A stretch of DNA of 64,000 nt, from NCBI GenBank assembly GCA_014762635.1, contig JABURR010000068.1, positions 1 to 64,000 on the forward strand, given 5' to 3'. How positions within the stretch are numbered: the first letter of the stretch is position 1; each line of letters starts with the position of its first letter. The position numbers were made by a program, and so were the translations under genes. The DNA is from Paracoccaceae bacterium (GTDB taxonomy: Bacteria > Pseudomonadota > Alphaproteobacteria > Rhodobacterales > Rhodobacteraceae). The notes under the pieces were generated by a model. That model saw only the letters and a program-made list of their open reading frames with translations. It was not told where the DNA came from and did not search any database. Positions 1 through 64,000 of the stretch are shown here, piece by piece.

Positions 1-115
1 CCCGCGCCCCCTCCGACAGCATCCGCTCTTCTTCGCTCAGCTGGCTCTCCAGCAAAAACGGATCCGCCCAGTCAAACGACCCAAGCGACGGGCCAAACCC
101 AACTCCATCTGCCAT
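1..115 (-). CDS. gcdH: Glutaryl-CoA dehydrogenase, N-terminal fragment (runs off the window)
   Basis: Only the first 38 codons are visible, read leftward from an ATG at 113-115. The peptide begins [20 protein letters not shown] and continues [13 protein letters not shown]. An [18 protein letters not shown] start is typical of bacterial glutaryl-CoA dehydrogenases, flavoproteins of the acyl-CoA dehydrogenase family that convert glutaryl-CoA to crotonyl-CoA in lysine and tryptophan breakdown. The FAD-binding and catalytic parts lie outside the window, so the call rests on the N-terminal signature alone. It could be another acyl-CoA dehydrogenase of the same subfamily. Confidence 0.7.
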
Positions 116-186
116 CGAATGTCTCCTTCACACCTGAATTCGGCCCTTCGATACCCCCACCGGGCCGCCGGGGCAATGGCGCGGGA

Positions 187-1218
187 TCATTCACGCGCGA
201 CCAGCCGTGCCACCACCGGGGCCAGCAGGATGATGAGCGAGATCCGCGCCAGGTGATGCGCCACCACGAAGGCCACATCCGCCCCGGCCACGATCGCCAG
301 CACGGTCATCTCGGCCTGGCCGCCGGGTAGGAAGGCCAGGATGATGTCGAGCGGTGCCTTGGAACTCACCACCAGCAATGTCGCGATGGCTCCGGCACTC
401 AACACCATCAAAAGCGCCGACAGGGCCAGCCCGGCGCCCACGTCGACCCGCAGCTCACGCGTGGTGATCCCGGTATATTGCGCGCCGATCGACAGCCCGA
501 TGAAGAACTGCGCCGCCAGGATCATCTCGGCTGGCGGACGGGAATGGATCACGTCGGTCAGGCTGAGGATCGCGGTCAGGATCATCGGCCCGATGATCGA
601 GGCGCCGAACAGCTTCAACCGCGCCGCGACCTTCCAGCCAACAAGCCCCGCCACCACCATGATCGCGATCTCGTGCGGTGGCAGGTCCCGGGCCGGGGCG
701 CCCGGCGCGCCGGTCAGGTCCAGCCCGAACCAATGGGTGATGGCAAAGGGGGCAAGGACCACCAGAATCAGCACGCGGGTGGCATGGATCAGCGAGATTG
801 CCCGCACATCGCCGCCCGCCTCGGAGCCGAAGATCAGCATGTCCTGCAGCCCGCCGGGCATGGCGGAATAGAAGGCCGTGGGGTGATCGAAGTCGTAAAA
901 CCGCCGGAAGAACAGGTAGCCCAACCCGCCCATCACCACGATGAACGCCGGAATTGCCGCCAAGGTCGGCCCATAGGCAGGCAGGTCGTGCAGAAGCTGC
1001 GGCGTGATCGTGGAGCCGATCGCCACCCCCAGCACCGTGCGCATCAACGTGCCCAGGATGCCGACATCTTGCAGCCGCGCGCCTGCCAGCGCGAAGACAA
1101 GGCAGGCCAGCATCGGCCCCAGCATCAGTGGAAGTGGCATGTCCACAAGGATTGCCACGGCCGCGCCAAGGGCGGCGGCCACCAGTGCGGTGAGGCGGGG
1201 GCGGGACAATACGCTCAT
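187..1218 (-). CDS. AbrB-family integral membrane protein
   Basis: A 343-residue, very hydrophobic protein with about ten predicted membrane segments. It shows the internal duplication typical of the AbrB/YbgN family: a SAMPGGLQDM motif near the middle and a second FLPGGQAEM motif near the C-terminus. The family is often mislabelled as ammonia monooxygenase or transcriptional regulator. It is a membrane protein of unknown substrate (E. coli AbrB was linked to aidB expression). The start MSVLSRPRL was chosen because AAGGGA lies a few bases upstream, and the reading frame further upstream is not hydrophobic. It is divergent from the MoxR gene. Confidence 0.75.
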   Translation of the reverse strand: MSVLSRPRLTALVAAALGAAVAILVDMPLPLMLGPMLACLVFALAGARLQDVGILGTLMRTVLGVAIGSTITPQLLHDLPAYGPTLAAIPAFIVVMGGLGYLFFRRFYDFDHPTAFYSAMPGGLQDMLIFGSEAGGDVRAISLIHATRVLILVVLAPFAITHWFGLDLTGAPGAPARDLPPHEIAIMVVAGLVGWKVAARLKLFGASIIGPMILTAILSLTDVIHSRPPAEMILAAQFFIGLSIGAQYTGITTRELRVDVGAGLALSALLMVLSAGAIATLLVVSSKAPLDIILAFLPGGQAEMTVLAIVAGADVAFVVAHHLARISLIILLAPVVARLVARE

Positions 1219-1306
1219 GGCTTCCCTTAGACATGGGTCGTAGAAAAGCGCAACCGCCCTTGACGCCCGCGCGCACCCGTGCAGCTTTGTCCCGAAGGAG
1301 GAGCCC

Positions 1307-2218
1307 ATGACCCAGCCACCCGCCTCGATCGATGCCGTGCAGGAGATGCTCACGGCGCAGAACTATGTCTCGAACCGCGCGCTTTCGACGGTGGTCTTCC
1401 TGTCGCTGCGTCTTGGGCGGCCGCTGTTTCTTGAGGGCGAGGCCGGCGTCGGCAAGACCGAGATCGCCAAGGCCATCGCCGCCGCGCTGGGGCGCGATCT
1501 CATCCGCCTGCAATGCTACGAGGGGCTTGACGCGGCCTCTGCCGTCTACGAATGGAACTTCGCCGAGCAGATGATCGCCATCCGCACCGCCGAGGCCGCG
1601 GGCGGCGCCGATCGCGATACGCTCAAGACCGAGCTTTTCACCGAGGACTACCTGATCGAGCGCCCGCTGCTTTCGGCCATGCGGCCCCATTCCGGCGGCG
1701 CGCCGGTCCTGCTCATCGACGAACTCGACCGCACCGACGAGCCGTTCGAGGCCTTCCTGCTCGAGGCGCTCAGCGATTTCCAGGTAACCATCCCCGAGCT
1801 TGGCACCGTCAAGGCGCCCGAGCCGCCGATCGTCATCCTCACCTCCAACCGTACCCGCGAGGTGCATGACGCGCTGAAACGACGCTGCCTCTATCACTGG
1901 GTCGACTACCCCGGCTTCGAGCGCGAGATCGAGATCCTCCAGGCCCGCGCCCCCGAGGCCGCCGAAACCCTCAGCCGCGAGGTGGTGGCTTTCGTCCAGA
2001 AACTCCGCACCGAGGACCTGTTCAAGAAACCCGGCGTGGCCGAAACCATCGACTGGGCCAAATGCCTGCTGGCGCTTGACGTCATTGCCCTCAGCCCCGA
2101 GGTCATCGCCGACACGCTCGGCGCGATCCTGAAATACCAGGACGACATCCAGAAGATCCAGGGCTCCGAGGCCAAGCGCCTCCTCGACGAGGTCCGCGCG
2201 GAGCTTGCGCCCGCATGA
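1307..2218 (+). CDS. coxD: MoxR-family AAA+ ATPase, CoxD-like
   Basis: A 303-residue ATPase with Walker A GEAGVGKT at residues 44-51, Walker B LLIDELDR near 137-143 and a TSNRTRE sensor segment. MoxR/CoxD proteins act with a VWA-domain partner (CoxE) as a chaperone pair. In aerobic CO dehydrogenase they help build the Cu-S-Mo active site. The partner VWA gene lies 1.2 kb downstream, followed by XdhC and molybdopterin-binding genes, which supports the Cox-type assignment over other MoxR roles. A strong AAGGAGGA ribosome site precedes the ATG. The structural coxMSL genes are not in this window. Confidence 0.8.
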   Translation: MTQPPASIDAVQEMLTAQNYVSNRALSTVVFLSLRLGRPLFLEGEAGVGKTEIAKAIAAALGRDLIRLQCYEGLDAASAVYEWNFAEQMIAIRTAEAAGGADRDTLKTELFTEDYLIERPLLSAMRPHSGGAPVLLIDELDRTDEPFEAFLLEALSDFQVTIPELGTVKAPEPPIVILTSNRTREVHDALKRRCLYHWVDYPGFEREIEILQARAPEAAETLSREVVAFVQKLRTEDLFKKPGVAETIDWAKCLLALDVIALSPEVIADTLGAILKYQDDIQKIQGSEAKRLLDEVRAELAPA

Positions 2219-2603
2219 TCCTCTATCGCCCCACCGGCTGAAAGAGCTTCTGCTCGTCCGCGACGCCGACTGGCGTGCCTGGCCGCCGCGCCTGCCGGAC
2301 CAGCCGATCTTCTACCCGGTGACCACCTGCGCCTATGCCGAGAAAATCGCCCGCGACTGGAATTCGGTCACCCCGGCCCCCGACAACCTCGGCTTCGTCA
2401 CCCGGTTCGAGATCACCGACGATCTCGCCGCGAAATACCCCGTGCAGGATGTGGGCGGGCACGACCACCAGGAACTCTGGATCCCGGCCGAAGACCTGGA
2501 TGCCCTCAACGCGGGCATCCTCGGCACCATCGACCCGGTGGCCGCCTATCGCGACAAGGCACCCATGGACCTGGCCGAGGCAGCGCGGCTCTGGGGCGCA
2601 TGA
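2205..2603 (+). CDS. Small conserved protein (ADP-ribosylation/crystallin J1-like annotation family), apparent N-terminal frameshift
   Basis: The body (KELLLVRDADWRAWPPRLPD, then QPIFYP, WIPAED) matches a conserved family of about 120 residues often labelled ADP-ribosylation/crystallin J1 without proven function. As I recall, family members start M-x-LYRP-x-GLKEL. Here the ATG at 2215 gives MILYRPTG and then hits TGA at 2239-2241, while the matching LKEL continues in the next frame from 2238. One inserted base would restore the usual N-terminus. The frame given starts at a TTG (2205) inside coxD and would encode an atypical N-terminus. Either the gene carries a single-base deletion or the sequence has an error. 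Confidence 0.55.
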   Translation: MRPHDPLSPHRLKELLLVRDADWRAWPPRLPDQPIFYPVTTCAYAEKIARDWNSVTPAPDNLGFVTRFEITDDLAAKYPVQDVGGHDHQELWIPAEDLDALNAGILGTIDPVAAYRDKAPMDLAEAARLWGA

Positions 2604-2637
2604 CCCTTCTTCTGTTCTGAAATATCCTCGGGGGGTT

Positions 2638-2660
2638 CCGGGGGGCAGACAGCCCCCCGG
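2638..2660. repeat. GC-rich perfect hairpin downstream of the crystallin-J1-like gene
   Basis: CCGGGGGGC, a 5-base loop AGACA, then GCCCCCCGG. It follows the string TTCTGTTCTGAAATATCC, which I recall as common just after genes in Rhodobacteraceae. No T-tract follows, so it is at best a non-canonical terminator. The remaining sequence up to 2818 shows no gene. Confidence 0.4.
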
Positions 2661-2818
2661 CCTTGGCTTCGGAAGCGCGGCTGATGATCCAGCACCCTGC
2701 GCCCGTCGGGGTGTCCCAGGTAAATTCAATGTTCAAACTTTTGTTGACTCACTGCCCATGCCCATTCAGCCTGCCTTGGTGGGTCTGGGCCGGGGGCGCT
2801 GCACTCAGGAGAACCGAG

Positions 2819-3280
2819 ATGATTGCAAGGTTCGTTTTTGCCCTTTCGGCGCTTGTTCTTTCCGTATCCCAGGCATTTGCCTGCCCCAACTGGCGGGCGG
2901 ACCCCTATTTCGGCACAATTGATCTGATGGCCGGGTTTCAGCCTGATCCCTATGTCCGGAACATCACCGCGGGCGGCACGATTAACCTGGAACGCTGCTT
3001 CAATGGCTGGACGGGTTATGTAACCGGGCGGCCCGACTTCGATCTCAATTGGCATGGCAGCGCCAACAAGCTGACCATCGCGGTCGAGGCCGGGGCCGAT
3101 GCGGTGCTCTTGATCAACGCACCGGACGAGCTGTTCTACTACAACGACGACACATACGGAAAGAACCCGGTGATCACCTTCATCAATCCTCAACCGGGGC
3201 TCTATGATATCTGGGTCGGCTCCTACGACGGGTCCCGACGGAATCCGGCACGGTTGATCATCACCGAATACGACTACTAG
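2819..3280 (+). CDS. Secreted protein with a PPC-like beta-sandwich domain
   Basis: A 153-residue protein with a clear Sec signal peptide (MIARFVFALSALVLSVSQAFA, cleavage before CPNW). The mature part has a DFDLNW...LTIAVEAGADAVLLINAPD segment and an acidic FYYNDDTYGKNPVITF segment. These are characteristic of small periplasmic proteins of the pre-peptidase C-terminal (PPC) type, often annotated as peptidase S1 in Roseobacters although no catalytic triad is visible. The ATG at 2819 has AGGAGAAC just upstream, and cleavage fits this start. Function is unknown. It sits between cox-like genes on the same strand but with its own intergenic gaps. Confidence 0.7.
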   Translation: MIARFVFALSALVLSVSQAFACPNWRADPYFGTIDLMAGFQPDPYVRNITAGGTINLERCFNGWTGYVTGRPDFDLNWHGSANKLTIAVEAGADAVLLINAPDELFYYNDDTYGKNPVITFINPQPGLYDIWVGSYDGSRRNPARLIITEYDY

Positions 3281-3450
3281 CCTCGCTCCCTCGGACAGAC
3301 CGGGCACCAAGGTGGCATTGACAATGCCGTCTTGGGTCGGACTACTCTGGCACAGCCCGTCTGTCTGATGTGAGAGGCCCATATGACCTGCCGGAAGCCG
3401 CCGTCGCGGTACCAGGATTCCGACTTTGGCCAGTTCGGGTGTCTTGCCTG

Positions 3451-4707
3451 ATGGTCGAATACCCCGCGCTCGATATCCCCGAAGACGGCAAGCTCACCCA
3501 TAACATCGTGCATTTCGCCCGCGCGCTGAGGAAGGCCGGGTTGCCGGTGGGGCCGGGGCGGGTGATCGACGCGATCCGCGCGGTGGAGGCCGCGGGGTTT
3601 TCCGAAAAGGCCGATTTCTACCACACGCTCGCCGCCTGTTTCGTCTCGCGGCCCGAGCATCGCACGGTGTTCCACCAGGTCTTTCGGCTCTACTGGCGCG
3701 ACCCGCGTTACCTCGAGCACATGATGTCGATGATGCTCCCGGCCATTCGAGGGGTTCAGGAGGAACGCGCCGCCAACGCCGCCGAGAAACGCGCGGCTGA
3801 GGCGCTTCTGGATGGGATCGACACCCCGCCGCCCCAACCCGAGGGCGGCGAAGGTGAAGAAGAGACCAAGATCGAGATCGACGCTTCGCGCACCATGTCG
3901 ACCGAGGAGCGCCTGCGCACCCTCGATTTCGAGCAGATGTCCACCGCCGAGGTGGCCGAGGCCAAGCGCGCCATCGCCCGGCTGGAACTTCCCGTGAGGC
4001 CGCTCAAGTCCCGTCGTACCGCCGCCGACCTGAGGGGCGAGCGGATCGACTGGCGCGGCACCCTGCGCGGCTCGATGCGGACGGGGGGCGAGATCCATCG
4101 CCTTGCCCTGCGCTCGCGCCGCGAACGCTGGCCGAACCTGGTGGCACTCTGCGATATCTCCGGCTCCATGTCGGACTATTCCCGCATGGTGCTGCATTTC
4201 CTGCACGCCGTCGCCAACCAGAAGGGCGCGGGCTGGGCCAGGGTCCATGCCTTCACCTTCGGCACGCGCCTGACCAACATCACCCGGCACCTGGCCGCGC
4301 GGGACGTGGATGCCGCGCTCAAGGCCGCCGGGGCCGAGGCGCAGGACTGGCAGGGCGGCACCCGCATCGGCGCCTGCCTGCGCGACTTCAATCGCGACTG
4401 GTCGCGCCGCGTCATGGGGCAGGGGGCGGTGGTACTGCTCATCTCGGACGGGCTGGATCGCGACGCCCCCGAGGCACTGGCGCGCGAGATGGAGCGGCTG
4501 CATCTTTCTGCCCGCCGGGTGATCTGGGTGAACCCGCTCCTGCGCTGGGAAGGCTTCGCCCCCAAGGCCGGCGGCATCCGCGCCATGCTGCCCCACGTGG
4601 ACAGCTTCCGCGCAGGCCATAACATCGCCTCGCTCGAGGCGCTGGCCCAGGCGATCTCGCGCCCCGACGATGCCGGTGAGAAGGCTCGGCTGATGGCTCT
4701 GTTGTAA
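3451..4707 (+). CDS. coxE: VWA-domain protein, CoxE-like
   Basis: A 418-residue protein. The N-terminal part (LTHNIVHFARALRKAGLPVG) and the long middle match CoxE-type proteins. The C-terminal half is a von Willebrand A domain with the MIDAS motif DISGSM at residues 235-240, plus later TRIGACL and SDGLDRD elements. It is the expected partner of the MoxR ATPase upstream, and together they act in maturation of a molybdenum hydroxylase such as CO dehydrogenase. ATG 3451 was chosen because family homology begins there. A longer open frame extends upstream but lacks similarity. Confidence 0.8.
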   Translation: MVEYPALDIPEDGKLTHNIVHFARALRKAGLPVGPGRVIDAIRAVEAAGFSEKADFYHTLAACFVSRPEHRTVFHQVFRLYWRDPRYLEHMMSMMLPAIRGVQEERAANAAEKRAAEALLDGIDTPPPQPEGGEGEEETKIEIDASRTMSTEERLRTLDFEQMSTAEVAEAKRAIARLELPVRPLKSRRTAADLRGERIDWRGTLRGSMRTGGEIHRLALRSRRERWPNLVALCDISGSMSDYSRMVLHFLHAVANQKGAGWARVHAFTFGTRLTNITRHLAARDVDAALKAAGAEAQDWQGGTRIGACLRDFNRDWSRRVMGQGAVVLLISDGLDRDAPEALAREMERLHLSARRVIWVNPLLRWEGFAPKAGGIRAMLPHVDSFRAGHNIASLEALAQAISRPDDAGEKARLMALL

Positions 4708-4783
4708 CCTCAGGGGCCGCGACGAAATTCCCGTGGAACAGAAGCATCCGCGCCCATATGTTGAGCGCGACGAGGAGGGGACC

Positions 4784-5758
4784 ATGACCGAGATTTCGCA
4801 CGACCAGATACCCGAGCAGGCACTGGCCTGGCATCGCGCGGGCCGCAAGGCGGCGCTGGCCACGGTGGTCGAGACCTGGGGTTCGGCGCCGCGTCCGGTG
4901 GGCAGCCAACTCGCGATATCCGGCGCGGGCGAGATCGCGGGCTCGGTCTCGGGCGGCTGCGTGGAGGGCGCGGTGGTGGCCGAGGCGCTCGAGGCGCTGG
5001 AAACGGGCGAGAGCCTGATCCTGACCTATGGCATTTCCGATAACGAGGCCTTCGCCGTGGGGCTGGCCTGCGGCGGTACCATCCGCGTGATGGTGGAGCC
5101 GGTTGGCCCCGCGATCCCCGAGGAGCTTCTGTCGCAACTGTGCGACGCGCGCGCCGAACGCCAGCCTATCGCCTATTCGGTTCAAACGAAGGACTGGACC
5201 CGGCAGTTGATGCCGAGGATGAGCTTTCCCGACCGTTTCCGCGCCGACAAGTCCGGGTTCGAGGAAGATGCCGAAACCTTCGTCGCGATCCACAACCCGC
5301 CGCTGCGCATGGTCGTCGTGGGCGCGGTGCATATCGCCCAGCCGCTGATGCAGATGGCGCGGCTTTCGGGCTATGACGCCACGCTGATCGACCCGCGCGA
5401 GGCCTTCGGCTCGGCCGCGCGCTTCCCCGGCGAGACCATCATCCACGACTGGCCGGACGAGGCGCTGGCGGCGCACGGGCTGGATGCGCGCACCGCCGTG
5501 GTGACCCTGACCCATGACGCGAAGCTGGACGATCCGGCCATCGTGACCGCGCTGCGCTCCGAGGTTTTCTACCTTGGCTGCCTTGGTTCCACCCGGACCC
5601 ACGGCAAGCGGGTCAAGCGGCTCGAGGAGCAGGGCTTCACGCCCGAGGACATCGCCCGTATCCACGCGCCGGTGGGTCTCGATATCGGGGCGCGCTCTCC
5701 CGCCGAGATCGCGATTGCCGTGATGGCCGAGATCACCAACGTCCTGAGGAAAGGCTGA
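4784..5758 (+). CDS. XdhC/CoxF-family molybdenum-cofactor maturation protein
   Basis: A 324-residue two-domain protein. The N-terminal CoxI-type domain carries SVSGGCVEGAVV and a conserved GLACGG motif. The C-terminal XdhC Rossmann domain carries VVVGAVHIAQPL, the DPREAF segment and the terminal IGARSPAEIAIAVMAEI. XdhC proteins bind molybdopterin and insert the sulfurated cofactor into xanthine-dehydrogenase-family enzymes, and CoxF is the CO-dehydrogenase version. The stop overlaps the next start (TGATG at 5756-5760), so translation is coupled to the molybdopterin-binding protein. Confidence 0.8.
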   Translation: MTEISHDQIPEQALAWHRAGRKAALATVVETWGSAPRPVGSQLAISGAGEIAGSVSGGCVEGAVVAEALEALETGESLILTYGISDNEAFAVGLACGGTIRVMVEPVGPAIPEELLSQLCDARAERQPIAYSVQTKDWTRQLMPRMSFPDRFRADKSGFEEDAETFVAIHNPPLRMVVVGAVHIAQPLMQMARLSGYDATLIDPREAFGSAARFPGETIIHDWPDEALAAHGLDARTAVVTLTHDAKLDDPAIVTALRSEVFYLGCLGSTRTHGKRVKRLEEQGFTPEDIARIHAPVGLDIGARSPAEIAIAVMAEITNVLRKG

Positions 5759-6753
5759 TGGAGTTCGGCCCGGTGCCACCCGCGCGGGCCGAGGGGGCGA
5801 TCCTGGCCCATTCCCTGACCCTGCCGGATGGGCGGTTGCGCAAGGGCAAGGCGCTGAAATCCGAGGATATTTCCCGGCTTCAGGCGGCTGGGATCGACGA
5901 GGTCACCGTTGCGCGGCTGGGGCCTGAGGACCTGGGCGAGGACGCCGCGGCCACGGCCATCGCCGCGGCGCTGGTGCCGGACCCGGCGGCGGCGCATCTA
6001 CGGCTCACCCCGGCCAGCACGGGGCGGGTAAACCTGATGGCGCTGGGTCCCGGCGTGGTCGAGATCGACGTGGAGAAGGTCGAGGCGCTGAACCGGGTCG
6101 ATCCGATGATTACGCTGGCGACGCTGCCGCCCTTTGGTCGGGTGACGGAGCGCACCATGCTGGCGACGGTCAAGATCATCTCCTACGGGGTGGCGCGGTC
6201 CGCGGTGGAGGCCGCCTGCAAAGCGGCGCGGGATGCGATCCGGGTGCGGCCGGTGCGGATGTCCAGCGCCTCGCTCATCATGACAGATATCGGCGAAGGC
6301 CCTGGAAAGGGCGAGGATGCCATCGGCAACAGATTGAAAACACTTGGAATTGATCTGTCGGAAGTCACCGTGACCCCGCATCGGACCGCGCCACTTGCCA
6401 AGGCAGTGTCGGCGGCGAAGGGCGAGTTGATCCTGATCCTCACGGCCTCGGCCACCTCGGATATCCGCGACGTCGCGCCCGAAGCAGTGCGCCATGCGGG
6501 CGGGGAAGTGACGCGGTTCGGGATGCCGGTGGACCCGGGCAACCTGCTGTTCATCGGGGCGCTTGGAAACCGGTCGGTGATCGGGCTTCCGGGCTGCGCG
6601 CGCTCGCCCGCGCTGAACGGTGCCGACTGGGTGCTGGAGCGCGTGGTGACAGGCGTTCCCGTGGGCGATGCCGAGATCGCGGCGATGGGCGTGGGCGGGC
6701 TTCTGAAGGACATCCCGATCCGCGGTCTGCCGCGCAGCCGGACGGGGGGCTGA
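5758..6753 (+). CDS. Molybdopterin-binding protein (MoeA/CinA-like domain)
   Basis: A 331-residue protein whose C-terminal half has the molybdopterin-binding fold (ILTASATSDIRDVAPEAVRH, MPVDPGNLLFIGALGNRSVIGLPGCARSP). The N-terminal region resembles the CoxI-associated protein usually fused to or followed by a MobA-like nucleotidyltransferase. Here the nucleotidyltransferase part is absent and the protein stops after the binding domain. It is coupled to xdhC by a 1-base overlap, suggesting a shared role in cofactor handling for a molybdenum hydroxylase encoded elsewhere. Confidence 0.75.
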   Translation: MEFGPVPPARAEGAILAHSLTLPDGRLRKGKALKSEDISRLQAAGIDEVTVARLGPEDLGEDAAATAIAAALVPDPAAAHLRLTPASTGRVNLMALGPGVVEIDVEKVEALNRVDPMITLATLPPFGRVTERTMLATVKIISYGVARSAVEAACKAARDAIRVRPVRMSSASLIMTDIGEGPGKGEDAIGNRLKTLGIDLSEVTVTPHRTAPLAKAVSAAKGELILILTASATSDIRDVAPEAVRHAGGEVTRFGMPVDPGNLLFIGALGNRSVIGLPGCARSPALNGADWVLERVVTGVPVGDAEIAAMGVGGLLKDIPIRGLPRSRTGG

Positions 6754-6767
6754 GGCCCGAAATTCAA

Positions 6768-6820
6768 ATCGGAAAACCATCGGAATTTTGTCGGAATTCC
6801 ATCGGACTTTCCCGACCGGG
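6768..6820. repeat. TCGGA tandem motif, copy 1
   Basis: Short tandem units: TCGGAAAACC, TCGGAATTTTG, TCGGAATTCCA, TCGGACTTTCC. The same order begins at 9719, also just after a stop codon. The element sits between the molybdopterin-binding gene and the DUF302 gene. It is not a coding sequence and not a simple hairpin. Confidence 0.6.
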
Positions 6821-6877
6821 TGTAATTCCCGCTGCCCGTGCATATGTCGCGGGGGAACAAGGCAAAAGGAGGCCATC

Positions 6878-7264
6878 ATGAGCTATACAATCGACCGCCT
6901 GATCGAAGGACAGGACCTTGAATCCGTGGACGCCCGCGCCCGCGAGGCGCTCGCCGCGAAGGGCTTCGGCGTGCTGACCGAGATCGACGTGAAGGCCACG
7001 ATGAAGAAGAAGCTCGACAAGGACATGGCGGGCTATCGCATCCTGGGCGCCTGCAATCCCGGCATGGCCTGGCAGGCCATCGGGATGGAGCCGCGCGTGG
7101 GCGCCATGCTGCCCTGCAACGTGATCCTGCGCGAGGTCGAGGGCGGCGTGGAAGTGAGCGCCATCGACCCGGTCGCCTCGATGTCGGCCATCGACAATGA
7201 CGAGTTGAAATCGGTGGCGGGCCAGGTGCGCGAGATGCTGGCCGAGGTCGTTGCCGCGATCTAG
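6878..7264 (+). CDS. DUF302-family protein
   Basis: A 128-residue protein of the DUF302 family. It contains GVLTEIDVKATMKKKL, a YRILGACNPGMAWQAI segment with the conserved CNP, and MLPCNVILRE. These are soluble small proteins of unknown role, often near thiol or redox genes. The start has an AAAGGAGG ribosome site 5-6 bases upstream. Its stop overlaps by a few bases the stop of the convergent ImuA-like gene. Confidence 0.85.
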   Translation: MSYTIDRLIEGQDLESVDARAREALAAKGFGVLTEIDVKATMKKKLDKDMAGYRILGACNPGMAWQAIGMEPRVGAMLPCNVILREVEGGVEVSAIDPVASMSAIDNDELKSVAGQVREMLAEVVAAI

Positions 7265-7878
7265 GCCAACTCGGCCTCTTCGGGGCGAAGGGACAGGGAT
7301 CCGGCCTTCGCCTCGATCCGCCAGGCCGCGGGCGGTTCCCCCCGCGCGCGGCGCCGGCTGAGGCGCCAGCCGGTCTGCCCGGCGTCATGTGCGCCGCGCA
7401 TGTGCCAGCGGCTTTCGGCCCCCTGTGCGCCACCATCGCCCGGTGTCAGAACCAGCCCAAGCGGCGGCAGCTTGCCCTCGGCCGCGCCGGTCTCGGCGGC
7501 AAGCTGCAGCCGCCGCATCGGCGTCAGCCCGGGCGGGTTCGGCAGGTCGATCACCGTCAGCGGCACCAGCCCCGCGCGCAAGCTCTCCTCCATCGTCCAG
7601 AGCAGATCCTCGGGGCGGCGCAGGGTCAGGAAGGTGACGCGCCCCGGCGCGATGAAGCGCAGCATCCCCTCGGGGTTCAGGCGTTCGGGCAGCCAGCCGG
7701 GATGGATCCAGAAAACCGGCCCCTCCAACGCGCGCGCCACCAGCATGGCGAAGCCGCGCCGCGCCGGGCCGCAGCCCTCGTGCACCCGCGGGCGGGCAAG
7801 GGAAAGATCCCCGAGAAACCGCACGGGCGGCGGCCCCTTGCGGCGGTGCAAATCACGGGTCAGCGGTGGGTGAGTCAT
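7261..7878 (-). CDS. ImuA-like protein with degenerate RecA/P-loop region, LexA-controlled
   Basis: A 205-residue protein resembling the short Rhodobacteraceae relatives of ImuA (VHEGCGPARRGFAMLVARAL, WIHPGW, RPEDLLWTMEESLRAG, GLTPMRRLQLAAE, ESRWHMRG). ImuA normally belongs to the ImuA-ImuB-DnaE2 mutagenic repair cassette and has a RecA-like fold. Here the position of the P-loop reads EGCGPARRG, lacking the GK[ST] lysine, so ATP binding is doubtful. No imuB or dnaE2 lies next to it. A perfect GTTC-N7-GTTC LexA box lies 18 bases before the ATG, which strongly supports an SOS role. Confidence 0.65.
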   Translation of the reverse strand: MTHPPLTRDLHRRKGPPPVRFLGDLSLARPRVHEGCGPARRGFAMLVARALEGPVFWIHPGWLPERLNPEGMLRFIAPGRVTFLTLRRPEDLLWTMEESLRAGLVPLTVIDLPNPPGLTPMRRLQLAAETGAAEGKLPPLGLVLTPGDGGAQGAESRWHMRGAHDAGQTGWRLSRRRARGEPPAAWRIEAKAGSLSLRPEEAELA

Positions 7879-7895
7879 GGGGTGCAGGATATGAT

Positions 7896-7910
7896 GTTCT
7901 TAATTTGTTC
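7896..7910 (-). promoter_or_regulatory. LexA box (alphaproteobacterial GTTC-N7-GTTC)
   Basis: GTTCTTAATTTGTTC is a perfect match to the GTTC-N7-GTTC direct repeat bound by LexA in Rhodobacteraceae and other alphaproteobacteria. It is placed 18-32 bases upstream of the ImuA-like start, where bound LexA would block transcription. Confidence 0.75.
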
Positions 7911-8157
7911 TCAAGCGGGGTGCTGATTGAACCCCTGGGGCCAAAGGCCATTCTTCACTTGAAACACGGGCGCGCCGGTGGGAGGGTAAAAGAGAATCTT
8001 TTTGAATTCAGCGCATTAGTTCCGGGTGTCTGGAAAAGGCCCGAAAGTTCCCCAAACAGCATTAAATCGCGAAATTTCCGCAAGACAAATTGTCGCAATC
8101 ACATATATGCTGCCGTTGTTTCGAGTGTCGCACCGATACCGATCAAGGGAGGAAATC

Positions 8158-8589
8158 ATGAAGAAACTTATCCTGTCAGCAGCGCTGGCCCTGGCACCGC
8201 TGTCCGCCATGGCCGCAGGCGAAACCCATCACCTGGCGATCCATGTGAACCAGAATGACCCGGCGGTCATGAACATGGCGTTGAACAACGCGCAGAACGT
8301 CTACCAGCATTACAAGGATCAGGGCGATGACGTGATCATCGAACTGGTCGCATACGGTCCGGGCCTCAACATGCTGATCGACGGCAAGAGCCCGGTGGCG
8401 GACCGGATCTCGACCATGTCGCTCGAGATGGATCACCTGCAGCTTTCGGCCTGCGGCAACACCATGGCGAAGATGCAGCGCGCCTCCGGCAAGGAAGTTC
8501 CGCTGCTCAGCGAAGCGGTTGTCGTCTCGTCCGGCGTGGTCCGCCTGATGGAACTTCAGGGCGACGGTTACGCCTACGTGCGCCCCTAG
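8158..8589 (+). CDS. Secreted DsrE/DsrF-like protein
   Basis: A 143-residue protein with signal peptide MKKLILSAALALAPLSAMAA. The mature domain has the DsrE/F-like fold pattern: HLAIHVNQNDPAVMNMALNN, VIIELVAYGPGLNMLI, a cysteine in LSACGNTM, and a C-terminal VVSSGVVRLMELQGDGYAYV. Cytoplasmic DsrE/TusD relatives carry sulfur on the equivalent cysteine. Periplasmic versions like this one are of unknown function. GGGAGGAAAT precedes the ATG. The 280 bases upstream hold no other gene apart from the LexA box. Confidence 0.8.
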   Translation: MKKLILSAALALAPLSAMAAGETHHLAIHVNQNDPAVMNMALNNAQNVYQHYKDQGDDVIIELVAYGPGLNMLIDGKSPVADRISTMSLEMDHLQLSACGNTMAKMQRASGKEVPLLSEAVVVSSGVVRLMELQGDGYAYVRP

Positions 8590-8645
8590 GGCTTGTCACC
8601 GCCTGCGGGCGGGGTATCTCTGTCCCCGCAACAAAGGGGACAGAG

Positions 8646-9689
8646 ATGCGCTACAACCAGCTTGGCCGGACCGATGTGAAAGTGTCCGAGCTTTGCCTCG
8701 GGTCGATGACCTGGGGAACCCAGAACACGACCGACGAAGGCCACGCCCAGATCGACCGTGCTCTGGATGCCGGCGTCAACTTCATCGACACCGCCGAGAT
8801 GTACCCCACCAACCCGATCAGCGCCGAGACGGTGGGCAATACCGAGCGCGTCATCGGGGAATGGTTCGCCAAGACCGGACGCCGCGCCGACGTGGTGATT
8901 GCCACCAAGGTCTCGGGCAAGAACGGCGGCTGGGTGCGCGAGGGGCGCGGCTATGACGGCGCGACGATCCTTGAGACCGTGGACCAGTCGCTGGAGCGGC
9001 TGAAGACCGATTACATCGACGTCTACCAGCTTCATTGGCCGAACCGCGGCTCGTATCACTTCCGCCAGAACTGGACCTACGACCCCACGGGCCAGAACCG
9101 CGAGGAGGTCGTGGCTCATATGCTCGACGTGCTGCGGGCGATGGACACGGTGATCAAGGCAGGCAAGGTGCGCCACTTTGCGCTGTCGAACGAATCCGCC
9201 TGGGGCACAATGATGTGGCTTCGGCTGGCCGAACAGCATGACCTGCCGCGCGTGGTCTCGATCCAGAACGAATATTCCTTGCTTGCAAGGCTTTACGATA
9301 CCGACATGGCCGAGGTGAGCCTGAACGAGGGCGTCGGCCTGCTGGCATTCTCGCCCCTTGCGGTGGGGCTGCTGACGGGCAAGTACGGCCCCGACCTGAC
9401 GCCGCCGGGCACCCGGCGCGAGGCCTCGCCCGAGCTTGGCGGGCGCATCACGCCGCGGGTCTGGCCCGCGATCGAGGCCTATCGCGCGGTGGCCGAAAAG
9501 CACGGGTTGAACCTGGCGCAGATGGCGCTTGCCTTCACGCTGACGCGGCCCTTCATGACCTCGTCGATCTTCGGCGCGACCACGATGGAGCAGCTCGAGC
9601 TGGCGCTGGGCGCGGCGGATCTGACGCTGTCGGAGGAGGTGATGACCGACATCGACGCCGTCCACCGGGCGCACCCGATGCCCTATTGA
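8646..9689 (+). CDS. Aldo/keto reductase (Tas-like)
   Basis: A 347-residue NADP(H)-dependent oxidoreductase of the aldo/keto reductase superfamily. N-terminal LGRTDVKVSELCLGSMTWG, catalytic-region DTAEMYP (Asp and Tyr), K in IATKVSG, and HWPNRG carry the conserved tetrad. The ALSNESAWG and SLLAR segments and the overall length match E. coli Tas-type enzymes rather than the shorter 2,5-diketogluconate reductases. The physiological substrate is unknown. The gene stands alone. Confidence 0.85.
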   Translation: MRYNQLGRTDVKVSELCLGSMTWGTQNTTDEGHAQIDRALDAGVNFIDTAEMYPTNPISAETVGNTERVIGEWFAKTGRRADVVIATKVSGKNGGWVREGRGYDGATILETVDQSLERLKTDYIDVYQLHWPNRGSYHFRQNWTYDPTGQNREEVVAHMLDVLRAMDTVIKAGKVRHFALSNESAWGTMMWLRLAEQHDLPRVVSIQNEYSLLARLYDTDMAEVSLNEGVGLLAFSPLAVGLLTGKYGPDLTPPGTRREASPELGGRITPRVWPAIEAYRAVAEKHGLNLAQMALAFTLTRPFMTSSIFGATTMEQLELALGAADLTLSEEVMTDIDAVHRAHPMPY

Positions 9690-10059
9690 CCCGGCCCCGA
9701 TCCCGGCCCGAAACCGGGATCGGAAAACCGTCGGAATTCTATCGGACTTTTATCGGACTTTTTGTCGGGTTGCGGTGCCGGGCTGAAGCCCGGCCTACCG
9801 GGTTGGGTGTGGAAACTGTGCGGGGAACGTAGGCAAGCGAATCTCCGGGGCGTAAGCCCCGGATCGCGCCCGACCCCGCCCCCCAGGGCGGGCGCGATTG
9901 CGCCCACCCTCGGTGCCGGGCGCGATCCTTGTTTCGGAGTGGGGCGTTGGGGCGAGGCACTTGCGAGAGGGTGACGCTCCAAACCCCACCCCTGCCGCTC
10001 CCGGGCTTGCCAGCCCCGGGAAAATCGAGTCCCCTGCGCGCGACAGAGGGAGGACCGCC
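9690..10059. other. Gene-free stretch with repeat motif and several hairpins
   Basis: This 370-base gap holds the second TCGGA tandem element (9719-9769) and two strong tetraloop hairpins: GCCGGGC-TGAA-GCCCGGC at 9777-9794 and CCGGGGC-GTAA-GCCCCGG at 9845-9862. A further GGGCGGGCGCG-rich palindromic patch and a CCCGGGCTTGCCAGCCCCGGG hairpin near 10000 follow. I see no convincing gene. The hairpins look like REP-type extragenic palindromes. Confidence 0.55.
9719..9769. repeat. TCGGA tandem motif, copy 2
   Basis: Units TCGGAAAACCG, TCGGAATTCTA, TCGGACTTTTA, TCGGACTTTTTG follow each other in the same order as at 6768. It starts 30 bases after the aldo/keto reductase stop. Confidence 0.6.
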
Positions 10060-10977
10060 ATGCCGCTGACCATGAACCGTGAAGTCTTCATCACCTGTGC
10101 CGTGACCGGCTCGGGGGCGACGCAGGATCGCAGCCCGAACGTGCCGCGCAGCCCCAAGGAGATCGCCGAGAGCGCCATCGCCGCCGCCAGGGCCGGGGCT
10201 GCCGTCGCCCATTGCCACGTGCGCGATCCCGAAACCGGGGCGCCCTCGCGCGATCTGGCGCTCTATCGCGAGGTGACCGAGCGCATCCGCGAGGCCGAGG
10301 TGGATGTTGTCCTGAACCTCACCGCCGGGATGGGGGGCGACATGGTCTTTGGCTCGACCGAGGTGCCGTTGCCGCTGAATGCCGCGCAGACCGACATGAT
10401 CGGGGCCGAGGCGCGCGTGGCCCATATCGCGGAGTGCCTGCCCGAGATCTGCACGCTGGACTGCGGCACGATGAATTTCGCCGAGGCCGATTACGTCATG
10501 GTCAACACCCCCGGCATGTTGCGCGACATGGGCGCGCGGATGGAGGCGCTGGGCGTGAAGCCCGAGATCGAGGCCTTCGACACCGGCCACCTTTGGTATG
10601 CCCGCCAACTGGTCGATGACGGGATCTTGAGCGGTCCGGCGCTGGTGCAGCTTTGCATGGGGGTTCCCTGGGGCGCGCCGGATGATATGAACACGTTCAT
10701 GGCGATGGTGAACAACGTGCCTTCGGACTGGACCTTCTCGGCCTTCGGGCTGGGGCGGCACCAGATGCCCTTCGTGGCGGCCTCGGTTCTGGCCGGGGGC
10801 AATGTGCGCGTGGGGCTGGAGGATAACCTGATGCTCGACAAGGGCGTGCTGGCCACGAACGAGGCGCTGGTGGACCGCGCCGTCGGCATCATCGAGCGCC
10901 TGGGCGCGCGGGTGATCGGCCCGGCGGAGGTGCGTGAGAAACTTGGCCTGAAGAAACGGGAGCCTGTCGGCGCATGA
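10060..10977 (+). CDS. BKACE-family enzyme, probable dehydrocarnitine cleavage enzyme
   Basis: A 305-residue beta-keto acid cleavage enzyme (DUF849 family). The metal-binding HCHVRD motif and [28 protein letters not shown] signatures are intact. BKACE enzymes transfer an acetyl unit from acetyl-CoA. The carnitine-type enzyme converts 3-dehydrocarnitine plus acetyl-CoA to acetoacetate and betainyl-CoA. Substrate assignment rests on the downstream carnitine dehydrogenase/thioesterase fusion. The ATG has GAGGGAGGACCGCC upstream. The stop overlaps the next lipoprotein gene (ATGA). Confidence 0.8.
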
Positions 10978-11309
10978 GATGGATGGCGGTGGTTCTGCTT
11001 GTGTTGCTTGCGGCCTGCAGGGACGAGCCGGAGCCTGATTACGGGATTCCGAATTACGACCCCAACATGCTCGACCGGCAACACGCCGCCTGCGCAGAGC
11101 GGGGCGGCTCTTTCCGCAAGTCGGGCATTTCCGGCGGGTGGGTCTGTTTCCAGCCGATGCCCGATGCCAATGAGCCTTGCGCGACGAGCTCGGACTGTGA
11201 CGGGCTCTGCCTTGCGCGGTCCAAGACCTGCACCCCCATCATGCCGCTGATCGGATGCCACGAGGTGGTTCTGGAGAGCGGCGCTGTCGTAAAGCAATGC
11301 GTGGAATAG
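10974..11309 (+). CDS. Small cysteine-rich lipoprotein
   Basis: A 111-residue predicted lipoprotein with lipobox LLAAC at residues 12-16. The mature part has many cysteines, including [17 protein letters not shown], which resembles disulfide-rich extracellular domains. It overlaps the stop of the BKACE gene by 4 bases and the next lipoprotein gene by 13, so it is translated within the carnitine module. No known function. Its position suggests an envelope role linked to quaternary-amine use, which is inference. Confidence 0.7.
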
Positions 11310-11794
11310 CGGCGTCTGCCGTCATGCTTCTGACGGTGGCGGGATGCACCGCGCCGGGGGAGGTCTATCGCGATGCATCGCTGCCCATGCGCAGCACTCC
11401 GGTCGCGCCCTTCGCCGTCGATGGCCGCTGGTACGAGGTGGCCGGGTTCTACGAAGACGATGAGCGCTGCGCCGTGGGCGCGGTCACCCTGACAGTGCAG
11501 CCCGGCGGCATGCTGCTGCTGCACGAGGGGCCCTGTGCGGATCGTGATCCCCGGCAGGTGGTGCTGCGGCCCGAGGGGGCGGGGCAGTTCCGGCCGGAAA
11601 CCGGTGCGCCGCTCTGGGTGCTTTGGCATGACGCGGGCTACGATGCGGCGGTGATCGGTACGCCGGATGGGAGCCTGGGCTATATTCTCGGCCGCTCGCG
11701 GCGGATCTCGCAGGCGCAGATGGCCGCGGCGCGGGCGGCGCTGGCGGCGAACGGATATGACATGACGAAACTGAGACCGACGGGGGCAGTATGA
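11297..11794 (+). CDS. Lipocalin-like lipoprotein
   Basis: A 165-residue lipoprotein. The start ATG at 11297 gives [17 protein letters not shown] with a VAGC lipobox. The mature part (VDGRWYEVAGFYEDDERCAVGAV, LHEGPC, LWVLWHDAGYDAAVIGTPDG, YILGRSRRIS) follows the beta-strand pattern and GxWYEVA signature of bacterial lipocalins (Blc-like). Such proteins bind lipids or small hydrophobic ligands at the outer membrane. Start and stop overlap both neighbours, indicating a tightly coupled operon. Confidence 0.65.
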   Translation: MRGIAASAVMLLTVAGCTAPGEVYRDASLPMRSTPVAPFAVDGRWYEVAGFYEDDERCAVGAVTLTVQPGGMLLLHEGPCADRDPRQVVLRPEGAGQFRPETGAPLWVLWHDAGYDAAVIGTPDGSLGYILGRSRRISQAQMAAARAALAANGYDMTKLRPTGAV

Positions 11795-13236
11795 CGAGGG
11801 TTGCGGCGATCATCGGCGGCGGGGTAATCGGCGGCGGATGGGCCGCGCGGTTCCTGCTGATGGGCTGGGATGTGCGAGTTTTCGACACCGACCCGGAGGC
11901 CGAGCGCAAGGTCTCGGAGGTTCTGGACCGGGCGCGCCGCGCCTTGCCGAGCCTCTACGAGGTGGCGCTGCCGCCCGAGGGCACGCTGAGTTTCTGCGCC
12001 ACCATGTCCGAGGCGGTGGCCGGGGCCGAGTGGATCCAGGAAAGCCTGCCCGAGCGGCTGGATCTGAAGCGCAAGGTCTTCCAGACGATTCAGGAGCATT
12101 GCGACGCGGGGGCGGTGATCGGCTCGTCCACCTCGGGCTTCATGCCGTCGGAGCTTCAGGGCTGTGCCACCCGGCCGGAGCAGATCATCGTGGCGCACCC
12201 TTTCGTGCCGGTCTACCTGATCCCGCTGGTCGAATTGGTCGGGTCCGAGAAGACCCCGCCCGAGTTGATGGAGCGCGCCAAGGCGACGCTGTCGGAGCTG
12301 GGGATGTTCCCGTTGCAGGTGCGGCGCGAGGTGCCTGCCCATATCGCGGACCGGCTGCTGGAAGCTGTCTGGCGCGAGTCGCTCTGGCTGGTGAAGGACG
12401 GGGTCGCGACCACCGAAGAGATCGACGAGGCGATCCGCATGGGCTTCGGCCTGCGCTGGGGGCAGATGGGCCTGTTCGAGACCTATCGCCTCGGCGGTGG
12501 CGACGCGGGGATGGCGCAGTTCCTGCAGCAGTTTGGCCCGGCGCTGCAATGGCCCTGGACAAAGCTGACCGACGTGCCCGATCTGGACGACGAGCTGATC
12601 GGCAAGATCGCCGCCCAGTCCGACGCGCAATCGGGGGCGCATTCGGCCAGTGAGCTTGCCGCGATGCGCGATGCCAATCTGGTGGCGATGATGCGCGGGC
12701 TGAAGATCGAGAACCGGGCCGTGGGTGCGCATCTGAACGCGATGGACCGCAGGCTGCGCGACGAGAGTGTCGATATCGAAAAGCCCATCGTCACCGTGGC
12801 GCGGACCGTGCCGCTGGACTGGGGCGATTACAACGGCCACATGACCGAGGCGCGGTACCTGCACGCCTTCGGCAACGCCACCGACCGGTTCATGGAGATC
12901 ATCGGCGTGACCGATGAGTATATCGCCACGGGCGGCAGTTTCTTCACTGCCGAGACCCATATCCGGCACCTGTCCGAGGCGGCGCTTGGCGCGCCGATCC
13001 GGATTGAGACCCGCTGTCTGCTGGGCGAGGGCAAGAAGATGCACCTCTGGCACGAGATGTACGAGGGCGACCGGCTGTTGGCCACGGGTGAGCACATGCT
13101 CATTCACGTGAGCCTCGAGACCCGCCGCCCCGCGCCGCCCGCGCCGCAGATCGCGGACAAGCTCGGCGCCATCGCCGAGGCCCATGCGAAACTGCCGAGC
13201 CCCGAGGGGATCGGGCGCGCGGTCGGGCGCAAGTAG
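11791..13236 (+). CDS. lcdH: Carnitine 3-dehydrogenase fused to betainyl-CoA thioesterase
   Basis: A 481-residue two-domain protein. Residues 1 to about 320 form a 3-hydroxyacyl-CoA-dehydrogenase-like NAD domain (IGGGVIGGGWAARFLLMG near the start, VAHPFVPVYLIPLVELVG around residue 133). Residues from about 335 form a hotdog thioesterase domain with WGDYNGHMTEARYL. The dehydrogenase oxidises L-carnitine to 3-dehydrocarnitine. The thioesterase would hydrolyse betainyl-CoA, made by the BKACE enzyme upstream, to glycine betaine. The two activities are separate proteins in Pseudomonas (CdhA/CdhB) and fused in rhizobial-type enzymes. Confidence 0.85.
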   Translation: MTRVAAIIGGGVIGGGWAARFLLMGWDVRVFDTDPEAERKVSEVLDRARRALPSLYEVALPPEGTLSFCATMSEAVAGAEWIQESLPERLDLKRKVFQTIQEHCDAGAVIGSSTSGFMPSELQGCATRPEQIIVAHPFVPVYLIPLVELVGSEKTPPELMERAKATLSELGMFPLQVRREVPAHIADRLLEAVWRESLWLVKDGVATTEEIDEAIRMGFGLRWGQMGLFETYRLGGGDAGMAQFLQQFGPALQWPWTKLTDVPDLDDELIGKIAAQSDAQSGAHSASELAAMRDANLVAMMRGLKIENRAVGAHLNAMDRRLRDESVDIEKPIVTVARTVPLDWGDYNGHMTEARYLHAFGNATDRFMEIIGVTDEYIATGGSFFTAETHIRHLSEAALGAPIRIETRCLLGEGKKMHLWHEMYEGDRLLATGEHMLIHVSLETRRPAPPAPQIADKLGAIAEAHAKLPSPEGIGRAVGRK

Positions 13237-13238
13237 GG

Positions 13239-13613
13239 CTATAGACCGCGTTCCTCCAGCACCTTGCGGGCGGCGCGGAAGCATTCCAGCGCCTGCGGGA
13301 CGCCGCAATAGATGCCGATCACGTGGATGATGGCGCGGATCTCTTCCTTGGTGACGCCGTTGTTGAGCGCGCCCCGGCAGTGCAATTCCCACTCGGTCAT
13401 CTTGCCGAGCGCGCCGATCATGGCGAGGTTCATCATCGACCGTGTCTTGGCGTCGATCGCATCGTCGCCCCAGCCGAAGCCCCAGCACCAGGCGGTCATC
13501 GCCTCCTGGAAGGGGCGGGTGAAGTCATCCGCCGCGGCCAGGTTCTTTTCCACGTATTCGGCCCCGAGCGTCGCCTTGCGCTGCTCCAGCCCCTTTTCGA
13601 ACATGTCGTCCAT
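13239..13613 (-). CDS. Carboxymuconolactone decarboxylase-family protein
   Basis: A 124-residue CMD-family protein with LHCRGALNNGVTKEEIRAII and IGIYCGVPQALECFRAA, close in length and pattern to 4-carboxymuconolactone decarboxylase (PcaC) of the protocatechuate branch of the beta-ketoadipate route. No pca genes flank it, so the real substrate is uncertain. It may instead be an alkylhydroperoxidase-like relative, though it lacks the CxxC motif. ATG at 13613 chosen with AGGAGGAT-type sequence just upstream on the minus strand. It converges with lcdH. Confidence 0.75.
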   Translation of the reverse strand: MDDMFEKGLEQRKATLGAEYVEKNLAAADDFTRPFQEAMTAWCWGFGWGDDAIDAKTRSMMNLAMIGALGKMTEWELHCRGALNNGVTKEEIRAIIHVIGIYCGVPQALECFRAARKVLEERGL

Positions 13614-13751
13614 GCGATCCTCCTGATATTGCCTTGGCTTGGCTCTAGCCCCGTGGGGCGATGCGGGCAATTGCGGAGTCGCAATGGCATTGTCGCTTGG
13701 CTGTTACATTTCCGTTGGATAGATCATCCCTGAACAAAGACGAGGGTGATC

Positions 13752-14765
13752 ATGGCGCGTATCGCGATCAACGGGCTGGGGCGGATCGGCAAGCTGGTGC
13801 TGCGGGCGCTGGTGGAGGCCGGGCAGGGCGACCGGGTCGTCCTGCTGAACGACAAGATCGGCACGCCCGAGCAGCATGCGCTGTGGCTGGAGTTCGACAC
13901 GGTGCACGGGCGCTGGCCTGCCGAATTCGCCCATGACCACGAAAGCCTTTCGGTGAACGGTCACCGGATGCGGCTGACCACGGCGGAACGGATCGAGGAC
14001 CTGCCGCTTTCTGATCTGGGCGTGGACCTGGTGATCGACTGCACCGGCGTTTTCAAGACGCCCGCCAAGGTGCAGCCCTATTACGACGCGGGGGTGAAGA
14101 AGGTCGTGGTCTCGGCCCCGATCAAGGAGGAACCCGCGCTGAACCTTGTCTACGGGATCAACCATGATCTTTACGATCCCGCGGTGCATGACCTGATCAC
14201 CGCGGCCAGCTGCACCACCAACTGCCTCGCCCCGGTGGTGAAGGTGATCCACGAGGAGATCGGAATCGTCCACGGCTCGATCACCACGATCCATGACGTG
14301 ACCAACACGCAGACCATGGTGGACCGCCCCGCCAAGGACCCGCGCCGGGCGCGGTCTGCCCTGAACAGCCTGGTGCCGACCACCACCGGCTCGGCCACGG
14401 CGATCACCATGATTTACCCGGAACTGAAGGGGCGGCTGAACGGCCACGCGGTGCGGGTGCCGCTTCTGAATGCATCGTTGACCGACTGCGTCTTCGAGGT
14501 CGCCCGCAAGACCGATACCGAAGAGGTCAACGCCCTGTTCAAGCGCTGGTCCGAGGGGCAGCTCGCCGGTATCCTGGGCTACGAGGAGCGGCCGCTGGTG
14601 TCGGCCGATTACGTGAATGACACACGTTCCACCATAGTGGACGGACCCTCCACGATGGTGGTCGACGGCACGCAGGTGAAAGTTTATGCGTGGTACGACA
14701 ACGAATGGGGTTACGCGTGGCGTCTGGCCGATGTCGCGCAGATGGTGGCAGAGAGGATGACATGA
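13752..14765 (+). CDS. ArsJ-associated glyceraldehyde-3-phosphate dehydrogenase
   Basis: A 337-residue GAPDH with N-terminal [14 protein letters not shown], catalytic cysteine in ASCTTNC (Cys about 154) and C-terminal [15 protein letters not shown]. Its stop overlaps the start of an ArsJ-type transporter. In such pairs this GAPDH uses arsenate in place of phosphate to form 1-arseno-3-phosphoglycerate, which ArsJ exports. The product breaks down outside to arsenate. Translational coupling to arsJ and divergence from the central glycolytic GAPDH sequence support this over housekeeping gap. No arsR or arsC is adjacent. Confidence 0.85.
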
Positions 14766-16204
14766 TGGATGCTGCGCTTTCCCGGCAACGCGACAGCGTA
14801 ACGGCCTATGTGGCGGTAACGGCGGCCTATTGGGCCTTCATGCTGACCGATGGCGCGCTCAGGATGCTGGTGCTGCTGCATTTCCACACGATCGGTTTCT
14901 CGCCGATCCAGCTTGCCTATCTGTTCGTGCTTTACGAAGTGGCGGGGATGGTGACGAACCTCGTCGCCGGATGGCTCGCGGCGCGATTCGGGATGACCTC
15001 GACCCTGTTCGCGGGGCTGTTCCTGCAGATCGGGGCGCTGCTGGCGCTGGCGGGGGTTCAGGCCGACTGGATCGTCTCGTTCTCGGTCATCTACGTGATG
15101 ATCGTGCAGGGGCTTTCGGGCGTCGCCAAGGACCTCGCCAAGATGAGCTCCAAGAGCGCGGTCAAGGTACTGGCGCCCGAGGGCGAAGGCCGCCTGTTCC
15201 GCATGGTGGCCTGGCTGACGGGCTCCAAGAACGTGGTCAAGGGGCTGGGCTTCCTGGTCGGTGCCGCGCTGCTGGGCGCGCTGGGCTACCGGGCCTCGAT
15301 CCTGTGGATGGCGATGATCCTCTCGCTGATCCTGACGGTGATCATCCTCTTCATGCCCGAGGGTCTTCCCAAGGGCGAGAAGGGCGCGCGCCTGCGCGAG
15401 GTGTTCCGCCGCGGCCCGGGCATCGGCACCCTCTCGATGGCGCGCATGTTCCTGTTCGGAGCGCGCGATGTCTGGTTCGTGGTCGGCGTGCCGCTCTATT
15501 TCTATGGCGTCTTCTCGGACGGTTCGGTCGAGGGGAACCGGCAGGCCTTCTTCCTTGTCGGCGGGTTCATGTCGGCCTGGGTGATCTTCTACGGGATGAT
15601 CCAGGCGGCGGCGCCGAAGCTCCTGCGGGCCCATCGCAAGACCGACGCGCAGATCGCGCGCTCGGCGGCGACCTGGGCCGCGCTGCTGGCGCTGGTGCCG
15701 GCGGCTCTGGCGGGGGCGGTCGTCGGGGCCGATTTCCTGGAATCCGCACCTTGGCTGCCGCTGGCGGTTCTGGGCGGACTTGCTCTGTTCGGATTCGTCT
15801 TCGCGATCAACTCATCGATCCATTCCTTCCTCGTGCTGGCGCTCAGCCCCGGGGAACGGGTCACGATGGACGTGGGCTTCTATTACATGTCCAACGCCGC
15901 CGGGCGGCTGATCGGCACGTTGCTGTCGGGTTTCAGCTACCAGATGGGCGGGCTTTCCGCCTGCCTTGGCACCGCGGCGGTCATGGTCGCGCTGAGCTGG
16001 GTCTTTGCCCAGCGTCTGCGCGGTGTCGTCGGCGGCGGGACGGCGGTGGCCGGCGCCGCGGCGGCAATGGCGGACGAGGACGTGGTCTACGAAGACGACG
16101 ATACCGTCTACGAGGATGAGGAAGCCGTGTATTCGGACGAGGACGATGACGGCGAGTTTACCATGCCCATCAGCTTTGATGAAGAAGATGAAGACCGTGG
16201 CTGA
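14762..16204 (+). CDS. arsJ: Organoarsenical-efflux MFS transporter ArsJ with acidic C-terminal tail
   Basis: A 480-residue major facilitator protein with about twelve membrane segments. It starts [20 protein letters not shown], followed by [20 protein letters not shown], a known ArsJ signature, and [19 protein letters not shown] in the first cytoplasmic region. It exports 1-arseno-3-phosphoglycerate made by the upstream GAPDH. Unusually, after the last helix there is a tail of about 45 residues (from about 436) that is mostly Asp and Glu with a repeated VYEDD/VYEDE/VYSDE pattern. The 3' end overlaps modC, read on the other strand, by 35 bases. Confidence 0.85.
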
Positions 16205-17270
16205 GTAGCGAGACGGTGGCGCGGACACCGCGCTCCAGCCCGTTGCGCCGCGCCACGTGAAGCGGCACCGAGAACTGCACCGGTAGCTCCGGCGCATGAT
16301 CGGGGCGCAGGGTCACGTGGGCGGTCTGGCCGATGGCCAGCACGTTCTCGACGATTCCCGGCACCGGGTTTTCATGCTCCCCGCGCGAGGGGCGGTCGCG
16401 CCGGTGCAGTACCACGAAGCCGTCGGGGATGACCCAGGTCACCTCGCCCGTGTCGTCAGCGGCCGTCGCGTCGGCCTCGATCTGCAGCCCGTTCCAGTCG
16501 ATGAGCGTGCGCCCGGTGTCCTGATCGCGCCCGAGGATCTGGCCCTGGTAGAGGTTGCGCACATCCACCAGCCGCGCCACGGCCTCGGAGTTGGGCTTGG
16601 TCGTGATCTCTTCGGGGGTGCCGGTCTGCAGGGTCTGGCCCTTGTGCAGCACCGTGATCCGGTCGGCCAGCGTCACCGCTTCGTCCAGATCGTGGGTCAC
16701 GAGGATCATCGGCATTTTCAGCGCGCGCCGCAGGTCCGCGATTTCGCGATAGAGCCGGTGCCGCGTGGCGCGGTCCACCGCCGAGAAAGGTTCATCCAGC
16801 AACAACACGCGCGGCTCCCGCGCGAGCGCGCGGGCTACGGCGACGCGTTGCTGCTGGCCGCCGGAAAGTTCTGCCGGGCGGCGATCCTCCAGCCCCGACA
16901 GGCGCACCTGGCCGAGGATTTCCGCCGCGCGGGGGGCGCGCTGCTCAGTCGGCATGTGGCCCATCGCCGCCATCACGTTGCCAAGCGCGGTCATGTGCGG
17001 AAAAAGCGCGTAGCTCTGGAACACGATGCCCGCGGCGCGGCGGTGCGGCGGCAGGTTGGTGGCTTCGGCGCTGGAAAACCAGGTTTCGCCGCCCACCCGC
17101 ACCAACCCTTCGCGCGCCCGGTAAGTGCCCGCGATGGCGCGCAGGATGGTGGATTTGCCGCTGCCCGATGGACCCATCAGCGCCAGCATCTCGCCCGGCG
17201 CGCAGTCGATCTGCGCCTCCAGCGGAATTGGCGCATCCTGGCGCAGGGTGACGTGAAGCTCGCCGCTCAT
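16170..17270 (-). CDS. modC: Molybdate ABC transporter ATP-binding protein ModC
   Basis: A 366-residue ABC ATPase. Walker A GPSGSGKST at about residues 33-41, signature LSGGQQQRVAVARAL, Walker B LLLDEPFSAVD and switch His in VTHDLDEA are intact. The C-terminal part is a TOBE/Mop-type domain typical of ModC (VRNLYQGQILG and beyond). It powers molybdate import with ModB and ModA. Its start overlaps the modB stop. It supplies molybdenum, which fits the molybdenum-cofactor maturation genes at 1.3-6.7 kb. Confidence 0.9.
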   Translation of the reverse strand: MSGELHVTLRQDAPIPLEAQIDCAPGEMLALMGPSGSGKSTILRAIAGTYRAREGLVRVGGETWFSSAEATNLPPHRRAAGIVFQSYALFPHMTALGNVMAAMGHMPTEQRAPRAAEILGQVRLSGLEDRRPAELSGGQQQRVAVARALAREPRVLLLDEPFSAVDRATRHRLYREIADLRRALKMPMILVTHDLDEAVTLADRITVLHKGQTLQTGTPEEITTKPNSEAVARLVDVRNLYQGQILGRDQDTGRTLIDWNGLQIEADATAADDTGEVTWVIPDGFVVLHRRDRPSRGEHENPVPGIVENVLAIGQTAHVTLRPDHAPELPVQFSVPLHVARRNGLERGVRATVSLLSHGLHLLHQS

Positions 17271-17935
17271 CCCAGCCGCCTCCCGATCCGGCGCGAGAAC
17301 GCGAAGGTCAGCGCGATGGTCACCAGCGAGATCACCAGCAACAGCGCCGACATCTGTGCCGCGCCGCTGTCGTCGAAGCTCTGCACCTTGTCATAGATCG
17401 AGATCGCCACGGTGCGAGTCTCGCCCGGGATCGAGCCGCCGACCATCAGCACGATGCCGAACTCGCCCAGCGTATGGGCGAAGGACAGCACCATCGCCGT
17501 GAGGATGCCGGGCCAAGCGAGCGGAAGTTCGACTCGGCGCAGGGCGGTCAGTGGCGCCATACCGGAACAGGCGGCGGCCTCGCGGATCTCGGGCGCGATG
17601 GCCTCGAACCCGCGTTGGATCGGCTGCACGGCGAAGGGCAGGTTGAACAGGATCGAGGCCAGCACCAGCCCCTCGAACGAGAAGACCAGCGTCTGGCCGA
17701 AGACCTGTTCCCAGATCTGGCCAAGGGGCGAGGCCGCGCCGAAGGCCACAAGCAGGTAGTAGCCGAAAACCGTGGGCGGCAGCACCAGCGGCAGGGCCAC
17801 CAGCGCCTCGACCAGCGGCTTGGCGCGAAAGTCGCGCACCGCCAGCCAGCGCCCCAGCGCGATCCCGATGGGCAGCAGGACCGCCACCGTGACGCCGGCC
17901 AGTTGCATCGAAAGGATCAGCGCGGTCCAGTCCAA
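17267..17935 (-). CDS. modB: Molybdate ABC transporter permease ModB
   Basis: A 222-residue inner-membrane permease with about five segments. It contains the LPLVLPPTVFGYYLLVAFG segment and the EAA-like loop EIREAAACSGMAPLTALRRVELPLAWPGI typical of ModB. It forms the channel of the ModABC importer. It starts four bases after the modA stop region and overlaps modC, so the three genes form one operon in the order A-B-C. Confidence 0.9.
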   Translation of the reverse strand: MDWTALILSMQLAGVTVAVLLPIGIALGRWLAVRDFRAKPLVEALVALPLVLPPTVFGYYLLVAFGAASPLGQIWEQVFGQTLVFSFEGLVLASILFNLPFAVQPIQRGFEAIAPEIREAAACSGMAPLTALRRVELPLAWPGILTAMVLSFAHTLGEFGIVLMVGGSIPGETRTVAISIYDKVQSFDDSGAAQMSALLLVISLVTIALTFAFSRRIGRRLG

Positions 17936-17939
17936 GCGA

Positions 17940-18722
17940 TCAGCCCTCGCCGTGGCTGAGGGCCAGCCCGTAATCGTCGAAGATCGCCCGCGCGGCGGGG
18001 GACTGGAGGTAGGCGTAGAACGCCTCGGCCACCGGTCCGGCGCGCTTGGTGAGGGCCATGCGCTGGCCCAGCGGTTCGTGCCAGTCGGCCGGGATCAGGG
18101 CGAACTCGCTTCGGGCCGCCACGTCCGGCGCCACGGCAAGGGAATAGGACACGATCCCCCCGTCCGCATTGCCGGAGACGGCGAATTGCGCGGCCTGGGC
18201 GATGTTCTCACCGATCACGAGGTGCGGTTCGATCGCCTCCCACAACCCGGCATGGATCAGCGCCTCACGCGCACGCTGGCCATAGGGGGCGTGTTCGGGG
18301 TTGGCGATGGCGAAGCGCCCGAGGCGTCCGTCCTGAAGCGCGGCGCGCAGGTCTTCCAGCGTGCCATCGGGTTTCAGGTCCGATCCCCGCGGCACCAGCG
18401 CCCCGATCCGCCCCTGGGCATATAGAACGCCCTGATCGCGCAGGCGACCCTCTTCAGCCAGCGTCAGCACGAAGCTTTCATCCGCCGAAAGGAACAGGTC
18501 ATAGGGCGCGCCTTGCCGGATTTGCCGCGCAAGATTGCCCGAGGCGCCGAAGGTCAGGCGCACGGTCTCGCCGGTTTCTGCCTCGAAGGCCTGGGCGATC
18601 TCGACCAGGGCGAATTGTACCGAGGCCGCCGCCGCCACGACAGGCGACTCGGCCGCCGCGATGCGGGGCAGGGTGGCCGCCCAGAATGCCAGGGCGAAAG
18701 CGATCAGGCGCGCGAATGTCAT
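17940..18722 (-). CDS. modA: Molybdate-binding periplasmic protein ModA
   Basis: A 260-residue substrate-binding protein with signal peptide ending AATLPRIAAAES. It has the ModA signatures VVAAAASVQFALVEIAQAFE, LTFGASGNLARQIRQGAPYDLFLSAD and GENIAQAAQFAVSGNADGG. It binds molybdate or tungstate in the periplasm. First gene of modABC. No convincing ModE-type operator was found upstream, only a short CCCCTTTCGGGG hairpin near the start. Confidence 0.9.
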   Translation of the reverse strand: MTFARLIAFALAFWAATLPRIAAAESPVVAAAASVQFALVEIAQAFEAETGETVRLTFGASGNLARQIRQGAPYDLFLSADESFVLTLAEEGRLRDQGVLYAQGRIGALVPRGSDLKPDGTLEDLRAALQDGRLGRFAIANPEHAPYGQRAREALIHAGLWEAIEPHLVIGENIAQAAQFAVSGNADGGIVSYSLAVAPDVAARSEFALIPADWHEPLGQRMALTKRAGPVAEAFYAYLQSPAARAIFDDYGLALSHGEG

Positions 18723-18824
18723 GGCCTTGGAACATCCCCTTTCGGGGAAACCATATCGGCGGGCCTTCCGGCCCTCAATCGCCTTCTTGTCCCCGCGACC
18801 GGGCGTCGCGCGGCGTCCGGTAAT

Positions 18825-18864
18825 AAAAAAACGGCGGTACCGGGGAGGAGGTCGGTACCGCCGT
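18825..18864 (-). ncRNA. CcsR-like RNA hairpin with CCUCCUCCC loop, distal copy and Rho-independent terminator
   Basis: Read on the minus strand: an 11-bp perfect stem (arms 18831-18841 and 18854-18864) with loop GACCTCCTCCCC, followed by a T-run at 18830-18825. This is both a canonical terminator and a match to the CCUCCUCCC-loop small RNAs (CcsR) that Rhodobacter produces by processing the 3' end of a DUF1127 mRNA. The DUF1127 gene lies 50 bases upstream in transcription. Confidence 0.75.
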
Positions 18865-18867
18865 CAA

Positions 18868-18902
18868 TTGTCAGGGCTCCAGGGAGGAGGAAGAGCCCTG
18901 CA
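18868..18902 (-). ncRNA. CcsR-like RNA hairpin with CCUCCUCCC loop, proximal copy
   Basis: An 8-bp perfect stem (arms 18872-18879 and 18893-18900, CAGGGCTC/GAGCCCTG) encloses a loop that reads TTCCTCCTCCCTG on the minus strand. Together with the copy at 18825 it forms a tandem of two exposed anti-Shine-Dalgarno-like loops after the DUF1127 stop. This is the same architecture as the four-copy CcsR array of Rhodobacter sphaeroides. Confidence 0.75.
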
Positions 18903-18913
18903 ACGGGAACTTG

Positions 18914-19132
18914 TCAGCTATAGGCCGCTTCCGCCGCGATGCGGTGGATCTCGCCGCGGCCGATGTTCAGGTCGTCCAGCTCGCGATCGCTGAGCGAATT
19001 CAGCTCGGTCACGGTGGTGCGGTAGACGCGGTGCTGGATCATGCGAGTCGTGAAGGCTTCGGCAAACTGGCGAAACTGGGCAATGATCCCGTTGCCGGTG
19101 CCGCGTGCGAGGTCGATATTGATATAGGCCAT
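18914..19132 (-). CDS. DUF1127 protein, CcaF1-like
   Basis: A 72-residue protein with the DUF1127 C-terminal motif (YRTTVTELNSLSDRELDDLNIGRGEIHRIAAEAAY). In Rhodobacter the DUF1127 protein CcaF1 is an RNA-binding stress protein whose mRNA 3' end yields the CcsR small RNAs. The same arrangement exists here, with two CCUCCUCCC hairpins directly after the stop. ATG at 19132 has AGGAGG upstream on the minus strand. The equivalent Rhodobacter operon is under alternative heat-shock-type sigma factors. I did not identify the promoter with certainty here. Confidence 0.85.
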   Translation of the reverse strand: MAYINIDLARGTGNGIIAQFRQFAEAFTTRMIQHRVYRTTVTELNSLSDRELDDLNIGRGEIHRIAAEAAYS

Positions 19133-19225
19133 TTTGAGCCTCCTGAAGTCCGTGGCGCCCGACTGCGCCGTTGAGACCAATTTAATCGGATGCTGCGCGC
19201 GCACAATAATCAGGACGGAATTGCT

Positions 19226-19246
19226 GCCATGCAGCATATGCATGGC
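19226..19246. promoter_or_regulatory. Palindrome upstream of the DUF1127 gene
   Basis: GCCATGCA, five bases, TGCATGGC: a perfect 8-bp inverted repeat about 95-115 bases before the DUF1127 start. Spacing and symmetry suit a dimeric regulator, but no factor can be named. Confidence 0.35.
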
Positions 19247-19323
19247 GGCGATGGGACGATACCGACTCTGATCCGGCGCGATGAAATGTGATGAAGGATG
19301 GGGCGGTATGGCGGACAGGCCGC

Positions 19324-19352
19324 TTGACGCCTGCCGAGTTGTCGACTATCCG
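19324..19352 (+). promoter_or_regulatory. Promoter of tRNA-Gly
   Basis: TTGACG, 17 bases, TATCCG, ending 13 bases before the first tRNA base. Spacing and -35 match a housekeeping sigma-70 promoter. Confidence 0.6.
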
Positions 19353-19365
19353 AAGGCCCTGCGAT

Positions 19366-19439
19366 GCGGGTATAGCTTAATGGTAAAGCCCCTGCCTTCC
19401 AAGCAGGCTATGTCGGTTCGATTCCGTCTACCCGCTCCA
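19366..19439 (+). tRNA. tRNA-Gly (anticodon TCC)
   Basis: Acceptor arms GCGGGTA/TACCCGC pair, the D-arm is TAGCTTAATGGTAAAGC, the anticodon stem CCTGC/GCAGG encloses CTTCCAA with anticodon TCC, and the T-arm contains GGTTCGATTCC. CCA is encoded at 19437-19439. Confidence 0.95.
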
Positions 19440-19546
19440 GAAAACCCTCCCGAATAACGCGATTTTGCGCCTCGCATGATGCTGGCGGCGCTTGTTCCCC
19501 GTGCCGCGCGTGGTTATGTGGAAGCCTGTTTTCGTAAGGAGTGGCC

Positions 19547-21337
19547 ATGGCGCGGAACGACCCCAACACCGAAGATCGCGCGAAGTCGAAGCGGATCGGC
19601 GCGCTGGCGGGGCTGTGGCCGTTCATCCGGCCCTATCGCGGGATGCTGGCGGCCGCCGTCGTCGCGCTGGTGTTGACCGCGGGTGTTTCTCTGACCCTTC
19701 CGCTCGCGGTGCGCCGGGTCGTGGACGGTTTCGAGACCTCGGCCTCGCAACTGCTCGACAGCTACTTCATGGCGGCGTTGGTGATCGTGGGGCTGCTCGC
19801 GCTGGGCACCGGGTTGCGGTATTACCTCGTGACGCGGCTGGGCGAACGGGTCGTGGCCGATATCCGCAAGGCCGTCTTCGACCGGATGGTGGGCATGAGC
19901 CCGGCCTTCTACGAGAAGGTGATGACCGGCGAGGTTCTGAGCCGGATCACCACCGACACCACGCTGATCCTGTCGGTAATCGGGTCTTCGGTTTCGGTCG
20001 CGCTGCGCAACGTGCTGATCCTGATCGGGGGCATGGTGCTGATGCTGTTCACTTCACCCAAGCTGACCGCGCTGGTGCTGCTGATCGTGCCTGCCGTGAT
20101 CGTGCCGATCGTGGTGCTGGGGCGCCGGATGCGGGCACTTAGCCGCGAGAACCAGGACTGGATCGCCGCCTCTTCGGGCAGCGCGTCCGAGGCGCTTTTG
20201 TCGGTGCAGACGGTGCAGGCCTTCACCCACGAGGCCGCGACGCGGAAATCCTTTGCCGATGTGACCGAGCAATCCTTCGTTTCGGCCAAGAAACGGATCG
20301 GGACGCGGGCGCTGATGACGGTGATCGTGATCGCGCTGATCTTCTCGGGCGTGGTTGGGGTGCTCTGGATCGGCGCGCGGGACGTGCGGGCCGACATGAT
20401 GACGGTGGGCGAGCTGGTGCAGTTCGTGATCTACGCGATCATGGTGGCGGGTGCCGTGGGCGCGCTCTCGGAAATCTGGAGCGAGCTGCAGCGCGCCGCG
20501 GGTGCGACCGAGCGCCTGGCCGAGCTGCTGGCCGCCGAGGATACGGTGAGCGACCCGGCCCAGCCCGTGGCCCTGCCGCAGCCGGTGAAGGGCGAGATCG
20601 CTTTTGACAATGTGCGCTTCCACTATCCCTCGCGCCCCGATACGGCGGCGCTGGACGGAATTTCCCTGACCGTGAAACCGGGGGAAACCGTGGCGCTGGT
20701 AGGCCCTTCGGGCGCGGGCAAGACGACGATCATCCAGATGATTCAGCGGTTCTATGACCCGGAGTCCGGGGAGGTTCGCCTTGACGGCGTACCGCTGAAA
20801 GACGTGACCCGGGCCGAGTTCCGCAAGTCCATCGCGCTGGTGCCGCAGGATCCGGTGATCTTTGCCGATACCGCGAAGGAGAACATCCGCTTCGGCCGCC
20901 CAGATGCCAGCGATGCCGAGGTCGAGTCCGCAGCCCGCGCGGCGGCGGCGCATGACTTCCTGGTGGCGCTCCCCGACGGCTACGAAACTTATGTGGGTGA
21001 GCGGGGCGTGATGCTTTCGGGCGGGCAGAAGCAACGGATCGCCATTGCCCGCGCCATCCTGCGCGACGCACCTGTGCTGCTGCTGGACGAGGCGACCTCG
21101 GCGCTCGATTCAGAAAGCGAACGCGCGGTGCAGGGCGCGGTCGAGGAGTTGTCGAAGGACCGCACCACGATCATCGTCGCGCACCGGCTTGCCACGGTGA
21201 AGAAGGCCGACCGGATCGTTGTCTTCGACCACGGCCGGATCGTTGCGGAAGGCACCCATGATGAGCTTGTGGCGCAGGGGGGTCTTTATGCCCGTCTGGC
21301 GCGGCTGCAGTTCACCGAGGGGCTGGCGGCGGAGTAA
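19547..21337 (+). CDS. MsbA-like ABC exporter (fused permease and ATPase)
   Basis: A 596-residue half-transporter. Residues 1 to about 325 hold six membrane helices. The C-terminal ATPase has Walker A GPSGAGKTT, Q-loop LVPQDPVIFADT, signature LSGGQKQR and Walker B VLLLDEATSALD. It resembles the proteobacterial MsbA-related exporter subfamily, likely acting as a homodimer on lipids or hydrophobic compounds. Substrate unknown. ATG 19547 was preferred over the in-frame GTG 19541 because TAAGGAG sits at the right distance from it. It stands alone downstream of tRNA-Gly. Confidence 0.85.
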   Translation: MARNDPNTEDRAKSKRIGALAGLWPFIRPYRGMLAAAVVALVLTAGVSLTLPLAVRRVVDGFETSASQLLDSYFMAALVIVGLLALGTGLRYYLVTRLGERVVADIRKAVFDRMVGMSPAFYEKVMTGEVLSRITTDTTLILSVIGSSVSVALRNVLILIGGMVLMLFTSPKLTALVLLIVPAVIVPIVVLGRRMRALSRENQDWIAASSGSASEALLSVQTVQAFTHEAATRKSFADVTEQSFVSAKKRIGTRALMTVIVIALIFSGVVGVLWIGARDVRADMMTVGELVQFVIYAIMVAGAVGALSEIWSELQRAAGATERLAELLAAEDTVSDPAQPVALPQPVKGEIAFDNVRFHYPSRPDTAALDGISLTVKPGETVALVGPSGAGKTTIIQMIQRFYDPESGEVRLDGVPLKDVTRAEFRKSIALVPQDPVIFADTAKENIRFGRPDASDAEVESAARAAAAHDFLVALPDGYETYVGERGVMLSGGQKQRIAIARAILRDAPVLLLDEATSALDSESERAVQGAVEELSKDRTTIIVAHRLATVKKADRIVVFDHGRIVAEGTHDELVAQGGLYARLARLQFTEGLAAE

Positions 21338-21430
21338 TTTAGTTTCGCTGCGTCACGCTTGAACCCGCGGCGCTTTCCCAGCATCTTTCCTGACCAAGGA
21401 GCCCCGGAACCGGGCCACAGGGAGGATACC

Positions 21431-23326
21431 ATGGGAAATTACGCATCCATCGAAGACCGCAACGCCATCGAAGCGGAAATGCCGTGGGAAGATCGCGATC
21501 TTCCGAAAACCGTTTGGGGGATGCTGTCACGCACCGCCGATACGCACGGGGCACGCAAGGCGGTGTCCTATCAGCTGACCTCGGGGCCAACCGATCCGGT
21601 CGAGACCCTGACCTGGGAAGAGCTGCGCCGCAAGACCGCGCAGACGGCGAACTTCTTCCGCTCACTCGGGGTCGGCCCGAATGACAAGGTCGCCTATCTT
21701 CTTCCCAATGCCAATGAAACGGTGCTGACCTATTTCGGCGGCATGGTCGCGGGCGTGGTCAACCCGATCAACCCGCTGCTGGAACCCGACCAGATCGCCG
21801 CGATCCTGCGCGAGACCGACGCCAAGGTGCTGGTGACGCTCAAGGCCTTCCCCAAGACCGACGTGCCGCAAAAGGCTGCCGCCGCGGTGGCTATGGCGCC
21901 CAATGTGAAACATGTGGTCGAGGTCGATCTGCATCGGTATCTCACGGGCCTCAAGAAACTCATCGTGCCGCTGATCCGCCCGAAGAACCCGATCAGCCAC
22001 CATGCGAAAGTGCATGACTTCACGTCGTCCATCGCCGCGCAGCCGGAAACGCTCCAATTCGAGGACGTGCAGGAAGACCGCGTCTGCACGAATTTCCATA
22101 CCGGTGGCACCACCGGGATGCCGAAGGTGGCGCAGCACACCAACGGCGGCATCATCTACAACGCCTGGGTCGTTCACCGGGTGCTGCTGGACGAAACCTC
22201 GGTGGCCATGTGTCCGCTGCCGATGTTCCACGTCTTCGCCGCCGTCATCATCATGGGCGGGGCCATGTCCTCGGGCGCGCATATCATCTTCCCGACGCCG
22301 CAGGGCTACCGGGGCGAGGGGGTCTTCGACAATTTCTGGAAGCTCTGCGAGAGGCACAAGGTCACCTTCCTGATCGGCGTGCCCACAGCGTTCGCCGCGC
22401 TGATGCAGCGGAAGGTGGATGCGGATCTCTCGACACTGAAGATGGCGTTCTCCGGGTCGGCGCCTCTGCCCACCGAGTTGTTCCGCCGCTTCGAGAATGC
22501 AGCCGGGCTGACGATCTGTGAAGCCTATGGTCTGACCGAGGCCACCTGCGGCGTTGCGGCCAACCCGCCGGATGGCGAGAAGAAGGTCGGCTCGGTGGGC
22601 TTCGCCTTGCCCTATACGGATGTGAAGATCCTGATGGGCACGTCCGATGGCACACGGCAGTGCGAAACGGATGAGGTCGGCGAGATCTGCGTCTCGAACC
22701 CCGGCGTCTACGTGAACAATACCTATACCGAGGCCGACAAGAACCGAGACCTGTTCTATGACCTCGACAACCGCGGCTACCTGCGCACCGGCGACCTGGG
22801 GCGGATCGACGCGGATGGCTATCTCTGGATCACCGGGCGCGCCAAGGACCTTATCATCCGCGGCGGCCACAATATCGACCCGGCGCTGATCGAAGAGGCG
22901 CTGGCCGGCCATGAGGCGGTGGCTTTCGTCGGCGCGATCGGCCAGCCCGACGCCAAGGCCGGGGAACTGCCTTGCGCGTACGTGGAACTGGTGGGAGGTG
23001 CCTCGGTCACGCCCGAGGACCTGATGGAGTATGCCCAGGCGCATATTCACGAGCGCGCGGCCCATCCCAAGCATATCGAGATCATGGACGAGCTTCCCAA
23101 GACCGCCGTCGGCAAGATCTTCAAACCGGACCTGCGCAAGAGCGCGATCACCCGGATCTATGACGCCGCGCTTGCAGAGGCGGGGCAGGCGGCCCGGGTG
23201 ACCGAGGTCGTGGAGGACAAGAAACGCGGCCTCGTGGCGCGGCTGGAGCGGACGGGGGATGTTTCCGAGGAGGAAATCGCTCGCCTGTTGGGGGAATTCA
23301 CACGTCCTTGGGAGTGGGCGGCCTGA
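21431..23326 (+). CDS. Acyl-CoA synthetase (AMP-forming)
   Basis: A 631-residue ANL-superfamily enzyme. The P-loop FHTGGTTGMPKVA, the adenine motif EAYGLTEATCG, the hinge YLRTGDLGRIDADGYLWITGRAKDLIIRGG and the C-terminal lysine in ELPKTAVGKIFKP are intact. It activates a carboxylic acid with ATP and CoA. The subfamily is usually annotated as long/medium-chain or unspecified acyl-CoA synthetase in Roseobacters, and the substrate cannot be read from sequence. GGAGGATACC precedes the ATG. Monocistronic. Confidence 0.85.
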   Translation: MGNYASIEDRNAIEAEMPWEDRDLPKTVWGMLSRTADTHGARKAVSYQLTSGPTDPVETLTWEELRRKTAQTANFFRSLGVGPNDKVAYLLPNANETVLTYFGGMVAGVVNPINPLLEPDQIAAILRETDAKVLVTLKAFPKTDVPQKAAAAVAMAPNVKHVVEVDLHRYLTGLKKLIVPLIRPKNPISHHAKVHDFTSSIAAQPETLQFEDVQEDRVCTNFHTGGTTGMPKVAQHTNGGIIYNAWVVHRVLLDETSVAMCPLPMFHVFAAVIIMGGAMSSGAHIIFPTPQGYRGEGVFDNFWKLCERHKVTFLIGVPTAFAALMQRKVDADLSTLKMAFSGSAPLPTELFRRFENAAGLTICEAYGLTEATCGVAANPPDGEKKVGSVGFALPYTDVKILMGTSDGTRQCETDEVGEICVSNPGVYVNNTYTEADKNRDLFYDLDNRGYLRTGDLGRIDADGYLWITGRAKDLIIRGGHNIDPALIEEALAGHEAVAFVGAIGQPDAKAGELPCAYVELVGGASVTPEDLMEYAQAHIHERAAHPKHIEIMDELPKTAVGKIFKPDLRKSAITRIYDAALAEAGQAARVTEVVEDKKRGLVARLERTGDVSEEEIARLLGEFTRPWEWAA

Positions 23327-23555
23327 TCGGCCGAGACCGAATCACCTAGCTCTTGGGCGTAGGGCACAACCCTTGAGAAACGGTTGATCTACTGGAATTT
23401 GTCCAATGATGTCAGGAATGTGTCATAATTATGTTCTGAGATGGTATACCAAAAGACAATCCGAAAAAAATCGGGAAATCGTTCCGGCCGATTCCGGAAA
23501 GAGTTTTGCAATTCTGCAGCTTTTTGTGATATACAACCGGAGGGGGCAGAAAAGG

Positions 23556-23780
23556 ATGGACGACATGTCCTTAGGATTCATGTTGATTGGTATGACCGTC
23601 GGCTACATCGTCGCGGCTGCAGCTATCTTCACTGGTGTGGATGTTCTGTTCGCAACCGGCCTGTACCTGTCGATTGCGTCGCTCATCACCGCTCTCACCT
23701 TCATGATCTGGCGCCGCTGGCTGCGCCACGATCAGGAAGGGCGCGACGACGCATCCGTCTGGATGCATCCCGCCGAGTAG
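23556..23780 (+). CDS. Small two-helix membrane protein
   Basis: A 74-residue protein with two hydrophobic segments (about residues 5-28 and 31-50), followed by a basic then acidic tail WRRWLRHDQEGRDDASVWMHPAE. No family recognised with confidence. Start ATG 23556 was chosen because AAAGG lies just upstream and the upstream extension is non-hydrophobic. The 230 bases before it are A/T-richer than the surroundings and probably hold its promoter. Confidence 0.65.
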   Translation: MDDMSLGFMLIGMTVGYIVAAAAIFTGVDVLFATGLYLSIASLITALTFMIWRRWLRHDQEGRDDASVWMHPAE

Positions 23781-23894
23781 CAACCCGCCGACCGTCGAAG
23801 CTGGATGAAAAATCGCTCAACGCGTCCGGAAACGGGCGCGTTTCTTTTTGCGCGCGCTTTGGTGCGTCAGTGCGGTGCGATGATACCTGGGAAA

Positions 23895-23969
<75 letters not shown>

Positions 23970-24104
23970 CCGCGTCGTGGGCGGCTGATTAGACGCAATC
24001 GGATCGTGACGCAAGCGCATTTTCGAGGTTTCTTCGGCGCTGTCCCGCCGCAACGCCGCGTAACCAATCTGGACCCGGAAAACGCCCTGCGATAGACAGG
24101 CGCA

Positions 24105-24254
24105 GTGAACGACAAGACCGACAAGAAAACCTCCGGCAAGGCGCCGGAAACTCGCGAGGACCGTCTGAAGGCGGCCCTCAAGGCCAATCTTGCGCGGCGC
24201 AAGAAACAGGCCCGGGCCCGGCGCGCGCCGGACGAGGACCAGAAAGATAGCTGA
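24105..24254 (+). CDS. Short highly charged protein upstream of murA
   Basis: A 49-residue open frame from GTG 24105 to TGA 24252, with a lysine- and arginine-rich sequence (MNDKTDKKTSGKAPETREDR, then LKAALKANLARRKKQARARR). Rhodobacteraceae genomes commonly carry a comparable short EDRLKAALKANLARRK protein directly before murA, so it is likely real. The stop lies 6 bases before the murA ATG, so it is probably co-translated. Function unknown. The predicted shape is a single basic helix. Confidence 0.65.
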   Translation: MNDKTDKKTSGKAPETREDRLKAALKANLARRKKQARARRAPDEDQKDS

Positions 24255-24260
24255 GGCAGA

Positions 24261-25529
24261 ATGGATTCGATTGTAGTCAACGGCGGCGGCGAGCTTCACG
24301 GGACGATTCCCATCGCGGGCGCCAAGAACGCCTGCCTCGCGCTGATGCCGGCAACGCTGCTCAGCGAAGAGCCGCTGACCCTCACCAATGCGCCGCGTCT
24401 GTCGGACATCAAGACGATGACGCTTCTGTTGCAGTCTCTCGGCGCCGAGGCGACCGCCCTACAGGATGGGCAGGTCTTGGCGATGTCGTCGCATGACATC
24501 AACAACCTGACCGCAGATTACGAGATCGTCCGCAAGATGCGGGCATCGAACCTCGTGCTTGGTCCGCTGCTGGCGCGCTTCGGGCGTGCGGTGGTGTCGC
24601 TACCGGGCGGCTGCGCCATCGGCGCGCGGCCGATGGACATGCATATCTCGGCGCTTGAGGCTCTGGGGGCGAAGATCGACCTGAAAGACGGCTACCTCCA
24701 TGCCGAGGCGATGGGCGGGGCGCTGAAGGGCGGCACCCACGAACTGGGCTTTGCCTCGGTCGGCGCGACCGAGAACTTCCTGATGGCTGCCACGCTGGCC
24801 AAGGGAACCTCGGTTCTGAAGAACGCCGCGCGCGAGCCCGAGATCGTCGACCTGGCGCAATGCCTGCGGAAGATGGGCGCGCAGATCGAGGGCGAGGGCA
24901 CCTCGACCATCACCATCGAAGGGGTGGACCGCTTGCATGGCGCCACGCACCAGGTGGTGACGGACCGGATCGAACTGGGCACCTACATGCTGGCCCCGGC
25001 GATCGCGGGCGGCGAGGTGGAGTGCCTGGGCGGCAGGCTGGATCTCGTGCAGGCCTTCGTCGACAAGCTGGAAGAAGCTGGCATCGAGGTCACCGAAACC
25101 CCGACCGGCCTGAAGGTCGCGCGTCGGAATGGGCGGGTGAAGGCTGTCGACGTGCGGACCGAGCCGTTCCCGGGTTTCCCCACGGACCTGCAGGCGCAGA
25201 TGATGGCGCTGCTGTGCACCGCCGACGGGGTCAGCCACCTGGAAGAGACGATCTTCGAGAACCGCTTCATGCACGCCCCGGAGCTGATGCGAATGGGTGC
25301 GCAGATCGAGGTGCATGGCGGAACCGCCACCGTGACCGGGGTCGAGCGGCTCAAGGGTGCGCCTGTCATGGCGACCGATCTTCGTGCCTCGGTCTCGCTG
25401 ATCCTTGCGGGTCTGGCGGCAGAGGGTGAAACCGTTGTCAGCCGTGTGTATCATCTGGATCGCGGCTATGAACATGTGGTGCGCAAGCTTTCGGGTGTGG
25501 GCGCAAATATCAAACGGGTGAAGGTCTGA
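24261..25529 (+). CDS. murA: UDP-N-acetylglucosamine 1-carboxyvinyltransferase
   Basis: A 422-residue enolpyruvyl transferase catalysing the first committed step of peptidoglycan synthesis. Active-site K22-N23 (GAKNACLAL), the catalytic cysteine in [14 protein letters not shown] (about residue 118, the fosfomycin target) and the [21 protein letters not shown] motifs near the C-terminus are present. Its stop overlaps the next ATG. It heads a conserved Rhodobacteraceae run through hisD, infA and yacG. Confidence 0.95.
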
Positions 25530-26008
25530 TGGCGCAGGATGCGCGGTTCGAAGACGGGCGCGAGGCGCCGCTGAACCTCAAGGCGATGGACGCCGAGGAT
25601 CTGCAGGTGATTTCCTCGCTGGTTCAGGACGCGGTCTTTCCGGTGACCGAGATGACCTGGGATCGCCGCCGCCGCCAGTTTGGCCTCTTGCTCAACCGCT
25701 TCCGCTGGGAAGATGCGCCCGATACCGAGAGTCGCAGCCGCCCGTTCGAGCGGGTGCAGGCGGTTCTGGCCATCGAGGACGTCATGGGCGTGTCGAGCCA
25801 GGGCATCGACCGCAAGGATGCGGACCTGATCCTGTCGGTTCTGGCCGTGAGCTTCGAGGCTGGCGAAGATGGCACGGGGCGGGTGGTTCTGACCCTTGCC
25901 GGAGACGGCGCGGTTGCAATCGCGGTCGAAGCCCTAGAGGTTACGCTGAAAGACGTGACCCGACCCTATGTCGCGCCCTCGCGCAAGGCCCCGCATCACC
26001 CGGAGTGA
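25529..26008 (+). CDS. DUF2948 family protein
   Basis: A 159-residue protein with DLQVISSLVQDAVFPVTEMTW, FGLLLNRFRWE and VQAVLAIEDVMGVSSQGID. The family is confined largely to alphaproteobacteria and always found near murA/hisD. Its function is unknown. It overlaps murA by one base and is followed closely by hisD, so it is co-transcribed. Confidence 0.85.
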   Translation: MAQDARFEDGREAPLNLKAMDAEDLQVISSLVQDAVFPVTEMTWDRRRRQFGLLLNRFRWEDAPDTESRSRPFERVQAVLAIEDVMGVSSQGIDRKDADLILSVLAVSFEAGEDGTGRVVLTLAGDGAVAIAVEALEVTLKDVTRPYVAPSRKAPHHPE

Positions 26009-26011
26009 GAC

Positions 26012-27370
26012 ATGCCGCAATTCCTGTCGACTGCAAACTCTGATTTCGACACGCGTTTCGCCGCGCTTCTGACCATGAAGCGCGAGGAAAGCCCCGATGT
26101 GGACGATATCGTCGCGAGGATCATCACCGATGTGCGGGCAAGGGGCGATGCGGCGCTGATCGAGTTGACCGCGAAATTCGACCGCCTGGAGCTGACGCCG
26201 GAAACGCTCGCCTTCTCGAAGGAAGAGATCGACGCTGAAGTTGCCAAGGTAGGTGCCGAGGATCGCGCAGCGCTGGAACTCGCCGCCAAGCGCATCCGTG
26301 CCTATCACGAGCGGCAGATGCCAAAGGATGAAAGCTGGAAAGAGAAATCCGGCGCGACGCTGGGCTGGCGCTGGACGCCGGTGGATGCGGCAGGGCTTTA
26401 TGTGCCCGGTGGGCTGGCGTCCTATCCGTCCTCGGTCCTGATGAACGCGATCCCGGCGCAGGTGGCCGGGGTGAAGCGGCTGGTCATCACCGCGCCGACG
26501 CCTGACGGCAAGTCGAACCCGTTGGTTCTGCTGGCGGCGAAGCTCTCGGGCGTCGAAACCGTCTATCGCGTGGGCGGGGCGCAGGCGATCGCCGCGCTGG
26601 CCTATGGCACGCAGACGATCGCGCCGGTGGACAAGATCACCGGCCCGGGCAATGCCTTCGTGGCGGCGGCCAAGCGGCGGGTCTTCGGGCGCGTCGGCAT
26701 CGACATGATCGCGGGCCCCTCCGAGATTCTGGTGATTGCCGATCAGCACAACGATCCCGACTGGATCGCGCTGGATATGATGAGCCAGGCCGAGCATGAC
26801 GAAAGCGCCCAGGCGATCCTGATCACCACCAGTGCCGAGTTCGGGCAGGCGGTGGCACAGGCGGTCGAGGACCGGCTGCAGACGCTTGAACGTCGCGCCA
26901 TCGCGGGTGCAAGCTGGCGCGACTTTGGGGCGATCATCACCGTGGCCGACCTGGGCGAGGCGGCGGCCTTGGCCGACCGCATTGCGCCCGAGCACCTGGA
27001 GCTTTGCGTCGAGAACCCCGAGGCGCTGGCCGCCAACATCACCCACGCGGGTGCAATATTCCTCGGGTCCTGGACGCCCGAGGCCATCGGCGATTACGTA
27101 GGCGGTCCGAACCACGTGCTGCCCACGGCGCGTTCGGCGCGGTTCTCGTCGGGTCTGAACGTTCTGGATTTCCTCAAGCGCACGACGCTGGCGCGCATGA
27201 CACCCGAGGCGCTGGGTGCCATCGGCCCCGCGGCCGAGCGACTGGCGATCTCCGAAGGCCTCGAGGCGCATGGGTTGTCGGTCCGGGCGCGTCTGGATCG
27301 GCTCAACAAGGCCGACAAGCCCCCGAAGGAAAAGCTCAAGGCCCGACTGGGGCTGGAGAAGAAATCTTGA
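26012..27370 (+). CDS. hisD: Histidinol dehydrogenase
   Basis: A 452-residue enzyme that oxidises histidinol to histidine in two NAD-dependent steps. Signatures are [33 protein letters not shown], the zinc-ligand region [12 protein letters not shown], and catalytic Glu-His in APEHLEL. It ends with a basic extension [20 protein letters not shown]. In this lineage hisD travels with murA rather than with the main his operon. The stop overlaps a TTG start of the next gene. Confidence 0.95.
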
Positions 27371-27846
27371 ACCGGCTTGCCAAGGTCGAGATCGACGATT
27401 CTGGCCTTCCGGCGCCCACCCCGGAGATCGAGCAGGAGCGCCGCGTCGCGATCTTCGACCTGATCGAGGACAACAGCTTCGCCCTGCCGCCACGCGACGG
27501 GCGCGAGGTGCCCGATGGCCCCTACAACCTGTCCCTGTCGATCCGCGAAAGGCGGCTGGTCTTCGATATCGAAACGGAAAAGGGCGGCAAGGTAGCCGAG
27601 TTCCAGCTTTCACTCGGGCCGTTCAGACAGGTGGTGAAGGACTACTTCCAGATTTGCGAAAGCTATTTTGACGCGGTGAAGAAGCTGCCGCCCAGCCAGA
27701 TCGAGGCGATCGACATGGCCCGGCGCGGCATCCACAACGAGGGTGCGCGGGTTCTGCAAGAACGCCTTGAGGGCAAGGCCGAGGTCGATATCGACACGGC
27801 ACGGCGCCTCTTTACCCTGATCTGCGTGCTGCACTGGGGGGGCTAG
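27367..27846 (+). CDS. UPF0262 family protein
   Basis: A 159-residue protein ([72 protein letters not shown]). The UPF0262 family is alphaproteobacterial and of unknown function. The start is a TTG whose first two bases are shared with the hisD stop region. Homology begins exactly there and no later ATG would preserve the conserved N-terminus. Confidence 0.85.
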
Positions 27847-27849
27847 GCC

Positions 27850-28311
27850 ATGGCCGATCTTCCCTCGTCCGTGCTTTTCTGCTGCGATCACAACGCGGTC
27901 CGCTCGCCCATGGCCGAGGGGCTCATGAAGAAGATGTACGGCCACACGGCCTATGTTCAGTCGGCGGGCGTGAAGAACGACCTCGAGGTGGACGGGTTCG
28001 CCATCGCCGTCTGCCAGGAGATCGACGTGGAATTGTCGCGCCACCGGTCGCGCAGCTTCGAGGAAATGCAGGATTGGGGGGACGACCTGTCGGGGTTCGA
28101 CCTAGTGGTGGCGTTGTCGCCCGCCTCGCAGCGGCAGGCGTTGGAACTGACGCGCTATTACCATCTGACCGTGGAATACTGGCCGATCCTCGATCCGACG
28201 GGGCTGGGCGAGACACGCGAACAGAAACTTTCGGCATACCGACAGGCGCGGGACCAGATCCGTGCTAAGATGGTCGAACGCTTCGGCCCACCCACGGAGG
28301 ATGCCGCATGA
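27850..28311 (+). CDS. Low-molecular-weight protein-tyrosine-phosphatase-like protein
   Basis: A 153-residue protein of the LMW phosphatase/arsenate reductase fold. The P-loop CDHNAVRS fits C-X5-R-S and follows VLFC. The catalytic aspartate lies in LDPTGLGE. This member is conserved next to UPF0262 and infA in Rhodobacteraceae. Whether it dephosphorylates tyrosine or reduces arsenate is unknown, and a housekeeping phosphatase is more likely given the context. Four-base overlap with the next gene. Confidence 0.85.
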   Translation: MADLPSSVLFCCDHNAVRSPMAEGLMKKMYGHTAYVQSAGVKNDLEVDGFAIAVCQEIDVELSRHRSRSFEEMQDWGDDLSGFDLVVALSPASQRQALELTRYYHLTVEYWPILDPTGLGETREQKLSAYRQARDQIRAKMVERFGPPTEDAA

Positions 28312-28703
28312 GCCGCTCTGCCATTCAACGCTATTTCACCGCCTTCAACGAGGGTGACATCGACGGGATGCTTGCCGAGTTGGACGAGGACGTGGCCCAC
28401 CATGTGAACGAAGGGCAGGTCCGCCGCGGCAAGATCCTGTTCCGTGCCTTCTGCGATCACATGGCGCGCTGCTACCGGGAAAACCTCTCGGACATGGTGA
28501 TCTTCGCCAACGAGGATGAAACGCGAGGCGCGGCGGAATTCGTCGTGAACGGCAAATACCTGCAGACCGACGGCGACCTGCCCGAGGCGACGGGGCAGAG
28601 CTATGTCCTTCCGGCGGGGTCGTTCTTCAACATGCGCGACGGCAAGATCGTGCGGGTGACGACCTATTACAACCTCGCCGATTGGGTCCGGCAGGTTTCC
28701 TGA
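28308..28703 (+). CDS. NTF2-like/ketosteroid isomerase-related protein
   Basis: A 131-residue SnoaL/NTF2-like protein (IQRYFTAFNEGDIDGMLAEL, HHVNEGQVRRGKILFRAF, FVVNGKYL, GSFFNMRDGKIVRVTTYYN). The fold forms a small barrel with a pocket, and members act as isomerases, hydrolases or binding proteins. It overlaps both neighbours and forms a translationally coupled triplet with the acetyltransferase and amidase that follow. The triplet separates the phosphatase from infA. Confidence 0.75.
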   Translation: MSRSAIQRYFTAFNEGDIDGMLAELDEDVAHHVNEGQVRRGKILFRAFCDHMARCYRENLSDMVIFANEDETRGAAEFVVNGKYLQTDGDLPEATGQSYVLPAGSFFNMRDGKIVRVTTYYNLADWVRQVS

Positions 28704-29287
28704 TGCTGAGTTTCCGGGAGCTGAAGGGCGCGGCGGTCGAAGACCATCTCGACGACCTTGCGCAGTTGCGGATCACGGTGTTCCGCGACTGGCCCTATCT
28801 CTATGACGGTGACCTTGAGTATGAGCGCGGCTACATGGCGCGCTACAAGGATGCGCCGGGGGCGATCCTGGTTGGGGCCTTCGACGGGGACAGGCTTGTC
28901 GGGGCGGCCACCGGCAGCCCGATGGAGGACCACGCGGACGATTTCGCAAAGCCCTTCGCGGGGACCGGTTGCGACCTGACCGACATCTTCTATTGCGCCG
29001 AAAGCGTCCTGCTGCCCGAGTATCGCGGGCAGGGGGCCGGGCACGCCTTCTTTGACCGGCGCGAGGCCCATGCGCGCGCCCTGGGGCGCAAATACGCGGC
29101 CTTCTGCGGCGTGGTCCGGCGCGAGGATCATCCTGCGCGTCCATCCGACTATCGCCCGCTCGACGGGTTCTGGCGCAAGCGGGGCTATGCGCCCCTAGAA
29201 GGCGTCGTCGCGCGGTTCAGGTGGAAGGACATCGGAGACGAAGACCAGACCGAGAAGCCGCTTCAGTTCTGGATCCGCAAGCTATGA
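28703..29287 (+). CDS. GNAT-family N-acetyltransferase
   Basis: A 194-residue GNAT protein with the acetyl-CoA-binding motif LLPEYRGQGAGHAFFDRREAHA and a preceding VGAATGSPM strand. ATG 28703 overlaps the previous stop (TGATG). Substrate unknown. Coupling to a carbon-nitrogen hydrolase just downstream suggests the pair acts on the same amine or amide. Confidence 0.8.
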   Translation: MLSFRELKGAAVEDHLDDLAQLRITVFRDWPYLYDGDLEYERGYMARYKDAPGAILVGAFDGDRLVGAATGSPMEDHADDFAKPFAGTGCDLTDIFYCAESVLLPEYRGQGAGHAFFDRREAHARALGRKYAAFCGVVRREDHPARPSDYRPLDGFWRKRGYAPLEGVVARFRWKDIGDEDQTEKPLQFWIRKL

Positions 29288-30165
29288 AGATCGCCGCTGC
29301 TGCCTATCCCATCGACTGGCTGGAAAGCTGGGCCGCCTACGAGGACAAGATCACCGCTTGGGTGGCCGAGGCAGCCGGGCAGGGGGCGGATCTGCTGGTT
29401 TTTCCCGAATACGGCGCGATGGAGCTGTCCTCGCTGGCCGGGGCCGAGGCGGCGGGCGATCTCGAGGCCTCGCTTCATGCGGTCTCGGACCGTATGGCCG
29501 AGGCCGACGCACTGCACGCCCGGCTGGCGGCCGCGCACGGTGTTCATATCCTTGGCGCAAGCGCGCCTGTCTGGGAGGGTACCCGCCCGGCAAACCGCGC
29601 GCGGCTGTTTGCCCCCGGTGGCGGCTCGGAGTTCCAGGACAAGCAGATCATGACCCGGTTCGAGCGCGAGACCTGGGACGTGGTGCCCGGCGGCCCGCTC
29701 AAGGTCTTCGACACGGCGCTTGGCCGGATCGGGGTGCTGATCTGCTATGACGCGGAATTCCCCCTTCTGGGCCGCGCCTTGGCCGACGCGGGGGCCGAAA
29801 TCCTGCTGGTGCCTTCGTGCACCGACAGCCTTGCGGGCTACTGGCGGGTGCGGGTGGGTGCGATGGCCCGGGCGCTGGAAAACCAGTGCATCGTTGTCCA
29901 TTCCCCCACCGTGGGCGAAGCAGGCTGGAGCCCCGCGGTCGATGAAAACTGCGGCGCCGTGGCCATCTATGGCCCGCCCGACCTGGGGTTTCCGCCCACG
30001 GGCGTTCTGGCCGAGGGCGCACTGAATGCCCCGGGTTGGACCTATGCACAAGTCTCGCTCGACGCGGTCCGAACCGTGCGGCAACAGGGCCAAGTGCTCA
30101 ATTTCCGTCACTGGGACGAGCAGCAAAGCCGCCTCAAAACAGCCAAACTTTGCGCGCTAGACTGA
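29284..30165 (+). CDS. Carbon-nitrogen hydrolase (nitrilase superfamily)
   Basis: A 293-residue amidohydrolase of the nitrilase superfamily with the catalytic triad visible: Glu in FPEYGAME, Lys in DKQIMTRFE and Cys in LICYDAEFP. The family hydrolyses amides or carbamoyl groups. It overlaps the GNAT gene by four bases (ATGA). The gene is followed by an 80-base gap holding the infA promoter region, so it ends this sub-operon. Confidence 0.8.
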   Translation: MKIAAAAYPIDWLESWAAYEDKITAWVAEAAGQGADLLVFPEYGAMELSSLAGAEAAGDLEASLHAVSDRMAEADALHARLAAAHGVHILGASAPVWEGTRPANRARLFAPGGGSEFQDKQIMTRFERETWDVVPGGPLKVFDTALGRIGVLICYDAEFPLLGRALADAGAEILLVPSCTDSLAGYWRVRVGAMARALENQCIVVHSPTVGEAGWSPAVDENCGAVAIYGPPDLGFPPTGVLAEGALNAPGWTYAQVSLDAVRTVRQQGQVLNFRHWDEQQSRLKTAKLCALD

Positions 30166-30172
30166 TTACGCC

Positions 30173-30201
30173 TTGAAAATCTGATGAAATGGGCGCATCT
30201 A
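30173..30201 (+). promoter_or_regulatory. Candidate promoter of infA
   Basis: TTGAAA, 17 bases, CATCTA in the gap between the nitrilase-like gene and infA. The -10 is weak, so this is tentative. Confidence 0.35.
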
Positions 30202-30245
30202 CTGCGGCGCCCGCGCAGAGGCGGGTGTGTAGCAATGGAGTGATC

Positions 30246-30464
30246 ATGGCCAAGGAAGAACTGCTCGAATTTCCCGGCGTCGTGAAGGAACTCCTGCCAA
30301 ACGCGACGTTTCGGGTCGAGCTGGAAAACGGCCATGAAATCATCGCGCATACGGCAGGGAAGATGCGGAAGAACCGTATCCGGGTTCTGGCTGGCGACAA
30401 GGTACAGGTCGAGATGACCCCCTATGATCTGACCAAGGGTCGGATCAACTATCGCTTCAAGTAA
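30246..30464 (+). CDS. infA: Translation initiation factor IF-1
   Basis: A 72-residue single S1/OB-domain protein with the usual [36 protein letters not shown] and terminal [10 protein letters not shown]. It binds the ribosomal A site during initiation. Length is exactly that of the family. It is followed after 4 bases by maf. Confidence 0.97.
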
Positions 30465-30468
30465 AACC

Positions 30469-31047
30469 TTGAGGCTTATCCTCGGGTCTGGAAGCCCGCG
30501 CCGGAAAGAGCTTCTGGCGCAGCTGGGTATCATGCCCGATGAAATTCGTGCGCCCGATATCGATGAAGACCCGAAGAAGGGTGAATTGCCCCGGGTCTAT
30601 TGCGCGCGCATCACCCGCGAGAAAGTGGCAGCGGTTCCGGCCGGGGCGGAGGATATTGTCCTCTGCGCCGATACCACCGTTGCCCTTGGACGGCGCATCC
30701 TTGGCAAACCCGCGGACGCATCCGAAGCGGCGCAGTTCCTGCTGCAGCTTTCGGGGCGGCGCCACCGGGTTATCACGGCGGTGGCCGTTCGCCGCGGCGA
30801 TAGGGTTCGGGAACGCGTGGTCGAGACAACCGTCCGGATGAAAAGCCTTTCGGATGAAGAGATCAGCGCCTACCTGCGCTCGGGCGAGTGGCAGGGCAAG
30901 GCTGGCGGCTACGCGATCCAGGGGCTTGGCGGGGCGTTCATCCCGTGGATCCAGGGCTCTTACAGCGCGGTCATGGGGCTACCCGTGGCCGAAACCGCCA
31001 CGCTGCTCCAAGCCGCTGGATACCCGCTCTGGCAGGAGGTTCAATGA
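30469..31047 (+). CDS. maf: Maf-family nucleoside-triphosphate pyrophosphatase
   Basis: A 192-residue Maf/YhdE-type house-cleaning pyrophosphatase. [15 protein letters not shown] at the N-terminus, [39 protein letters not shown] carry the substrate loops, pointing to the dTTP/UTP class. Start is TTG 30469, which places [10 protein letters not shown] at the correct N-terminal distance. The stop overlaps the ATG of the RNase E/G gene. Confidence 0.9.
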
Positions 31048-32084
31048 AGGGTTCAGTTGTCGCTCTGGACGAAATCGGCGGCCGCAAGGCCGCAGCGCGG
31101 CTTGTGGATGGCCGGCTTGAAGACCTGATCGTCGATCCCGGCGAAGATGCGCCCCCCACGCCCGGCGCGATCTACCGCGCCATCTGCGACCGACCGGTCA
31201 AAGGCGCGGGCGGCATGTTCCTGCGCCTGCCGGGTGGCTCGGCCTTCCTGCGCCAGGCCAAGGGCCTGCGCCCCGGGCAACCGATCCTTGTCCAGGTGAC
31301 CGGCCATGCCGAGGGCGCCAAGGCCATACCGGTGACCGACCGGGTTCTGTTCAAGAGCCGCTATGCCATCGTCACTCCCGAAGCGCCGGGCATCAACATC
31401 TCGCGTCAGATCAAGGACGACGAGGCTCGGGTGCGCCTGCTCGAGATTGCCCATGACGTGATGGGTGAGGCGGGCGACACGGGCCTCATCCTGCGCTCTG
31501 TCGCGGCCAGCGGATCTGACGACGAGATAGCCGACGACATCACCGCGATGCGCGACTTGGCCATTGCCGTTCTGGGCGATGCCGCGGGGCAGGGGCCGGA
31601 GCTTCTCGTCGACGGGCCCGACGCGCACCACCTCGCCTGGCGCGACTGGCCTGAGCCCGAACTGCTGGCCGACAAGCCGGGCAGTTTCGCCGATCATAAC
31701 CTGCATGACCTGATCGGCGCGCTCTTCTCGCCCGAGGTGCGGCTGTCCGGCGGCGCGACCGCCTTTGTCGAACCGACCCGAGCGCTGGTGGCGGTGGACG
31801 TGAATACCGGGGCCGATACCTCGCCCGCGGCCGGTCTCAAGGCCAATATCGCGCTCGCACGCGACTTGCCCCGGCAATTGCGCCTGCGGGGCCTTGGCGG
31901 CCAGATCACTGTGGATTTCGCGCCCATGCCCAAGAAGGACCGTCGCGCGCTGGAGCAGACCCTGAAGGCGGCCTTCCGCGCTGATGCAATCGAGACTGCT
32001 TTGGTAGGCTGGACGCCCCTTGGGCATTACGAGTTGCAACGCAAGCGCGAACGCCTGCCTTTGACCGAGTGCCTGCCTCGATGA
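31044..32084 (+). CDS. Ribonuclease E/G family protein
   Basis: A 346-residue RNase E/G catalytic protein. The metal-binding aspartates lie in [10 protein letters not shown] and TVDFAPM, and an [20 protein letters not shown] segment corresponds to the 5' sensor region. It is much shorter than RNase E and lacks the zinc-link and scaffold parts, which is normal for this second RNase G-type copy conserved between maf and yacG in Rhodobacteraceae. Confidence 0.85.
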
Positions 32085-32263
32085 CCTGCCCGATCTGCGC
32101 CAAGGACACCGATCCCCGCTACCGCCCGTTCTGCTCGCGCCGCTGCGCCGATCTGGACCTGGGCAAGTGGCTTACAGGCTCCTACGCGATCCCCGCGGAC
32201 GAGCCCGAAGACGTCGACGAAGCTGAGGCTGAAATTGAGCGCAGCCAGATGAAACCCCACTGA
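32081..32263 (+). CDS. yacG: DNA gyrase inhibitor YacG
   Basis: A 60-residue zinc-finger protein: CPIC...FCSRRC (C-X2-C ... C-X3-C) followed by DLDLGKWLTGSYAIP. YacG binds GyrB and inhibits gyrase. Overlaps the RNase stop by four bases and is the last gene of the run before tRNA-Phe. Confidence 0.9.
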   Translation: MTCPICAKDTDPRYRPFCSRRCADLDLGKWLTGSYAIPADEPEDVDEAEAEIERSQMKPH

Positions 32264-32283
32264 ATTTTTTACTCCAAACCCTC

Positions 32284-32312
32284 TGGACACCCGGCAGGCC
32301 CGCGTCTAGAAG
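32284..32312 (+). promoter_or_regulatory. Candidate promoter of tRNA-Phe
   Basis: TGGACA, 17 bases, TAGAAG, ending 33 bases before the tRNA. Reasonable sigma-70 spacing. Confidence 0.4.
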
Positions 32313-32345
32313 ATCGCTGCCCGAACGGTACACCCGTTCACCCGT

Positions 32346-32420
32346 GCCCGGGTAGCTCAGGGGTAGAGCAGTGGATTGAAAATCCTCGTGTCGGTGGTTC
32401 GATTCCGCCCCCGGGCACCA
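32346..32420 (+). tRNA. tRNA-Phe (anticodon GAA)
   Basis: Acceptor GCCCGGG/CCCGGGC, D-arm TAGCTCAGGGGTAGAGCA, anticodon stem GGATT/AATCC enclosing TGAAA with anticodon GAA, T-arm GGTTCGATTCC, CCA encoded at 32418-32420. The sequence downstream changes character, making this a plausible island attachment point. Confidence 0.95.
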
Positions 32421-32701
32421 TTAAATCTCGTCTTTCTTTTAAATGTCAGGGGGCTTGGGTGAATCAATCATCTCGCGGTCCCCCCCTTGTCCGCCCAGGC
32501 GTGATCGTTTGAACGTGCTATCGCTGGCCCGTCGGGCGGACAACCGCGTATTTCCACTGTTTCGCTCAGATAGGGGCATAGTAAATGATTTGAACAACGG
32601 GTTTGGACTTAGAGTTGACATGAATCGGTGCAAAATATCGATGGCCTGACTGGTGTTGGAGCCCATACCCACCCGCCAAGCTACCGGAAAACAAGAGAAT
32701 C
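32421..32701. other. Non-coding stretch after tRNA-Phe with a long inverted repeat
   Basis: No gene is seen. A perfect 10-bp inverted repeat TTGTCCGCCC (32487-32496) and GGGCGGACAA (32534-32543) lies here. A consensus -35 TTGACA at 32615-32620 without a clear -10 may belong to the ABC exporter operon. The base composition is visibly more A/T-rich than upstream. Confidence 0.5.
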
Positions 32702-33457
32702 TTGAGTAAAGAGCAGATGATCACAGTCACGAACTTCAGCAAACAGTACAAGGGCTTCACGGCCGTGAAGAACCTGAGCTTTTCGATTGAACCAGGCCAA
32801 ATCCTTGGGTTGGTCGGGCCGAATGGGGCGGGCAAGACAACGACCCTGCGTGCCTTGTGCGGGATTATCCCTCCCACCTCGGGGCAGCTCCTGATTGCGG
32901 GCCATGACATTGTTCAGGAGCCGATCGCTGCCAAGCGGGAGATCGGCTATATTCCTGACGATCCGCGGCTGTTTGATACCATGACGGTCTGGGAACATCT
33001 GGCCTTCACTGCGGCGGCGCACAAACTCGCAGATTTCGAGAGTGACGCCGAAGCGCTTCTTGCGTCATTCGAACTTACACACAAGCGCGATACGCTCGTC
33101 CACAACCTGTCTCGCGGCATGCGCCAAAAGGTGGCGATCGCCTGTGCCTTCCTGCACGATCCGAAGGCGATCCTGTTCGATGAGCCTCTGACGGGCCTTG
33201 ACCCGCAAGGGATCCGGGGCATTCAGCAGGCGATCCGAGAACGTGCGCAGGCGGGCGCAGCCATCATCATCAGCTCGCACCTTCTGAGCCTGTTCGAGAA
33301 CCTGTGCACCCATATCATGGTGTTGAACCTCGGCGAGTGCCGCCGATTTGGCACGATGAGCGAGGTGCTGAGCGAGGTCGGCCAGACCGACAGCAGCTCA
33401 GCCCTTGAAGAGGCGTACTTCGCTATCACCCAGCATAAAGAGACGGGTGAGGTCTGA
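32702..33457 (+). CDS. ABC exporter ATP-binding protein
   Basis: A 251-residue ABC ATPase: Walker A GPNGAGKTT at about residues 39-47, signature NLSRGMRQKVAIACA, Walker B AILFDEPLTGLD and switch His in SSHLL. The SRGMRQK signature and EVLSEVGQ tail are typical of drug/antibiotic-type export ATPases of the ABC-2 kind. The TTG start at 32702 gives MSKEQMITV. The ATG at 32717 is an alternative with AAAGAG upstream. The permease starts four bases after the stop. Confidence 0.85.
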   Translation: MSKEQMITVTNFSKQYKGFTAVKNLSFSIEPGQILGLVGPNGAGKTTTLRALCGIIPPTSGQLLIAGHDIVQEPIAAKREIGYIPDDPRLFDTMTVWEHLAFTAAAHKLADFESDAEALLASFELTHKRDTLVHNLSRGMRQKVAIACAFLHDPKAILFDEPLTGLDPQGIRGIQQAIRERAQAGAAIIISSHLLSLFENLCTHIMVLNLGECRRFGTMSEVLSEVGQTDSSSALEEAYFAITQHKETGEV

Positions 33458-33460
33458 GAT

Positions 33461-35095
33461 ATGGATCGAGCGCTTTTTCATCTTCTCATGATGCGGCTGC
33501 GCGGCGGCATTCGCCTGCGCCTGGTCCAGTTGCAAAGCGTGCGCGGGTTGCTCTTCACCCTGGCTTTTGGCGGGATCATCTGGCTGCTGGTCGCTGCGAA
33601 CAGTTCCTCCCCGGACGTGGGGGTCTTGACTGACGCCACCCTGGATCGGCGTGCTTTGAGCACGCAGATCAGCACGTTCATGCCTCTTGGCATGCTTGCG
33701 ATGTCGCTGCTCACTGTGGCGCTGGCGACCGGTCCCACGTTTCATTTTTCGCCGACCGAGATCAATTTCCTGTTTACCGGGCCGTTCCGCCGGCGCGACC
33801 TGATCATCTACAAGTTCAGCGCCTACGTAGCCGGCGTCGCCTTGAGCAGCGCGCTCATCACCCCCTTTGCACAGGCGCAAACCGGGTCAGCCCTGTCTGC
33901 TTTCGTCGCCTCGCTCCTGACGCTCATATTCGTTCAGTTGAACAGCGCCGTCATCGGCATGGCCGGTCAGGCACTGGAAGGCAGCAGGCTCGCACGGTTG
34001 CGTTATCCCCTGCTTGCGCTGCTACTTCTGGCTGCAGTCGCCACCGTGCTTTACGCATGGGCCGAGCCTGACCTCAGCATCTTCGACCTGCTGTCAGAGT
34101 TCCGGCACTCGTGGATCGGCATCATCATCCTGTTTCCCTATATCGTCTTCGCCGAGCTTTTCGTGGCGCCATCGCTTTTCCCGAATCTGGCAGTTTGGGC
34201 CTCTATCGCGATCCTCATCAATATTGCCCTCTTGGCCGCGGTGATCGCGCTCGACGCGCGCACGACCGACCGCGCCCTGAGCGAAAACGCCCGCCGCAGC
34301 AACCGATGGGAGCGGATCAAGCAAGGCGGATCGGTCTGGGCCAGTGAACGGACCGAGGTACCCTCAATCCGTCGTTCCCCGATCTTGGGCGGCCTGGGGC
34401 CCATTGCCTTGCGACAGGCCACAAGCGCTGCCCGCAATTCCATAAAGATCATCGTGGTGTTCGCGGGTCTCGCCGCCTGCGTCGGGCCGCTTGGTGTTGC
34501 GCTCGGCGTATCGGTCACGGACGCGCGGGCTTTTCTGGCTATGTACATCTTTTTCGGTTTCATCCTGCCGCGCACATTGGTGTGCGATTTTCGCGGCGAC
34601 CTGAGCCGGATGGAAATCTACAAGACCCTGCCCATAGCGCCGTGGCGCATCTGCGCAGGCCAGCTCGTGGTTCAGGTGCTTCTGACCTATGTGATTGCCT
34701 TGACCCTGATCGTCAGCATTTTTGCTTTTGAAGATGGTGTCGACACGTCGGTTGCACTGGTCTTCGCGGCTTTCGCACTCCCGTTGACCGTGCTCGTCTA
34801 TGCGATCGAGAACACCATCCACCTGCTGTTTCCGACAAAACTCGTTCCAATGGGGCGGGCGGACTTCGAATTTCTTGGCCGTTCACTGGTCGAGTTCATT
34901 GCGAAGACAATTATCGTTTTGGCTGCCGCCGCGGCATCGGCTGCCGTGGGGTTCGTGACATTCACAACGATAAGAACCTCTCTGGTCCTGTCAGGGTTGG
35001 CCAGCTGGACAACATTGACATTGATCGGGCTTCTGACGCTGGTCGTGATGCAATACGCGTTCCGTCGGTTCGCAGTGGCAGAAACCGTCGACTAG
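33461..35095 (+). CDS. Large ABC exporter membrane protein
   Basis: A 544-residue protein with about 12 hydrophobic segments and a central hydrophilic region around residues 270-305. The N-terminal region (FSPTEINFLFTGPFRRRDLIIYKF) is the signature of a family named putative ABC exporter, in which a single long permease replaces two shorter subunits. The paired ATPase is directly upstream. The family is better known outside alphaproteobacteria. The substrate is unknown. Confidence 0.75.
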   Translation: MDRALFHLLMMRLRGGIRLRLVQLQSVRGLLFTLAFGGIIWLLVAANSSSPDVGVLTDATLDRRALSTQISTFMPLGMLAMSLLTVALATGPTFHFSPTEINFLFTGPFRRRDLIIYKFSAYVAGVALSSALITPFAQAQTGSALSAFVASLLTLIFVQLNSAVIGMAGQALEGSRLARLRYPLLALLLLAAVATVLYAWAEPDLSIFDLLSEFRHSWIGIIILFPYIVFAELFVAPSLFPNLAVWASIAILINIALLAAVIALDARTTDRALSENARRSNRWERIKQGGSVWASERTEVPSIRRSPILGGLGPIALRQATSAARNSIKIIVVFAGLAACVGPLGVALGVSVTDARAFLAMYIFFGFILPRTLVCDFRGDLSRMEIYKTLPIAPWRICAGQLVVQVLLTYVIALTLIVSIFAFEDGVDTSVALVFAAFALPLTVLVYAIENTIHLLFPTKLVPMGRADFEFLGRSLVEFIAKTIIVLAAAAASAAVGFVTFTTIRTSLVLSGLASWTTLTLIGLLTLVVMQYAFRRFAVAETVD

Positions 35096-35458
35096 AGCGA
35101 AGATTGAAGAACCCCAGCCGAGGCGGCCAGCCCACTTGAGCCCCTTACCATCGGAATGATGGGTTTGGGCCCGGGATCTGTAGGCATGGCGCAGATCCTG
35201 TTTGCGGGGGCGTACTGCGTGTTGTCGCCGAGACTCAACTGTTCGTCATTCCTGACGTTGTCTTGTCAGTAGTGGGGGGCTCCAGGCTGAAAGCGCCAAA
35301 GGGCAAGAAGCCCCTCCTGCAGAAGCAGATGGGCGTCGCAACGAAGAGCAAGGGGATGCGCCCGGTCATCGTCCGCCTCATACAGCCCAAGAACGACATC
35401 GTCGTAGCAATTGTGTGCCTTTGGTTGTCAAAATTGGCGTAAAAGGCCATGCTCGTGT
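35096..35458. other. Gene-poor stretch, possible gene remnant
   Basis: No intact gene with a start is evident. On the plus strand an open frame without a convincing start runs from about 35197 to the TAA at 35441 and encodes protein-like sequence (FVIPDVVLSVVGGSRLKAPK, MRPVIVRLIQPKNDIVVAIV). A separate frame around 35158 has MGLGPGSVGMAQIL, reminiscent of a nucleotide-binding glycine-rich loop. Together they could be the two frames of one decayed dehydrogenase-like gene, but I cannot identify the family. Confidence 0.35.
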
Positions 35459-36730
35459 TCAAATGCCTGTGCTTGGGATCGTCTGCGGCGCGTTGTTCAG
35501 CTGTGTCATGGCGAACCCGGCAGTGGCCTTGTATTTGGCCATGAACTCCTGCCGCTCCGATGCGGGGATGACGTCGTCGATATTGTCAAAGGTGCCGCCA
35601 CATCGTTCATCCAAGAGATTGAGCAGACCGAATGGGCCCGCACCGCGGTTGCGGAGCACAACTTCCGAAATGGGGCCGCAAAGTTCGGCGTCATAGTGGG
35701 CAAGCGCCTCGGGCGTAGCTCCGTGCTTCAGCATCTTCGCGCCCAGAATCCGTGCATCGACAATCGCCTGGCTGGCACCGTTGGAACCGGTGGGATACAT
35801 AGCATGGGCCGCATCGCCGATCAGGGCTACCGGACCATCAACCCATGTCCCGATCGGATCGCGGTCGATCATCGGATTTTCATAGGCACAGTCAGCCTTG
35901 CCAAGCATTTCGGGAACATCCAGCCATGCGTACCGGAATGCATCGAAGTGATGGATGAATTCCGACAAGGGCACTTCGCGGAACCAGCTGTCAGATTGCC
36001 AGCCGTTGTTGCTGTCCATCGTCACCTCTGCGATCCAGTTGATCAGGGCCATCCCATCAGGATCAGGGGCAGAGATCGGGTAGATCACCATCCTGTGCCG
36101 GTGCGTGCCCAGACCGATAAAGGATGATCCGGTTCGCAGCGGCTTTGCGCGCACCGTGCCGCGCCACATCACGGCTCCGCCCCAGTGGATGGGGGGTTGG
36201 TCAGGGTGCATCGTTGCGCGGACGCACGAGTGGATGCCATCGGCGCCGATCAGCAGGCGTGCCTTCAAGACCGAAGCTTCGCCATCAGGGCCTGTCCGGA
36301 TCTGCACATCCACATGGTCGCCGTTGCGCTCGTATCCCGTCACCCGGGTGCCAAGCCGCACAGCGTCAGGTCCCAAGCGCTCAATCACTTTGCGATAGAG
36401 CAGCATATGCAGAGCGCCCCTATGCACTGCGTATTGCGGCCAACGATAGCCAGCCTCAAGCCCGCGGGGTTCGGCATAGACCTCTTTTCCGTTCAGACCT
36501 ACCAAGGCCCATTCGCGGGCCGAGACTCCGACGCCGTCGAGGTCTGCGGCCGTGATACCAAGATCATAAAGCTCGCGCACCGCGTTGGGCTGAATGTTGA
36601 TCCCGACACCCAAGGGTTTCATCTGGCGCGCAGACTCCAGAATGCGGCACGGCACGCCAATTTGATGCAGCGTCAGCGCTTGGGCAAGGCCCGCAATGCC
36701 GCCACCGGCGATGATGACAAGGTCAGTCAT
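35459..36730 (-). CDS. FAD-dependent aromatic monooxygenase, PhzS/salicylate-hydroxylase type
   Basis: A 423-residue class A flavin monooxygenase. FAD-binding AGGGIAGLAQALTLHQIG near the N-terminus, the ADGIHSCVR (DG) motif, and GDAAHAMYPTGSNGASQAI (GD motif) are intact. KPLGVGINIQPNAVRELYDLG and REWALVGLNGKEVYAEPRG mark the PhzS-like branch. It would hydroxylate an aromatic ring with NAD(P)H and O2. In this cluster the likely substrate is the benzoate-level product of side-chain shortening, which is inference. It overlaps the decayed acyl-CoA dehydrogenase upstream by four bases. Confidence 0.8.
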   Translation of the reverse strand: MTDLVIIAGGGIAGLAQALTLHQIGVPCRILESARQMKPLGVGINIQPNAVRELYDLGITAADLDGVGVSAREWALVGLNGKEVYAEPRGLEAGYRWPQYAVHRGALHMLLYRKVIERLGPDAVRLGTRVTGYERNGDHVDVQIRTGPDGEASVLKARLLIGADGIHSCVRATMHPDQPPIHWGGAVMWRGTVRAKPLRTGSSFIGLGTHRHRMVIYPISAPDPDGMALINWIAEVTMDSNNGWQSDSWFREVPLSEFIHHFDAFRYAWLDVPEMLGKADCAYENPMIDRDPIGTWVDGPVALIGDAAHAMYPTGSNGASQAIVDARILGAKMLKHGATPEALAHYDAELCGPISEVVLRNRGAGPFGLLNLLDERCGGTFDNIDDVIPASERQEFMAKYKATAGFAMTQLNNAPQTIPSTGI

Positions 36731-37342
36731 AGGGAATCCTTTCCGTCCGAAACGCGCGTCGCCAGGGCCTCTAGCCTAGTTGTGTCACTGCGTTGATCGG
36801 CAATACGACACAGCTTGTGCCAACTGACATTGGGAAAGAGGGCGACAGAGGCGGTGTAGAAACGATGGGCTAGCGGGGTGGCATCACCCATGCGGGGCAG
36901 TGTTTCCCGCAGGGCGCGCCATTTGTCCAGCAAGGTGAGATCACTCCAACCATCGGCAAGCCGCATCACCAGTTCGTCGATGGCATCGGAACCAGCGCCC
37001 CGCCGCAATCCAAGGGTTGCAAGACCGTTGGCATGGATTCCAGTCGCGCCCTCGTAAATTGCGCAGGTGCGCGCATGGCGCCAGATTTGTTCCATCCCGC
37101 ATTCCCTCAAATAGCCGCAGCCACCCGTGATCTGTATCTCCGGATCAGCGGTACGGGGACCTGTCTCGGAGCCATAGACTTTGACGGCTTCCTCGTCCCA
37201 ATCGTCCAAGCGCGGAGCATCCGCAACATGGGCGAGTGAACACGGGATATCGCCGGTAGGCCCGTTGAAAGGGATCATGGTCAGCCCAGAAATCCCGCGA
37301 AAGTTTTCCGGAGTTGAAGAAGAGGTCAGTGCCATTTGTCAT
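36727..37342 (-). pseudogene. Acyl-CoA dehydrogenase remnant
   Basis: The frame 36727-37335 keeps only the C-terminal part of an acyl-CoA dehydrogenase (AVKVYGSETGPRTADPEIQI, TGGCGYLRECGMEQIWRHAR, the arginine/FAD-contact region, and IYEGATGIHANGLATLG). The N-terminal, middle and catalytic-base domains, some 350-400 residues, are missing. From 37342 a second frame reads MTNGTDLFFNSGKLSRDFWA before shifting, so an internal deletion plus frame change is likely. An intact enzyme would have introduced a double bond into saturated phenylpropanoid-CoAs. Confidence 0.65.
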
Positions 37343-37360
37343 GCACAGTCCTGTCTGCGT

Positions 37361-38245
37361 TTAGGTTTCACCCAGAACTCGCAGGGCGTTTTCCTTTAAA
37401 ATCAAAGGACGCACCTCGTCCTTGAATGGGGCCTTCTCAAAGTCAGCAAGCCAGCGGTCCGGCGTGATTGCCGGCCAGTCGGAACCGAAGAGCATCTTTT
37501 TCTTCAGGATCGAATTGGCATAGCGGACAAAAGTCTCGGGAAAGTATTTCGGGCTCCAGCCGGACATGTCGTAGTAGACATTGGGTTTATGCTGGGCGAC
37601 GGCGAGACCCTCTTCGGTCCACGGGAAGCTCGGGTGAGCCAAAATGATGGGCATATCTGGAAAATCGACAGCGACATCGTCGAGGTGCATCGGGTTCGAA
37701 TACTTCAGCCGCATCCCCATGCCGCCGCGCATGCCAGAGCCGACCCCGGTCTGGCCGGTGTGGAAAAGCGTGATCGCCCCTTCCTCTGCACAGGCCTCAA
37801 GCACCGTGTAGCAGGCCTCGCGGTCATTGGGGAAGAAACCCTGCATCGTGGGATGGAATTTGAAACCGCGCACACCGAACTCACGCACCATCCGACGCAC
37901 TTCACGCGCACCAGCTTTGCCTTTGTGCGGATCAATCGAGGCAAAAGGGATCAGGATGTCGTCATTTTCGGCGCAGACTTGGGCGACCTCTTCATTTGAG
38001 TAGCGCTTGAAGCCCGTTTCGCGCTCGGCATCGACCGGAAAGATGACGGCGGCAATGTTGCGCTCGCGATAGTAATTGGCTGTGTCCTGAACCGTTGGCA
38101 GCATTCCTTCGGCCCCGGCGGGATTCTTGAAATACGCCGCCATGCCGGCCTGAAACTCGTTGTACCCGTCATCACGCCCGTGGTTGCAGGGCTCTTCCGC
38201 GTGAGTATGGAAATCAATGGCCTTGACGGCGCTGAAATCGACCAT
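37361..38245 (-). CDS. Amidohydrolase-2 family protein, candidate aryl beta-ketoacyl-CoA hydrolase (CouO/PhdC-like)
   Basis: A 294-residue metal-dependent hydrolase with the TIM-barrel motifs HxH (DFHTHAEEP), FKFHPT, ILAHPSFPW and FGSDWP. In the beta-oxidation-like hydroxycinnamate routes of Rhodococcus and Corynebacterium an amidohydrolase-fold enzyme (CouO, PhdC) cleaves 4-hydroxyphenyl-beta-ketoacyl-CoA. The presence of CoA ligase, crotonase and SDR partners in this cluster makes that role the best guess. Alternatives include decarboxylases of the same fold. It is divergent from the crotonase gene. Confidence 0.65.
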   Translation of the reverse strand: MVDFSAVKAIDFHTHAEEPCNHGRDDGYNEFQAGMAAYFKNPAGAEGMLPTVQDTANYYRERNIAAVIFPVDAERETGFKRYSNEEVAQVCAENDDILIPFASIDPHKGKAGAREVRRMVREFGVRGFKFHPTMQGFFPNDREACYTVLEACAEEGAITLFHTGQTGVGSGMRGGMGMRLKYSNPMHLDDVAVDFPDMPIILAHPSFPWTEEGLAVAQHKPNVYYDMSGWSPKYFPETFVRYANSILKKKMLFGSDWPAITPDRWLADFEKAPFKDEVRPLILKENALRVLGET

Positions 38246-38284
38246 GGTGATCCTCCCTCTAAAAAATCGCTATACAGAAGAACC

Positions 38285-38299
38285 GTTACACAGTAAAAC
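38285..38299. promoter_or_regulatory. Weak operator-like site between amidohydrolase and crotonase
   Basis: GTTAC-ACA-GTAAAAC followed by AATTTTG. It partly resembles the GTTTACC...AATTTTG...GGTAAAC site at 45233 and lies in the shared divergent promoter region, so it may be a second MarR site. Confidence 0.3.
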
Positions 38300-38328
38300 A
38301 ATTTTGCAACGAGGAGGCGCAGCGCAGA

Positions 38329-39111
38329 ATGCCCGACGGAACCGCTCCGACGAAAGTGATCCGCACTGATATCGTTGATGATATCGCGACTATCACATTT
38401 GACCGGCCGGAAAAGCGCAACGCGATGAATGATCAGCTGATCGATGAGCTCGACAGCTTTTTTTCTGCACCGCCCAAAGGCGTGAATGCGGTCATCCTGC
38501 GGGGCGAAGGCGGGCATTTTTGTGCAGGCCTGGATCTGGCCGAGCATGAACACCGCGAACCTATCGAGGGCGTTCATCACTCGCGAAACTGGCACCGTGT
38601 ATCCGAACTGATCGAATTCGGTGGATTGCCGGTAATTTCAGTCCTGACCGGTGCGGTTATCGGCGGGGGGCTCGAAATCGCGACCTCAACCCATGTGCGC
38701 ATTGCCGAACCCTCGGTCCGCTTTCAACTGCCTGAAGGGCGGCGCGGTATCTTTGTCGGTGGCGGCGCCACAGTGCGGATCGGTCGTTTGATGGGTGCGG
38801 ATCGCATGCGTGAGATGATGCTGACCGGTCGCAACTACGGTGCCGAAGAAGGCCTGCGATTGGGCCTTGCCCATTATGCCGTGGCCGAGGGCGAGGGCTA
38901 CGCGTTGGCCCAGAAACTTGCGCGGCGCATCGCCGACAACGCACCTTTCTCGAATTATCTCATGATCAACGCGATTTCGCGTATTGGCGATATGTCCCGA
39001 TCTGATGGGCTCTTCGCTGAAAGCCTTGCTGCGGCAATGTCGCAGACATCTGACGGCGCCAAGGAGGGGCTCCGTGCATTCTTGGAGAAACGGGAGCCAA
39101 AGTTCCGCTGA
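38329..39111 (+). CDS. Crotonase-family enoyl-CoA hydratase, CouM-like
   Basis: A 260-residue crotonase. N-terminal ITFDRPEKRNAMND, oxyanion-hole RGEGGHFCAGLDLAE and GAVIGGGLEIATSTHVRIAE, and the PEGRRGIFVGGGATVR segment with a candidate catalytic glutamate are intact. In the presumed pathway it hydrates the aryl-enoyl-CoA made by the CoA ligase to the beta-hydroxy thioester. It could instead be a hydratase-lyase of feruloyl-CoA type, but the partner SDR and amidohydrolase favour hydration only. First gene of the plus-strand TRAP operon. Confidence 0.75.
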   Translation: MPDGTAPTKVIRTDIVDDIATITFDRPEKRNAMNDQLIDELDSFFSAPPKGVNAVILRGEGGHFCAGLDLAEHEHREPIEGVHHSRNWHRVSELIEFGGLPVISVLTGAVIGGGLEIATSTHVRIAEPSVRFQLPEGRRGIFVGGGATVRIGRLMGADRMREMMLTGRNYGAEEGLRLGLAHYAVAEGEGYALAQKLARRIADNAPFSNYLMINAISRIGDMSRSDGLFAESLAAAMSQTSDGAKEGLRAFLEKREPKFR

Positions 39112-39165
39112 CCCTGTTTTATGTAACAAGAACAATCGAAATCATGGACACTAGGGAGGTTACTC

Positions 39166-40200
39166 ATGAAAAGAAGAGAGTTTATCCAGACCACAGTCGG
39201 CGCTGCTGCCGTTCTGGCGGCACCGACTGTCGCACGCGCGCAGGAAATCACACTGCGCCTGCATCAGTTCCTGCCTCCGCCGGCGCCCGTACCGGCAATG
39301 ATCCTGAAGCCTTGGGGTCGACAGGTTGAAGAAGCTACCGGTGGCCGCATCAAGATCGAGCATTTTGACGCCATGTCGCTTGGTGGCCGCCCGCCGGAGC
39401 TGATGGACCAGGCGCGCGACGGTGTCGTCGATCTGTCGATGACCGTTGTAGGTTATACTCCGGGCCGCTTCCCTCGCACCGAAGTATTCGAGCTGCCGTT
39501 CATGATGACCAACCCGGTTGCTACGGCAAAAGCCTACTGGGAGATGGTCGCCAATGATTTCCAGAACAATGAGTACTCTGACGTCAAGGTTCTGGGGGCC
39601 TGGGTTCACGGCCCCGGCGTGATCCACACACAAGAGGGCGTGAACAGCCTTGAAGATATGCAGGGGCTGACGCTGCGCGGTCCGACGCGCATCATCAACG
39701 ACCTGTTGTCCGAATTGGGCGCGGAGCCCGTCGGCATGCCATTGCCAGCGATCCCTGAAGCGATCTCGAAAGGTGTTGTGAAAGGCACCGTGATCCCATG
39801 GGAAGTAACAACTGCCATCCGTCTGTCCGAATTGGTCGACCACCACACCGAATTCTCGGGGGATGCATCGCTTTATACCGCTGCCATCGTTCTGGTAATG
39901 AACAAGGCCAAGTACGAGGCGCTGCCCGATGACGTGCGTGCAATCCTCGATGCCGAGTCCGGCGCAAAGCTGTCGGCCTTCGCTTCACAGGTCATGTGGG
40001 ACATGGACGCACCTGCACGCCAGATCGCGGTTGACGCAGGCAACCAGATCACGACGCTTGACCAGGCCGAGGTCGAGCGCTGGAAAGCGGCCTCGGAACC
40101 CGTCGTCGAGCGTTGGATAGCTGACATGGCAGACAAGGGCATCGATGGCGCGGCCCTCATCGAAGAGGCCAAGGCCCTGATCGCCAAGCACGGCGGTTAA
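39166..40200 (+). CDS. TRAP transporter substrate-binding protein
   Basis: A 344-residue DctP-type periplasmic binding protein with a twin-arginine-like signal (MKRREFIQTTVGAAAVLAAP, cleaved near ARAQ). The conserved arginine of TRAP receptors lies in LTLRGPTRIINDLL, and PLPAIPEAISKGVVKG follows. Its genomic pairing with hydroxycinnamate-type genes parallels TarP/CouP receptors for aromatic acids in Rhodopseudomonas, so an aryl-propenoate ligand is plausible. AGGGAGGTTACTC precedes the ATG. Confidence 0.85.
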   Translation: MKRREFIQTTVGAAAVLAAPTVARAQEITLRLHQFLPPPAPVPAMILKPWGRQVEEATGGRIKIEHFDAMSLGGRPPELMDQARDGVVDLSMTVVGYTPGRFPRTEVFELPFMMTNPVATAKAYWEMVANDFQNNEYSDVKVLGAWVHGPGVIHTQEGVNSLEDMQGLTLRGPTRIINDLLSELGAEPVGMPLPAIPEAISKGVVKGTVIPWEVTTAIRLSELVDHHTEFSGDASLYTAAIVLVMNKAKYEALPDDVRAILDAESGAKLSAFASQVMWDMDAPARQIAVDAGNQITTLDQAEVERWKAASEPVVERWIADMADKGIDGAALIEEAKALIAKHGG

Positions 40201-40221
40201 GATCTGATGGCAAGACCGGAA

Positions 40222-40249
40222 AAGAGAGGCGGGAACACCCGCCTCTCTT
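40222..40249 (+). promoter_or_regulatory. Intercistronic hairpin between dctP- and dctQ-type genes
   Basis: A perfect 12-bp stem AAGAGAGGCGGG / CCCGCCTCTCTT with loop AACA and no T-run. Such hairpins stabilise the 5' mRNA and partly stop transcription, giving more binding protein than membrane subunits. Confidence 0.55.
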
Positions 40250-40271
40250 ATCTGTCGGGGAGTAGGCAGGT

Positions 40272-40784
40272 ATGTATGCGCATCTCAGTCGCATCGTTGA
40301 ATGGATTGCAATTGCCCTCGCGCTTGTCGGCGGGGCGGTTCTACTGGTCATCGTCGCGCTGACCAGCCTCTCTATCATCGGGCGGGCCCTTGTCCCGCTG
40401 GATATCGGCGTCGGTCCGATCCGAGGCATCTACGACATGACCGAAATCGGCATGGCGACCGCGATTTTCGGATTTCTTCCTTGGGCACAGTTCAAAGAGG
40501 CCCACGCCAGGGTCGATCTGCTTGAACCTGTCATGCCGCGCACTCTGGACCGGCTGCTGGACCTTGTTTTCAATATCGGGATGTTTGTTGTGGCCACGAT
40601 CGGAACGTGGCGCCTCTACCTGGGGATGCTCGACAAACATGCCTACGGCGAAACCACGTTGATCGCGCAGATCCCCGTCTGGCAGGGCTATGCCGCTGCC
40701 ATGATCGGCGGCGCGGGTTTTGTTATCGTTTCCGCCTTCTGCATCTTCAGAGCAACACGGCGGCTTGCCGGATTGCCAGTATAG
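40272..40784 (+). CDS. TRAP transporter small membrane subunit (DctQ)
   Basis: A 170-residue protein with four hydrophobic segments, matching DctQ length and pattern (IYDMTEIGMATAIFGFLPWA then HARVDLLEP). It bridges receptor and large permease. The next subunit starts 10 bases after its stop. Confidence 0.85.
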   Translation: MYAHLSRIVEWIAIALALVGGAVLLVIVALTSLSIIGRALVPLDIGVGPIRGIYDMTEIGMATAIFGFLPWAQFKEAHARVDLLEPVMPRTLDRLLDLVFNIGMFVVATIGTWRLYLGMLDKHAYGETTLIAQIPVWQGYAAAMIGGAGFVIVSAFCIFRATRRLAGLPV

Positions 40785-40794
40785 GATCCGTTTC

Positions 40795-42123
40795 ATGACC
40801 AATATCGAACTGGCCCTTTGGTCCTTTCCGGTCCTGCTGATCCTTGTCTTTCTGCGTGCGCCGATTGCACTGGCGATGATTTCCGTTGGTGTCGGCGGAA
40901 CCTGGCTGGTAATCGGCAACCCGATGATGTCCCTTAATCAGTTGAAGACGCTGACTTATGGCACATTTTCGAACTACTCCTTCTCGATCATTCCGCTGTT
41001 CCTGCTGATGGGCCAGTTCGCGACGCTGTCGGGCATGTCTGCCGCTCTTTTCCGCGCTGCAGAAAGCTTCCTGGGACATCGCAAAGGCGGTGTCGCAATG
41101 TCCGCCATCGGTGCCTGTGCGGGCTTTGGCGCGATCTGTGGATCGTCCCTCGCTACTGCCGCGACCATGGGGCAGGTCGCCTTGCCGGAGTTGCGGCGTT
41201 ACGGATACCCCGGGTCCCTTTCGACCGGTGCGCTGGCAGCTGGCGGCACCTTGGGCATTCTGATCCCGCCCTCGGTCATCCTGGTGATCTATGCGATCCT
41301 TGCCGAACAGAACATCGAAAAGCTTTTCGTGGCCGCACTGATCCCCGGCATTCTGGCTGCAGCGGGATATATGATTGCAATATCCATCTGGGTGCGTGTC
41401 TCGCCCAATAGTGCTGCCGTGAAAGACCGCGTGCCGTGGAGCGAACGGATGGTGGCCCTCGGGAGTGTCTGGCCCGTCGTGACGATCTTCATCGTTGTGG
41501 TGGGCGGTATCTATGCCGGTATCTTCACGCCGACCGAGGCCGCGGCCGTTGGCGCGGCTGGCACAGGTATCGCGGCATTTGCCTCGGGTGAAATGACATG
41601 GGGTCGGTTGAAAACCGCGATACTGTCGACCGCTGCGGCCTCTGGCATGATCTTCCTGATCATTCTTGGCGCGGGCATCTACAACAACTTTCTGTCGCTG
41701 ACGCAGCTGCCACAAATGGCATCTTCCTGGGTGGGAGATCAAGGCTTCTCGCCGTGGTTTGTGCTGACGATCGTCCTGCTGATGTACCTTGTCTTCGGCT
41801 GTGTGATGGATAGCCTTTCGATGATCCTGCTGACCGTTCCGATTATCTTCCCGATCATGGAAGCGCTGGATTTCGGCATGAGTGCCACCGACTTTGGCCT
41901 TTGGTTCGGGATTCTAGTGCTGATCGTGGTTGAGGTCGGTTTGATCACGCCTCCGGTAGGCATGAACCTTTTCATCATCAATTCGATGGCGCGGGATATC
42001 CCGATCAGTCAGACCTACAAAGGTGCTTTGCCCTTCGTGATCACTGACATGATCCGCGTGGCAATCCTGACACTGTTTCCTGCCATTACGCTTTGGCTGG
42101 TCTGGGTGATCGACGCTCTATGA
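40795..42123 (+). CDS. TRAP transporter large permease subunit (DctM)
   Basis: A 442-residue protein with about twelve hydrophobic segments. It carries DctM signatures (IPLFLLMGQFATLSGMSAAL, IGACAGFGAICGSSLATAAT, GTLGILIPPSVILVIYAILAEQ, GIFTPTEAAAVGA, LITPPVGMNLFIINSMA). It moves the substrate with a sodium gradient. Start ATG 40795 follows AGGATCC. It converges with the CoA-ligase gene. Confidence 0.9.
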   Translation: MTNIELALWSFPVLLILVFLRAPIALAMISVGVGGTWLVIGNPMMSLNQLKTLTYGTFSNYSFSIIPLFLLMGQFATLSGMSAALFRAAESFLGHRKGGVAMSAIGACAGFGAICGSSLATAATMGQVALPELRRYGYPGSLSTGALAAGGTLGILIPPSVILVIYAILAEQNIEKLFVAALIPGILAAAGYMIAISIWVRVSPNSAAVKDRVPWSERMVALGSVWPVVTIFIVVVGGIYAGIFTPTEAAAVGAAGTGIAAFASGEMTWGRLKTAILSTAAASGMIFLIILGAGIYNNFLSLTQLPQMASSWVGDQGFSPWFVLTIVLLMYLVFGCVMDSLSMILLTVPIIFPIMEALDFGMSATDFGLWFGILVLIVVEVGLITPPVGMNLFIINSMARDIPISQTYKGALPFVITDMIRVAILTLFPAITLWLVWVIDAL

Positions 42124-42176
42124 CGAGACGTCGGACTCTGCTCCAGACCGCTTGAGTGACATTACCGCCCAATAGT

Positions 42177-43949
42177 CTAGGCTAGGATGATGTCCGCTTG
42201 CCCCCTGTACATTGCGGCAATCAGTTGGGCGTGGTTCTTGCGCATCGCTCGCTGGTTCAGAGAACCTTTCTCAGTGATCTCGCCCATATCAAATCGGGGT
42301 TCTTCGGTCAGGACAACGGCGCGTTTCACCCGGCTGGCAGAGCCGGTCCCCTTTGCAGCGGCCTCCGTCAACTTTTGCGAAAGCGCTGCATTCAATTCTT
42401 CAGGAGACATCTTCCTCGCCCTGTCCGCAAGGAAGAGCAATGCCCCCACTTCGCCTTCGTCTTCACCGGTGATCACCGCATCGCGGATCAGCCCGTCCAT
42501 TGCATCAACCAGCGAAGCGCGTACCGCGCCAACCGCGACCCAAGTCCCGGTCGTCAGCTTGAAGTTCTCGGCCACCCGACCGTCGAAGAAGAAGCCCTTG
42601 CTCAGGTCATTTGGGTCGGCTGGGCGAAGCGCGTCTCCCATACAATAATAGCCCTCTTCGTCGAAGGCCTCGGCAGTCTTTGCTGGGTCACCATAGTAGC
42701 CCGGTGTGATACTGGGACCCTTCAGCCGCAATTCCAGCTTGCCGCCATTGGGCACCAGCTTGAGAGACAGGCCCGCCGCCGGAACACCGACGTTGCCCGC
42801 AAATTCCTGCACCTTGGTGCAGGATAGCGCGAATGGGGCGGTCTCGGTCGCGCCCAGACTAGTGGACAGCAGGACTTCGCGCCCCGTGGTCTTTCTGGCG
42901 ATCGCGCGCAGGCGGTCCCATGTATGCTGGGCCATCCCCGCACCGGCGTAGAACATCATGCCCAGCTCGCTGAAAAACGTCTTGGCCAGCTTCGGATCAT
43001 CTTCCAGCGCGGCAACAAGGCTGTCCCATCCGACCGGCACGTTGAAATACCAGGTGCAGGCAATTTCGCGAAGGTTGCGGAGGGTTTCGTCCAGCTTGCC
43101 GGGCGCCGGTTTGCCGTCGTCGATGTAATAGGTGCCGCCATTGGTCATCACCAGATAGAACACCTTGTTCCCCGCAGCGGTATGGTTCCATGGTGCCCAG
43201 TCCAGCACGACCGGAGGACGCTTTTCCAGAAACCGGTAGCAATCACGTACCATCGCTTGCATGGCGCAGATCATTTCGTTTGTGTTGATCACCGCTTTTG
43301 GAGATCCGGTCGAGCCGGAGGTGAAGAGGTATTTGACCACCGTTTCGCCAGTGACATCCTTTCGGGCCGCGGCCCCCTTGTTTGCATCGCCCTTGGTCAG
43401 TGCCTCAAAGGTGGTACCACCCTGTCCATCTTGCGTGATCACACCCAAGTCCAGTTGGGAAATGGCTGCAATCGCTGGGGCGAAGGCGGCACCATCCTCC
43501 GCATAGACCGCCCCCGGCTTCAGAAGCCGTGCGATGTCTTTTAGCTTGGCATGATCTTTGGAAACCAGCGAATAGGCAGGACTGACCGGCGCATAAGGAA
43601 TGCCCACATAGAAGCAGGCCGCACCCAACAGGGCATGTTCAAGCGAGTTCCCCGAAAGGATCAGCAAAGGGCGATCCGGCCCCAGTCCCATGTCCAGCAG
43701 GCTGGCCCCGATGCGGCGCGCCATATCGCGTGCGTCACCATAGGAGATCTTGCGCCAGTCGCCGCCATCCTGCCGGCGGGCGATCCAAGGCTGCTGAGGC
43801 GAGGCATCCGCCCATTTATCGAGATAGTCCGCCAGCGTGGGTAAATGCGCAGGCAGGGGCGCTGTCTGCTCCATGATGATTGTACCGTCTTCGCGGGTTA
43901 CAATATCGAAGGTCGGTGCCCAAAAATCCGTCGGATCAAGTGCGCTCAT
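42177..43949 (-). CDS. Feruloyl-CoA synthase-like CoA ligase (CouL-like role)
   Basis: A 590-residue AMP-forming ligase of the feruloyl-CoA synthase branch: ACFYVGIPYAPVSPAYSLVS, P-loop YLFTSGSTGSPKAVINTN, WAPWNHTAAGNKVFYL, SLGATETAP and GDALRPADP. Unlike the acyl-CoA synthetase at 21.4 kb it ends without the usual PRTxxGKI lysine. Instead it has EITEKGSLNQRAMRKNHAQL, which is normal for this branch. It would activate a hydroxycinnamate with ATP and CoA. The SDR and MarR genes are upstream on the same strand. Confidence 0.8.
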   Translation of the reverse strand: MSALDPTDFWAPTFDIVTREDGTIIMEQTAPLPAHLPTLADYLDKWADASPQQPWIARRQDGGDWRKISYGDARDMARRIGASLLDMGLGPDRPLLILSGNSLEHALLGAACFYVGIPYAPVSPAYSLVSKDHAKLKDIARLLKPGAVYAEDGAAFAPAIAAISQLDLGVITQDGQGGTTFEALTKGDANKGAAARKDVTGETVVKYLFTSGSTGSPKAVINTNEMICAMQAMVRDCYRFLEKRPPVVLDWAPWNHTAAGNKVFYLVMTNGGTYYIDDGKPAPGKLDETLRNLREIACTWYFNVPVGWDSLVAALEDDPKLAKTFFSELGMMFYAGAGMAQHTWDRLRAIARKTTGREVLLSTSLGATETAPFALSCTKVQEFAGNVGVPAAGLSLKLVPNGGKLELRLKGPSITPGYYGDPAKTAEAFDEEGYYCMGDALRPADPNDLSKGFFFDGRVAENFKLTTGTWVAVGAVRASLVDAMDGLIRDAVITGEDEGEVGALLFLADRARKMSPEELNAALSQKLTEAAAKGTGSASRVKRAVVLTEEPRFDMGEITEKGSLNQRAMRKNHAQLIAAMYRGQADIILA

Positions 43950-43959
43950 CGCTTGCTTC

Positions 43960-44733
43960 CTAGCGAGGCGCCATGCGAATGGCACCGTCCAATCGGATTA
44001 TTTCGCCGTTCAGCATGGGGTTTCCTGTAATCTGGCTGACCATGTCGGCGTATTCCTCGGGCTTGCCCAGCCGCGAGGGGAACGGCACCTGCGCACCCAG
44101 TGAATCCTGCACCTCTTTGGGCAACTCATGGAGCAACGGAGTCAGGAATAGACCCGGTGCGATGGTGCAGACCCGAATGCCTTTGTCCGCCAGATCGCGG
44201 GCCATTGGTAGGGTCATGCCAACAATACCACCCTTCGAAGCGGAGTAGGCGAGCTGACCTATTTGTCCGTCGAATGCCGCAACCGAGGCCGTGTTGACAA
44301 TTACGCCGCGTGTCCCGTCGTCATCGATCGGATCAGCCGCAACCATCTGCGCGGCCGCCTGACTGGCGCAGTTGAAGCTGCCCATCAGGTTGACCCGGAG
44401 AACCTTTTCAAAAAGTGCCGGATCATGCGCCTGGCCGCGCGACACCGTCTTGGCGGCTCCACCGATCCCTGCGCAATTCACCATAATACGCGGCACACCA
44501 AGTGTTTGGACAACTTCATCAATGCCAGCCGATACGGATGCGGGATCCGATACGTCGACGCGAACATATTGACCGCCTATGGTTTGGGCATGCGCGCGGC
44601 CCACATCAGTATTCAGATCAAAAATCGCAACTTTCAGCCCATCAGCGGTGAGCCGCTGTGCTGTGGCGGCCCCAAGGCCAGATGCACCACCGCTGACAAT
44701 GGCGACATGGCCAACCCAGTTCAGAAGTGTCAT
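43960..44733 (-). CDS. SDR 3-hydroxyacyl-CoA dehydrogenase (HSD10-like, CouN-like role)
   Basis: A 257-residue short-chain dehydrogenase with cofactor motif SGGASGLGAATAQRL, NCAGIGG, catalytic Ser and YSASK (Tyr, Lys). The sequence pattern (IAPGLFLTPLLHELPKEVQDSLGAQVPFPSRLG) is that of 3-hydroxyacyl-CoA dehydrogenase type II. It would oxidise the aryl beta-hydroxyacyl-CoA to the beta-keto form, the substrate of the amidohydrolase-fold protein. Its start overlaps the MarR stop (ATGA), so the two are co-translated. Confidence 0.8.
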   Translation of the reverse strand: MTLLNWVGHVAIVSGGASGLGAATAQRLTADGLKVAIFDLNTDVGRAHAQTIGGQYVRVDVSDPASVSAGIDEVVQTLGVPRIMVNCAGIGGAAKTVSRGQAHDPALFEKVLRVNLMGSFNCASQAAAQMVAADPIDDDGTRGVIVNTASVAAFDGQIGQLAYSASKGGIVGMTLPMARDLADKGIRVCTIAPGLFLTPLLHELPKEVQDSLGAQVPFPSRLGKPEEYADMVSQITGNPMLNGEIIRLDGAIRMAPR

Positions 44734-45209
44734 TCATCGTCCTCCCGAGCGCGGATCTTTCGCAGAAGGGACAGTAGCGTCTGTTTCTCGTCATCCGTCA
44801 TTTCACTGAAAAGGGTATCCTCGTGCGCCCTGACCGCCTTGATGGCCTCGCGATAGGCCGTGCGGCCTGCATCAGTCGGAACAAGTGCCTGAACGCGGCG
44901 GTCGGTCGGCACTTGTACGCGTCGCAAGTAGCCGTTGTCCTCAAGTCTGTCGACGATGGCGACCAGACCGGAGCGTTCGATCCCCATAGTCCGCGCAAGC
45001 TCGCTTTGAGTGATGTTTGGAAAGCGAACACAGAGGGAAAGCGCCGAAAACACGCGGGCCGACATGCCGTCCTCGCCAAGTGTCTTGCGAAAATCGGTGC
45101 GGACGATGACATAGGCGCGCTTGAGGTTGTAGCCGATCAGTTCTTCAAGATCAGAGCCGCCCAAAGCGTCTTCAAAGGCCTCTGCGCGCAGCATCTTCTG
45201 AGGTGTCAT
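44730..45209 (-). CDS. MarR-family transcriptional regulator
   Basis: A 159-residue MarR protein with winged-helix region ITQSELARTMGIERSGLVAIVDRLEDNGYLRR and the wing DRRVQALVPTDAG. MarR regulators of hydroxycinnamate genes (CouR, FerR, HcaR types) release DNA on binding the CoA thioester. A palindrome in the divergent promoter 24-53 bases upstream of its start is the probable operator. It heads the marR-SDR-CoA-ligase operon. Confidence 0.85.
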   Translation of the reverse strand: MTPQKMLRAEAFEDALGGSDLEELIGYNLKRAYVIVRTDFRKTLGEDGMSARVFSALSLCVRFPNITQSELARTMGIERSGLVAIVDRLEDNGYLRRVQVPTDRRVQALVPTDAGRTAYREAIKAVRAHEDTLFSEMTDDEKQTLLSLLRKIRAREDDE

Positions 45210-45226
45210 TTTCCTTCCTCCCTGAC

Positions 45227-45255
45227 TTGGCAGTTTACCCGAATTTTGTTAATTA
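45227..45255 (+). promoter_or_regulatory. Promoter of the DUF3237 gene
   Basis: TTGGCA, 17 bases, TAATTA. The spacer and -10 are covered by the palindrome at 45233-45262, so a bound repressor would exclude RNA polymerase. Confidence 0.6.
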
Positions 45256-45262
45256 GGTAAAC
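45233..45262. promoter_or_regulatory. Probable MarR operator
   Basis: GTTTACC, 16 bases, GGTAAAC: a perfect 7-bp inverted repeat centred between the divergent marR and DUF3237 genes and overlapping the promoter above. Confidence 0.6.
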
Positions 45263-45289
45263 AGTTGAATGGGTGAAAGACCTTCCGAA

Positions 45290-45754
45290 ATGCAGTTGCC
45301 GGTTCCACAAATAAACCTTGTCTGTACCTTTCAAGTCGAGCTTGCTCCGATCTGTGACATGGGACCGGGCCGCGCCGGTCAGCGCCGTATCATCCCGATC
45401 GTCGGAGGAAAGGTGGATGGACCTCGCCTGTCCGGGCGCATCCTTGATGTTGGGGCAGACTGGCAAACCATCTTTGCCGATGGCGTCGCCGAACTGGATA
45501 CTCGCTATGCCATGGAAACCCATGACGGTGCGATCATCGAAATCGTCAACTACGGCTTTCGTCATGGTCCGAGAGAGGTCATAGCAGCAGTCGCGCGTGG
45601 GGATGAAGTTGATCCGGCATCATACTACATGCGAACCCAAGCTCGGCTGGAAACCGGTGATGAACGTTATGCTTGGGTAAACCGAACACTTTTCGTTGGC
45701 GTCGGCGCCCGCAACAAAATGTCGGTCAATGTCGATCTATACGCGTTGGAGTGA
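45290..45754 (+). CDS. DUF3237 family protein
   Basis: A 154-residue DUF3237 protein (MQLPVPQINLVCTFQVELAP, GRAGQRRIIPIVGG, GADWQTIFADGVAELDTRYA, DPASYYMRTQARLETGD, YAWVNRTLFVG). The fold is a beta barrel of unknown activity, often encoded in aromatic or steroid catabolic clusters. ATG 45290 was preferred because the predicted promoter leaves almost no leader for the in-frame ATG at 45269. That start would add seven residues. It faces away from marR and shares its operator. Confidence 0.75.
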   Translation: MQLPVPQINLVCTFQVELAPICDMGPGRAGQRRIIPIVGGKVDGPRLSGRILDVGADWQTIFADGVAELDTRYAMETHDGAIIEIVNYGFRHGPREVIAAVARGDEVDPASYYMRTQARLETGDERYAWVNRTLFVGVGARNKMSVNVDLYALE

Positions 45755-45756
45755 GT

Positions 45757-46532
45757 ATAGCGTCATCAAGCGAAAGCTCGTCGCTATTGTCGCTTGAGCC
45801 AATGGCGCAACAATGACCACCCTGCCCGGAAGAGGCCGCTGGTCGATGAGATGCGGGCGGGTTGGCAGGTGTCGATCCGCCGGGCTTGCGCGCTGATCCG
45901 GATCGACCCCAGAACCTACCGCCACAAGTCTCATCGGCCCGGTCAGGCCGCGTTGGAACAGCGGATCAGGGAGATTGGCCAGACCCGTGTCCGGTTCGGA
46001 TACCGGCAAGTGCATGACCAACTGGCAACAGGCCGGAAGATCCGGGTTCTGACGGTGGTCGACACCTTCTCCCGCTACGTACCGGTGCTCGATGCGCGGT
46101 TCAGTTATCGAGGCGAGAGTGTCGTCGCGCCCCTTGATCGCGTCTGTCGGCGGACCGGCTATCCGGCCACGATCCGTGTCGGCCAGGGCAGCGAGTTCAT
46201 CTCCCGAGACATAGGCCTCTGGGCCTACCAGCGCGGTGTCACGCTCGACTTCTCACGGCCTTGCAAGCCGACGGACAACGCCTTCATCGAGGCGTTCAAC
46301 GGTCGGTTCCGGGCGGAATGCCCGAACAGCCACTGGTTCATGAGCCTTGAAGATGCGGCCGAAAAATCGGAGGTTTGGCTAAGAGACTACAACGAGGAAA
46401 GGCCGCACAGCGCGATCGATTACAACGTCCCGATTGCCATGCATTATCCCGATGGCGTCACCAGCCCGTCGTCGTGATAAGGCCGGAAAAATCCAGTTTC
46501 CGGCGGACCAAGGTTGGGGAGCAGTGCAGTCG
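45757..46532 (+). mobile_element. IS3-family insertion sequence remnant
   Basis: The sequence begins within a stretch matching the end of an IS3 OrfA (SVIKRKL in one frame at 45757-45776), continues with a deleted OrfB, and ends in a CCGGCGGACCAAGGTTGGGG segment like the right end of such elements. Left end and most of OrfA are missing. No terminal repeat pair or target duplication was found. Confidence 0.65.
45794..46477 (+). pseudogene. IS3-family transposase OrfB with internal deletion
   Basis: The first part matches the OrfB N-terminus (RPLVDEMRAGWQVSIRRACA, IREIGQTRVRFGYRQ). It then jumps to the post-D1 catalytic core (VHDQLATGRKIRVLTVVDTF) and continues to an intact C-terminus with the last Glu region (DNAFIEAFNGRFRAECPNSH, YNEERPHSAIDYNVP). 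About 70 residues around the first catalytic aspartate are missing, so the enzyme cannot be active. The reading frame survived the deletion. Confidence 0.75.
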
Positions 46533-46628
46533 GGCGCGTGACAGGTATTGCCTCGGGAACTGATACCGTTCGGACGGCACGTCGTCGTAGATTGAATCGG
46601 TCCTGTGTATGAATATTCCGAACGCCAT
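46533..46628 (-). pseudogene. Truncated HNH-endonuclease-like gene, N-terminus only
   Basis: From ATG 46628 the minus strand encodes MAFGIFIHRTDSIYDDVPSE and RYQFPRQYLSRA, the N-terminal pattern (YDD-x-P-x-x-x-Y-x-FP-x-x-YL) of a family of predicted HNH/restriction-type endonucleases. Similarity stops at 46533, exactly where the IS remnant begins. The rest of the gene is not found on the other side. Confidence 0.5.
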
Positions 46629-46694
46629 TGGATCGACCATGGAGATGAATCCGGGTTCTGCCAAGCGGCTTGATCCGAGATGCTGGCGGGCGGG

Positions 46695-47912
46695 CTATAG
46701 CGCGGGCGCGGCGCGCAGGAGCGTATTCTGGTCGATCATGAATTCGTTGGAGATCCGGAAGGCCGCGGCGCCGAGGGCGCGGGCTGCGGCGCCGAAGTGG
46801 CCGGGGCCGATATCGGGGCGAGTGACGCCCTGAAGATCGAGGCGGTCGAGTTGGGTTTCGACCTCGGCCACCAGCCGTGATCGGATGCTGTCGGGAAACG
46901 CGCCGTCTATGATCACCGCTTCGAAGTCGATCACCGCGAGGGTCGAGATGATCGCATGGGCCAGGCTGCGCCCGGCGCGGGCGATCCATTGCGTGACGAG
47001 GGGTTCGAATTCGGTCCAGCCGCTGGTGCCGGCGTAGAGGGCGGAGGCATCCGCCCCGGAATCCGTCACCATCCGCTCAAGAACGGCGATCGATGCGTGG
47101 TCTACCAGCCGGTGCCCGCCGGGTTCATCGGGTATCCGAAGCGGGCCGAAGCCGCCCGAGTTTCCCTGCCGCCCGGTGAACATGCCGCCGTTCAGGATGA
47201 TGCCACCGCCGATGAAGGTGCCGACGAAGAAATAGATCACGTCCTGTTTTCCGAGCGGAGGTCCGAAGACAAGCTCGGCGCGGCAGGCGGCGGTGCCGTC
47301 GTTCTCGACCGAGATCGGACCGGGGACGAGGTCCCCGAGGGCCGCCTTGATGTCGAAGTCGCGCCATGCGTCCATTTCCGCGCGGGGCGCGCCGAAATCC
47401 GTGGTCCAATGCCAAAGTTCGGAGGGCATCGCGATACTGAGGCCCGCGATCTCTTCCTTTCGCTTCTTGGCGGAGCGGAGCAGGGGGCGGAGTTCACGCT
47501 TCACGAAGTCGGTCATTCCAGACGGGGTGGGGTAGGGGTGTTCACTCGTCCTTTGGGCCACGATCTTTCCGGCGAAATCGACCACCGCAAGGTCATAGCT
47601 ACGCCGGCCGATCTTCAGTCCAAGATAGTGGCGCGCGTCCGGATTGATGCGCATCGGGGTCGAGGGCTGACCGATGCGGCCCCGAATCGGGTCCCCCCTC
47701 AGAAGCAGGTTTTCTGCCTCCAGTGCCCTGAAAATCACCGAGACGGCGTTCGGAGACAGCCTTGTCGCGCGGGTCGCTTCGGCCTTCGTCAGGGGGCCGT
47801 ATTTGCGAACAAGGTGCAGAACCAGCCGCTCGTTGAAGCCTCGAACGGCAGTTTGATTGGTGCCTCTCATCGGCGATGAACGTAGCAGCTCTTCCTTGTT
47901 GTCCGGCTTCAT
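46695..47912 (-). CDS. frcR: ROK-family transcriptional regulator FrcR
   Basis: A 405-residue ROK repressor. N-terminal winged helix (FNERLVLHLVRKYGPLTKAEATRATRLSPNAVSVIF), sugar-kinase-like domain with ENDGTAACRAE and FFVGTFIGGGIILNG. It lacks the full catalytic set of ROK kinases, which is normal for regulators. It is divergent from frcBCAK, the same arrangement as in Sinorhizobium. ATG 47912 has AAAGGAAG directly upstream. MRGTNQ at 47870 is an alternative start. Confidence 0.85.
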   Translation of the reverse strand: MKPDNKEELLRSSPMRGTNQTAVRGFNERLVLHLVRKYGPLTKAEATRATRLSPNAVSVIFRALEAENLLLRGDPIRGRIGQPSTPMRINPDARHYLGLKIGRRSYDLAVVDFAGKIVAQRTSEHPYPTPSGMTDFVKRELRPLLRSAKKRKEEIAGLSIAMPSELWHWTTDFGAPRAEMDAWRDFDIKAALGDLVPGPISVENDGTAACRAELVFGPPLGKQDVIYFFVGTFIGGGIILNGGMFTGRQGNSGGFGPLRIPDEPGGHRLVDHASIAVLERMVTDSGADASALYAGTSGWTEFEPLVTQWIARAGRSLAHAIISTLAVIDFEAVIIDGAFPDSIRSRLVAEVETQLDRLDLQGVTRPDIGPGHFGAAARALGAAAFRISNEFMIDQNTLLRAAPAL

Positions 47913-48034
47913 CTTCCTTTGAATCCAGAGCCTTGTCGGGAGGTCGTCTCGCCGTTGTGCATCAAGGCTCGGGCTTGATACTAGGTGCTGGCGGCCCGTG
48001 ATACAAGCTTTGGACTGACGGTACGCGGCTCGTT

Positions 48035-48059
48035 ATTAATTCATGTGGAAGTGATTAAT
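48035..48059. promoter_or_regulatory. Candidate FrcR operator
   Basis: ATTAATTCA, seven bases, GTGATTAAT: an imperfect A/T-rich palindrome directly upstream of the -35 box, similar in shape to ROK (NagC/Mlc-type) operators. Confidence 0.45.
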
Positions 48060-48060
48060 G

Positions 48061-48089
48061 TTGACCGGAAGGCGGAGTCGCAGTATTGA
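48061..48089 (+). promoter_or_regulatory. frcB promoter
   Basis: TTGACC, 17 bases, TATTGA. Good -35 and correct spacing, leaving a leader of about 140 bases before frcB. Confidence 0.55.
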
Positions 48090-48239
48090 TCGGACCGTTC
48101 AAGCGGCAGGGAGGGCTGAGCGTCATGGCGATCCATGATCGGGTGCGCTTGATGAGGAGGCTCTATTTCCCTGTCATCGGCTAATTACTTCCGGAGGAAG
48201 TATGTAGGGCCACAAGTCAGTGACCAAGGGAGATCACAA

Positions 48240-49253
48240 ATGAACCTCAAGAAAGCCGGTCTGGCCGGGATTATCGCTGCCGCTGCGACGGCCGGGACCG
48301 CCTCGGCCGAAGGCAGTGTTTGCCTCATCACCAAGGACGCGACGAACCCGTTTTTCGTCAAGATGGCCCAGGGCGCCTTCGCCAAGGCGGCCGAGCTGGG
48401 CGTCGAACTGCGCTCTTACGCCGGCAAGTTCGACGGCGACCACGAGACCCAGGTTTCGGCCATCGAGACCTGCGTTGCTGCTGGCGTCGACGGCATCCTG
48501 CTGGTTGCTTCGGACACCAAGGCGATCACCTCGTCGGTTCAGCAGGCGCGTGACGCCGGTGCCGTCGTCATCGCCCTCGACACACCGCTCGACCCGATCG
48601 GTGCCGCCGACATGACCTTCGCCACCGACAACTTCCAGGCCGGTGTGCTGATCGGCGAATGGGCCGCCAAGACCATGGGCGACACGTCGGATGCCAAGAT
48701 CGGCCTGCTCAACATTAACGTCAGCCAGCCGACCGTCGGTGTGCTGCGTAACCAGGGCTTCCTGACCGGCTTCGGTGTCGACATCGGCGATCCCAGCAAG
48801 TGGGGCGACGAGACGGATTCCCGCATCGTCGGCCACGAACTGTCGAACGGCAACGCCGAGGGCGGCCGTGAAGGCATGGAGAACCTGCTGGCCATCAACC
48901 CCGAGATCAACGTGGTCTACACCATCAACGAGCCTGCCGCTGCCGGTGCCTACGAGGCGCTGAAGTCGTTCGGTCGTGAAGATGACGTGCTGATCGTGTC
49001 GGTCGACGGTGGTTGCCCGGGCGTTCAGGATGTTGCCGCCGGCGTGATCGGCGCGACCGCTCAGCAGTACCCGCTGGCCATGGCCGCGCTTGGCGTGGAA
49101 GCCATCGCCACCTATGCCGCCACCGGCGAAAAGCCTGCTGCCACCGAAGGCAAAGAGTTCTTCGACACCGGCGTTGGCCTTGTGACCGGCAGCCCGGTTG
49201 ACGGCCTCGAGCAGCTTTCGGTCGAAGAGGGCGCCAACCTCTGCTGGGGCTAA
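48240..49253 (+). CDS. frcB: Fructose-type sugar ABC transporter substrate-binding protein
   Basis: A 337-residue periplasmic sugar-binding protein of the ribose/fructose class. Signal peptide [23 protein letters not shown], then [40 protein letters not shown] and [20 protein letters not shown]. The arrangement with frcR, frcC, frcA and frcK matches the Sinorhizobium fructose/mannose/ribose importer. GGGAGATCACAA precedes the ATG. Confidence 0.85.
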
Positions 49254-49273
49254 GACCTCCCGAAAGAACGCGT

Positions 49274-49303
49274 CGGGGCGTGGCGGTCAACCGTTGCGCC
49301 CCG
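49274..49303 (+). promoter_or_regulatory. Hairpin between frcB and frcC
   Basis: CGGGGCG/CGCCCCG stem with an inner CGG/CCG extension and no T-run. It is likely an mRNA-stability or partial-termination element that keeps the binding protein more abundant. Confidence 0.45.
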
Positions 49304-49350
49304 GCCAATTCAAGCGGCAATCGCCCGCCAAATGAAAAAGGTGGACCCAG

Positions 49351-50409
49351 ATGCAGGACGCATCCAACGTAGATAGCCAGCTTCCGACCTCGGACACTGT
49401 AGCGAAATTCGACCGGGGACCCGAGACCCTGAAGTCGAAACTGATGCACATCGTCTACACGGCGCCCGCCGTCGTGCCTCTGTTCGTGTTGCTGGCTGCG
49501 ATCGTGATCTTCGGGCTGTTGCTCGGCGATCGTTTCTTCTCGCCCTTCGCGCTGACGTTGATCCTTCAGCAGGTCGCGATCATCGGTATCGTGGCCTCGG
49601 CACAGTCGATCGTCATTTTGACCGCGGGGATCGACCTGTCGGTCGGGGCGGTGATGATCCTGTCCTCGGTCGTGATGGGCAAGTTCACCTTTGACCTGGG
49701 CCTGCCGCCCGCTGTCGGCGTCTTTGCCGGGCTGCTCTGCGGCCTGATCTGCGGTACGATCAGCGGCTACCTCGTGGCCTATTGGAAGCTGCCGCCCTTC
49801 ATCGTGACGCTGGGCATGTGGCAGATCGTTCTGGCCGCGAACTTCCTCTATTCCGGCAGCCAGGTGATCCGCAGCCAGGACATCGCCGAGCAGGCGCCGC
49901 TACTGCAATTCTTCGGCAGCACGATCAAGGTGGGCGGCGCGGTCTTCACCTACGGTGTGATCTTCATGCTGCTACTGGTGACGGCGCTGAGTTACGTCCT
50001 GAGCCAGACCTCCTGGGGCCGCCATGTATATGCCGTGGGCGACGATCCCGAGGCGGCCGAGCTTTCCGGCGTGAACGTGCGCGGTACGCTGATCTCGGTC
50101 TATGCGCTGGCGGGTCTGATCTGCGCCTTCGCGGGCTGGGCCCTGATCGGGCGGATCGGCTCGGTCTCGCCGCAGGCGGGCCAGTTGGCCAATATCGAAT
50201 CCATCACTGCCGTCGTGATCGGGGGCATCTCGCTCTTCGGTGGGCGCGGCTCGGTTGCGGGCACGCTCTTCGGGGCGCTGATCGTGGGCGTGTTCACCCT
50301 GGGCCTGCGTCTTCTGGGCGCGGATGTGCAGTGGACCTACCTGCTGATCGGCCTGCTCATCATCGCCGCCGTGGCCGTTGACCAGCGTATCAGAAAGGCC
50401 AGCCTATGA
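49351..50409 (+). CDS. frcC: Sugar ABC transporter permease
   Basis: A 352-residue RbsC/FrcC-type permease with about nine membrane segments: SIVILTAGIDLSVGAVMILS, KLPPFIVTLGMWQIVLAANF, AVGDDPEAAELSGVNV, and IGGISLFGGRGSVAGTLFGAL. Its stop overlaps the frcA start. Confidence 0.9.
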   Translation: MQDASNVDSQLPTSDTVAKFDRGPETLKSKLMHIVYTAPAVVPLFVLLAAIVIFGLLLGDRFFSPFALTLILQQVAIIGIVASAQSIVILTAGIDLSVGAVMILSSVVMGKFTFDLGLPPAVGVFAGLLCGLICGTISGYLVAYWKLPPFIVTLGMWQIVLAANFLYSGSQVIRSQDIAEQAPLLQFFGSTIKVGGAVFTYGVIFMLLLVTALSYVLSQTSWGRHVYAVGDDPEAAELSGVNVRGTLISVYALAGLICAFAGWALIGRIGSVSPQAGQLANIESITAVVIGGISLFGGRGSVAGTLFGALIVGVFTLGLRLLGADVQWTYLLIGLLIIAAVAVDQRIRKASL

Positions 50410-51185
50410 CACAGTCTCCCATTCTTTCCGCACGTGGCCTCGTCAAGAATTACGGCCGGGTGACGGCGCTCGACAACTGCGACTTCGACCTGATGCCGGG
50501 TGAGATCCTGGCCGTGATCGGCGACAACGGCGCGGGCAAATCCACCATGATCAAGGCGCTCTCGGGCGCGATCCAGCCCGATGAGGGCGAGGTCAAGCTG
50601 GATGGCCAGCCCGTGAAATTCGCTTCGCCCATCGAGGCGCGGCATTATGGGATCGAGACGGTCTACCAGACGCTGGCAATGTCGCCCGCGCTTTCGATCG
50701 CGGACAACATGTTCATGGGGCGCGAGCTCAGGAAGCCGGGCTTCATGGGCAACGTACTGCGGCAACTCGACAAGAAAGAGATGCAGCGCGTGGCCCGCGA
50801 GAAGCTGTCAGAACTGGGCCTGATGACGATCCAGAACATCAACCAGGCGGTGGAAACCCTGTCGGGTGGTCAGCGCCAGGGCGTCGCCGTGGCCCGTGCC
50901 GCGGCCTTCGGGTCGAAGGTGATCATCCTTGACGAACCGACCGCGGCGCTTGGCGTCAAGGAAAGCCGCAAGGTGCTGGAGCTGATCCAGACGGTCAAAG
51001 CGCGCGGTATCCCGATCATCCTGATCAGCCACAACATGCCGCATGTCTTCGAAGTGGCCGACCGGATCCACGTGCATCGCCTTGGGCGGAGGCTCTGCGT
51101 GGTGCGTCCGGACGAATGCTCCATGTCGGACGCGGTTGCGCTGATGACCGGTGCGAAGTCGCCCGACGGTGCCGAGGCTGCGTAA
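50406..51185 (+). CDS. frcA: Sugar ABC transporter ATP-binding protein
   Basis: A 259-residue single-domain ATPase: Walker A GDNGAGKST, Q-loop region ETVYQTLAMSPALS, signature LSGGQRQGVAVARAA, Walker B VIILDEPTAALG and switch His ISHNMPHV. The single domain is half of RbsA length, as is typical for FrcA. The frcK gene begins 2 bases after its stop. Confidence 0.9.
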   Translation: MTQSPILSARGLVKNYGRVTALDNCDFDLMPGEILAVIGDNGAGKSTMIKALSGAIQPDEGEVKLDGQPVKFASPIEARHYGIETVYQTLAMSPALSIADNMFMGRELRKPGFMGNVLRQLDKKEMQRVAREKLSELGLMTIQNINQAVETLSGGQRQGVAVARAAAFGSKVIILDEPTAALGVKESRKVLELIQTVKARGIPIILISHNMPHVFEVADRIHVHRLGRRLCVVRPDECSMSDAVALMTGAKSPDGAEAA

Positions 51186-51186
51186 G

Positions 51187-51852
51187 ATGGCGGATTTGGA
51201 AGTCCACACAAAGGCTGTTCTGGACCTTGTCGACCGTATCCGGCCTTCTGACCAACGCCTCGTGATCGGGGTGGCCGGACCGCCGGGATCAGGCAAATCG
51301 ACCCTCGCCGCGCGGGTGGTCGAACGGCTCAACGCCGGAGAAGAGGGGACCAGCCTCGCGGCGCTCATGCCGATGGACGGGTTTCACCTGGAAAACGACG
51401 TGCTCGACGAACGGGGCTTGCGCGCCGTGAAAGGCGCGCCCCAGACCTTCGACGCCGCCGGGTTCGTGGAACTGGTCAAGAGCCTGAAAACGGCCCAGGG
51501 CGATATCCGCTACCCGCACTTCAGCCGCGAGCAGGACCGTACACTTCCCGGTGCCGGGTGCCTGACGGCGGGCACGCCCATCGTGGTCGTGGAGGGTAAC
51601 TACCTGCTGCTGCGCTATGCGCCTTGGTCGGAGCTGAAGCCGCTCTTCGACGCGACCGTCCTGATCTCACCGCCGATCGAGGTGCTCGAGGAACGGTTGA
51701 TCGAACGTTGGCTGAACCACGGGTTGTCGCAGGTGGATGCAGAAAACCGCGCCCGCGGGAACGATCTGACCAATGCCCGCCACGTCATTGAAAACAGCGC
51801 CGAGGCCGATCTGCTGCTGACCAGCGAGATCGACCCCGACACCGTGCCTTAA
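51187..51852 (+). CDS. frcK: Nucleoside/sugar kinase-like protein FrcK
   Basis: A 221-residue P-loop kinase: [12 protein letters not shown] near residue 36, [33 protein letters not shown] and [12 protein letters not shown]. It resembles the pantothenate/uridine-kinase-like FrcK of rhizobial frc operons. It presumably phosphorylates the imported sugar, but the substrate is not proven. Confidence 0.8.
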
Positions 51853-51878
51853 CCTCATCCTCAAGGGAGTACCCCTTC

Positions 51879-52535
51879 ATGAAAATCTTTGCTGATACCG
51901 CAGAAGTCGATGCCATCCGGCGCCTGTCCGAGGCTGGCCTGATCGACGGCATCACCACCAACCCGAGCCTGATCGCGAAAAGCGGCCGCAACTTCCTTGA
52001 GGTCGTGGCCGAGATCGCCGGGATCGTCGACGGCCCCGTTTCCGCCGAGGTGACGGCCCTCGACACCGACACGATGCTGAAAGAGGCCGATGTGCTGGCC
52101 GCCATCGCGCCCAATATCTGCATCAAGCTGCCGCTGACCATGGACGGGCTGCGCGCCTGCAAGGCCCTGACCGCCAAGGGTTTGCAGACCAACGTGACGC
52201 TTTGTTTCTCGGTCAACCAGGCCATCCTCGCCGCGAAGGCCGGGGCGACCTATGTCTCGCCCTTCGTCGGGCGGCTGGACGACATCAACCTCGACGGTGC
52301 GGCGCTGCTTCGCGACATCCGCACCGCCTATGACAATTACGAGACGTTCAACACCCAGATCCTGGCGGCCTCGCTGCGCACCGCGAACCACGTGACCGAC
52401 GCGGCCCTGGCTGGTGCCGATGCCGCCACCATCCCGCCCGCGGTGATCGAGGGCCTGTCGAAGCACCCGCTCACCGACAAGGGGCTGGACGGCTTCATCA
52501 AGGATTGGAAAGCGACCGGGCAGAGCATCCTCTGA
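51879..52535 (+). CDS. Transaldolase-like / fructose-6-phosphate aldolase-type protein
   Basis: A 218-residue protein of the short transaldolase (TalC/Fsa) class. [35 protein letters not shown], the Schiff-base lysine in NICIKLPLT, and [14 protein letters not shown] are intact. It lies 26 bases after frcK and before the terminator, so it is the last gene of the frc operon. It links imported sugar to the pentose-phosphate pool. Whether it has transaldolase or Fsa activity cannot be told here. Confidence 0.85.
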
Positions 52536-52576
52536 TCACGGCGGGCATGTTGCCCGGATGCACCCGATCGATTTCC

Positions 52577-52609
52577 ACGGCGCCCCGAACCTCGGTTCGC
52601 GGGCGCCGT
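52577..52609 (+). terminator. Terminator of the frc operon
   Basis: ACGGCGCC...GGCGCCGT with an inner CGAACC/GGTTCG extension, 42 bases after the transaldolase stop. The T-run is short, so termination may depend on stem strength. Confidence 0.55.
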
Positions 52610-52647
52610 TCGGTTCTCCGGAGTTTGAAAAATACCGGAGAACCGAA
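52609..52647. repeat. Long inverted repeat downstream of the terminator
   Basis: A perfect 13-bp inverted repeat TTCGGTTCTCCGG / CCGGAGAACCGAA with a 13-base A/T-rich loop AGTTTGAAAAATA. It shares the base at 52609 with the terminator above, so the two hairpins compete or stack. Confidence 0.6.
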
Positions 52648-52784
52648 AAACGCCGGGTGGTATCAAATGTTGCAATTATACAGGCAACTTACCCCGGATA
52701 TCTTGGATTGGCCGTCGGTGCTTGCGTGGCCATTTGATCGGTGCAACGTTCGGGCCAACACGAACGGACGATTGCGGGTTCCGG

Positions 52785-54728
52785 GTGAGATACAGGGCAG
52801 AAATCGATGGCCTAAGGGCCATTGCCGTGAGCGCGGTGATTGCGGATCACGCCGGGTTCCCGCTTGAGGGCGGACATCTCGGGGTCGACATATTTTTTGT
52901 TATTTCCGGGTTCCTCCTGACCCGTATCATCATGGCCGAGCTTTCCGATGGTCGGTTCAGCCTTCTGCGTTTCTACGAAAGGCGTGCCCGGAGAATTCTT
53001 CCGGCGCTCTTTTTCGTGGTCCTGGCCTGCATTCCGGCTGCGTGGGTGCTGATGTCGCCAGAGGAGCTTGAAGCCTTTGGGCGGAGCCTGATTGCGCTTG
53101 TGTTTTTTGCTACGAACTTCCTGTTCTGGTCAGAGGTCGACTATTTCGCGCCTGCCGCGACGGAGTTGCCATTGATCCATACTTGGAGTTTGGCCGTCGA
53201 AGAGCAGTTCTACATTCTGTATCCGGTGCTCCTGATTTATTTGTGGAAATCTGGAAGCCGGAACCGACAAGCTTTTGGTATCGGCGTGTTGTTGTCCTGC
53301 AGCCTGTTGGCAAGTTATGCGCTGGTCGCGATTTTCCCGGAATCGGTGTTCTATCTTTTGCCGTATAGAGCGTGGGAACTGCTTGCTGGCAGTTTGATCG
53401 CCATACTCCTTGTCTCGCGCGGGGCTGACGAGAGGCCTGGACGATCTGATCAGGGTCTTTCGGCTCTTGGGTTGATCTTGATCTTGATGAGCCTGACCCA
53501 TGCCTGGCCAGCATCATTCCCTAAGGGCTCTGAAAATATTGCGGTTGTTGCGGGAACCGTCTTGATCATCGCCTCCGGGGTGTCTGGAACTTTTGTCCAC
53601 TGGATCCTCTCAGCGCGCCTGGCCGTGGCAATCGGGTTGGTCAGCTATTCAGCCTATCTTTGGCACCAGCCGATATTTGCGTTCGCTCGCCTTGCGACGC
53701 TCGAACTCCCGGGGCCACGCGCCATGCTGGGGTTGATACTTCTTACCTTTGCGCTGTCTTGGGTGAGTTGGCATTTCATCGAGCAGCCTGCGAGGAAGCG
53801 GCTGCCGCTGTCGGCCGTCGTCAAAGCAAGCTTCTTGGCTGGCAGCACGGCGGTCGTTTTTGGTTTGGCCGTCTGGTCTGGTGATGGCCTTGCGATGAAC
53901 AGGCTTTCCGAAGAAAAACGGGAACTCCTTCAGTCAACGCAAGTCAGCCCCTTGAGGGAAGAATGTACAGGTTGGCCTCTGCAATTGCCTCCACCGGGTG
54001 AGGCCTGTGTATATTTTTCGGATACGCCACCGACCTGGGCCGTTCTGGGTGACAGCCACGGTGTCGAGTTGGCCTATGCCTTGGCCGGGAAACTTGAAGA
54101 ACGCGGGGAAAGCCTGGTGCATCTCACGGCGAATGGCTGTCCGCCTGCGTACAGTTTTGATGCCCGGCTTGTTGGGTGTTCGGAATGGACGCGGCAAACG
54201 GTAGATTGGATCGCAGCGAACAACACGATTGGTACAGTGGTCTTGGTCTACAGGTACGCGTCCCACCTCGCGGGAAAAAACGAAAACGATTTTCCGCGAC
54301 TTCCGCCAGTTGAGCCGCGCATGTTGGGCCACGACCCCCACCAAGAGCAGGTGGCGCGTTATTGGAGATCTTTCGAGGCGATGGCGAACAGGCTTGAAGC
54401 ATCGGGCAAAAGGGTAATTTTGGTCGAGCCTATCCCGGAAATCGGACGTCACATCGATAGGTACATAATGCTCTCTAACAATGAGAATGAGCGATTGGAG
54501 ACCGTCAACTTCGACTACTATCTCGCGCGAAATGAAACTGTGCGGCTATTCTTCAAGCAAACCAATTTTGAGATACTCGGCACGGCCAGCCGCTTGTGTG
54601 ATGAAGCGGTCTGCTACGGTAGTGAAGGTGGCCTGGCTCTTTATTCCGACGGCGATCATCTGAGCATCCGAGGCGCTGCAAAGCTCGTGGACGCCTTCTT
54701 CGAGCAGCAGGCCATGGGGGCGAAGTGA
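52785..54728 (+). CDS. OafA-type membrane acyltransferase with SGNH domain
   Basis: A 647-residue protein. Residues 1 to about 340 are an acyltransferase-3 membrane domain starting RYRAEIDGLRAIAVSAVIAD, with HLGVDIFFVISGF. The C-terminal part is a periplasmic SGNH-like esterase domain with LGDSHGVEL and DGDHLSIRG. Such proteins O-acetylate surface sugars (O-antigen, exopolysaccharide or peptidoglycan). GTG 52785 was chosen because homology begins with RYRAEIDGLRA. Base composition is less G/C-biased than its neighbours, suggesting acquisition. Confidence 0.8.
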   Translation: MRYRAEIDGLRAIAVSAVIADHAGFPLEGGHLGVDIFFVISGFLLTRIIMAELSDGRFSLLRFYERRARRILPALFFVVLACIPAAWVLMSPEELEAFGRSLIALVFFATNFLFWSEVDYFAPAATELPLIHTWSLAVEEQFYILYPVLLIYLWKSGSRNRQAFGIGVLLSCSLLASYALVAIFPESVFYLLPYRAWELLAGSLIAILLVSRGADERPGRSDQGLSALGLILILMSLTHAWPASFPKGSENIAVVAGTVLIIASGVSGTFVHWILSARLAVAIGLVSYSAYLWHQPIFAFARLATLELPGPRAMLGLILLTFALSWVSWHFIEQPARKRLPLSAVVKASFLAGSTAVVFGLAVWSGDGLAMNRLSEEKRELLQSTQVSPLREECTGWPLQLPPPGEACVYFSDTPPTWAVLGDSHGVELAYALAGKLEERGESLVHLTANGCPPAYSFDARLVGCSEWTRQTVDWIAANNTIGTVVLVYRYASHLAGKNENDFPRLPPVEPRMLGHDPHQEQVARYWRSFEAMANRLEASGKRVILVEPIPEIGRHIDRYIMLSNNENERLETVNFDYYLARNETVRLFFKQTNFEILGTASRLCDEAVCYGSEGGLALYSDGDHLSIRGAAKLVDAFFEQQAMGAK

Positions 54729-54863
54729 TGCTGGTCTGTCCCGGAAGGCTTGCCGCCTGAAAACCTGCCCGGATCAAAGGCTCCGCGTGGTTGTGAAAGG
54801 GTTTCCTATCGGGGTAGATGGACCGCGGCCCGGGCGTTCCCGGGTGTTGGCTGGAGAGAGTTG

Positions 54864-55136
54864 ATGAGCCTGTCCCTTGTTCTGGGGCTTTTCTGGGTGT
54901 TTGCCGCGACGGTGGTCGCGCTGCTGCCGATGCGGATGCAGTATCCGCCGGGGATCATGCTGCTGATCGCGGCGCCGGTGTTGATCGTGCTGATTGGCCG
55001 GGAACATGGCGCCTGGGTCGGCGTGCTGGCGCTGGCGGCTTTCCTGTCGATGTTCCGCAGGCCGCTGAGCTACCTGGCGCGCAAGGCGATGGGCTTGCAG
55101 GTGCGCCGCCCGAAAGAAGAGGGGGCACAGGGATGA
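54864..55136 (+). CDS. DUF2484 family membrane protein, copy 1
   Basis: A 90-residue protein with two or three hydrophobic segments ([34 protein letters not shown]). DUF2484 proteins are conserved next to murB in Rhodobacteraceae and have no known function. Its end overlaps the start of a second DUF2484 gene (ATGA). Confidence 0.8.
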
Positions 55137-55387
55137 CCTCGCTGACTTTGGTGTTCATCTGGCTGATCGCGGCCAATGTGATCGCGGCGATTCCGTCGAA
55201 GCACAAGCACTGGCCGCAGGCCTATGTGCTGATCGCGCTGGGCTTGCCACTGCTGTTCTACGTGGTTCGGGAGAACGGGATCTGGACCGGGCTTCTGGTG
55301 CTGCTGGCCGCCGCATCACTTCTGCGCTGGCCGGTGATCTACCTGTTCCGCTGGCTGCGGAGTATTTTCTGGAGGGCTCCGGAATGA
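55133..55387 (+). CDS. DUF2484 family membrane protein, copy 2
   Basis: An 84-residue membrane protein with the same plan as the preceding gene ([48 protein letters not shown]). The two are likely a tandem duplication. It overlaps murB by four bases, so it is translated with the cell-wall operon. Confidence 0.8.
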
Positions 55388-56313
55388 AACTGCCCGAGGT
55401 GCGCGGACGCCTGACGCCGAACCGCCCGTTGTCGGACCTGACCTGGCTGCGCGTCGGCGGGCCTGCGGACTGGCTGTTCCAGCCTGCTGACCTTGAGGAT
55501 CTGCAGGCGTTCCTGCGTGATCTGGACCCCTCGGTCGCCGTCTTCCCGATGGGCGTTGGCTCGAACCTGATCGTGCGCGATGGGGGGCTGCGGGCGGTGG
55601 TAATCCGCCTTGGGCGCGGCTTCAACGGGATCGAGATCGAGGGCACGCGCGTCACCGCCGGGTCGGCGGCGCTGGATGCGCATGTGGCGCGCAAGGCGGC
55701 GGCGGCTGGGGTGGACCTGACCTTCCTGCGCACCATTCCCGGGGCGATCGGCGGGGCGGTGCGGATGAACGCGGGCTGCTACGGCAGCTATGTCGCCGAT
55801 CATTTCGTCTCGGCGCGTGCGGTGACGCGGGCAGGGGAACTGGTGACCCTGACGGCCGAGGATCTGAACTTCCGCTACCGCGAGACCGATCTGCCCGAGG
55901 GGTGGGTGCTGGTGGACGCGACATTCCAGGGGGAGCCGGGCGATCCAGAGACGCTCGAGGCACGGATGGAAGAGCAACTCGCTAAGCGTGATGCGACTCA
56001 GCCCACCAAGGATCGCACCGCCGGATCGACCTTCCGTAACCCGGCGGGATATTCCAGCACCGGCAAGGCCGACGACAGCCATGACCTCAAGGCCTGGAAG
56101 GTGATCGACGACGCAGGCATGCGCGGCGCGACCCGTGGCGGGGCGCAGATGTCGCCCAAACACTCCAATTTTCTCGTCAATACCGGGGGTGCCACGGCGG
56201 CCGATCTGGAGGGTCTTGGCGAGGAGGTGAGAAAAAGGGTTTTCCAAAACAGCGGGATAGAGCTAGAGTGGGAAATCATGAGGGTCGGCGAACCGGCCCC
56301 GGATAACGAATAA
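55384..56313 (+). CDS. murB: UDP-N-acetylenolpyruvoylglucosamine reductase
   Basis: A 309-residue FAD enzyme that reduces the enolpyruvyl product of MurA to UDP-MurNAc. [46 protein letters not shown], the catalytic Ser in TAGSTFRNP and the terminal glutamate in [10 protein letters not shown] are present. It is a type-I MurB by length. It follows the DUF2484 pair. Confidence 0.95.
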
Positions 56314-56362
56314 GAGCAAGGGCCAACAAAAAGGCCCACAACAGAGGCACGGTACAGTGGGC

Positions 56363-57277
56363 ATGTCGGGCAGGACATCCCCCAAGGTTGCGGTACTCAT
56401 GGGCGGACCCTCGGCCGAGCGCGAGGTGTCTTTGTCCACGGGGCGCGAATGCGCGGCCGCGCTGCGGGATGAAGGATTCGAAGTGATCGAGGTTGACGCA
56501 GGTGTCGACCTCGCTCTGCGTCTGTCCGAGATCAAGCCGGATGTCTGTTTCAACGCGCTCCACGGTCGCTGGGGCGAGGATGGCTGCGTGCAGGGCATCC
56601 TGGAATGGATGCGCATTCCCTATACCCATTCCGGCGTACTGGCCTCGGCCCTTGCCATGGACAAGGAGCGGACCAAGGACGTCTACCGCGCCGCCGGGGT
56701 GCCGGTGGTGGACAGCGGGATTTTCACGAAGGCCGAGATCGAGGCGGGTCATGTCATGGCGCCGCCCTACGTGGTGAAGCCCTATAACGAGGGGTCGTCG
56801 GTCGGCATCTATATCGTGCCCGAAGGGGCCGAGCATCCGCCGAAGCTGGCTGCGGATATGCCCGAGCGCGTGATGGCCGAAGCCTATGCGCCGGGCCGGG
56901 AACTGACAGTGACCGTTCTGGGAGACCGCCCCCTGACTGTCACCGACATCCTGACCGAGGGCTGGTATGACTATGACGCCAAGTACAAGGCGGGCGGGTC
57001 GCGCCATGTTCTGCCGGCGGAATTGCCGAAGAACGTGTTCGACGCCTGTCTCGACCATGCGCTGGCCGCGCATCGGGCGCTGGGCTGCCGTGGCGTGAGC
57101 CGGACCGATTTCCGCTGGGACGAGGCGCGCGCGCTGGACGGGCTGGTGGCGCTGGAAACCAACACCCAGCCGGGGATGACGCCGACCTCGCTGGTGCCGG
57201 AACAGGCGGCCCATGTGGGCGTGACCTTTGGCGCGCTCTGCCGCTGGATCGTGGAGGATGCCTCATGCGACAGGTAG
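56363..57277 (+). CDS. ddl: D-alanine--D-alanine ligase
   Basis: A 304-residue ATP-grasp ligase making D-Ala-D-Ala. [50 protein letters not shown] and EXN-type [20 protein letters not shown] are intact. ATG 56363 chosen over the GTG six bases upstream. It overlaps ftsQ by 13 bases. Confidence 0.95.
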
Positions 57278-58140
57278 CCCCGCGCCGCGACCCCGCGCCC
57301 AGCCGCGCCGCCTATCGTCTGCACCGGCTGTGGCTCACACCGATCTTCCGCGCCCTTCTGCGGATCGGGGTCCCGACTTTCGTTTTTGTCTTCAGCGCTG
57401 GCGCCTACCTTTCGGATCCGGAAAACCGGGTCGAACTGGCCGAGACGGTCATCGATCTGCGCCGTTCGATCCAGGAACGGCCCGAGTTCATGGTGCAGAT
57501 GCTGGCCATCGACGGGGCCTCGACCGATGTCGCTGACGACATCCACGAGGTTCTGGCAGTCGATTTCCCGATCAGCTCGTTCGATCTGGACCTGATCGCC
57601 ATGCGGCAGGCGGTCGAGGGGCTGGATGCGGTGGCCGAGGCCGAATTACGCATCCGCCCGGGCGGCATCCTGAACATCGAGGTCGCAGAACGACAGCCGG
57701 TCGCGGTCTGGCGCAGCCGCCAGGGGCTGGACCTGGTGGATGCCGAGGGACAACGCGTGGCCGAGCTTCATGCCCGTTCCGAACGTTCCGATCTTCCGTT
57801 GATTGCGGGGCAGGGGGCGTCGGATCGCGTGGCCGAAGCGCTTGCGATCTTCGCGGCAGCCGAGCCGATTGCCGACCGCATACGCGGGCTTCTTCGCGTG
57901 GGCGAGAGGCGCTGGACCGTGGTGCTGGATCGCGGGCAGCAGATCCATTTGCCCGAGCGCGACCCTATCGCGGCGCTGGAGCAGGTGATCGCGCTTGATC
58001 ACGCGCAGGACCTGCTCGCGCGGGACATTTCAGTTGTGGACATGCGCAATGTCCGACGGCCGACGGTGCGGATCAATTCCGCCGCGCTGGACGGGCTGCG
58101 GCAAGTCAGAAGCGTGCATGAAGGAGGCGTGGTGCGATGA
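57265..58140 (+). CDS. ftsQ: Cell division protein FtsQ
   Basis: A 291-residue bitopic protein with a basic cytoplasmic N-terminus, one membrane helix (about residues 30-50) and a periplasmic POTRA/beta domain ([43 protein letters not shown]). It connects early and late divisome parts. The weakly conserved sequence is normal for FtsQ. It overlaps ddl upstream and ftsA downstream (ATGA). Confidence 0.9.
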
Positions 58141-59471
58141 CCGACCTTTACCAAACCCAGCGTGCGATGCGAAACATGCGCAGGGCGGCAATCCAGCGCG
58201 GGGTCGTGGCGATCCTTGACGTGGGAACCTCGAAGATTGCCTGCCTGATCCTGAAGTTCGACGGCCCCGACAAGTTTCATGACGGAGACGGCATCGGTTC
58301 GATGGCCGGGCAGTCGGCGTTCCGGGTGATCGGTGCGGCGACGACCCGCTCGCGCGGGATCCGCTTCGGCGAGATCGATGCCATGGCCGAGACCGAGCGC
58401 GCAGTGCGCACCGCCGTGCAGGCCGCCCAGAAGATGGCCCATGTACGGGTCGATCACGTGATCGCCTGCTTCTCGGGTGGGCAGCCGCGCTCCTATGGGC
58501 TGGCGGGCGAGATCGACCTGCAGAACACGGTGGTGACCGAAGAGGATATCGCGCGGGTGCTGGCCTCGTCCGACGTGCCCGACACCGGCGTGGATCGCGA
58601 CGTGATGCATGCGCAGCCAGTGAACTTCGCGCTGGATCACCGCTCGGGACTTGCGGACCCGCGCGGGCAGATCGGCAACCGGCTGGCCTGCGATATCCAC
58701 ATGCTGACCGTGGATACCACGGTGGTGCAGAACCTGATCCACTGCCTGAAGCGCTGCGACCTTGAACTGGCGGGCGTGGCCTCATCGGCCTATGCGGCGG
58801 GGATCTCGAGCCTTGTCGAGGACGAACAGGAACTGGGTGCCGCCTGCATCGATATGGGCGGTGGGGCCACGAGCCTGTCGATCTTCATCAAGAAACACAT
58901 GATCTATGCCGACAGTGTGCGCCTGGGCGGCTGTCACGTGACCAATGATATCGCCAAGGGGCTGCAGATCCCGCTGGCGGTGGCGGAACGCATCAAGACC
59001 TTCCACGGCGGCGTGGTCGCCACCGGAATGGACGACCGCGAGATGATCGAGATCGGCAGCGACAGCGGCGACTGGGAAAAGGACCGCCGCCAGATCAGCC
59101 GGTCAGAGCTGATCGGGATCATGCGGCCACGGGTCGAGGAAATCCTCGAGGAAGTGCGCAGCAGGCTGGACGGGGCAGGGTTCGAACACCTGCCGAGCCA
59201 GCAGATCATCCTGACCGGGGGCTGCAGCCAGATCCCGGGGCTGGATACACTGGCGCCGAAGATCCTTGGCCAGCAGGTGCGCATCGGGCGCCCGCTCAGG
59301 GTGCAGGGGCTGCCACAGGCGGCCACTGGCGCCTCTTTCGCCAGCGCGGTGGGGCTGTGCCTGTTCGCCGCCCATCCGCAGGACGAATGGTGGGACTTCG
59401 ACATCCCCGCGGAAGGCTACCCGGCGCGGTCGTTGCGCAAGGCTGTCAAATGGTTCAGGGACAACTGGTAA
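58137..59471 (+). CDS. ftsA: Cell division protein FtsA
   Basis: A 444-residue actin-like ATPase anchoring FtsZ to the membrane. ATP-binding motifs ILDVGTSKIACLILK and CIDMGGGATSLSIF, and the LTGGCSQIPGL adenosine motif are visible. The C-terminal amphipathic helix (SLRKAVKWFRDNW) is the membrane target. Followed by a terminator-like hairpin before ftsZ. Confidence 0.95.
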   Translation: MTDLYQTQRAMRNMRRAAIQRGVVAILDVGTSKIACLILKFDGPDKFHDGDGIGSMAGQSAFRVIGAATTRSRGIRFGEIDAMAETERAVRTAVQAAQKMAHVRVDHVIACFSGGQPRSYGLAGEIDLQNTVVTEEDIARVLASSDVPDTGVDRDVMHAQPVNFALDHRSGLADPRGQIGNRLACDIHMLTVDTTVVQNLIHCLKRCDLELAGVASSAYAAGISSLVEDEQELGAACIDMGGGATSLSIFIKKHMIYADSVRLGGCHVTNDIAKGLQIPLAVAERIKTFHGGVVATGMDDREMIEIGSDSGDWEKDRRQISRSELIGIMRPRVEEILEEVRSRLDGAGFEHLPSQQIILTGGCSQIPGLDTLAPKILGQQVRIGRPLRVQGLPQAATGASFASAVGLCLFAAHPQDEWWDFDIPAEGYPARSLRKAVKWFRDNW

Positions 59472-59498
59472 CCGCAAAATCCAGTGAGATTTGCGAGA

Positions 59499-59523
59499 TG
59501 CCGCTGATAATGCGGCAGTTTTT
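59499..59523 (+). terminator. Terminator-like hairpin between ftsA and ftsZ
   Basis: TGCCGC-TGATAAT-GCGGCA followed by GTTTTT, 28 bases after ftsA. It implies that ftsZ has its own promoter in the remaining 125 bases. Confidence 0.6.
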
Positions 59524-59648
59524 GCCAGATTTTGTGGTTTTCCGTTGCTTTTTTTGGTGACGGAGTCCTGCGAACAGGATAGAATCACACCAATGAGCAG
59601 TGAAATGGCCGAAACAGGCCAGCAAAAATAAAGCAGGCGGATAGACCC

Positions 59649-61217
59649 ATGACATTGAATCTCAAGATGCCCGAAAGGGATGATCTGAAGCCGAGGATCA
59701 CGGTTTTCGGCGTTGGTGGCGCTGGCGGCAATGCCGTCAACAACATGATCGAAAAGGAACTGGATGGCGTTGAGTTCGTGGTTGCGAACACCGACGCGCA
59801 GGCGCTGGCCCAATCCTCGGCAGCCGCCAAAATCCAGATGGGCCTGAAGGTGACCGAAGGCCTTGGCGCCGGTGCGCGCCCCTCGGTCGGGGCTGCCTCC
59901 GCGGAAGAGACCATCGAAGAGATCGTCGATCACCTGGCCGGGGCGCATATGTGCTTCATCACCGCGGGTATGGGCGGCGGCACCGGGACGGGCGCCGCGC
60001 CGATCATCGCGCAGGCCGCGCGTGAGCTTGGGGTTCTGACCGTGGGTGTCGTGACCAAGCCCTTCCAGTTCGAAGGCGCCAAGCGGATGCGCCAGGCGGA
60101 AGAGGGGGTCGAAACCCTGCAGAAGATGGTCGACACGCTGATCATCATCCCGAACCAGAACCTGTTCCGCCTCGCCAACGAGAAGACCACCTTCACCGAG
60201 GCGTTCTCGCTGGCCGATGACGTGCTTTACCAGGGCGTGAAGGGCGTGACCGATCTGATGGTTCGGCCGGGCCTGATCAACCTCGACTTCGCCGACGTTC
60301 GCGCGGTGATGGACGAGATGGGCAAGGCCATGATGGGCACCGGCGAGGCCACCGGCGAGGACCGCGCGATCCAGGCCGCCGAGAAGGCGATCGCCAACCC
60401 GCTGCTGGACGAGATCAGCCTCAAGGGCGCCAGGGGCGTTCTGATCAACATCACCGGCGGCTATGACCTGACGCTCTTCGAACTGGACGAGGCAGCCAAC
60501 CGCATCCGCGAGGAAGTGGATCCGGACGCCAACATCATCGTGGGTTCGACCCTCGACACCGACATGGAAGGCACCATGCGCGTGAGCGTCGTCGCCACGG
60601 GCATCGATGCCGCGACCTCCACGGGTGAAGTTCCGGTGCCGCGTCGCAGCATGGCGGAGCCGCTCCAGCCGAAAGAGGCGGCCCCGAAAGCCGCCGCGCC
60701 GAAGCCGGTCATGGAAGAGCCGCGTGAGGTCGAAGAGCCGACCCTGTTCGAACGGGCGCCGGAACCGGTGCAGGAGGCGGTCGAGGACGACCTTCCCGAA
60801 CCCGCCTACCAGCCCAAGGTCGCCGAGTTCCAGCCGCGCACCGAGGGAGAGGAAGATCAGGCCGAGGTTGCCCAGTTCGTTGCGCCCCGTGCGCCTGCCC
60901 CGGGCACCCCGACGCCGCAGGCCTTGGCCCGGCTTCAGGCCGCGGTCGAGAAGACCCCTGCCACGCAGCCCACGCGCCCGCAGCGTGCCGCCCCGGCACC
61001 GCGTCCGGCCGCAGAGCACGACGAGGAAAAGCCGCGCTTCGGGATCAACTCGCTGATCGGTCGCATGACCGGCCATCCGCAGGAACAGGCCCCGCAGCGA
61101 CAGCAGCCGCAGGTGCAGCGGACCCGGGATATCCCGCGAGTCGAATCCGAGCCCGACTTCTCGGAAGAACAGGAACGGATCGAAATTCCGGCTTTCCTGA
61201 GACGCCAGGCCAACTGA
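59649..61217 (+). CDS. ftsZ: Cell division protein FtsZ
   Basis: A 522-residue tubulin homologue. N-terminal [20 protein letters not shown], the GTP-binding loop [13 protein letters not shown], the T7-loop region and a very long disordered linker (about residues 320-510, rich in P, A, E) lead to the conserved C-terminal peptide [11 protein letters not shown] that binds FtsA. The long linker is usual for alphaproteobacteria. Confidence 0.97.
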
Positions 61218-61237
61218 TCGTTTCACGAAAAACTTCG

Positions 61238-61266
61238 AAAGGGTCGGCTTCTGCCGGCCCTTTTTC
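61238..61266 (+). terminator. Rho-independent terminator of ftsZ
   Basis: GGGTCGGC-TTCT-GCCGGCCC with one G-U pair, preceded by AAA and followed by TTTTTCC. Located 20 bases after ftsZ. Confidence 0.8.
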
Positions 61267-61447
61267 CATTTGGAAAACGGGGATTTTTTCTGCAGTTGCG
61301 AAGCAGGCGCGCAAAAAAATGCCGACGCTCACGCTCTCTGTTTCAGAGCGTTGCAAAGATTGAGTTGAGGGGTAGCGGATGGGTCAGTAATCACGACATG
61401 TCGGGAAAAGGGGGGCCATTGGCCCGACACGTGAACAGAGGTACGAT

Positions 61448-62371
61448 GTGCAGACGACTTTGAAAGCTCCCATCCGGTTCTCCGGCGTAGGTCTCCACAG
61501 CGGCAAGCCCGCGAATATGGTGGTGCGGCCCGCTGATGCGAACCATGGCGTTTCGTTCCGCCGTACCGACATCAACATCGGCAACACCGTGATCCCGGCG
61601 CGCTGGGATGCCGTGACCCCGTCGCAGCTCTGCACCTTGCTGCGCAACGACGCCGGTGTCGAGGTGTCTACCGTCGAACATATCATGGCGGCCCTCGCGG
61701 GCTGTGGCGTCCACAACGCCCTGATCGAGGTGGACGGTCCGGAAGTGCCGATCCTAGATGGCTCCAGCGCGCTTTTCGTTCAGGCGATCCTGCGTGAAGG
61801 CCTGATCCAGCAGGGCATCCCGGTCATGGCGATCGAGATCCTGCAGCCGGTCGAAGTGGCCGATGGTCTTTCCGTTGCGCGGCTCGAGCCATCGGAGAAC
61901 CTGGAAATCGAATTCGGGATCGACTTCGCCGATGCCGCGATCGGGCAGCAGCGCAAGCGCCTGGACATGGCGAACGGGTCGTTCGTGCGCGAACTTTGCG
62001 ACAGCCGTACCTTCTGCCGCCAGTCCGACGTGGATGCGATGCGCGCCAATGGCCTTGCACTGGGTGGCACGCTGGAAAACGCGGTGGTCGTGGATGGCGA
62101 GAAGATCCTCAGCCCCGGCGGCTTCCGCCACGAGGACGAAGCCGTGCGCCACAAGATGCTGGATGCCGTGGGCGACCTCGCGCTGGCCGGCGCGCCCATT
62201 CTGGGCCGCTACGTCGGTGAGCGTTCGGGCCATGCGATGACCAACAAGCTGTTGCGTGCGCTGTTCGCGAACCCGGCGGCCTATCGCATCGTGACCTGCG
62301 ACAGCGAGATCAGCCGGAAACTGCCCGGTTCGGGCGTTCGCGCCGCCGACCTTCCCGCTTGGGCGGCGTAA
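61448..62371 (+). CDS. lpxC: UDP-3-O-acyl-N-acetylglucosamine deacetylase
   Basis: A 307-residue zinc deacetylase, the committed step of lipid A synthesis. Zinc ligands are the His in STVEHIMAAL, His and Asp in HKMLDAVGDLAL, and the catalytic His lies in SGHAMTNKLL. The start is a GTG (MQTTLKAPIRFSGVGLHSG). It sits after the ftsZ terminator, so it has its own promoter in the 180-base gap. Confidence 0.95.
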   Translation: MQTTLKAPIRFSGVGLHSGKPANMVVRPADANHGVSFRRTDINIGNTVIPARWDAVTPSQLCTLLRNDAGVEVSTVEHIMAALAGCGVHNALIEVDGPEVPILDGSSALFVQAILREGLIQQGIPVMAIEILQPVEVADGLSVARLEPSENLEIEFGIDFADAAIGQQRKRLDMANGSFVRELCDSRTFCRQSDVDAMRANGLALGGTLENAVVVDGEKILSPGGFRHEDEAVRHKMLDAVGDLALAGAPILGRYVGERSGHAMTNKLLRALFANPAAYRIVTCDSEISRKLPGSGVRAADLPAWAA

Positions 62372-62472
62372 CTCCGCGTCAATCTGACCAAAGGCCGTTT
62401 TGCACGAAAATTTTATGTGCTAGGACGCGACGGTAGCGTCAGAATTCCGATTGACGCAGGGTTGTACGGGGG

Positions 62473-63318
62473 GTGCGCGTGGCGCTTCGGGACTGGGGTC
62501 TTGGACGATTCATCGGCGTTCTGGCGACGGCCGTGCTTCTGGCTGCCTGCGCGCCGAAGGAAGAGGCCGATCCGCTGGCGGGAATGGACGCGCGTCAGAT
62601 CTACCTGATGGGCGAGGCCGAGCTTGAAAACGACAACCCGGCCGAGGCTGCGCATCTCTTCGGCGAGGTGGAGCGGCTCTATCCCTATTCCGAATGGTCC
62701 AAGCGGGCGCTGGTGATGCAGGCGTTCTCGTATCACCTGGGCAAGGATTACGAGAACAGCCGTGCCAGTGCGCAGCGTTACCTCGATTTCTACCCGGGCA
62801 GCGAGGATGCGGCCTATGCGCAATACCTTCTGGCCCTCAGCTATTACGACCAGATCGAGGATGTGGGCCGCGATCAGGGTCTGACTTTCCAGGCCTTGCA
62901 GGCCCTGCGGGCTGTAATCGAACGTTATCCCGACAGCGAGTATGCCCGCTCGGCCATGCTGAAATTCGACCTGGCCTTCGATCACCTGGCCGGCAAGGAA
63001 ATGGAGATCGGGCGCTATTACCTGAAGCGTGGGCATTACTCGGCGGCGGTCAGCCGGTTCCGCGTGGTGGTGGAGCAGTTCCAAACCACCAGCCAGACGC
63101 CCGAGGCGCTTTACCGCCTGATCGAGAGCTACCTGGCGCTTGGCCTGACCGAAGAGGCACAGACGGCTGGCGCGATCCTGGGCCACAATTTCCAGTCGAC
63201 CGAGTGGTACGCGGATGGCTACGCGCTGCTGACCGGGCAGGGGCTGCGACCCGAGGCCGGGAACACCGGTTTCCTTGCCACGGTCTATCGCCAGACCATC
63301 AAGGGCGAGTGGTTGTAG
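62473..63318 (+). CDS. bamD: Outer membrane assembly lipoprotein BamD
   Basis: A 281-residue lipoprotein with lipobox LLAAC at about residues 22-26 and five TPR repeats (IYLMGEAELENDNPAEAAHL, VERLYPYSEWSKRALVMQAF, GQRYLDF-type repeats, RGHYSAAVSRFRVVVEQF). It is a subunit of the BAM complex inserting outer-membrane proteins. GTG start. recN follows after six bases. Confidence 0.93.
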   Translation: MRVALRDWGLGRFIGVLATAVLLAACAPKEEADPLAGMDARQIYLMGEAELENDNPAEAAHLFGEVERLYPYSEWSKRALVMQAFSYHLGKDYENSRASAQRYLDFYPGSEDAAYAQYLLALSYYDQIEDVGRDQGLTFQALQALRAVIERYPDSEYARSAMLKFDLAFDHLAGKEMEIGRYYLKRGHYSAAVSRFRVVVEQFQTTSQTPEALYRLIESYLALGLTEEAQTAGAILGHNFQSTEWYADGYALLTGQGLRPEAGNTGFLATVYRQTIKGEWL

Positions 63319-63324
63319 GGCGCG

Positions 63325-64000
63325 ATGCTTCGGGGTCTCGATATCCGCGACATGCTGATCATCGACCGGTTGGAGCTTGATTTCCAGCCGGGCCTGAACG
63401 TGCTGACCGGCGAGACTGGCGCGGGTAAGTCGATCCTTCTGGATGCGCTTGGCTTCGTGCTCGGCTGGCGGGGGCGGGCCGAACTGGTCCGCGCCGGGGC
63501 CGAGCAGGGCGAGGTCACCGCCTGGTTCGACCTGGCGCCTGATCATCCCGCCCGCGCGATCCTGCAAGAGGCCGGATTGCCCGAGGGCGACGAGTTGCTC
63601 CTGCGCCGCGTCAACTCGCGCGACGGGCGCAAGACGGCCTATGTGAACGACCGCCGCACCAGCGGCGAGGTGTTACGGCAACTCTCCGACGTTCTGGTGG
63701 AACTGCACGGGCAGCAGGATGACCGCGGCCTGCTGAACCCGCGCGGGCATCGACTGCTGCTGGATGAATTCGCTGGGTTGGCGCCGGGGATCGAGGCCAC
63801 GCGGGCCGCGTGGCGCGAGTTGGGGGCGGCCCGCAAGGCGTTGGCCGCGGCCGAGACCGCCTTGCAGGAAGTGCGCGCCGAAGAGGAATTCCTGCGCCAT
63901 GCCGTGGCCGAGTTGGACAAGCTGTCCCCCGAACCGGGCGAGGAAGCCACGCTTGACCAGCGTCGCCGCCTGATGCAGGCCGCCGAGCGGATCCGCGAGG
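63325..64000 (+). CDS. recN: DNA repair protein RecN, N-terminal part (runs off the window)
   Basis: The first 225 codons are visible. MLRGLDIRDMLIIDRLELDF, Walker A TGETGAGKSILLDALG and VELHGQQDDRGLL match RecN, an SMC-like ATPase acting in double-strand-break repair. The sequence enters the coiled-coil region (residues from about 165) when the window ends. No LexA box was seen in the short gap after bamD, so any SOS control would act from further upstream. Confidence 0.95.
   Translation, partial: MLRGLDIRDMLIIDRLELDFQPGLNVLTGETGAGKSILLDALGFVLGWRGRAELVRAGAEQGEVTAWFDLAPDHPARAILQEAGLPEGDELLLRRVNSRDGRKTAYVNDRRTSGEVLRQLSDVLVELHGQQDDRGLLNPRGHRLLLDEFAGLAPGIEATRAAWRELGAARKALAAAETALQEVRAEEEFLRHAVAELDKLSPEPGEEATLDQRRRLMQAAERIRE

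Follow-up and report, generated by a model that had tools for sequence, protein, structure and literature searches.

Small RNAs with CCUCCUCCC loops have been described alongside short DUF1127 genes in several systems. In Rhodobacter sphaeroides, the ccaF1-CcsR1-4 operon (RSP_6037) begins with a DUF1127 gene, continues with CCUCCUCCC units, and ends in an intrinsic terminator (PMC10253847). An RpoHI/RpoHII promoter has been assigned to it (PMC10253847; PMC8307010), and a second DUF1127 gene of this species, rsp_0557, is also reported to be under RpoHI/RpoHII control (PMC10673084). The CcaF1 protein aids the cutting of CcsR by RNase E (PMC10253847, PMC8625941), and a role of CcsR1-4 in the down-regulation of pyruvate dehydrogenase has been reported (PMC7074977). 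The cuckoo or CIN1 motif (Reinkensmeier and Giegerich 2015, as related in citing papers) comprises adjacent hairpins near a short DUF1127 gene, whose CCUCCUCCC loops are conserved and whose stems vary. In Sinorhizobium meliloti, NfeR1 (ar14, RF02344) is a stand-alone RNA with three CCUCCUCCC hairpins behind a TGCA-N6-GCAT box, which is bound at -72 to -60 of nfeR1 by the LysR-type activator LsrB (PMC10746234). In Brucella, three DUF1127 genes and AbcR2 are under the control of VtlR, the orthologue of LsrB, for which the box CAATGCAGCCATGCA is reported (PMC12595884). The VtlR regulon (Brucella; in Agrobacterium abcR1, atu1667, and vrsA) joins a LysR-type regulator with DUF1127 genes and anti-Shine-Dalgarno sRNAs. 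According to a paper of 2025, LsrB occurs in Rhizobiales alone (PMC11975290).

The window, i.e., the whole 64-kb stretch of DNA that was analysed, carries on its minus strand a locus of the same build as ccaF1-CcsR1-4 (Table 1). According to a preliminary description, a DUF1127 gene is followed here by CcsR-like hairpins, the second of which ends in a T-run terminator, and both points hold: a PF06568 gene is followed by two CCUCCUCCC loops, and hairpin 2 runs directly into seven T at 18831-18825. Hairpin 1 starts 13 nt past the DUF1127 stop codon, and its loop motif lies 23 nt 3' of this codon. The arms of both hairpins (18900-18893/18879-18872 and 18864-18853/18842-18831) are 100% complementary; the perfect stem of 8 bp described for hairpin 1 is correct, while that of hairpin 2 has 12 bp instead of 11. 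A generic terminator scan, limited to loops of 3-8 nt, reported no terminator at hairpin 2.

Table 1. Features of the DUF1127-CcsR locus in the window, its neighbour modA, and two paralogous operons.
Feature	Position	Strand	Remarks
modA, adjacent to the locus and probably transcribed separately	17940..18722	-	TIGR01256, 175.7 bits
One CcsR-type sRNA unit, two hairpins	18826..18904	-	RF02791 positions 1-83, 48.7 bits, E 7.5e-11
Hairpin 2 (intrinsic terminator)	18825..18864	-	12-bp perfect stem, loop CCUCCUCCC at 18851-18843, U7
Hairpin 1	18872..18900	-	8-bp perfect stem, loop with CCUCCUCCC at 18890-18882
DUF1127 (CcaF1-like) protein	18914..19132	-	72 aa; PF06568, 43.9 bits (cut-off 23.3)
AGGAGG Shine-Dalgarno of the DUF1127 gene	19139..19144	-	partly complementary to the CcsR loops
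TTAAAT, probable -10 from its sequence	19180..19185	-	relatives tend to CCTATNTT
TTGTGC, probable -35	19201..19206	-	fixed in the search pattern; judged by spacing to the next AT-rich hexamer
Conserved promoter element	19191..19242	-	TGCA-N6-GCAT (19242-19229), GGCAGCAAT, spacer class 13-14 nt, TTGTGC-N4-GCAGCA
DUF1127-CcsR operon on contig C1 (L025)	C1:11321-11726		variant loops, missed by exact-motif search
DUF1127-CcsR operon on contig C24 (L023)	C24:5073-5481		variant loops, missed by exact-motif search

The hairpins, unlike the motif count, are rare by chance. The two loops are the only exact copies of CCTCCTCCC in the window, a number that is unremarkable in itself, as 23 of 100 shuffles of the window reach two. 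Random 9-mers of the window lie inside a perfect stem of at least 8 bp at a frequency of 0.0012 and of at least 11 bp at 0.0002. An 89-nt RNA with both hairpins folds with -43.9 kcal/mol (z -7.85, 0/200 shuffles as good); hairpin 2 by itself reaches z -7.28 (0/200), and the value for hairpin 1 by itself is modest (z -2.27, 6/200). In an alignment of 13 units hand-picked from 50, compensatory changes that keep the pair occur at 9 of 15 predicted pairs, namely 5/11 in hairpin 2 and 4/4 in hairpin 1; three of the latter four pairs are, in addition, disrupted in two to three rows.

The two hairpins form a single CcsR-type unit, and the second doubles as the terminator. The CcsR1 model of the ccaF1-CcsR1-4 operon (RF02791, 83 positions) itself holds two CCUCCUCCC hairpins, and the window pair matches it from end to end. 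In contrast to the R. sphaeroides operon, there is one unit, not four, and the terminator is hairpin 2 itself. The match comes from a permissive scan and, despite its full length, stays below the gathering score of 65.3 bits; hence we call the unit CcsR-type only, not a member of RF02791. The ar14 model (RF02344) likewise gives 50.3 bits at 18827-18939, below its gathering score of 58.8, and at gathering scores Rfam finds only three tRNAs in the window. The CcsR1 cut-off is a strict yardstick: in the family, matches at E<=1e-6 occur in 203 of 295 genomes, and the gathering cut-off, under stricter filters, is reached in 10. With two adjacent hairpins, conserved CCUCCUCCC loops on variable stems, and a short DUF1127 gene alongside, the window locus adds one more member to the CIN1/cuckoo type known from the literature.

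The genome from which the window comes (3.55 Mb, 98 contigs, 95.9% complete, 2.18% contamination) carries four paralogous DUF1127-CcsR operons, one in the window and the others on contigs C1, C24, and C48; the fourfold occurrence in one genome is a further difference from ccaF1-CcsR1-4. The genome holds 36 exact CCTCCTCCC sites (reversed pattern, 25); nine of these are loop motifs of hairpins that follow DUF1127 genes, two of them in the window and seven on C48. At all nine the motif is wholly unpaired in the predicted fold, compared with 3 of 20 other sites. By a strict perfect-stem measure, the 27 remaining sites have stems of at most 4 bp and the seven C48 hairpins of 2-10 bp, the low values at C48 arising because some of its stems are interrupted. 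The C48 operon ends in one further, degenerate terminator hairpin with a shortened loop, and its array passes the ar14 cut-off twice (63.7 and 61.1 bits), whereas the window unit does not. On C1 and C24, the DUF1127 genes are followed by compact two-hairpin units with the variant loops CTCCTCCC and then ACCTCCC, and a T-run. Exact CCTCCTCCC was discarded as the sole hairpin criterion; it missed both of these units and also those in five of the six fetched DUF1127 loci without an exact motif. Searching the genome with CcsR1 (E<=0.01) gave six matches, solely at the four operons and best in the window, although of 14 unrelated control genomes two also gave weak matches.

Seven DUF1127 genes are present in this genome, and four of them have the promoter element described below. 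For the other three, neither this element nor the exact motif was found in the sequence examined around them. The window protein shares 54% identity with its paralogue on C1, 49% with C24, and 46% with C48, and the AGGAGG Shine-Dalgarno of its gene is common to C1 and C24. In a poorly resolved tree of DUF1127 proteins, built from 85 rows and 72 columns, the window gene is unplaced and C1 with C24 is the sole supported pair among the genome's own genes. Alignment of the leader sequences suggests that the window locus (C8) is nearer to C24 and C1 (z 6.6 and 5.4) than to C48 (z 3.4), with z-scores computed against plain base shuffles. Contamination as a source of the extra copies is not suggested by GC content, which is 0.62-0.66 at the four loci and 0.634 in the window.

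A further common property of the four operons is a conserved promoter element. Its strict pattern has exactly four matches in the 3.55 Mb, all directly upstream of the DUF1127 genes of these operons, and the reversed control gives none. Most DUF1127 genes fetched from the family are preceded by the same stretch, and a minority lack it. Of 295 family genomes, 182 contain a related pattern, almost always as a single copy, and its reversed control gave 0 in every one of the 295; the window genome ranks first with four copies and the next has two. We fetched 80 of the first 90 element sites listed, from 79 genomes. A DUF1127 gene lies downstream at 72, at least one CU-loop hairpin, with variant loops counted, at 79, and one or the other at all 80, while the same hairpin detector gave no candidates on 80 shuffled loci. 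At the eight sites without a detected DUF1127 gene, the hairpins follow directly, with 69-206 nt from the element to the first exact motif. A scan of named genomes returned at least 118 element sites in at least 117 stretches, and among the 99 listed with at least 700 nt downstream, 95 have the DUF1127 gene, 97 the hairpins, and 99 either. This sample overlaps in part with the 80 sites; for example, one contig of 1,340,823 bases is in both. In eighty titles among the named-genome matches listed, every genus, family, or order name is one that we assign to Rhodobacterales, and a few titles go no lower than class.

Across the 80 sites, the consensus reads TGCR-N6-GCATRGCAGCATTG, TTGTGCANNYGCAGCA, and then an AT-rich stretch resembling CCTATNTT. 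The spacer is only ever 13 or 14 nt, though 8-16 nt were allowed. The TGC columns lay outside the search pattern, yet T and G are present in 80/80 sites and C in 75/80; TGCA is found in 53 and TGCR in 75. With TGCATATGCTGCAT at 19242-19229, some 70 nt ahead of the inferred start, the window has the TGCA-N6-GCAT box that precedes NfeR1, with the difference that here a DUF1127 gene stands between the box and the RNA. Judged by its sequence, the element resembles the box of VtlR/LsrB, the LysR-type regulators of Rhizobiales. The reverse complement of CAATGCAGCCATGCA is identical at 12 of 15 positions in the window and at 12-14 of 15 in the 80 sites, an agreement weaker than it appears because 10 of the 15 are fixed by the search pattern. 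The consensus GCAT-N3-TG-N3-T, given for VtlR in two papers (PMC7486931; PMC8844928), is one base off in the window (GCAT-GGC-AG-CAA-T, A for T) and occurs in 3 of 80 relatives' sites. Relative to the VtlR regulon, the present case differs in this one consensus position, belongs to another bacterial order, and unites protein and RNA in one operon.

The arrays behind the element vary widely in size and arrangement. The 80 fetched loci hold 0 to 26 exact motifs, the upper end exceeding the 2-4 hairpins quoted for the cuckoo motif by papers citing its description. The largest array in the sample, with 26 exact CCTCCTCCC sites (L165/L067, at about 334900-336500 of G189:C1), is partly repeated as a higher-order unit of three hairpins. 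Stand-alone units of two hairpins, each with its own T-run, are found at L203, L211, and L234. In genome G276, protein and RNA are separated on contigs C95 and C106, each behind its own element: one element precedes the stand-alone two-hairpin RNA (L203), and the other a DUF1127 gene at which no hairpins were detected (L204), the sole hairpin exception among the 80. Roseobacter sp. LH_M50 (L281) carries the promoter element twice on one strand, about 220 nt apart. The plasmid pCBA4604-01 of Paracoccus jeotgali (L361) bears the element, a DUF1127 gene, and seven exact motifs. A general tie of the operon to plasmids was considered and dropped, as the protein search yields just three plasmid records.

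Since a near-invariant LsrB-type element stands specifically before these operons and almost every sampled genome encodes an LsrB-like protein, a missing regulator of the operon can be predicted. An HTH_1 profile search of the window genome gave 18 LysR-type matches, 17 of them above the cut-off. One of these (L107, C77:94017-93115) has A. tumefaciens LsrB (9HH1) as its best PDB match at 253 bits, with the next chain at 115, and in a six-frame comparison it is the best of the 18 loci against LsrB (249 bits; runner-up, 134). Overall identity to A. tumefaciens LsrB is 43%, and the DNA-binding end is conserved, with 49 of the first 65 residues identical. An LsrB-like protein is present at E<=1e-60 in 288 of 295 family genomes, although 113 of the 295 have no exact match of the element, and the matches listed share 77-86% identity. 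Both cysteines C144 and C273 of A. tumefaciens LsrB are missing in L107, whose sole cysteine is Cys190. The gene is also not a neighbour of trxB, which lies on contig C88, where none of the 18 LysR-type matches is found. Because of these two differences, L107 may respond to another signal and may not be a strict orthologue. A search by way of AbcR (ar15, RF02345) in 115 genomes of the class gave no match, which is not proof of absence.

A LysR-type gene on contig C49 (L126, C49:11896-12377), divergent to a DUF1127 gene without the strict element, could be a rival regulator candidate. As an LsrB it was rejected, its best PDB match being LrhA, with LsrB at rank 26. A plasmid of Pseudorhodobacter turbinis (L363) shows a LysR-type gene divergent to one or more DUF1127 genes, again without the strict element, and the two cases possibly represent a second kind of LysR-DUF1127 pair. 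No report of LysR control of CcsR was found in the open-licence papers searched.

The best explanation of the locus, and one we consider probable, is a complete DUF1127-CcsR operon of the CIN1 type with LsrB/VtlR-like activation, a processed sRNA, and anti-Shine-Dalgarno targeting. The LysR-type activator encoded on C77 would bind the box at 19242-19229 and turn on the operon. Transcription would then yield one short mRNA from the DUF1127 gene through hairpin 2, the terminator predicted from its sequence. By analogy with CcaF1 and CcsR, RNase E, aided by the DUF1127 protein, may release a stable RNA of about 80 nt from the 3' end. Its two CCUCCUCCC loops would act as anti-Shine-Dalgarno seeds and block translation at ribosome sites of the GGGAGGAGG type. 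Several observations count against this account: the mismatch to the VtlR consensus, the cysteine and trxB differences of L107, the RpoHI/RpoHII promoters reported in R. sphaeroides, the 113 family genomes with no exact element despite 288 with the regulator, the three DUF1127 genes of this genome that lack it, the possible rival on C49, and Rfam scores below gathering.

Candidate targets were sought among all 27 exact motif sites outside the hairpins, where the opposite strand reads GGGAGGAGG. A plausible Shine-Dalgarno before a recognisable gene exists at two of them. The best candidate in the genome is pdhA, encoding the pyruvate dehydrogenase E1 alpha subunit (TIGR03182, first 150 residues): GGGAGGAGG lies 6 nt before its ATG, so that the perfect 9-nt complement of the loop is its Shine-Dalgarno. 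Repression of pdhA would be expected to damp oxidative carbon metabolism under stress, and the match is a prediction consistent with the published effect of CcsR1-4 on the pyruvate dehydrogenase complex. The other site (L359, C93 at about 3066) has GGGAGGAGG 7 nt before a GTG and is a second candidate by sequence; the gene, named by eye, is an apparent response regulator. Duplexes with the loops are predicted at about -20 kcal/mol for pdhA and -10 to -12 kcal/mol for the Shine-Dalgarno of the operon's own gene. As a target modA was set aside, with a weak duplex of -7 to -9 kcal/mol compared with pdhA, and four hits of the start-codon scan (L002, L004, L005, L356) were judged by eye to be internal or antisense frames.

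Transcription could alternatively depend on an RpoHI/RpoHII promoter alone, without an LsrB-like protein; the element would then be an extended sigma promoter or be recognised by another factor. Such a promoter is the one described for ccaF1-CcsR (PMC10253847; PMC8307010); the literature names RpoHI/RpoHII where we find an LsrB-type element. Moreover, the downstream half, ATTGTGC followed by CCTATNTT, could be a -35/-10 pair, and a consensus of CTTGAA-N16-CCTATAT is on record for RpoH1 of S. meliloti (PMC8844928). We nevertheless regard this account as unlikely: TGCR-N6-GCATRGCAGCATTG falls at roughly -70 to -48 relative to the inferred start, beyond the usual sigma contacts, the unselected columns of the upstream half are conserved, and among the 80 fetched sites the element stands solely before such operons.

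The RNA itself might be read more simply, with hairpins that chiefly end and stabilise the DUF1127 mRNA, have no role in trans, and keep their CU loops by descent. In favour of this, hairpin 2 is an intrinsic terminator by its sequence. In the 13 picked units, however, the loop is conserved while the stems covary; the number of exact motifs per locus ranges over the whole span given above; eight of the 80 sites have hairpins but no detected DUF1127 gene; and related RNAs act in trans (PMC10746234; PMC8307010). Taken together, a function confined to the mRNA end seems very improbable. We give still less credence to the idea, put forward in the preliminary description, that the pair represents two separate CcsR RNAs left over from a shrunken four-RNA array. 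Two CCUCCUCCC hairpins do stand beside the DUF1127 gene, but 18904-18826 matches RF02791 as one unit, and the compact units of C1 and C24 have the same build. Nor is the array reduced, because the same genome has one locus with eight hairpins and three with two, and the copy-number comparison across the family, which had been proposed as a check, also speaks against a reduction.

On a broader scale, we see an even chance that these parts belong to an ancient circuit of Rhizobiales and Rhodobacterales, in which an LsrB/VtlR-type activator of DUF1127 genes is coupled with anti-Shine-Dalgarno hairpin RNAs. In Rhodobacteraceae the regulator would have become dedicated, with its box solely at DUF1127-CcsR operons; the split parts in G276 each keep the box, and the window genome would have amplified the operon to four. 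CcsR RNAs are a model of stress sRNAs derived from 3' UTRs and have hitherto been described as RpoHI/RpoHII-driven. Four things appear to be new: an LsrB-type element across Rhodobacteraceae that is specific to this operon, an LsrB-like protein in that family, four copies of the operon in one genome, and stand-alone units behind the same element; none of them was found in print in the open-licence papers searched. The presence of the protein in Rhodobacteraceae contradicts the published claim that confines LsrB to Rhizobiales. As a sequence tag, the element also finds these operons, and with them RNAs that stand alone and loop variants missed by the exact motif or by Rfam cut-offs.

Downstream of the CcsR unit lies modABC, and the preliminary description had asked whether modA transcription starts independently. 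The modA leader (18722-18822, minus strand) contains GC-rich hairpins, but its fold is no better than that of shuffles (z about -1), and no Rfam family was found in it at gathering score. A simple scan revealed no sigma-70-like promoter before modA. The intrinsic terminator and about 100 nt separate the CcsR unit from modA, and a search for modA (E<=1e-3) found none in about 2 kb around each of the 80 related loci. For these reasons the modABC neighbourhood looks incidental, and modA is likely transcribed separately.
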